Below are positions 1 to 21,332 of a stretch of 21,332 nucleotides of DNA, one piece after another (the stretch's first letter is position 1; each line of letters starts with the position of its first letter). This DNA comes from a virus. A model generated the notes under the pieces. That model had not been told where the DNA came from. It did no database searches and saw nothing but the letters and a program-made list of their open reading frames with translations. The translations under genes were made by a program, and so were the position numbers. The DNA is taken from the IMG/VR virus record IMGVR_UViG_3300048036_000560, positions 1 to 21,332 of that record; one strand, written 5' to 3'.

Positions 1-408
1 CGGAGCAGAAGGATCTGAAACAACAAGAGCATTTACCACATAATGTAGTCTACGCTTTTGCTTACGTACCGTGTCTTTATCATCTTCAATTCCTGAATTC
101 CACAGACGAGTATTCATTTCTGATACAGGATCTGTTTGTCCAAGAGTAGTAAGTGATTTTTCGATATACCATTGACCAGTTGGTCCTTTAAAACCATGAT
201 CCCAATAACGTACCCATGGTACATCTTGACCTTCAGCTGATGGTAAAAAACGAAGAATGGCATAACCATTTCCTGCTTTGTCAACTGTAGGTTTCCACAT
301 ACGATCGTCACCGTATGATTGCTTCTGTTCTCCTCCGCCTGCAGCTTGAGCTGCACTTACTAGCTTTGAGAAGTCAGTGCGATTACGTTTTAGATTTGCA
401 AAAGACAT
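1..408 (-). CDS. 32: gp32-like single-stranded DNA-binding protein (N-terminal 136 aa, runs off window)
   Basis: Cooperative ssDNA-binding protein of the phage replication, recombination and repair machinery. The reading frame is open from an ATG at 408 to the window edge, so the C-terminal half is missing. Residues 1-25 form a basic LAST-type N-terminus (KRNR at 7-10). Residues 38-60 (WKP...KAGNGYAILRFLPS) and 71-83 (HGFKG...QWYIE) match the T4 gp32 core closely, as do the tail residues around NALVVSDPSAP (126-136). The T4 zinc ligands are His64, Cys77, Cys87 and Cys90. Here the histidine is kept (H71), but the three cysteine positions read S85, D93 and S96, so no zinc site is expected. The ATG is preceded by AAGGAAA. 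A separate promoter lies in the end of gp33. The identification is very likely; the loss of zinc binding is inferred from the alignment by eye. Confidence 0.93.
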   Translation of the reverse strand, partial: MSFANLKRNRTDFSKLVSAAQAAGGGEQKQSYGDDRMWKPTVDKAGNGYAILRFLPSAEGQDVPWVRYWDHGFKGPTGQWYIEKSLTTLGQTDPVSEMNTRLWNSGIEDDKDTVRKQKRRLHYVVNALVVSDPSAP

Positions 409-447
409 ATTTTGTATTTCCTTATATTGCTGTAGTATTACTGAAAT

Positions 448-476
448 ATTATACCATATTTTATTCTATAGGTAAA
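448..476 (-). promoter_or_regulatory. sigma70-type promoter of gene 32
   Basis: Read on the minus strand: TTTACC, a 17-nt spacer ending in TGG, then TATAAT, giving an extended -10 box. The predicted start is near 441, with a 33-nt leader containing AAGGAAA before the gp32 ATG. It lies inside the last codons of gp33. It differs from the TGTACA promoter family elsewhere in the window and is closer to T4 early promoters (GTTTAC). The box match is seen; activity is inferred. Confidence 0.65.
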
Positions 477-694
477 CTGTTAGTTTGAGGCAGAAAGTTT
501 AATTTCATTGCTTCTGCCTCTAACTTATTTTTTATGATCGGAGAAATAAACTTTCGTGATTCCTCAAGATCGATTTCATTCTTTTCACAGAGATGAATAA
601 TAGCATCCATGTAAGATGATTGATGTGCTTTCACTGTAGACTCAACTAATTTAGCGAATTCACTTTTTGTTAGAAATTCTTTTTGCTCGGGCAT
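461..694 (-). CDS. 33: gp33-like late promoter transcription accessory protein
   Basis: A 77-aa protein matching the T4-type coactivator that bridges host RNA polymerase and the sliding clamp (gp45) so that the late sigma gp55 can fire TATAAATA promoters. The core SYMDAIIHLCEKNEIDLEE and the following region up to KLNFLP are the family signature. The frame could extend further upstream (to 847), but the ATG at 694 is preceded by GGAGG at ideal spacing and gives the family's usual short length. The first 35 nt overlap the end of the upstream gene, suggesting coupling. Its position just upstream of gene 32 echoes the T4 33/32 neighbourhood. The TATAAATA boxes in this window fit its role. Confidence 0.87.
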   Translation of the reverse strand: MPEQKEFLTKSEFAKLVESTVKAHQSSYMDAIIHLCEKNEIDLEESRKFISPIIKNKLEAEAMKLNFLPQTNSLPIE

Positions 695-1220
695 AATCCT
701 CCGATGCCATTTCTGTGGTGTATTCTTGTCCAATATCTGGATACCATACTCCGACTGTACGTTTTGGAGTTCCGTCAGCATAATAGGCCATTGTTGTACA
801 TCTGTAAGATATTTTCCCTTGTCTTTCATCACCATATCTATTGTCAAGATAAACTCCAGTATTTAGATATTTTTGTAAATTAGTGATATAGGTTTCTGTT
901 TGCCAATATAAAGATCTAAGGCCTTTATCCTTCGAATCTTTATGCTCTTTCAAAGAAGCAAGTAAATCTTTCTGAGTTTTAATCCAATCTTTAACTTTAG
1001 ATGGTGATAAGAAATGATCATCACCTAAAGTTCGGATAGACTCGTGAATAGAAAGATTTTTTGCTGGACCTCTAGCGGCACGCGCCTTGGCCATACGATC
1101 AACTAAAGCTGCTTTTTGTTCTTCTGTCAACTTACGTTTCTTTCGCTGTTTAACAGTTTTTACTTTAGAATTTAATGCAAGCTCTTCACGCATTTGAGCT
1201 AATTTAGACTTACGTGCCAT
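660..1220 (-). CDS. conserved marine T4-like phage protein, basic N-terminus
   Basis: A 186-aa protein of unknown function. Residues 1-50 are rich in Lys and Arg (KQRKKRKLTEEQKAALVDRM), a possible nucleic-acid-binding helix. The middle is helical with the block NLQKYLNTGVYLDNRYG. The C-terminus carries YADGTPKRTVGVWYPDIG, a block I recognise from unnamed proteins next to gp33 in marine T4-like phages. The start at 1220 was chosen over the first ATG at 1235 because GGAG lies 7 nt upstream. It is the first gene behind an early promoter (leader 23 nt) and overlaps gp33 by 35 nt, so the two are probably co-translated. No enzymatic motif is visible. Confidence 0.82.
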   Translation of the reverse strand: MARKSKLAQMREELALNSKVKTVKQRKKRKLTEEQKAALVDRMAKARAARGPAKNLSIHESIRTLGDDHFLSPSKVKDWIKTQKDLLASLKEHKDSKDKGLRSLYWQTETYITNLQKYLNTGVYLDNRYGDERQGKISYRCTTMAYYADGTPKRTVGVWYPDIGQEYTTEMASEDYARAKRISNKK

Positions 1221-1249
1221 GTTCATCTCCATCATAATATAATAATACT

Positions 1250-1278
1250 ATTCTACCACATTACGAAAGCAATGTACA
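1250..1278 (-). promoter_or_regulatory. early promoter, TGTACA family (copy 1)
   Basis: Minus strand: TGTACA (1273-1278), 17-nt spacer ending in GTGG, TAGAAT (1250-1255). It is preceded by the A-rich AAACAAAAACG, a possible UP element. The predicted start is near 1243, 23 nt before the ATG at 1220. The sequence GTGTACATT and the spacer length recur in seven places in this window. Confidence 0.8.
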
Positions 1279-1306
1279 CGTTTTTGTTTTATTTAAAATC
1301 AATGGT

Positions 1307-1510
1307 TTAGTCGTTTACTGGCAATAACTCAATTTCGCCATCATCAAGAATTTTATATTTAACGAAATCTCTATCAATTAAAACTTGAATAGTCCTATCA
1401 ATAATAGTTTCTTGATCGACGCGAGTGAATAATTTTCCAACCATAAAGGCGCATGCAGAAGCTCCAAAGAATAAAAGCCATATAGCAACATTTGGATCAA
1501 TGTACAACAT
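1307..1510 (-). CDS. small single-pass membrane protein
   Basis: A 67-aa protein. Residues 5-28 (PNVAIWLLFFGASACAFMVG) form a hydrophobic transmembrane or signal-anchor segment. They are followed by a short soluble domain with IIDRTIQVLIDRDFVKYK and an acidic end (DDGEIELLPVND). Similar anchor-plus-tail proteins are common in marine T4-like phages without known function. AAGGAG precedes the ATG. A TATAAATA box lies about 22 nt upstream, so late expression in the membrane is likely. There is no domain assignment. Confidence 0.78.
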   Translation of the reverse strand: MLYIDPNVAIWLLFFGASACAFMVGKLFTRVDQETIIDRTIQVLIDRDFVKYKILDDGEIELLPVND

Positions 1511-1531
1511 ATAGTTCTCCTTATGAAATAC

Positions 1532-1539
1532 TATTTATA
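1532..1539 (-). promoter_or_regulatory. late promoter (TATAAATA) for the 1307-1510 membrane gene
   Basis: TATAAATA on the minus strand, the exact T4-type gp55 late promoter box, with the predicted start near 1526 and the ATG at 1510. It lies in the short gap between two genes. The octamer alone is expected about five times by chance in a window this AT-rich, so the support comes from its position directly upstream of a gene. Confidence 0.6.
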
Positions 1540-1794
1540 CTAAGTAAAAGAGAGCACACCATCAACGCGAAATGATCGCCAGCCTTTAGCCTTTATATCC
1601 CATACTGCCAAGACGTCAGGATTTGGTTTCTTTTTTTGAATTGCTTCTTCAATGTCGACTTGCTGAGGTAACATTTCTTCTTGCAAAGTGCAAATCATAT
1701 CGCGTTCTTCGCCATTTACTTTTTTGAATATCACACGACATTCACGTTTTTTTAATTCAGCAACCATATAGTCACGAGAACTTGAGTCAATCAT
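1540..1794 (-). CDS. WYL_2/DUF2693-like small beta-barrel protein
   Basis: An 84-aa protein. The layout fits a phage-encoded Sm/SH3-like barrel family (Pfam WYL_2, formerly DUF2693): an N-terminal helix (YMVAELKKRECRVIF), a strand pair with KVNGEERDMICTL, then a conserved end LAVWDIKAKGWRSFRVDGV. The typical phrases are VWDI, GWRSFR and EEAIQKKKP. Function is unknown; the fold suggests nucleic-acid or ligand binding. The start at 1794 overlaps the previous stop as ATGA, with AAGGA upstream. The family assignment is by memory of the pattern and should be taken as probable. Confidence 0.75.
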   Translation of the reverse strand: MIDSSSRDYMVAELKKRECRVIFKKVNGEERDMICTLQEEMLPQQVDIEEAIQKKKPNPDVLAVWDIKAKGWRSFRVDGVLSFT

Positions 1795-1985
1795 TTATAA
1801 GGATCCTTTACTTTATAAGATAAATCGATATTTTTATTTTGATTCTTTTTTAATTCCTTTACACCTAAAGTATGCATAAAAGTAGGGTCGGCCATTAGTA
1901 TATCAATGACCTTTTCCCAATCCTGTATCTTGCCTTCGAGATATTGAACTCTCCGGTCCATAAGCGCAATTTGATAATCGCTCAT
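1791..1985 (-). CDS. small protein of unknown function, coiled-coil-like
   Basis: A 64-aa protein. The first half (IALMDRRVQYLEGKIQDWEKVIDIL) has heptad-like hydrophobic spacing and probably forms a helix. The second half is polar and basic (KELKKNQNKN). The ATG at 1985 overlaps the stop of the upstream 46-aa gene (ATGA). An alternative TTG at 2009 would add eight residues but has no ribosome site. Translational coupling fits the lack of a strong Shine-Dalgarno. Not recognised. Confidence 0.68.
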   Translation of the reverse strand: MSDYQIALMDRRVQYLEGKIQDWEKVIDILMADPTFMHTLGVKELKKNQNKNIDLSYKVKDPYK

Positions 1986-2122
1986 TTGACTAAATAATCT
2001 AAATAGCAATACCCGAACTTAGAACGAGATTCATGAGAATCAAGATCAAGCTTACAATTTTCCATACGCCGCATTACGGCATTAGTTGGTCGACCATGCA
2101 TATCGACTTTAATTACCCACAT
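1982..2122 (-). CDS. 46-aa small protein
   Basis: Begins ATG TGG GTA ATT AAA with AGGAGA 6-11 nt upstream, directly after the stop at 2125. The product starts MWVIKVDMHGRPTNAVMRRM and ends LDYLVK. It fills the gap between two other genes exactly (2 nt after the upstream stop, ATGA into the next start), which argues that it is real despite its length. It has two cysteines and no recognised motif. Confidence 0.68.
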   Translation of the reverse strand: MWVIKVDMHGRPTNAVMRRMENCKLDLDSHESRSKFGYCYLDYLVK

Positions 2123-2124
2123 TA

Positions 2125-2466
2125 TTATCTCCTCATTGATGCAGCATCTATCGCTGCTTGTTTGTTATCTTTACGAACTGGCATTAGATTTGATTTATGT
2201 GTAACTACAATACCAGCGATTTCATCACCTGTATAGCGACTACGTTCTTTTGCAAGACCATTGCCTGCTATACGATCACTCGTCATACGAGGACCACAAT
2301 TATAGTCAGGTAAGTCAGGCCTATAACTTGACTTACCTGAAACAAGTTTATCTAGAAACTTTTGATGTTCGGCTTCCGCCTTTAATAATTTATTCGATTT
2401 TCGTTTCGCCTTTTGGCGTTTCCCTACACCATGGACTTGAACTCCTCTAATCATATGCATAGACAT
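2125..2466 (-). CDS. conserved phage protein with HKSN...MRR C-terminus
   Basis: A 113-aa protein of unknown function. It has a very basic N-terminal part (KRQKAKRKSNKLLKAE) and a C-terminal half of a pattern widespread in phages: YRPDLPDYNC, then YTGDEIAGIVVTHKSNLMPV, ending AAIDAASMRR. The C-terminal block is what I recognise; homologues elsewhere are unnamed. AAGGAGG lies at ideal distance from the ATG at 2466, which overlaps the previous stop (TAATG). Confidence 0.82.
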   Translation of the reverse strand: MSMHMIRGVQVHGVGKRQKAKRKSNKLLKAEAEHQKFLDKLVSGKSSYRPDLPDYNCGPRMTSDRIAGNGLAKERSRYTGDEIAGIVVTHKSNLMPVRKDNKQAAIDAASMRR

Positions 2467-2672
2467 TATGCTGCCTCCTTATAATGCTGATCGAATGTGC
2501 CATAGATGCGCAACTTAACATTACGAATATGGTTACACGGTTTACGTGGTGCTTTCTTACAAGAACAACTGAAACCCTCAGGATGCATGGTGACAGTACC
2601 TTTGGCATAAATCCATTCAGTACCGACCATCCAATGGTCCTGAGTATCAATGAGACTAGTACTAAAAATCAA
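2466..2672 (-). CDS. SWIM-type zinc-finger microprotein (TTG start)
   Basis: A 68-aa protein. Cys36, Cys38, Cys46 and His48 fit the SWIM zinc finger pattern CxC-x7-CxH (FSCSCKKAPRKPCNH). SWIM modules bind DNA or protein in larger proteins such as recombination mediators and transposases; here almost nothing else is present. The start is TTG at 2672: an exact AGGAGG lies 8 nt upstream, and the codon overlaps the preceding stop (TTGA). The next ATG (codon 15) has no ribosome site. The zinc motif is seen; zinc binding is inferred. Confidence 0.75.
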   Translation of the reverse strand: MIFSTSLIDTQDHWMVGTEWIYAKGTVTMHPEGFSCSCKKAPRKPCNHIRNVKLRIYGTFDQHYKEAA

Positions 2673-2875
2673 TCTGTGTACCTCCTATCAACTGCAGATG
2701 CATCCCATACATACTTGTGCATTCTAGGATCACCTACTATAACAACATCACTATCACCAACTTCACTATAGACTCTAGCGTCCATATGTTTGTGATAGTA
2801 AGCAGGACCACCGAATACTCTATGAGCTCGAGTATAAGTGTCGTGATCCATCCCTACATAGTGTACAGTTCTCAT
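2669..2875 (-). CDS. small protein of unknown function, His/Tyr/Asp-rich
   Basis: A 68-aa protein, rich in His, Tyr, Arg and Asp (GMDHDTYTRAHRVFGGPAYYHKHMD), with a hydrophobic strand DSDVVIVGDPRMHKYVWD that could be part of a small alpha/beta fold. AAGGAG precedes the ATG at 2875. The gene begins 13 nt downstream of the folded RNA segment at 2889-3060, whose closing stem abuts its ribosome site, so regulation by that RNA is possible. Not recognised. Confidence 0.68.
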   Translation of the reverse strand: MRTVHYVGMDHDTYTRAHRVFGGPAYYHKHMDARVYSEVGDSDVVIVGDPRMHKYVWDASAVDRRYTD

Positions 2876-2888
2876 AATAAACTCCTTT

Positions 2889-3060
2889 CCTCATACGCCC
2901 CTAGTATATCCAATCTCTCCGCACGGCCTTATTGACGTTGCCGCTCTAGTTTGATTGAAACTAATATCTCCACGTTTTCACGACACTGATATTTCACAGG
3001 CGAATTATTCTCGCGAGATTGTGTTTTCAGGTGGCCTGCCCTCTGCACGGACGTATGAGG
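2889..3060 (-). ncRNA. candidate structured RNA, multibranched, 172 nt
   Basis: No plausible gene fits here, and GC is about 48% by hand count, above the flanks. Read on the minus strand, the ends pair in a 12-bp stem (CCTCATACGTCC at 3060-3049 with GGGGCGTATGAGG at 2901-2889). Inside are a 7-bp stem (3015-3021 with 2911-2917) and four hairpins: 3000-3014 (GCGAG/TTCGC), 2963-2993 (AATATC/GATATT, topped by CGT-GAAA-ACG), 2948-2962 (AGTTT/AAACT) and 2923-2944 (GCGGC/GCCGT). Two pairs of helices abut without a gap. Three G-U pairs exist only in the minus-strand transcript, which sets the orientation. It could be a free small RNA or a cis-acting leader for the gene at 2669-2875. It matches no family I know. 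Confidence 0.6.
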
Positions 3061-3078
3061 AAAAGAGTCTTTAGACTC
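3061..3078 (-). terminator. short intrinsic terminator-like hairpin
   Basis: On the minus strand GAGTC-TAAA-GACTC is followed by TTTT. The stem begins inside the stop codon of the 3077-3334 gene. Only five base pairs, so it is probably leaky, and downstream genes have no other visible promoter. It may also mark the 5' side of the structured RNA. Confidence 0.4.
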
Positions 3079-3334
3079 AATCCCAATCGTTATCGTAACG
3101 AGTTGTTTCGAACATTGTTTCTCCATAATATTCTTTGGCATATTTAGATGCATCAGTCCAGTGATACATGTTAGACTCTTTAGGAATGTCAAGATCTTGT
3201 TTCTTACGTGAAACAGGTTTGGCACGAGAGATAACTGATGCAGACTGTTTACGGATCTTAGACATTTTTTTCTTACGCTCAGCGATTTCTTTGATAAGAG
3301 CAAGACGATCAGATTGAGTAGTTGCAGTTTTCAT
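3077..3334 (-). CDS. small basic-acidic protein of unknown function
   Basis: An 85-aa protein. The N-terminal half is basic and helical (RLALIKEIAERKKKMSKIRK), and the C-terminal third is Tyr/Trp and acid rich (YHWTDASKYAKEYYGET, ending DNDWD). The start at 3334 has AAGGAG at good spacing; an in-frame ATG at 3349 lies within the leader and is less likely. It is the first gene behind an early TGTACA promoter (20-nt leader) and is followed by a small hairpin. Not recognised. Confidence 0.75.
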   Translation of the reverse strand: MKTATTQSDRLALIKEIAERKKKMSKIRKQSASVISRAKPVSRKKQDLDIPKESNMYHWTDASKYAKEYYGETMFETTRYDNDWD

Positions 3335-3360
3335 AGTATTCTCCTTCATTTAATATAACC

Positions 3361-3389
3361 ATCCTACAGCATGTAGAAAGCAATGTACA
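3361..3389 (-). promoter_or_regulatory. early promoter, TGTACA family (copy 2)
   Basis: Minus strand: TGTACA (3384-3389), 17-nt spacer ending in GCTG, TAGGAT (3361-3366). The upstream AAACGAAACAAAAACG is nearly identical to that of the copies at 1250 and 20441. The spacer TTGCTTTCTACATGCTG is identical to that at 13034-13050. The leader to the ATG at 3334 is about 20 nt. Confidence 0.82.
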
Positions 3390-3420
3390 CGTTTTTGTTT
3401 CGTTTAAAATCAATCACTTA

Positions 3421-3648
3421 TCATTTTTTTTCTAGAATGAATGCGCCTTCTGGTGAAGTCCATGCTGACATTAATTTTAGATACATCATATCGGTGAAAG
3501 CTATAACCTGAAATCTATCATCCTTTTCATTCCATTGACGAATATAAACTACATCGTCGTAAAGAAAAACCGAAACGTCATCGTATTTTCCCTTATCGTC
3601 TAAGATCGTAATGAGAGTTTCGTCCTCATCAAATTCAACTGTATACAT
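3421..3648 (-). CDS. conserved small T4-like phage protein, acidic beta-rich
   Basis: A 75-aa acidic protein with alternating strand-like segments (YTVEFDEDETLITILDDKG, VSVFLYDDVVYIRQWNE) and a helical end (MYLKLMSAWTSPEGAF). Similar sequences occur in marine T4-like phages without assigned function. The ATG at 3648 has only a weak ribosome site (GTGATATGGA) and follows a 35-aa coupled frame. It ends just before an early promoter. Confidence 0.75.
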   Translation of the reverse strand: MYTVEFDEDETLITILDDKGKYDDVSVFLYDDVVYIRQWNEKDDRFQVIAFTDMMYLKLMSAWTSPEGAFILEKK

Positions 3649-3742
3649 TCCATATCACTTTTATATAATGAGCATCAAGGTAATCTCGATACTCTATTGC
3701 ATTATAGAGGCAATTAAAAATCTTGCCATTCACGCTAATCAT
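3635..3742 (-). CDS. possible 35-aa coupled small protein
   Basis: An ATG at 3742 overlaps the stop of the 43-aa membrane gene (ATGA), and the frame runs to a stop 12 nt inside the next gene. The product reads MISVNGKIFNCLYNAIEYRD then YLDAHYIKVIWNVYS. It fills an otherwise empty 90-nt gap. There is no Shine-Dalgarno of its own and no family resemblance, so it may be a chance frame. Confidence 0.4.
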   Translation of the reverse strand: MISVNGKIFNCLYNAIEYRDYLDAHYIKVIWNVYS

Positions 3743-3870
3743 CTACTCAACATTCTGACACAAGTTAACCAAGAATTTTCATCCATACAATCTGACCAGA
3801 TGTGCCACAGATAAAGTATACACAGAATAACAACTATGGTTATTACAACACCATATATTGATTTTTCCAT
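3739..3870 (-). CDS. 43-aa single-pass membrane microprotein
   Basis: Starts at 3870, overlapping the stop of the upstream gene (TAATG). Residues 5-22 (IYGVVITIVVILCILYLW) are a clear transmembrane helix, followed by a short polar tail with two cysteines (SDCMDENSWLTC). No enzymatic role is visible. Such microproteins often act on host membrane proteins; here that is only a guess. Confidence 0.68.
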   Translation of the reverse strand: MEKSIYGVVITIVVILCILYLWHIWSDCMDENSWLTCVRMLSR

Positions 3871-4097
3871 TATCCCCAATCCTTTCGATCTTCTTCGTTA
3901 TCATGACCATACTTGTAGGCTTCGATCTCACCGATAGTCATATTATCTTTTCCAACACGTTCAGATTGATATGTAGAACCAACATAATAATGTGGATCAT
4001 ATGGACGACCATAATAGGCATCTGCACTGCCACGATCTTGAGGCGAACCGTGACGAGGAAGTTCATCACCTTTTACAATTACATCTAGATCATACAT
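3870..4097 (-). CDS. conserved phage protein, PRHGSP..DRGSADAYYGR family
   Basis: A 75-aa protein with a very characteristic block: LPRHGSPQDRGSADAYYGR, then DPHYYVG, then a C-terminal helix starting MTIGEIEAYKYG. I recognise this as a small family present in diverse phages and some bacteria, without known function. GGAGGT lies at ideal spacing from the ATG at 4097, which overlaps the stop of the upstream gene. The conserved Arg, His, Asp and Tyr residues suggest binding of a ligand or nucleic acid, but nothing stronger can be said. Confidence 0.85.
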   Translation of the reverse strand: MYDLDVIVKGDELPRHGSPQDRGSADAYYGRPYDPHYYVGSTYQSERVGKDNMTIGEIEAYKYGHDNEEDRKDWG

Positions 4098-4300
4098 TAT
4101 GCTACCTCCGTTTCAATTGTATAAGCTTTACTGCCATCAAGACAAGTCATTTTAAGCATGGCATATTCATTAGTATCGTGCAATTGCCAATAGTATTCAC
4201 GAGCTTTTTTATGAGTCATACCAGAAATAAAATGTTGCAATTGATATTCGCCATTCTTAAAAAAGAAGGCTTCGACTTTCCAATATAAACCTTTACGCAT
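4097..4300 (-). CDS. small protein of unknown function
   Basis: A 67-aa protein. It begins with strands (YWKVEAFFFKNGEYQLQHF) and continues with a helix (THKKAREYYWQLHDT) and a final strand ending YTIETEVA, a possible small alpha/beta fold. The start at 4300 was chosen over in-frame upstream ATGs because AAGGA lies 8 nt before it; it overlaps the upstream stop by 8 nt. Not recognised. Confidence 0.75.
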   Translation of the reverse strand: MRKGLYWKVEAFFFKNGEYQLQHFISGMTHKKAREYYWQLHDTNEYAMLKMTCLDGSKAYTIETEVA

Positions 4301-4700
4301 AGTCATAATCCTTATAATTGCAAATCTTTGATAGTTCATTGACCAGCAACTTACCATAATTAGTAAACAAAATACCTTGCTCCCAGACAAAGTGCTCAAC
4401 ATCTTGAATGTGGTAGAAGGTCTCCGTACCAATCATCCACAAAAGAGCGTTAGTGCGATTGCCAGCACCAAGCTCGATGATGTCTTTGATACGAGCTTCG
4501 AACTTCTCGATAGCAACTACTTCAGCTGCTTTCTCAGCTTTAGTATTTTCTTCGAGTTGCTCACACAGAGCATCCCAAAGATTTTGCTTTGTTTCATCGT
4601 CAAACGCTAAAAGGTTTTTCATGAAAATTTCAGAAGGCCGGAAGCCATGAACGTCTTTGTGAAGGTCTGACCAAAGATCATCTGAGTAAGTAAATTCCAT
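4293..4700 (-). CDS. conserved phage protein, SDLHKD..GFRP family
   Basis: A 135-aa protein. The N-terminus YSDDLWSDLHKDVHGFRPS and the central helices DETKQNLWDALCEQLEEN and AIEKFEARIKDIIELGAGNR define a family seen in many phages, always unnamed. The C-terminal FVWEQGILFTNYGKLL is also typical. Mostly helical, soluble. The start at 4700 has AAGGAG; an ATG at 4718 coincides with the predicted transcript start and is unlikely. First gene behind an early promoter, leader 18 nt. Confidence 0.85.
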   Translation of the reverse strand: MEFTYSDDLWSDLHKDVHGFRPSEIFMKNLLAFDDETKQNLWDALCEQLEENTKAEKAAEVVAIEKFEARIKDIIELGAGNRTNALLWMIGTETFYHIQDVEHFVWEQGILFTNYGKLLVNELSKICNYKDYDYA

Positions 4701-4724
4701 AGTATTTCTCCTTTTCATATATAC

Positions 4725-4753
4725 ATACTACACTATTACGAAGTGAATGTACA
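4725..4753 (-). promoter_or_regulatory. early promoter, TGTACA family (copy 3)
   Basis: Minus strand: TGTACA (4748-4753), 17 nt, TAGTAT (4725-4730) preceded by GTG. Downstream, AAGGAG and the ATG at 4700 follow within 18 nt of the predicted start. The upstream flank is A-rich but interrupted by GGCGC, so it departs from the common AAACAAAAACG. Confidence 0.78.
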
Positions 4754-4794
4754 CAAAAAAGCGCCGAACTAAGTGATTTTCTTTTTGTTTGTTT

Positions 4795-4950
4795 TCAACT
4801 ACTTGATGATTTTTTTCGTCGCAATCTTTTAAGGCGGGCAAATAGAGATAATGTTCGAGCTTCCATCATAGCTTTCCGTGTTTTACGACGAGTTCTTGCT
4901 GCAGTTGATCTGAGCATGCGGTTTGCTTTTGACTTATTTTTTTCTAACAT
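4795..4950 (-). CDS. 51-aa highly basic protein
   Basis: Start ATG at 4950 overlaps the stop of the 187-aa gene (TAATG) with GGAGGT at good spacing. The product is strongly cationic: RSTAARTRRKTRKAMMEAR near residues 14-32 and RLKRLRRKKSSSS at the end. Probably an amphipathic, nucleic-acid-binding helix. No acidic cluster or cysteine. The composition suggests binding to DNA, RNA or ribosomes; this is inference only. Confidence 0.7.
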   Translation of the reverse strand: MLEKNKSKANRMLRSTAARTRRKTRKAMMEARTLSLFARLKRLRRKKSSSS

Positions 4951-5513
4951 TATGCTACCTCCTTGAACCATTCAGGTACGTTGCGATTTGTCCAAACCAT
5001 TTTAAATCTATCTTGTTTGGTTTGGTAATACTCTTGATATGAACGAACCGGATCATCTTCGTGGATGCATTGCGGTTCATGCTGCATAGCAAGAGCAAAT
5101 GGCGTATATAGATTTGACCAATTAGTATTTGTAGGTGGACGACGTAATACTTCTCGAAGAAGAGTATCGGTTGAATGCACTTTATTATAGCGATGTTGAT
5201 ATTCATCGCATAAGGATACAAAGTGTTTGTAATGCCATTCATAGTTAGCATTCGTTTGCATTGTCCATACGGTACAAGGATGTCCGTGATGAACAGCACG
5301 ATACAATACATTTTCAAGATTATTATTTTTATGGACCCAATATTTGACCATGCGCTTACCAGATTTAGATGGTCGCATTTCCATATAGCCATCTAGCATA
5401 CGATGCGCTGTGGATAACATCTGAGCAGATTCCACAATCATCTTTACTACGTGCTTATCGCATTGTAGTTCAGCCGCAATTCTTGGGTCTTTATGTAGTA
5501 TGAAAATATTCAT
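4950..5513 (-). CDS. conserved phage protein, NIF..HKDP..CDKHVVKM family
   Basis: A 187-aa soluble protein. The N-terminus MNIFILHKDPRIAAELQCDK is followed by HVVKMIVESAQMLSTAHR, a layout common in unnamed phage proteins. It loosely recalls the N-terminal pattern of pyrimidine-dimer glycosylases (Pyr_excise family: DP...A...L..K...K...E..Q.L), but that link is only a suggestion. Further conserved parts include HHGHPCTVWTMQTNANYEWH and a Pro-rich PFALAMQHEP near the end. AAGGAG precedes the ATG at 5513. First gene behind an early promoter, coupled to the basic 51-aa gene. Confidence 0.83.
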   Translation of the reverse strand: MNIFILHKDPRIAAELQCDKHVVKMIVESAQMLSTAHRMLDGYMEMRPSKSGKRMVKYWVHKNNNLENVLYRAVHHGHPCTVWTMQTNANYEWHYKHFVSLCDEYQHRYNKVHSTDTLLREVLRRPPTNTNWSNLYTPFALAMQHEPQCIHEDDPVRSYQEYYQTKQDRFKMVWTNRNVPEWFKEVA

Positions 5514-5535
5514 GATAACTCCTTCACATAGGATT

Positions 5536-5564
5536 ATACTATCACATATTTCTTTTTATGTACA
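5536..5564 (-). promoter_or_regulatory. early promoter, TGTACA family (copy 4)
   Basis: Minus strand: TGTACA (5559-5564), 17 nt, TAGTAT (5536-5541). The upstream side has ACGTGTACAT but lacks the A-rich block of the best copies and reads TAAAAAG after the box, so this is the most divergent member. Leader about 16 nt to the ATG at 5513 with AAGGAG. Confidence 0.7.
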
Positions 5565-5611
5565 CGTTAAAATGTATTTGACAAGCAACTTTTGTTTGCT
5601 TCTCAGTCCAA

Positions 5612-5779
5612 TTAAATCTTTTGGAAATACTCTTTAACAGTTTGTCGAGATTCTTGCCATTCCAAGTCGATATCATTCCCCACAACACTGTGTCTATTTG
5701 TAGCCAATTCATTTCTTTGTAATTCATCACGTTCCTCTTTCAACATTCTAAGTACATAATTATGATAACGCTCTTGCAT
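5612..5779 (-). CDS. 55-aa helical protein
   Basis: Begins MQERYHNYVLRMLKEERDEL and continues as a charged, probably coiled helix to ESRQTVKEYFQKI. The ATG at 5779 has GGAG 10 nt upstream; an in-frame TTG at 5800 would place that site inside the gene. A second open frame overlaps it (5542-5730) but runs into the early promoter, so this frame is preferred. The minus-strand arm of the bidirectional late promoter lies about 20 nt upstream. Function unknown. Confidence 0.55.
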   Translation of the reverse strand: MQERYHNYVLRMLKEERDELQRNELATNRHSVVGNDIDLEWQESRQTVKEYFQKI

Positions 5780-5798
5780 TTTATTTGATCTCCATAAC

Positions 5799-5816
5799 AA
5801 TTATTTATAAATAATT
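5799..5816. promoter_or_regulatory. palindromic bidirectional late promoter
   Basis: AATTATTTATAAATAATT is a perfect 18-bp palindrome. It contains TATAAATA on the plus strand (5806-5813) and again on the minus strand (5802-5809). Both point at a gene within 40 nt: plus to the ATG at 5841 (with GGAGGG), minus to the ATG at 5779. It is the only divergent gap in the window. Confidence 0.65.
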
Positions 5817-5840
5817 CATACCACAAAAAGGAGGGTATGA

Positions 5841-6104
5841 ATGGCTGATGATAAATTAACTAATGTAAATCCTGATGATCTTACACCTGAAGGTAAAATG
5901 GAATTACAGTTTCGAGTTCTTGGCAACGAGATGATCGGAATTAAAATGATCGTCGATGATATGAAAATGAAGTGGGTCTTTATAGGGTTATTAGCAATTC
6001 TAGTAATGACTTGGGCCGCAGCTGAATTTGGTAATGCTATTACCGGAGGTAGTGATTCAAATGATGTGTATATGCTAGAGGAAGAGCCATATAACGATGG
6101 CTGA
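5841..6104 (+). CDS. late single-pass membrane protein
   Basis: An 87-aa protein on the opposite strand from most genes. Residues 1-43 are soluble and probably helical (KMELQFRVLGNEMIGIKM), residues 45-65 form one transmembrane helix (WVFIGLLAILVMTWAAAEFG), and the tail is acidic (MLEEEPYNDG). AGGAGGG precedes the ATG, about 22 nt behind a TATAAATA late promoter. It overlaps the next membrane gene by 8 nt. Together they could act in lysis or in the virion/host membrane, but no holin family is recognisable. Confidence 0.8.
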   Translation: MADDKLTNVNPDDLTPEGKMELQFRVLGNEMIGIKMIVDDMKMKWVFIGLLAILVMTWAAAEFGNAITGGSDSNDVYMLEEEPYNDG

Positions 6105-6507
6105 GAAAAACGCGTTTGGAGTAGAAATGGCAACCAAAGAATCTAAAAAAGAAGAAGCCAAAATGATGCAGGCTGATTCTATCTACGCTCATCTTGATAC
6201 GGATGGCGATGGAATTATCACTGACGAAGAAATGGCTCGAGCTAAAGAAATTGCAGAGTGGGAACACAAAAAGAAAATGCAAGAGAACGAAGATGCCAAA
6301 GAAGATCAAATTAGATCTATGGCATGGTTCGCCCTGTGGGGTATGCTTTTATATCCTGTACTTATTTTACTTACAACTATATTTGGTGTAGACAGCGCTG
6401 CTAAAGTAATCGGAGATATTGCTCCTACATACTTTGTAGCTATTGCGGGTTTAGTAGCAGCTTTCTTTGGTGCTCAAGCTTATTCCAAGGGAAAAGATAA
6501 ATCTTAA
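6097..6507 (+). CDS. late membrane protein with EF-hand and two transmembrane helices
   Basis: A 136-aa protein. Residues 34-45 (DTDGDGIITDEE) are a canonical calcium-binding EF-hand loop with D34, D36, D38, G39, I41 and E45. A charged helix follows to residue 70, then two hydrophobic helices at about 75-96 and 110-128 and a Lys-rich tail. The cytoplasmic EF-hand plus hairpin of two helices resembles unnamed marine T4-like phage membrane proteins and would suit a calcium-sensing holin-like or membrane-anchored protein; that role is inference. The start is uncertain: 6097 overlaps the upstream gene, while an ATG at 6127 has a better GGAG at 5 nt and also keeps all domains. Converges on the 6504 gene. 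Confidence 0.83.
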   Translation: MAEKNAFGVEMATKESKKEEAKMMQADSIYAHLDTDGDGIITDEEMARAKEIAEWEHKKKMQENEDAKEDQIRSMAWFALWGMLLYPVLILLTTIFGVDSAAKVIGDIAPTYFVAIAGLVAAFFGAQAYSKGKDKS

Positions 6508-6767
6508 CTAGAATATATTTCTTGTAACTTGCCTTCAAAGGCCTCTACTTTGGCCAGTCTATTTGGCCAAAGTATATACTCTTTTTCTGGATTAGCTTTC
6601 AAGTTATTCAACAAAGGAGTTATAGCATTGTATAACGAATCTAGTTTCTCTTGAGTTGTACTAGCGGTTGACTCTACTTTTTGTGCGGTTGCAGTTGCCT
6701 TTTGAACAGCTTCGAGTTCTGACTCATCAACTGCCGTAAAACCAAAATCAAATAAATCTTCTGACAC
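6504..6767 (-). CDS. conserved marine T4-like phage protein (GTG start)
   Basis: An 87-aa protein. The N-terminal DLFDFGFTAVDESELEAVQ, a Thr/Ala-rich helix, and the C-terminal block PLLNNLKANPEKEYILWPNR form a signature I recognise from unnamed marine T4-like phage proteins. Start GTG at 6767: GGAG lies 8 nt upstream, and the codon overlaps the stop of the 38-aa gene (TAGTG). A TTG at 6794 would be internal to that gene. The last codons overlap the end of the convergent EF-hand gene by 3 nt. Confidence 0.83.
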   Translation of the reverse strand: MSEDLFDFGFTAVDESELEAVQKATATAQKVESTASTTQEKLDSLYNAITPLLNNLKANPEKEYILWPNRLAKVEAFEGKLQEIYSS

Positions 6768-6883
6768 TATTTTTTCTCCATTAGCTTTTGCCAATAATAT
6801 TCATTGCGTTCAAAAGTAGAAGTTCTATTTGCTTCGTGTTCTTTATACTTAGCAATATAACGTTCTAATTCTTCCTGACTCAT
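6767..6883 (-). CDS. 38-aa charged microprotein
   Basis: ATG at 6883 overlaps the stop of the nuclease gene (ATGA); the stop TAG overlaps the next GTG start. The product begins MSQEELERYIAKYKEHEANR and ends YYWQKLMEKK, a single charged helix. Exact end-to-end coupling on both sides is the main support. No homologue known to me. Confidence 0.62.
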   Translation of the reverse strand: MSQEELERYIAKYKEHEANRTSTFERNEYYWQKLMEKK

Positions 6884-7374
6884 TTCTTTTTCTTATCCAT
6901 TTTAGCTTGGGCCGCATCAACATCTTCCTGTGATACTATACCTTCAGCAATGAGACGAGCTCTGTTAACCATATGGGCCGCTTGAGTTTCTTCTTTACTT
7001 CCACCAAAATAAGGTACGCAGTGGCCTTCTAATTCCATGATCTCTGTCACACGTTTCATTTCACCGTGATAGTCTACTTCAAAATCTCCAAGAATACGCC
7101 CGAACTTACCTTTCATATCTTCGCCATGCTTATCTTCTGTAGTGATAAGTTTCCCGCCGTTCTTCATAAGTTCTTTCAAACGAGCCTTTGCAGCTTCACC
7201 AAATAAGTCTTCAACTCTATCGGATGTACGAGATTCAGGAGTATCAATACCCATCACTCTTACACGTTCGTCTTTCAAGCAGATGCCAAAACCCAAATCG
7301 ATATCTACATCGACGGTATCGCCATCTACTACTTTTATTACAGTTACGTCGTACTTATTTTGATTCATTGCCAT
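6880..7374 (-). CDS. staphylococcal-nuclease-like (SNase/thermonuclease) protein
   Basis: A 164-aa calcium-type nuclease of the SNase OB-fold family, cleaving DNA or RNA phosphodiester bonds. The key parts are present: VVDGDTVDVDID at 15-26, RVMGIDTPES at 39-48 with R39, D44 and E47 matching Staphylococcus Arg35, Asp40 and Glu43, GEAAKARLKEL at 59-69, and GKFGRILGDF at 89-98 with R93 matching Arg87. The C-terminus is Lys-rich (KMDKKKK). No signal peptide, so it acts in the cytoplasm. It sits behind a TATAAATA late promoter and leads a three-gene run. Late timing suggests host DNA degradation, recycling or repair, but this is inferred. An ATG at 7368 is a possible alternative start. Confidence 0.9.
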   Translation of the reverse strand: MAMNQNKYDVTVIKVVDGDTVDVDIDLGFGICLKDERVRVMGIDTPESRTSDRVEDLFGEAAKARLKELMKNGGKLITTEDKHGEDMKGKFGRILGDFEVDYHGEMKRVTEIMELEGHCVPYFGGSKEETQAAHMVNRARLIAEGIVSQEDVDAAQAKMDKKKK

Positions 7375-7408
7375 AGTTTAACCTATCTTTATTATTATGA
7401 TTAAACTA

Positions 7409-7416
7409 TATTTATA
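7409..7416 (-). promoter_or_regulatory. late promoter (TATAAATA) for the nuclease run
   Basis: TATAAATA on the minus strand, lying wholly in the gap between the radical SAM stop (7417) and the nuclease ATG (7374), predicted leader about 29 nt. The position supports it more than the octamer itself. Confidence 0.6.
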
Positions 7417-9006
7417 TCAAGCAACCTCAAAAACGTAAGTTGAAGATGGATCATGTTTAACACAACCATTTAAATGATCAATTCTTTCTCTGCCACCTAT
7501 TTGGTAATCTCCGATATAGAATTCTTTTTTATATTGATCCATCAATTTTGTAAAGAGTTCTTCATCGGTTTCTGCTTTGCGGATCAGAGGCCACATGTCT
7601 TCTTCATAGTAAGCATATAATGCAAACGCCTTATTAAGAGTAAATACTTCTTCATTCTGCAGATAAGGCTTAGGCATATGTAAGAAATAACTATCGAGAA
7701 ACCCACCACTTAAAATAAGGTTGGGATCCATAAATCCGGCTTCAACTGCCATATCTCTTAGTTTAGTTCCATGATACGGCTGAAACATCGATACGGTAAG
7801 TCCATCGTAGCCACGGGCTTTCCTGATCATTCTGGCGCTGTCCATAACCATCTCCCTGGTCTCATATGGCATGCCAACTAAAACGTTTAAACTATAAGGA
7901 ATATTGCTTTCATTAATAATATGTAAGTAATCTTCATATACTGAATCTCTCATAGGGCGTAGTAAATATTTTTTACGATAGTCTGCATTACCAGATTCTA
8001 AACCAAAAGTCATACGATGTACACCAGCTTCTTTTAAAGCTTCAAGATATTCTGCCTTACAGTTTTCAACTCGAGTGTTAAACCAGAATGGAATCTTATA
8101 CTCTTTCCACATTTCACAGAATTCAAATATCTCTTTAGCTGGTCTTGCCAGAAAGCTATCATCTTGAAACATAATGAGATCTGGTCCGATATGCTCAATA
8201 TAATAATCAAGATCTCTCTTAATAGTATCAGCATCCTTGCGTCTCATATAATTACCGAGATCAAATTTCTTTGCAAGTTCACGAGTTCCCGGTGAATTAC
8301 AATACGTACATTTATAAGGACAACCTCTATATGTTTCCATACTTACGGCTCTATAGAAGTGTTTCCCGCCCATTGGCCTTTGCCAACGTTTGTCTTCATA
8401 GCAACTAAAGTCAGGAATAATATCATCTACATTACATAGTGGGTTTGGTTTATTTCTACGAACTCTTCCAGTCTCGTCTTTCCACCAAACTCCATCGACA
8501 GAAGAAATAGGCTTTCCTTCTTGCCAAGCAGTAATCATTTTATCAAAAGTATATTCGCCTTCATAAACCGCTATATGATTAATAAATTTAGATTTAAGAA
8601 CTACCTCTGGGGCCTGAGAAGGAAATACTCCGCCAATTAGATGTGGAATATTTTTATCTTCAATAGCTTCTAATAGTTTTTCTGCGACATGGAATACGTC
8701 TTCTTGCATAGACATAACGATAATGTCAGGTTTGTAATCTTCAACTACTTCTAAAAAGTCAGGAATAATTTGTGATTCTGGTTTTACATTAAAATATTCA
8801 CTATCTCTTTCGTCTTTTTCATTACCACGATTAGCACCAAACTTAGCGAGTTTAATATGACGATTGGAATATTCATCAGAGTATTCCGTAGTTTCGAATA
8901 CTTTATATTCAACTTCTCTCTTTTTACAAATAGCGTTAAATATAGCTACGCTAATGGCCGGAGACATCATTAGCGGTAGATTAGGATATGCCATTAATAT
9001 TTTCAT
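7417..9006 (-). CDS. B12-binding-domain-like radical SAM enzyme
   Basis: A 529-aa enzyme of the BchE/MiaB-like superfamily. Residues 1-165 resemble the B12-binding Rossmann domain: MKILMAYPNLPL, PDIIVMSMQED, HLIGGVFPSQAP and HIAVYEGEYTF. There is no DxHxxG motif, so any cobalamin would bind base-off without a His ligand, as in many relatives. The radical SAM core starts at about 218, with the 4Fe-4S motif C229-x3-C233-x2-C236 (RGCPYKCTYC). MTFGLESGN and GMPYETREM are typical barrel motifs. Such enzymes methylate or rearrange unactivated carbons. The substrate is unknown. It is translationally coupled (ATGA) to a second radical SAM enzyme, and its terminus is followed by a late promoter. Confidence 0.9.
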   Translation of the reverse strand: MKILMAYPNLPLMMSPAISVAIFNAICKKREVEYKVFETTEYSDEYSNRHIKLAKFGANRGNEKDERDSEYFNVKPESQIIPDFLEVVEDYKPDIIVMSMQEDVFHVAEKLLEAIEDKNIPHLIGGVFPSQAPEVVLKSKFINHIAVYEGEYTFDKMITAWQEGKPISSVDGVWWKDETGRVRRNKPNPLCNVDDIIPDFSCYEDKRWQRPMGGKHFYRAVSMETYRGCPYKCTYCNSPGTRELAKKFDLGNYMRRKDADTIKRDLDYYIEHIGPDLIMFQDDSFLARPAKEIFEFCEMWKEYKIPFWFNTRVENCKAEYLEALKEAGVHRMTFGLESGNADYRKKYLLRPMRDSVYEDYLHIINESNIPYSLNVLVGMPYETREMVMDSARMIRKARGYDGLTVSMFQPYHGTKLRDMAVEAGFMDPNLILSGGFLDSYFLHMPKPYLQNEEVFTLNKAFALYAYYEEDMWPLIRKAETDEELFTKLMDQYKKEFYIGDYQIGGRERIDHLNGCVKHDPSSTYVFEVA

Positions 9007-9962
9007 CTGTAGTCATTCAAATCAAAATCAGTACCATGCATTTTATATAAATCTCTTTCATGGTTAGTATAAACTAAAACTTCTGGATCATCAATTAGAA
9101 AATCACACCCATGACAATACGAAGGATAATTACCTAATTTATGATCAACTCTCAATTGATTATATTTATCTCCATACCAAATTTCTTCTAAGGTATTCTT
9201 AGACATGTGCCCCAAGACGGCTTCATCGTCTCGTCCGAGCACTTGGCAGCATGGGTGTATAGCACCCCGATTGCTATCAATACCGCCAGCACGTATGACG
9301 ACATCAGGACTGAAAGGACGACCACAGGTTTTTGTAGTACCTTCTCTACCATAGTCTGGTTCATATACTCCACTCCAATTATGCATTTTCCATATTTCAG
9401 TTTTAACACCAGCGCTATCTACTATTTTTCGATATTGCTCGACTTCATAATCAATATTAGTATTATCAAGAATAAGATGGTAGGTAGCTATAACAGCATC
9501 TGATCCTGAAGACTTTACATATTCCTGAGTTTCTATTAAGTTCTTATAGACTTTATTAAAGAAGGGACTATTCATCCACTCTTTATATTTTTCTTCGTTG
9601 TAACCAATCATTGAAAATCTAAAGAAATCTGTTCCAGCGTCGATTACATCCTTCATAAATTGACCAGACATTTTCATTCCGTTTGAAAACATAAATGCTT
9701 TAGCACCGTATTTTTTTACGATGGCAATATATTCTGGAAGATTATTATTAAGCGTAGGTTCACCAGATCCTTCAAGATTTACCACATTAAGACCAGCTTC
9801 TGCGCATTGTGCAACGCTATCTTCAAACTCTGTTAAAGACATTTTAGTTAGCCAATTTTTTCCGCGGGCGCCAGTTGATCCGTCTTTATTCGTTTGCGGA
9901 CACATCTGACAAGTATAGTTACAGCCTCCGTTTATTTCAATAACTGCTCTGTCTATTTTCAT
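9003..9962 (-). CDS. radical SAM protein with SPASM-like C-terminal cysteines
   Basis: A 319-aa enzyme. N-terminal EINGGCNYTCQMCPQT carries C14-x3-C18-x2-C21 for the SAM-binding 4Fe-4S cluster; EGSGEPTL (64-71) is the SAM-contact GGE-like motif, followed by FSNGMKM at 92-98. C-terminal cysteines C213, C238, C239, C283 and C286 (TCGRP, HPCCQV, YCHGC) resemble a SPASM/twitch auxiliary cluster domain as found in peptide or protein-modifying enzymes. Length fits. The start overlaps the stop of the 303-aa gene and the stop overlaps the next start, so the trio is one translational unit. The substrate is unknown; the product of the third gene or a glycan are candidates. Confidence 0.9.
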   Translation of the reverse strand: MKIDRAVIEINGGCNYTCQMCPQTNKDGSTGARGKNWLTKMSLTEFEDSVAQCAEAGLNVVNLEGSGEPTLNNNLPEYIAIVKKYGAKAFMFSNGMKMSGQFMKDVIDAGTDFFRFSMIGYNEEKYKEWMNSPFFNKVYKNLIETQEYVKSSGSDAVIATYHLILDNTNIDYEVEQYRKIVDSAGVKTEIWKMHNWSGVYEPDYGREGTTKTCGRPFSPDVVIRAGGIDSNRGAIHPCCQVLGRDDEAVLGHMSKNTLEEIWYGDKYNQLRVDHKLGNYPSYCHGCDFLIDDPEVLVYTNHERDLYKMHGTDFDLNDYR

Positions 9963-10870
9963 TTAATTTCTTTTCCAAGGTAAATTTCATAAAACATATA
10001 CATGATTAATAGTCCTTCAGGTACTCCTTCAAAATGAGCCCCGACTCTAGTTTTTTGTATATTATTAAAAAACCATAATAATTTTTCTTCGATAGCCGGA
10101 TCTTTATCAAACTCCCAGATTTCTAATCCGCTTTCTAATGATCTCCACTGTGTCATAGCTGATGCTGTATTCCATACGTCATCGAGATAATATGAAAAGG
10201 CTTCTTTTGATAGATCATACTGCTTAAGGTGTTTATATATGCATCCTTTAACAGTAGTAAACGAGACTCTTCTTCTTGGCCATTCCCAATTAGCTCTATC
10301 AGTATTAAATACATTGTATGGTATTTGAAATACTTCACACGGTGGCAAAGGAGTATTAATATCTTTCTTTACAGAAGCCGGATATACAGTATCAAAAAAT
10401 TTTAATACTTCGTCTACTAATTCGAGACCTTCATCCCAAGTTTCATATGCAAGACAATCATATGCCGCATTACAAATTTTATGATGATCAACTATTTCTA
10501 TTTTAGCGTCAGGAAAATCTTGCCAGCGTTTTACAGTATTTAATTTTTTAACTATTTCTAATTGTTTCTTAACATTTTCCAGATGTGTTTCTATTGGTTC
10601 CCAATGCCAAAATCTTTGACGATATAGGCCAGCGTGTGTCTTATGCAATTCTAACGCTTTTGGCAACATCTTTAATTTTTCATAGATTATTTCTGGGTCG
10701 CCGTCCCAATCTGGTATTCTCATCATCTCACACATCTGATCATAATTTAAATCTGCATCTTTGTGTTCTTGATAAAAATCTGTAAAATATATTTTTTCTT
10801 TTAATAAATCAAGTCTCCATTTTGATTTAGCCGTAAATATAGAAGTATCTTCAGGGTGATGGTCTAGCAT
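9959..10870 (-). CDS. unknown 303-aa protein of the radical SAM operon
   Basis: Not recognised. The protein is soluble, mostly helical, with unusually many Trp, Tyr and His residues (YRQRFWHWEPIETHLENV; DHHKICNAAYDCLAYETWDE; NTDRANWEWPRRRVSF). Helix pairs around WDEGLELVDEVLKFF and LSKEAFSYYLDDVW look like TPR-type repeats, suggesting a scaffold or substrate-binding role. His and Cys residues could bind metal but form no known motif. The start at 10870 has GGAG 8 nt upstream. It is the first gene of the operon and follows a GC-rich hairpin and a folded leader by about 20 nt. Constant coupling to two radical SAM enzymes suggests it is their partner or their substrate. Confidence 0.78.
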   Translation of the reverse strand: MLDHHPEDTSIFTAKSKWRLDLLKEKIYFTDFYQEHKDADLNYDQMCEMMRIPDWDGDPEIIYEKLKMLPKALELHKTHAGLYRQRFWHWEPIETHLENVKKQLEIVKKLNTVKRWQDFPDAKIEIVDHHKICNAAYDCLAYETWDEGLELVDEVLKFFDTVYPASVKKDINTPLPPCEVFQIPYNVFNTDRANWEWPRRRVSFTTVKGCIYKHLKQYDLSKEAFSYYLDDVWNTASAMTQWRSLESGLEIWEFDKDPAIEEKLLWFFNNIQKTRVGAHFEGVPEGLLIMYMFYEIYLGKEIK

Positions 10871-10889
10871 TTATATTCTCCATAGATCA

Positions 10890-10920
10890 AAGGGGAGGCT
10901 TTCTGCAGATGCCTCCCCTT
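10890..10920 (-). terminator. GC-rich 10-bp hairpin, terminator or attenuator
   Basis: AAGGGGAGGC pairs perfectly with GCCTCCCCTT around an 11-nt loop containing CTGCAG. On the minus strand it is followed by only TTTGATCT, a weak U-tract. The ATG of the 303-aa gene lies 19 nt downstream, and no promoter is visible between, so complete termination would silence the radical SAM operon. A conditional attenuator or processing hairpin is therefore more plausible. Confidence 0.5.
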
Positions 10921-10924
10921 CTAT

Positions 10925-11015
10925 TTGCATTTGACGTATGCAACAACCGACTGGGTTTTCTTACGGTACCAGTGCTTTTACCGACCTAAGCTAGAGGGCC
11001 ACTTCCTTACTTAGG
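10925..11015 (-). promoter_or_regulatory. structured leader RNA with possible H-type pseudoknot
   Basis: Untranslated gap of about 180 nt before the radical SAM operon; GC about 46% by hand count. Minus strand, 5' to 3': an 11-bp helix with two single-base bulges (11005-11015 with 10985-10997), then CGGTA (10979-10983) pairing TACCG (10964-10968). The loop of that stem contains ACTGG (10969-10973), which can pair with CCAGT (10950-10954), leaving an A-rich 9-nt third loop. This is the classic H-type pseudoknot topology. A TTGCAT/ATGCAA hairpin (10925-10943) and the 10890-10920 hairpin follow. A 21-codon frame coupled to the upstream gene (10991-11056) ends in the first helix. It matches no riboswitch consensus I know; function inferred only from position. 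Confidence 0.5.
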
Positions 11016-11052
11016 GTTTGCTTGAGTACGTTTGCGATATTGCAGGCTTTCC

Positions 11053-11286
11053 TCATTCGCCTTCCAGCAGTTGGATTCTCTCTTGGAGATTCTCTTGCTG
11101 AACTACTTGACGAGCTCTAAATGCAGCATAAGCTACTGCTAGATCTACATGCTGCTCGTCTATTCTATTCATTTCCTCATCGACACGGGCGATATATGCA
11201 CCAAGAGTTTTGTTGTGGTTATCCACTTTCTTGATATATTCGCCCATACCGTACATAGACAAAAACCAAATTATTGCTACTTCCAT
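11053..11286 (-). CDS. small coiled-coil protein with N-terminal hydrophobic segment
   Basis: A 77-aa protein. Residues 1-14 are hydrophobic (MEVAIIWFLSMYGMG), possibly a short membrane anchor; the rest is a long charged helix (YIKKVDNHNKTLGAYIARV; RQVVQQENLQERIQLLEGE) likely to form a coiled coil. AAGGAG precedes the ATG at 11286. The start lies 15 nt downstream of the mature 3' end of tRNA-Arg, so tRNA processing would define the mRNA 5' end. Resembles spanin-like layout superficially, without lipobox or proof. Confidence 0.7.
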   Translation of the reverse strand: MEVAIIWFLSMYGMGEYIKKVDNHNKTLGAYIARVDEEMNRIDEQHVDLAVAYAAFRARQVVQQENLQERIQLLEGE

Positions 11287-11301
11287 TTAGTTTCTCCTTA
11301 T

Positions 11302-11378
11302 TGGCGAACACGGAAGGATTCGAACCCTCGACCTAGTGCTTAGAAGGCACTTGCTCTATCCAGCTGAGCTACGTGTCC
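11302..11378 (-). tRNA. tRNA-Arg (anticodon UCU), CCA encoded
   Basis: Full cloverleaf on the minus strand: acceptor GGACACG/CGTGTTC, D-arm GCTC...GAGC, anticodon stem AGTGC/GCACT with loop CTTCTAA (anticodon TCT), T-arm GAGGG-TTCGAAT-CCTTC, discriminator G, then CCA in the DNA. It decodes AGA, a codon frequent in this AT-rich phage. No intron or mismatch of note. It lies 6 nt after the stop of one small gene and 15 nt before the start of another, so it is cut out of a polycistronic transcript. Confidence 0.96.
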
Positions 11379-11384
11379 ATTATA

Positions 11385-11576
11385 TTACTCAGTTGGCTTT
11401 TCAAGCTGCCAACAAACATTACCATCTCCATCTATAAGAGCTAGAGTTCCTTCACCAGGAGGACGACAACCTTCTTCAATCATTTCCCACTGATAACCTT
11501 CTTGTTGCTGCTGATGAGAAAGAGCAAAGAACTCTTGGTTATCATGAGCAAACAACGCTAAAATTATTACAATCAT
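11385..11576 (-). CDS. small putatively exported or membrane-tethered protein
   Basis: A 63-aa protein. Residues 1-10 (MIVIILALFA) are a short hydrophobic segment, shorter than a standard signal peptide. The remainder is Gln/Glu-rich (FFALSHQQQQEGYQWEMIEE) with two cysteines and LIDGDGNVCWQL. The ATG at 11576 is 8 nt after the stop of the glycine-zipper gene, with AAGGTAAGGT upstream. Small exported proteins next to an envelope protein may act together in the periplasm, but this is inference. Not recognised. Confidence 0.65.
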   Translation of the reverse strand: MIVIILALFAHDNQEFFALSHQQQQEGYQWEMIEEGCRPPGEGTLALIDGDGNVCWQLEKPTE

Positions 11577-11584
11577 TTTCTACC

Positions 11585-12025
11585 TTACCTTTCAAACGGC
11601 ACTACATATCGCTTGCCGTCAATATAGAATCTTATAGTCGAGTGACTATATACACTCACATTAGAATTCTGATATACCACAACATCATTACACTGACGCT
11701 GAGTTTCATATCCAGTTACCTTAGTCCCTTTAGCTGATTCGTTGGCCACGATAGCACCACCTAAAGCGCCTATAGCAGCACCACTGTCTTTACCGGATGC
11801 GGTACCGCCAATAAGACCGCCTAAGATTGCGCCAAGTAATACATCACCTCCAGAGGCTTGACGGCCTTGCTGGTAAATAGGAACTTGTACATCTTGACAT
11901 CGCCGTTCAGATACAGGAACAGATTGAGTCACGGTTTTATTATGATCAAAGATCTTAATATCAGATACTTCTGCAGAAACAGAAGTAGCGGCGAATAATG
12001 CGGTAGTAGCTAATAATAGCTTCAT
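11585..12025 (-). CDS. glycine-zipper 2TM-type envelope protein with signal peptide
   Basis: A 146-aa protein. Residues 1-18 are a clear signal peptide (MKLLLATTALFAATSVSA, cleavage before Glu19); no lipobox Cys. Residues 59-95 form a Gly-rich double hydrophobic stretch (GGDVLLGAILGGLIGG; AAIGALGGAIVANES), the pattern of glycine-zipper 2TM proteins of the Rickettsia 17-kDa antigen/outer-membrane type. The flanks carry paired Cys (RRCQDV and RQCNDV), possibly disulphide-bonded in the periplasm. GGAG lies before the ATG, which overlaps the upstream stop. Probably host-derived; could remodel the cell envelope or affect superinfection. Function not known. Confidence 0.85.
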   Translation of the reverse strand: MKLLLATTALFAATSVSAEVSDIKIFDHNKTVTQSVPVSERRCQDVQVPIYQQGRQASGGDVLLGAILGGLIGGTASGKDSGAAIGALGGAIVANESAKGTKVTGYETQRQCNDVVVYQNSNVSVYSHSTIRFYIDGKRYVVPFER

Positions 12026-12237
12026 GTTTTTTCTCCATAATCGGCAACCAATTCGTCAACCAAGTCTATAACAAGGTCAACTTCTTCTTGAAGTATTGGC
12101 GCAAGGTCTTTATTATATATGCCAACGACTATCTGTTCTTCAATATTTTCACGATTAGCCTTCCCATTCTTTAGAGGCAAGTGCCATTTATGAAACAGAA
12201 TATCCATTGCCATATTTGAATAATCATTTATTTTCAT
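12022..12237 (-). CDS. small helical protein of unknown function
   Basis: A 71-aa protein starting MKINDYSNMAMDILFHKWHL, ending in an acidic helix (EEVDLVIDLVDELVADYGEK). The ATG at 12237 was chosen because GGAG lies 8 nt upstream and it overlaps the previous stop (ATGA); the in-frame ATG at 12276 has no such site. Not recognised. Confidence 0.72.
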   Translation of the reverse strand: MKINDYSNMAMDILFHKWHLPLKNGKANRENIEEQIVVGIYNKDLAPILQEEVDLVIDLVDELVADYGEKT

Positions 12238-12473
12238 TGAACAATCTCCATTCCAGTAAATCCTTGCTGAGTCCAACCACGATGCCTAGCATGTGCATCA
12301 ATGATATGCGTATATTGTGACATAGGCCACATACCCGCTTTCTGAGCCCATTTCTTCATATCTACCTGAACCATGCAAGACTGCTCACCTTGAAAAGGTA
12401 AAGCTTCAAGGCGATTGATTTCTTCTTCAGCAATATCAAAGCCATTACGGGTTTCTTGAATCCAAGGTTCCAT
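12234..12473 (-). CDS. small protein of unknown function
   Basis: A 79-aa protein: helical N-terminus (DIAEEEINRLEALPF), a central CMVQVDMKKWAQKAGMW, and a His/Arg-rich stretch (HIIDAHARHRGWTQQG). AAGGAG precedes the ATG at 12473, which overlaps the upstream stop as TAATG. Not recognised; no transmembrane segment. Confidence 0.72.
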   Translation of the reverse strand: MEPWIQETRNGFDIAEEEINRLEALPFQGEQSCMVQVDMKKWAQKAGMWPMSQYTHIIDAHARHRGWTQQGFTGMEIVQ

Positions 12474-12673
12474 TACACTGACTCCTTATTTGCAAGAAAT
12501 TGATCTGCCATATCGTCAAAGAACGAATCGAAGTTTTTACCTAACTTTTCGATCCAACCATCAAGAGCCAAATCAGACTCCACATAATCCCATATAACCG
12601 TTCCATCAGGAGTTTGGTTAACATAGTTATTACATGCTTTTTCAAAGGCGGTTACGAATTCAGAATCAAACAT
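12473..12673 (-). CDS. small acidic protein of unknown function
   Basis: A 66-aa acidic protein with aromatic-rich helices (EFVTAFEKACNNYVN; KNFDSFFDDMADQFLAN). AGGAG lies 10 nt before the ATG at 12673, inside the preceding 24-codon frame, whose stop overlaps this start. Highly acidic small phage proteins can be DNA mimics or host inhibitors; nothing specific supports that here. Confidence 0.72.
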   Translation of the reverse strand: MFDSEFVTAFEKACNNYVNQTPDGTVIWDYVESDLALDGWIEKLGKNFDSFFDDMADQFLANKESV

Positions 12674-12747
12674 TATAAGATAGCTCCTACTGCAAAGAAA
12701 AGACCGGCGATTGTCATGCCATTAAGAAGTGTATTGAGGCTAAACAT
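12673..12747 (-). CDS. 24-aa transmembrane microprotein
   Basis: ATG at 12747 overlaps the stop of the upstream gene and its own stop overlaps the next ATG (TAATG at both ends), with AGG 7 nt upstream. The product begins MFSLNTLLNGMTIAGLFFAV and ends GAIL, a single hydrophobic helix. The exact chaining makes a chance frame unlikely. Function unknown. Confidence 0.58.
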   Translation of the reverse strand: MFSLNTLLNGMTIAGLFFAVGAIL

Positions 12748-13004
12748 TAAGCCGCCTCACATACGTTGTTCATGATACGGCTTAAAAACTTTTTAGCTCC
12801 ATCGTCATCAGCAAAACCTTCTTCAGATGCAAAATCCATATCTGAAGAAAGATAACAATCAGAAGCAATACCATAACGCTCTACCCAGTATACACCATCG
12901 GCTGTATCATCTGCGCGGCGTTCGATTTCACCTTCAGCAGTTTGAATACGAAAGTTAAGGCCACCTGAACAAGCAGTTACAAAGTTGATTCCGAAGTTTG
13001 ACAT
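12747..13004 (-). CDS. small acidic protein of unknown function
   Basis: An 85-aa protein with an N-terminal strand pair (FGINFVTACSGGLNFRIQTA), an acidic middle (SSDMDFASEEGFADDDG) and a C-terminal helix (AKKFLSRIMNNVCEAA). AAGGAG precedes the ATG. First gene behind an early promoter with a 17-nt leader. Not recognised. Confidence 0.75.
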   Translation of the reverse strand: MSNFGINFVTACSGGLNFRIQTAEGEIERRADDTADGVYWVERYGIASDCYLSSDMDFASEEGFADDDGAKKFLSRIMNNVCEAA

Positions 13005-13027
13005 TGTTTTCTCCTTTTGATATAACC

Positions 13028-13056
13028 TTTATACAGCATGTAGAAAGCAATGTACA
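13028..13056 (-). promoter_or_regulatory. early promoter, TGTACA family (copy 5)
   Basis: Minus strand: TGTACA (13051-13056), 17-nt spacer TTGCTTTCTACATGCTG, TATAAA (13028-13033). The spacer is identical to that of the promoter at 3361-3389, suggesting recent copying. Flank ATAAACG with upstream A-rich runs. Confidence 0.82.
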
Positions 13057-13115
13057 CGTTTATTTTCACTTTTACGCGCTTTTGTTTTGTTTGTAAACAA
13101 CGGCTTATAATTTTT

Positions 13116-13250
13116 TTATCCGTGCTCAAAACGAGCATATGAAAGTGGTACTGTTTCCTTTTCTTCTTTTTTATATTCTTTATTGGTTTTTACCCAACCC
13201 GTTAAATTATTACCAACAACGTCATCACAAGGATCGTCGCTATCTGCCAT
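13116..13250 (-). CDS. 44-aa charged small protein
   Basis: ATG at 13250, overlapping the end of the LigA-like gene by 11 nt, with GAGG upstream. Product begins MADSDDPCDDVVGNNLTGWV and ends PLSYARFEHG, with a Lys/Glu-rich centre (KEYKKEEKE). It ends 60 nt upstream of the early promoter at 13028-13056. Not recognised. Confidence 0.6.
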   Translation of the reverse strand: MADSDDPCDDVVGNNLTGWVKTNKEYKKEEKETVPLSYARFEHG

Positions 13251-13548
13251 CTTTACCTCTTAAAGCTTGAAGCCCATATTTTACTCTGCTTGGATACTCA
13301 CCTAAAAATGTACCCGCTTCTAACATTTCTTTACTTATACTATCCTTATGAAAATGATCGATCATATCCCAATATTCTAACATTTTCTTTGCTAGTCTAT
13401 CAAAATAGCTATCTGATAATATAGGACGATCCTCTTCATAGTAAGCGTATGCTGCCATAAGATACCAAGGCACCGTCATATTTAAATTGTCATCAATTAC
13501 GTCTCCACAATCTTTATCAAATAACTGATTATTTTTACGTGCGGCCAT
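13240..13548 (-). CDS. NAD-dependent DNA ligase Ia-domain-like small protein
   Basis: A 102-aa protein. Residues 36-52 (YYEEDRPILSDSYFDRL) match the YY..D.P.ISD..YD.L motif of the N-terminal Ia domain of NAD-dependent DNA ligase (LigA), which binds the NMN part of NAD. The adenylation domain with KxDG is absent, so it cannot ligate alone. Similar free-standing proteins occur in marine T4-like phages. It may bind NAD or NMN, or use the fold differently; both are inference. The ATG at 13548 overlaps the metallopeptidase gene by 14 nt with a GGAGG nearby. Confidence 0.75.
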   Translation of the reverse strand: MAARKNNQLFDKDCGDVIDDNLNMTVPWYLMAAYAYYEEDRPILSDSYFDRLAKKMLEYWDMIDHFHKDSISKEMLEAGTFLGEYPSRVKYGLQALRGKDGR

Positions 13549-13906
13549 AGTAAGCCTCCGTTAGTTGTTTCTCTTTTGCAAGCGCTTCGATTTCATGCGG
13601 CCTTTCATCATACGGAAGATCGTAATTCATCTCTTCTTTATAGAGATATTGTTTGACATGAACGAGTTCATGCAAAAGTGTTGTTACGATTTCTTTCTGG
13701 GGAAGGGTTGTGTCAAAGCGAATCGTGAAGTCACGATCGTCTTCATACATGCAGTCGCCATATACTCCTCTATTGCGCGTTGCAATAATATTTATATAAA
13801 CGTGTTTATGACGTGGAAATAATTTTTTTCGGCCAAACTCTAGTACGTCGCAGATTAAATCTTGAAACTTAACAGAGCGTATATTTTGAAATTCTATCAT
13901 CATCAT
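13535..13906 (-). CDS. HExxH zinc metallopeptidase-like protein (SprT-like)
   Basis: A 123-aa protein. HELVHVKQ at 79-86 gives the zinc motif H79-E80-x2-H83, and DERPHEIEALA supplies a likely third ligand Glu (E105, ExxA). Size and order (strands, then HExxH helix, then E helix) fit SprT-like or small minigluzincin-type peptidases. No signal peptide. Substrate unknown; it may process a phage or host protein. The start is MMM at 13906-13898; the predicted transcription start of the upstream promoter falls on the first A, so the mRNA may be leaderless. No Shine-Dalgarno is visible. Confidence 0.82.
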   Translation of the reverse strand: MMMIEFQNIRSVKFQDLICDVLEFGRKKLFPRHKHVYINIIATRNRGVYGDCMYEDDRDFTIRFDTTLPQKEIVTTLLHELVHVKQYLYKEEMNYDLPYDERPHEIEALAKEKQLTEAYYGRT

Positions 13907-13912
13907 AATCAG

Positions 13913-13941
13913 ATCTTACAACGTCTGAAAAGTAATGTACA
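13913..13941 (-). promoter_or_regulatory. early promoter, TGTACA family (copy 6), apparently leaderless
   Basis: Minus strand: TGTACA (13936-13941), 17 nt, TAAGAT (13913-13918) preceded by TTG. Counting seven bases from the -10 box puts +1 at 13906, which is the A of the metallopeptidase ATG. All other members leave 16-23 nt and a Shine-Dalgarno. Confidence 0.72.
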
Positions 13942-13950
13942 CGGCTAATT

Positions 13951-14547
13951 TTAATTTTTTGTTCTTATTTCAACATTTTCTGGAAGTTTAACCTTTGCAT
14001 CAGCATGCTTATGATAAAGTACAAATTGAGTATCTGGAAATTCTCTAAACATTGAAGGCCAAATTGGTCGCCAATTATTCATTAATCTAAGGTTATTAGT
14101 ATTTCCTCTATCTGAATTAAGAACCAAATCAGTGAAACTTCTAGCAGTAAAATCAAATATAGAATCAAATCCATACATATGGATCTCAGTCGCTTTTAGT
14201 TTATTAGCAACCCAGTGCGTTGCAAAATGACCACAATTAAAGTCAGTGTAATTTTTACAATATTTTGGTAACACAGTATAAAATTCTTTGATCTGAGGTG
14301 AATATTTCATGTACCATGCAGGATTCATTTCACTCCACTTCTTTGGTCTAAAACCACACACCCATTCGCCCGGAACCGTAACGCTTTCTTCATGGATAGC
14401 TTTGCACATTTTAAAATCTACAATAGCTGTTGCATAAACATTATTAACCATAAACGGAGGAATATTGCAAGTAATCTTTAAACCTTTAGAGGGCTTGTAC
14501 ATTGAAGCCATATCTCCGTTACCAATTACATGAGCGACTTTACTCAT
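13951..14547 (-). CDS. GT29/sialyltransferase-like or DUF115-like glycosyltransferase
   Basis: A 198-aa protein, last gene of the glycosyltransferase operon. VAHVIGNGDMASMY (4-17) resembles the sialyl-motif-L start (VVGNG) of GT29-like folds; TCNIPPF, then ATAIVDFKMCKAIHEES, and ATEIHMYGFDSIFDF (about 119-133) resemble the S-motif strand. A similar architecture is seen in the gene at 17037-17552. Probably transfers a sugar from a nucleotide donor to a glycan. The acceptor is unknown. AAGGAAA precedes the ATG, which overlaps the upstream stop by 8 nt. Confidence 0.68.
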   Translation of the reverse strand: MSKVAHVIGNGDMASMYKPSKGLKITCNIPPFMVNNVYATAIVDFKMCKAIHEESVTVPGEWVCGFRPKKWSEMNPAWYMKYSPQIKEFYTVLPKYCKNYTDFNCGHFATHWVANKLKATEIHMYGFDSIFDFTARSFTDLVLNSDRGNTNNLRLMNNWRPIWPSMFREFPDTQFVLYHKHADAKVKLPENVEIRTKN

Positions 14548-15175
14548 TCATTTGTTTCCTTATTTCATCATTACCTTTTTGACCAGTCCAATGCATAACG
14601 CTAATTTGTTTAGGCTGCGATCCGTCTATAAGATCGAGTCGAAGCGTATTATATTTTTTTGGAAGATCTTTAATATGTATAAACTTCTGCATGTCATCTA
14701 ACATGGCGTGTAATACTTCCTGATCACCTCTTTCTGGTCTATAGGCTATTTCAGTTGCCCAACGCGCTAATATAGTAGGAGTTCCTTCATATACAACAAC
14801 TCCCGAGTTATACCATTTGCCTCCACGCCGAGATGTCCAAGGAGTATCTTCTGCCATGCATATTTTATTTTTTTCTGTTTGATCAAATATATCTTCTATA
14901 TTTTTTCTTATTTCACAGTCTGTATCAAGCCAACAAACTTTATCTGCCACGAGTGTACTTTTCATCATCGCTGATGGCTTCTTAAACCAACCCTTATCAC
15001 TACTTTTTAAGGGCACACTTAATTCTGGATATGGGTTATCTTTCATTCCAAAATCGTATATCATTAACTCGGCATTAGGATTATGCTTTTTAAAGTTTTC
15101 TACAAACCATGGCAATTGCCATTGCGTATTAGTATCACAACCGGTGATAAAAAGATTAGATAATTTTGTATTCAT
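14540..15175 (-). CDS. GT8-like glycosyltransferase (DxD)
   Basis: A 211-aa GT-A-fold protein. FITGCDTNTQWQLPWFVENF begins the Rossmann-like half; DKVCWLDTDCEIRKNIEDIF carries the metal-binding DxD (D84, D86); KWYNSGVVVYEG and DQEVLH are typical acceptor-side motifs; the end VMHWTGQKG provides the usual H..G. Likely uses UDP-sugar with Mn2+. The start at 15175 was chosen by the weak GGA and by homology to the family start; GTG 15205 and ATG 15196 are in frame. Overlaps the GT25 gene by 20 nt. Paralogue-like to 18855-19640. Confidence 0.8.
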   Translation of the reverse strand: MNTKLSNLFITGCDTNTQWQLPWFVENFKKHNPNAELMIYDFGMKDNPYPELSVPLKSSDKGWFKKPSAMMKSTLVADKVCWLDTDCEIRKNIEDIFDQTEKNKICMAEDTPWTSRRGGKWYNSGVVVYEGTPTILARWATEIAYRPERGDQEVLHAMLDDMQKFIHIKDLPKKYNTLRLDLIDGSQPKQISVMHWTGQKGNDEIRKQMNE

Positions 15176-15800
15176 TGTTGTATCCGTGTTTAGCATAACA
15201 GCCACGCTCTGATTGAATAGTGGTAAAGCTTTCTCTTACTTCTACAGGCCATGGATAGTATTCTTGCAAAAATGGAAATCTTCTTATATCTAAGAATAAA
15301 TCAGTAGGGCATGCAGAATTTTTAGATTCAGTTACTAATAAACTCGCTCCCTTTGGCGTTATTCTATATGCGTGTGCTCCAGGGAAATATTCTTTTGAAG
15401 TTAAAGTATTTACACCAATAGTAGAAGGTGTAACGAATTTTCCGTATGAAGGTTTTCCTAAACTTATGCAACCCAAATAATTAAGTGTTTTTGGAATATC
15501 GTTAACTATTACTGCATCATGTTCAAATATTTGATATTCTTCTCCAGATTCTTTACACTGTTCCCATAATGAATAGTGTGAAAGAAAGGCTGCTATACAA
15601 TTATCTTTTCTAGAATATATTTCTTTAAAATATAAAGGCAATCCTAATTCATGCATTCTAGCATATACGTCAGTATTTTTAGGAGTTATAGCATCAAAAT
15701 ATTCTATATCAACGCCATGCCTATTTCCAGATCTTATGCATTTTTTTGCAGCCTGGATTGATTCAGGTAAATCTTTTATCGCTATAACAAAACTTTTCAT
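15156..15800 (-). CDS. GT25-family (LPS-type) glycosyltransferase
   Basis: A 214-aa protein starting MKSFVIAIKDLPES, with IAAFLSHYSLWEQC (69-82) in the place of the family's GCxxSH block, and IFEHDAVIVND (91-101) containing the ExD metal/donor site. HAYRITPKGASLLV is the usual C-terminal motif. Members transfer galactose or related sugars to lipooligosaccharide in bacteria. The substrate here is unknown. The stop of the next upstream gene overlaps this ATG (ATGA). One of three GT25 copies in the operon. Confidence 0.85.
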   Translation of the reverse strand: MKSFVIAIKDLPESIQAAKKCIRSGNRHGVDIEYFDAITPKNTDVYARMHELGLPLYFKEIYSRKDNCIAAFLSHYSLWEQCKESGEEYQIFEHDAVIVNDIPKTLNYLGCISLGKPSYGKFVTPSTIGVNTLTSKEYFPGAHAYRITPKGASLLVTESKNSACPTDLFLDIRRFPFLQEYYPWPVEVRESFTTIQSERGCYAKHGYNNEYKII

Positions 15801-16486
15801 GATGTAGTTGTACTTCTTAATTTTTGAACAGTAGTATAGAAATTTCTACTAACACCTAAACCCGTAACTAGTTGTCTACACATAATCGCATCGTTCGGCC
15901 ATAGGCCAAATTCTTTTACTAGTTTAAGCATCTGCTTAGCTCCAGCAGGCGTAATTATATATGCGCTATTTCCAGCCAGCCCCTGAGGAATATTTTGTGA
16001 ATCAATCCATGGTACGAGTTGTTGTTCTTGTTTATTTTCTAGAATTTTATTATAATACACTTTGGCCAGTCTTGTACACCCCAATGGGTTATTAATTCCT
16101 AAGATATTAAACTTTTTTGATATAGTTATATCAAGCTTTGTAGTAAAACACGCATCGTGTTCTAATATTAGGGCCGTCTTATTATCGCTTGCAACCTTAT
16201 TCCATAATGTCCAATGACTTAAAGCACATGCTATTCTTGCCTGAGGATTAACTGTTTTATATGCAGACTTAGTAAGACCTGTAGCAAAATCAGAAACTTG
16301 ACCAGACCATGGGTAATTCCATTCAATATTATGGCGTTTCATTAAATCTTTATTTCGCTCAGGAATAATAGCGTTAAACTTTGTTATCTCAAAGTCATTT
16401 TGAACTACCTTAGAACTCTCGCATAATTTTTTATAACCGAGTTCTGAGATACTATGATCTTTTATTACTATAGCATACGTTTTCAT
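15797..16486 (-). CDS. GT25-family glycosyltransferase, second copy
   Basis: A 229-aa protein: MKTYAIVIKDHSISELGYKK, then ARIACALSHWTLWNKV (83-98) and ALILEHDACFTT (105-116, ExD site), then GNSAYIITPAGAKQMLKLV. Same architecture as the neighbour at 15156-15800, so a tandem paralogue that has diverged, consistent with different acceptor or donor preference. Extra insert around residues 48-82 (DLMKRHNIEWNYPWSGQV). Overlaps both neighbours by 4 nt. Confidence 0.84.
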   Translation of the reverse strand: MKTYAIVIKDHSISELGYKKLCESSKVVQNDFEITKFNAIIPERNKDLMKRHNIEWNYPWSGQVSDFATGLTKSAYKTVNPQARIACALSHWTLWNKVASDNKTALILEHDACFTTKLDITISKKFNILGINNPLGCTRLAKVYYNKILENKQEQQLVPWIDSQNIPQGLAGNSAYIITPAGAKQMLKLVKEFGLWPNDAIMCRQLVTGLGVSRNFYTTVQKLRSTTTS

Positions 16487-17037
16487 TTTTCAATTACAAA
16501 TAGATAGTTGACAGGATTTTTATGTTTATTTTTATTAAATGGCAACCAACGTTCTTCAATAATATTACCTTCAATAAACTGACTAATTTTTTCTTTCCAC
16601 CATTCTGGCTGCTCCTGAATTAAATGCGCATTACGCCCATCTGGCAAGATAAGTTTAGCTTTAGAAGTATGAATATTTAAGAAAGATATTTTTTTAAATT
16701 TATCGTTTATTAATTTTAAAGTGTCATCAATAAAATCTGGTTCAATATGTTCTAAAACATCTAATGATATTAGCATATCAAATACGCCTTGCGGTAAGAC
16801 TTCATATGTTTTAACACAGGGGTCATAACCAGTTGCATCTTTTAAATTATATTTTTTTTCTAAATACTTATGAACACCACCTTGACCGCAACCAAAATCA
16901 ATTAAAGTTTCAACATTATATCTTTTTATTAATTCCGGTATATTATGAACCTTCGGTGAAGATAATCTAGAATTAGCACCCCAATTACTTTTTTTATGTA
17001 TGTTTGATAGTTGCTTTTTATAATTTTCTGTAATCAT
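16483..17037 (-). CDS. class I SAM-dependent methyltransferase
   Basis: A 184-aa protein. LIDFGCGQGGVHKYLEKKY (45-63) is the SAM-binding motif I; GYDPCVKTYEVL follows with the acidic D; FDMLISLDVLEHIEPDFI is the motif IV-like block of small-molecule methyltransferases (Methyltransf_23 type). Probably methylates a sugar or glycan end in this glycosylation operon. Start ATG at 17037, with GGAAG 8 nt upstream and overlapping the previous stop; a TTG at 17052 is less likely. Confidence 0.82.
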   Translation of the reverse strand: MITENYKKQLSNIHKKSNWGANSRLSSPKVHNIPELIKRYNVETLIDFGCGQGGVHKYLEKKYNLKDATGYDPCVKTYEVLPQGVFDMLISLDVLEHIEPDFIDDTLKLINDKFKKISFLNIHTSKAKLILPDGRNAHLIQEQPEWWKEKISQFIEGNIIEERWLPFNKNKHKNPVNYLFVIEK

Positions 17038-17552
17038 TAATAATGCTTCCAATTATTTTGTTGAACTAATTCTAAACAAAAAGCTTTTTCTTGTTGATAA
17101 TTATGGTGCTCATTTTCTGCAGTCGACTTTCTAGTTTTCTTAATTAAAGAAGGTGTTTCTTTCCAGTCAAATCCATATATGTGTACATCTTTTATTTCTA
17201 GATAATCAAGCAAATATAATATTCGAATACCGTTTGAAGGCTTTTTACTTAGATTTTTCCTTAAGTTAGATAATAGATCATCCGTATAACGAAAAAAATC
17301 AAACCTTGAATCTTTTACTTTTCCTATTAAAATTTTATATTCAACTTCTTTAATTTTTTGCGGAATATTTGTACATATACAATCTTTTCTAGATCCAGTA
17401 TATTTCGTGTGATTTAAATCGATCCAATTAAATCTTATAGTAGGCCGCGAATCAATTTCATGGGCTAATGGTGTTTTTCGTAATATTGATTTTGCATTTC
17501 CTACTACAGATACTCCATCTGCAAATAGTGTTTTTAAATCTTCGGGTTTCAT
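17037..17552 (-). CDS. GT29/sialyltransferase-like glycosyltransferase
   Basis: A 171-aa protein. GVSVVGNAKSILRK (13-26) fits sialyl motif L, PTIRFNW (37-43) the following RFN, KDVHIYGFDWKETP (about 130-143) the S-motif region, and ENEHHNYQQEKAFC the terminal H...E motif seen in CAZy GT29. Residue positions by eye. Probably transfers sialic-acid-like or related sugars from CMP donors; donor unproven. Short for the family. 4-nt overlap with the previous gene. Confidence 0.7.
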   Translation of the reverse strand: MKPEDLKTLFADGVSVVGNAKSILRKTPLAHEIDSRPTIRFNWIDLNHTKYTGSRKDCICTNIPQKIKEVEYKILIGKVKDSRFDFFRYTDDLLSNLRKNLSKKPSNGIRILYLLDYLEIKDVHIYGFDWKETPSLIKKTRKSTAENEHHNYQQEKAFCLELVQQNNWKHY

Positions 17553-18169
17553 TTTTTTTCTATTTTAAAAATATAGCTATCATCCTGATTTGACATCTTC
17601 CGAAAGTCAAGTCTTGTTACATTATGTTTTTTAATTTCAGATAAGAATGGCATGAATTTAAACATATTATATTTTTCAGGTCGGTCCTTTAACCATTTAT
17701 TTTCCATTTCTTTTGTAGTAAGAATATCAATTGGCCATGCATCTTCAACATAATAAACTCCGTCTTCTTTAAGGAGCGGGAAAAAATTATTAAATGTTTT
17801 AAGATTTGCTTCCGGGGTGTGTAGCCCATCATCAATAATAACATCAAACTTAATATCACCAAAATGCTGAATAATTTTTTTAGTAAGATTTTCTTGTGTG
17901 CTATCAGCTTTCATCCAATGTACACGATCTCGCTTGAGCACCGGTATATCTTTTTCAGATACACGAGTAAATATATCAACTCCATAAATTTGTGCATTAG
18001 GAAGATAATCATGAAAGGCTTCTAAACTAGTTCCTTTCCATATTCCAATTTCTAAAATATTAATTTCTTTTTCTCTTAACGACAAAAGGTGCGCTTCATA
18101 TTCTTTTACATAATTATGCTGTAAGGTACTTTTATCACAGTTGTATTTTTTAAATAATTTATCTAACAT
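17549..18169 (-). CDS. SAM-dependent sugar O-methyltransferase-like protein
   Basis: A 206-aa protein. INILEIGIWKGTSLEAFHDY (36-55) is motif I; IYGVDIF gives the acidic SAM ribose contact; FDVIIDDGLHTPEANLKTF (108-126) has the DDGxH metal-site pattern of MycE/ElmMII-type sugar O-methyltransferases, which need Mg2+. KEDGVYYVEDAW (about 134-145) completes the core. Fits a glycan-capping role. Starts with a TAATG overlap. Confidence 0.82.
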   Translation of the reverse strand: MLDKLFKKYNCDKSTLQHNYVKEYEAHLLSLREKEINILEIGIWKGTSLEAFHDYLPNAQIYGVDIFTRVSEKDIPVLKRDRVHWMKADSTQENLTKKIIQHFGDIKFDVIIDDGLHTPEANLKTFNNFFPLLKEDGVYYVEDAWPIDILTTKEMENKWLKDRPEKYNMFKFMPFLSEIKKHNVTRLDFRKMSNQDDSYIFKIEKK

Positions 18170-18858
18170 TATATTACTCCAATAGATGCAACAATATGAT
18201 CACACATTACACTTTGCGGTGCCTGTAAATATAGATTTCCTTCTCCAATATGAGCGCTTCTTACTCTATCAGCAAAACCTACACCATCTCTTTCTATATA
18301 TTCAACCATTTTTTGGGCGGCTTTTGGGCCTACAATATACCCTGCAGTAGCATTCATGCCAGAAAGAGGATGTTTTATAATACCTGTTTTCTTATCCCAA
18401 TCATGATCATAATGTCTATTCGGTTCGTATTTTTTCATTTTATTAGCGCGACTGCATTGATATAAATTTTTAGAATTCCATTGATTTTTAGTACAAGATA
18501 TTTGAATTATCCCATCATCTATAGGATCGGGTGGTTGTCCTATAAAGTAAGCATCATGTTCAAGTATCATAACAGCTTCATCAAATTTTACTGCATGTCT
18601 ATATAATTTAAAATGAGTTATACCATTGGCAATTCTTGTACAAGGTGCCGTTTTATTTGCAAAATCGGTCATATGAGATTTTACTGGTTTATATTTTAAA
18701 TTAATATTTAAATCTTTTACAGCAGAATCAATATCTTCGTGCCATACAGAGGGATATAACTCTAAATCAATATTATACTTATAAGACGACTTGAGACAGC
18801 GGTCAGCCGCATTCTTAGATTGTGAAATTTGTTCAGTATATACACAGACCGCTTTCAT
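18169..18858 (-). CDS. GT25-family glycosyltransferase, third copy
   Basis: A 229-aa protein: MKAVCVYTEQISQSKNAADR, CTRIANGITHFKLYRHAV in the SH-block position, AVMILEHDAYFIG (95-107) with the ExD site, and NATAGYIVGPKAAQKMVEYI at the C-terminal motif. The SH block is altered to TH. More diverged than the other two copies. Coupled by ATGA to the GT8-like gene upstream. Confidence 0.8.
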   Translation of the reverse strand: MKAVCVYTEQISQSKNAADRCLKSSYKYNIDLELYPSVWHEDIDSAVKDLNINLKYKPVKSHMTDFANKTAPCTRIANGITHFKLYRHAVKFDEAVMILEHDAYFIGQPPDPIDDGIIQISCTKNQWNSKNLYQCSRANKMKKYEPNRHYDHDWDKKTGIIKHPLSGMNATAGYIVGPKAAQKMVEYIERDGVGFADRVRSAHIGEGNLYLQAPQSVMCDHIVASIGVI

Positions 18859-19640
18859 TCTATCGCTTTCATAAGTTCATTTACATCTTCACCCTTCTTT
18901 GGAAGTTTGTCCTTTAAAAAGAAATGGACAAAGTTGCATTCTTTAATTTTAGTATTAGCCGTATATAGACCATTCCATTTCCAATGAAGGTTATTTACTC
19001 TCATGTTTTCTTCTTTAACCCACACATTGAGAAGCGTTTGATCTGTTGACCACTTCCAAGCGCCAGCGCCGTCAATAAATGGTTTGAATCTTGGCCTATT
19101 TAAAAATTGATGAGGAGTTTCACCTCTTAAATATTTTTCAATAGATTTATTAATTACCATCATACCCATATTATAGAAGTTTGCACCAGTATTTGACCAA
19201 TTAAATTTAGATCTAATCGGATTCATGCCGTATTGCATTTTACTATAATTTTTTAATTTGTTTTTGTATTCCTGAGTGATAGGTGCAGTATTTTCTAATA
19301 CTCCAGCAAAATCAACAGCAGTGCCAACAGTGGTAAAAAGGCAATCTTCGCAATTAGGCCGTACGTAAATATCAGCGTCAATAATAGCAATTTGATCGTA
19401 CGACTTGAGGTAGGAGAAAGCATTTTCTTTCTCATAGATCGGAAGGAATCCACCATATTTTTCATATGATTCTTTGCTCCTATTAGTTGAAAAGATATCG
19501 GGCTTTATTCTTAAGATTGGTGTGCGCTGACATTCATAGTCAGCGCCGATGCGTTTAGCATACTCTTTTACTGAAGCCGTACAGTGATCATACAGTTTCG
19601 ACTTCTTGCCCGTATATACTTGGTAAATTAGCGTTTTCAT
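18855..19640 (-). CDS. GT-A glycosyltransferase, GT8-like, with DxD
   Basis: A 261-aa protein. MKTLIYQVYTGKKSKLYDHC begins a GT-A Rossmann half; YDQIAIIDADIYVRP (81-95) carries the DxD (D88, D90); FNWSNTGANFYNMGMMVI and WSTDQTLLNVW (acceptor side, D) and the end NFVHFFLKDK are as in GT8 or related marine-phage transferases. The start at 19640 (MKTL) fits the neighbours; an ATG at 19646 (MKMKTL) is an alternative. It overlaps the 86-aa gene by about 50 nt. Confidence 0.8.
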   Translation of the reverse strand: MKTLIYQVYTGKKSKLYDHCTASVKEYAKRIGADYECQRTPILRIKPDIFSTNRSKESYEKYGGFLPIYEKENAFSYLKSYDQIAIIDADIYVRPNCEDCLFTTVGTAVDFAGVLENTAPITQEYKNKLKNYSKMQYGMNPIRSKFNWSNTGANFYNMGMMVINKSIEKYLRGETPHQFLNRPRFKPFIDGAGAWKWSTDQTLLNVWVKEENMRVNNLHWKWNGLYTANTKIKECNFVHFFLKDKLPKKGEDVNELMKAIE

Positions 19641-19848
19641 TTTCATAACTTTCTATAATCTTTTTAGCAAGATCTGAAGCTTCTAAGAATCTTTTACGGA
19701 ATCGATTCTTTTTTGCGCCGTGATTTAGGAAATAATATAAGCTATCTATATCGCTATTATACGTAGGTAAATCATAAGTCTTTCTAAAACTTACAATTTC
19801 TTCAAACTGATATCTATTTGAAAGTAATTCAGCCAACGATGTATTCAT
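19588..19848 (-). CDS. small protein of unknown function
   Basis: An 86-aa helical protein, begins MNTSLAELLSNRYQFEEIVS, with a basic middle (NHGAKKNRFRKRFLEASD). Start ATG at 19848 with GGAG 8 nt upstream; ATG 19857 is less likely. Lies between the HAD hydrolase and the first glycosyltransferase, overlapping both, so it may regulate or assist them. Not recognised. Confidence 0.72.
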   Translation of the reverse strand: MNTSLAELLSNRYQFEEIVSFRKTYDLPTYNSDIDSLYYFLNHGAKKNRFRKRFLEASDLAKKIIESYENENANLPSIYGQEVETV

Positions 19849-20416
19849 ACAGATCACTCCAGCTAGCCATTAAAGGGAATTTACTATTTGTCATATTATG
19901 ACCATGTTCAATCAAAACACTTTCTAAACCAAGCCTATCGCCGAGTTCAGCATTTTCGACTTTGTCTTCTAACCACAGAAGACCAGAGTCTCTGTAAGGT
20001 TCTAGTACTTCATCTTTATCGGCACCAGTATCACAGAAAATAAATTTTTCAAATGCTGTTTCACCGAATAGCTTTTTAGTATTTTGAATACGAAGAGCCT
20101 GAGCATTATGATCAAGCGAAAGAGAAGTAATCATATGAAAGACATAGCCATGCTTACGATGCAGTAAGTCAACATAATACATAGCATCACGTAAAGGAGG
20201 AAGAAATCCAATAGCAGCTGATTCGTTAAAAAACTTAACTAATTCTTTCTTTTTATCATTAGTTAATCCATAACGATCGCCCATATCATAATGACCTGGG
20301 CCGCTAGCTAGCATTTCATAGCCATGAGCTTGCATCCACGTATTAAATGCATATTCCCAATTCATAAGTACTCCGTCACAATCTGTGAGGATTACTTTAT
20401 TCAAATTATCAATCAT
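19829..20416 (-). CDS. HAD-superfamily hydrolase
   Basis: A 195-aa protein. VILTDCDGVLMNWEYAF (8-24) holds motif I (D12-x-D14), HMITSLS (about 93-99) motif II, and GLLWLEDKVENAELGDR (about 144-160) the motif IV region. The cap is inserted after motif I (NTWMQAHGYEMLASGPG). Phosphatase or 5'-nucleotidase-like; substrate unknown, perhaps a sugar phosphate given the operon, or a nucleotide. First gene behind an early promoter, AAGGAG before ATG. Confidence 0.83.
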   Translation of the reverse strand: MIDNLNKVILTDCDGVLMNWEYAFNTWMQAHGYEMLASGPGHYDMGDRYGLTNDKKKELVKFFNESAAIGFLPPLRDAMYYVDLLHRKHGYVFHMITSLSLDHNAQALRIQNTKKLFGETAFEKFIFCDTGADKDEVLEPYRDSGLLWLEDKVENAELGDRLGLESVLIEHGHNMTNSKFPLMASWSDLYEYIVG

Positions 20417-20440
20417 ATATTTCTCCTTAATTATAGTATT

Positions 20441-20469
20441 ATTCTACACTATAACTAATGGAATGTACA
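20441..20469 (-). promoter_or_regulatory. early promoter, TGTACA family (copy 7)
   Basis: Minus strand: TGTACA (20464-20469), 17 nt, TAGAAT (20441-20446) preceded by GTG. Upstream AAACGAAACAAAAACG as in copy 2. Leader 18 nt to the HAD gene ATG. No other promoter is seen between it and the end of the glycosyltransferase operon at 13951. Confidence 0.82.
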
Positions 20470-20497
20470 CGTTTTTGTTTCGTTTAATATCAGTAAC

Positions 20498-20680
20498 TTA
20501 AGAATTTAATTGCTGTGGCTCGTCTTCTATATAATCTTCTTCATATAGGACTTCACGTAATAATACTTGAGAGTCTGCAGAGTAATCTGTCTCTCTTATT
20601 CTATTATCTTTATCAAGCGAGTGTTTTTTGTTTCGATCTTTCTTTTTATTGCGAGGATCGTATCTCCCAAACTTAGCCAT
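20498..20680 (-). CDS. small conserved T4-like phage protein, basic N-terminus
   Basis: A 60-aa protein. MAKFGRYDPRNKKKDRNKKH is strongly basic and the C-terminal half is acidic (LYEEDYIEDEPQQ). I recall MAKFG-K/R-FDP starts from unnamed cyanophage and marine myovirus proteins near these genes. AAGGAGG lies ideally before the ATG, inside the glutaredoxin gene end, so coupling is clear. Function unknown. Confidence 0.8.
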   Translation of the reverse strand: MAKFGRYDPRNKKKDRNKKHSLDKDNRIRETDYSADSQVLLREVLYEEDYIEDEPQQLNS

Positions 20681-20940
20681 TAAAAACCTCCTTGGCCGAA
20701 TTCTCTTGTATTTTCAATTTCAATTGCAAGGTCGTTGTGACCCCCAACATATTTTCCATTCCAGAATATTTGTGGTACGGTTTTTGCACCAGGTACTTTA
20801 AGCACAAACTCTTCCATAAAAGCAATACCGTTTTTTATATCATCAATAGCTTTATAAGTATATTGCAAATTATTTTCATCGCATAGTTTTTTAGCGCGTT
20901 CGCACCAGACGCAGTTTGCAGTTCCGTATATTTCTATCAT
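20680..20940 (-). CDS. grx: glutaredoxin
   Basis: An 86-aa glutathione-dependent thiol-disulphide oxidoreductase. C10-V-W-C13 is the redox site (YGTANCVWC), KTVPQIFWNG (53-62) has the cis-Pro TVPQ, and YVGGHND (64-70) the GG glutathione contact. It reduces ribonucleotide reductase or other targets in infected cells, as in T4 NrdC and cyanophage glutaredoxins. Full length. Sits directly after PhoH and before the small basic protein with short overlaps. Confidence 0.93.
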   Translation of the reverse strand: MIEIYGTANCVWCERAKKLCDENNLQYTYKAIDDIKNGIAFMEEFVLKVPGAKTVPQIFWNGKYVGGHNDLAIEIENTREFGQGGF

Positions 20941-21332
20941 TAGTCTATCTCCAACATTTCTTTTGTCATGATATAATCTCTCACCATACCTGATCTTACG
21001 ATATCATCCCATCCAAACTGAATAGTAGAGAAGTTTCGCATTTGTTCTAAAATCTTTATGAACTTAAAAATCCCCTCTTTTTCATCTTCAAATCTGAAAT
21101 CAGTTTGCCTATAATCTCCACAAAATATAATCTTAGAATTCTTACCGACTCTAGTAATTACTGAATCTAGTTCATGAAAAGTTAAATTTTGCATTTCATC
21201 TACAATGATAATAGAATCATCAAACGTAGCTCCGCGAATAAACGAAGTAGATTCAAACATAATATTGTTGTTCGTAATTAATTTATTCCAAGAAGCCTTA
21301 TCATTAAAAAGCTCGGTACAGATGTTCCTATA
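20940..21332 (-). CDS. phoH: PhoH-family P-loop ATPase (C-terminal 130 aa, runs off window)
   Basis: The frame is open to the window edge, so the N-terminus with Walker A is missing. Visible: FIRGATFDDSIIIVDEMQNL (Walker B with DE and the Q-N of PhoH), then SKIIFCGDYRQTDFRFEDE, the sensor block of PhoH, and a helical end. PhoH-like ATPases are common in marine T4-like phages; role unclear, linked to phosphate or RNA metabolism. The stop overlaps the glutaredoxin ATG by 1 nt. Confidence 0.92.
   Translation of the reverse strand, partial: YRNICTELFNDKASWNKLITNNNIMFESTSFIRGATFDDSIIIVDEMQNLTFHELDSVITRVGKNSKIIFCGDYRQTDFRFEDEKEGIFKFIKILEQMRNFSTIQFGWDDIVRSGMVRDYIMTKEMLEID

Follow-up and report, generated by a model that had tools for sequence, protein, structure and literature searches.

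What is a compact, pseudoknotted RNA doing directly in front of a radical SAM operon in a marine phage? The question is raised by a stretch of 21,332 nt (the window), a 21-kb IMG/VR fragment that protein comparison assigns to a T4-like marine phage. Its gp32 shares 69% identity with the gp32 of phage C48C1 and 57% with that of Pelagibacter phage HTVC008M, and the nearest relatives of its PhoH are cyanophage PhoH proteins. On the minus strand, the RNA is flanked by a 77-aa open reading frame (ORF) on one side and, on the other, by a cassette of three genes, two of which encode radical SAM enzymes. A sequence-only reading had taken the gap to be a structured leader of this operon, a role favored by its position in the window and by an H-type pseudoknot near a ribosome site. 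The features of the locus are:

11302..11378, minus strand: tRNA-Arg(TCT), upstream of the RNA and in the same direction, as also in contigs L004, L171 and L115
11053..11286, minus strand: 77-aa ORF directly upstream of the RNA, with its stop codon inside the first loop of the 5' domain
11024..11062, minus strand: 5' domain with hairpin AGGC/GCCT, hairpin GC/GC and a pseudoknot of GAG (first loop) with CTC; covariation in 27 distinct copies
10985..11015, minus strand: P1, bulged helix CCTAAG.../...CTTAGG with apical GGCC; covariation, self-complementary core near the apex
10950..10983, minus strand: H-type pseudoknot with A-rich loop 3; stem covariation
10983-10980 with 10967-10964, minus strand: pseudoknot stem S1, CGGT with ACCG; C-G to U-A change
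10973-10969 with 10954-10950, minus strand: pseudoknot stem S2, ACTGG with CCAGT; A-U/G-C/U-A, U-A to C-G, and G-C to A-U twice
10925..10943, minus strand: P4, hairpin TTGCAT/ATGCAA with loop ACGTCAA; closing pair C-G/U-A/A-U, 13 double changes
10890..10920, minus strand: P5, perfect 10-bp GC-rich hairpin with a loop palindrome, CTGCAG; 8/9 pairs with double changes
10903..10908, minus strand: palindrome CTGCAG of the P5 loop, putative symmetric kissing site by the criterion of PMC12286853
7415..10885, minus strand: cassette of ORF303, a radical SAM/SPASM gene and a B12-binding radical SAM gene (Pfam), outside the RNA

Structure of the RNA in the window

The bulged helix, H-type pseudoknot, small hairpin and 10-bp hairpin described in the sequence-only reading are all present on the minus strand, from 11016 to 10890. 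Two details needed adjustment. The first helix, P1, exists but has 10 bp with a bulge in the minimum free energy (MFE) fold rather than 11, and in S1, read as CGGTA/TACCG, the fifth pair (A-T) is found in the window but varies in the family, whereas four pairs are conserved. Stem S2 (ACTGG/CCAGT) was described correctly, including the second loop of zero length that leaves no base between its 5' strand and the 3' strand of S1. The same is true of the A-rich third loop, TAAGAAAAC, of the ribosome site after P5 (GGAG at 10881), and of the absence of a promoter, no sigma-70-like promoter having been found in the window at the RNA. What had been overlooked are the self-complementary loops and the 5' domain (11062-11024), with which the RNA reaches 5' beyond its earlier limit to about 11062. 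Judged from its relatives, the RNA is about 130 nt long, plus an optional 5' pseudoknot domain of 40 nt. Its folding energy in the window is unremarkable (z -1.39, in a fold model that excludes the pseudoknot). An extra helix within the pseudoknot, AAC/GUU, was considered and rejected, as it shows zero covariation and one of its sides is invariant.

The RNA and the radical SAM operon occur independently

When contigs L171 and L115 are aligned with the window, both flanks match and a gap of 3.47 kb is left between them, corresponding to window positions 7415-10885, exactly the three-gene cassette. The tRNA-Arg, the small ORF and the RNA lie on one flank of this gap and a nuclease gene on the other, and the same order without the cassette is also found in L181 and L186. 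Conversely, in L004 the tRNA-Arg and small ORF are followed by a 21-nt gap and an operon of the same kind with the RNA absent, and L002 has the operon and lacks the whole RNA. The sequence-only reading had held that relatives keeping the operon but losing the pairing would count against a leader; in these two contigs the loss is that of the entire element. No copy of the RNA was detected in 85 comparison loci, nearly all of which have a radical SAM homologue. Furthermore, where the RNA stands behind gp32, the downstream gene is convergent, on the other strand, and a 5' leader is therefore impossible there. Synteny thus shows none of the linkage expected of a riboswitch or leader, which should be kept upstream of the gene it regulates and in the same direction. 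A switch by alternative pairing of ACCG with a second CGGU was also considered and rejected, since it is not conserved in members with UGGU/ACCA; nothing therefore points to a switch, and no Rfam riboswitch was matched. As a function of the family, control of the operon is already refuted by these contig comparisons, which establish that the RNA is independent of its downstream genes.

The cassette itself looks mobile: its insertion point coincides exactly with the 3' edge of the RNA, and it has TTGAT at both ends. ORF303 has no Pfam match, and a direct scan gave no homologues; homologues at the 31% level are present only in the comparison loci. Homologues of the 77-aa ORF, which likewise had no match in a Pfam search, precede the RNA in L115, L171, L181 and L188 and are 75-100% identical.

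Covariation in a family of phage RNAs

An exact scan with a 20-mer from the pseudoknot core led to nine other contigs, where the entire element is preserved in different surroundings. With degenerate scans, the family grew to 61 distinct sequences in IMG/VR and a more diverged group. An alignment of relatives had been proposed in the sequence-only reading as a check on the fold, and in it the pairs do covary, both pseudoknot stems included. Among 55 sequences, standard pairs occupy 95.7% of paired cells, two-sided changes are found at 17 of 31 pairs, and double changes number 177 versus 46 in shuffles (a level reached in 0 of 500), these being counts over related members, all from metagenomic contigs, and not phylogenetically independent events. 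None of five pairing measures was reached by any of the 500 shuffles, and sliding the partners out of register lowers pairing to 32-48%. With diverged members added, 13 of the 18 tested pairs have two-sided changes (0/500 shuffles), and among those with double changes are four of the five pairs in S2 and one in S1. P4 appears as CAC/GUG in L200. Paired positions contain 66 G-U but only 9 A-C mispairs; it is therefore the minus-strand RNA that is selected. Because its lengths modulo 3 are evenly spread and nearly every member has stops in each frame, the RNA is non-coding. Taken over the alignment, the covariation demonstrates the secondary structure, the two pseudoknots and the strand.

The impression that the element matches no known consensus was borne out by Rfam 15, in which no family scored above the gathering threshold: the scan of the window returned tRNA only, and permissive scans of four members returned noise. 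The marine motif Ocean-VI has no Rfam number and hence lies outside this comparison. No real match was found in 50,697 deposited phages by blastn with the 201-nt region and a 63-nt core consensus, and a model search of phages C48C1, HTVC008M, Melnitz, P-RSM6, P-SSM7 and S-SSM7 gave a single match with an E of 0.08. In bacterial genomes the core pattern gave 17 matches, all attributable to chance, and no host homologue was found. A marine phage RNA of this kind was not found described in the literature that the search could reach, which left out most subscription papers. The RNA thus appears to be a previously undescribed RNA gene of an uncultured group of marine T4-like phages, an earlier description being possible.

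The 5' pseudoknot domain and modular exchange

The 5' domain of the window and many other members has the pattern AGGC...GGGG...GCCU-AGC...GCU-AACGUACCC, a two-hairpin pseudoknot. All three of its helices covary in 27 distinct copies: hairpin 1 as AGGC/GCCU, GGGC/GCCC and GAGC/GCUC, hairpin 2 as AGC/GCU, GGC/GCC and GAC/GUC, and the pseudoknot helix as GGG/CCC and GAG/CUC. Other members have a plain hairpin at this position, or none. A scan with the 5' domain only yielded 15 new contigs; in twelve of them the core has diverged, and in the other three the model fails to recognise it. Because P1 and P5 arms follow the domain in all 15, it is part of the same RNA.

In L244 (6095-6251), L247, L252 and L245, the 5' domain, a P1 with CUGCAG, and P5 are kept while the core between P1 and P5 differs, which on comparison with the other members is an exchange of domains within one RNA. 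In L147, a 5' half of one type is joined to a 3' half of another, and recombination is what the sequences indicate as the origin of this hybrid. Weak model matches upstream of the strong copy, at L147:7109-7239 (minus strand, E 4e-4) and L100:2814-2944 (plus strand, E 1e-3), belong to another terminator-bearing structured spacer, perhaps unrelated.

Two self-complementary loops

The loop of P5 contains a 6-nt palindrome in 65/65 members: CUGCAG in 42, CCUAGG in 19, CUCGAG in 3 and CCGCGG in 1. Shuffling left a palindrome in an average of 1 of 16 distinct loops, and only 72 of 968 other GC-rich hairpins on the same contigs (7%) have one. The flanks of the palindrome are asymmetric, mostly A before and AA(A/G) behind. 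A self-complementary core is also present at the P1 apex in 65/65 members, as GGCC, GCGC, GUAC, UCGA, UGCA, ACGU or UUAA. It falls within the predicted loop in 18 of 23 distinct P1 loops, a figure reached in 0/5000 shuffles; the P1 of the window has GGCC only, partly paired in the MFE fold.

Changing palindromic loop cores in the OLE and GOLLD RNAs were taken as symmetric kissing loops, with cryo-EM support (PMC12286853). Both loops of the phage RNA show this switching between palindromes, in 65/65 members each, counted over related sequences, and because adjacent bases in one loop cannot pair, we interpret the changes as pairing of one copy with another. Two symmetric kissing-loop contacts, one through P1 and one through P5, are thus strongly suggested by the pattern of substitution. 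A P1 with UGCA never occurs together with a P5 with CUGCAG (0/8 versus 42/57; Fisher p 1e-4, uncorrected for kinship), a pattern that would follow if a loop had to avoid every partner but its own kind, and this exclusion fits two separate homotypic contacts. Contrary to strict separation, L191 has CUCGAG in both loops.

Genomic settings

The RNA is found behind gp32, in tRNA clusters and behind small ORFs, always directly after a stop codon or a tRNA, places established by the contigs themselves. Ten distinct members have it close behind the gp32 stop codon, almost all of them with a long opposite-strand gene that ends 2-21 nt past P5. In L129, L138 and L148, it stands six nt behind tRNA-Met. 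There is one strong copy per contig in 17/17 RNA-bearing larger contigs searched whole (14-221 kb). An entire RNA gene can thus go unnoticed in the 3' UTRs and tRNA clusters of phages, where annotation records only spacers.

A T-run of at least four follows P5 in 8 of 10 gp32-type members and in 13 of 49 others (it is missing in 36), and a scan of the window for intrinsic terminators found none. Since the T-run occurs in only part of the members, P5 could act as a terminator in no more than some of them; in the gp32 group it may be one. Of 48 distinct downstream stretches, 8 (L097, L115, L169, L173, L179, L180, L181 and L088) have the T4-like late-promoter motif NATAAATA no more than 60 nt after P5, versus 1.3% of random places.

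Unannotated structured stretches with the long closing stems AACTATTTTGATCAGCG...CGCTGATCAAAATAGTT and CTTCTTAATACTGC...TTCAGTATTAAGAAG lie directly behind the RNA in two sets of contigs, L129, L128, L138 and L148, and L107, L108 and L125. No Rfam match was obtained for these tRNA-cluster stretches in L129, L138 and L107, the three that were scanned.

Possible function of the RNA

We consider it probable, on comparative grounds, that this is a free-standing, homo-oligomeric small phage RNA that is co-transcribed, processed from the 3' ends of early transcripts and perhaps used as a scaffold in infection. Co-transcription and processing are probable because promoter-like sequence is absent in the window and the DNA upstream is gp32 coding DNA or a tRNA elsewhere. 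Lacking its own promoter, the RNA would be freed from gp32 or tRNA transcripts by processing, with P5 guarding its 3' end. Each of the two loops, P1 and P5, would pair with its counterpart in another copy, as their covariation suggests, to give a homodimer, ring or chain, and a stable oligomer would form in infected cells. The RNA probably works as such a pair or as a larger assembly. The least certain step is the role, which might be to serve infection as an abundant, stable scaffold, a small counterpart of GOLLD and ROOL. More tentatively, and with odds that we would put below even, RNA-only rings, chains or small cages might be built from subunits of about 180 nt, with the diversified palindromes in two loops directing assembly with their own kind during infection. 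Natural RNA-only oligomers are rare, and GOLLD, ROOL and OLE are all large. Small RNAs that covary strongly, come in many natural loop variants and recur at similar places in marine T4-like phages would be a simple system for asking what RNA assemblies do.

An unlikely alternative is that the element is a cis-acting 3' UTR cassette. It would shield the preceding mRNA or tRNA precursor against exonucleases at the 3' end, and would stop or insulate the transcript ahead of the following unit, which is often late. The constant position behind a stop codon or tRNA, the U-run of the gp32-type members and the late-promoter-like NATAAATA would all be accounted for, and the palindromes would dimerise mRNAs or be incidental. 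On the other hand, the U-run is lacking in most other members, a terminator or exonuclease block requires no strictly conserved pseudoknot, ACGUNAA loop or self-complementary loops, and there is one copy per genome despite the many transcript ends of such phages. We regard as very improbable an element acting as DNA (a recombination, origin or binding site with palindromes bound as duplex). T4-type phages have mobile stem-loop cassettes, which the modular exchange around the RNA recalls, and the L147 hybrid, the swapped core of L244/L247/L252 and the radical SAM cassette exactly at the 3' edge could be read in this way, but the G-U excess and the pseudoknot covariation indicate selection on one RNA strand, and the palindrome has asymmetric loop flanks. 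Less probable still is an RNA that acts as a decoy or much like an antitoxin, or that titrates a host defence factor as a sponge. ToxI is the pseudoknot RNA of type III toxin-antitoxin systems, and a small, phage-borne, single-copy H-type pseudoknot with an A-rich loop resembles it; there is, against this, no repeat array, and the bacterial matches were all chance. Control of the radical SAM operon, whether as riboswitch, attenuator or translational element, retains next to no probability.

Relation to known RNAs

The preferred reading of a small oligomeric phage RNA can be set beside several known systems. The HIV-1 dimerisation initiation site is a purine-flanked 6-nt palindrome and is alike in this respect, but it is part of a retroviral genomic RNA rather than a small phage RNA. 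The phi29 packaging RNA is a small phage RNA that oligomerises by loop-loop contacts in which non-identical loops pair, whereas each loop here is complementary to itself; T4-like packaging is not known to depend on an RNA. The phi29 RNA is named as a natural homomer in PMC12286853.

GOLLD and ROOL are phage-encoded RNAs, often near tRNA islands, that form homo-oligomers through kissing loops and whose function is unknown; the self-complementary loop cores of GOLLD covary (PMC12286853). They are nearest to the phage RNA in setting and presumed working, being phage-encoded, near tRNAs and equipped with self-complementary loops, although the oligomer is predicted here. By sequence and secondary structure it belongs to neither, as no match was found in the Rfam scans: it has 130-180 nt rather than several hundred, another secondary structure, a gp32 3' UTR setting and two loops with diversified palindromes. 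Loop L9.3 of OLE, a symmetric kissing loop with the palindromic core GGCC, GAUC or AGCU (PMC12286853), shows the same switching of cores, but OLE is larger, bacterial and unrelated in structure.

Theta ribozymes of gut phages are HDV-like, have a catalytic J4/2 and adjoin phage tRNA genes (PMC10879173). They too are pseudoknotted RNAs beside phage tRNA genes, but in the RNA described here the S2 and S1 strands abut without a hairpin, a tRNA is often not adjacent, and the distance to the tRNA 3' end varies. Membership in the HDV-like/theta group was rejected, as the alignment has no P3 between the S2 and S1 strands and no Rfam ribozyme was matched. The manA and wcaG motifs, known from marine metagenomes and T4-like phages and thought to be 5' UTR elements (PMC2864571), are similar as structured RNAs of marine T4-like phages; both are in Rfam, whereas the phage RNA has no match to either and does not act as a 5' leader.

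Host of the phages

Two of the RNA-bearing phage contigs also encode a permuted tmRNA of alphaproteobacterial type with the tag ANNNFAPSGYALAA, at L138:6549-6943 and L143:6787-7181, both on the minus strand. The type of this tmRNA hints at an alphaproteobacterial host for the phages that carry it.
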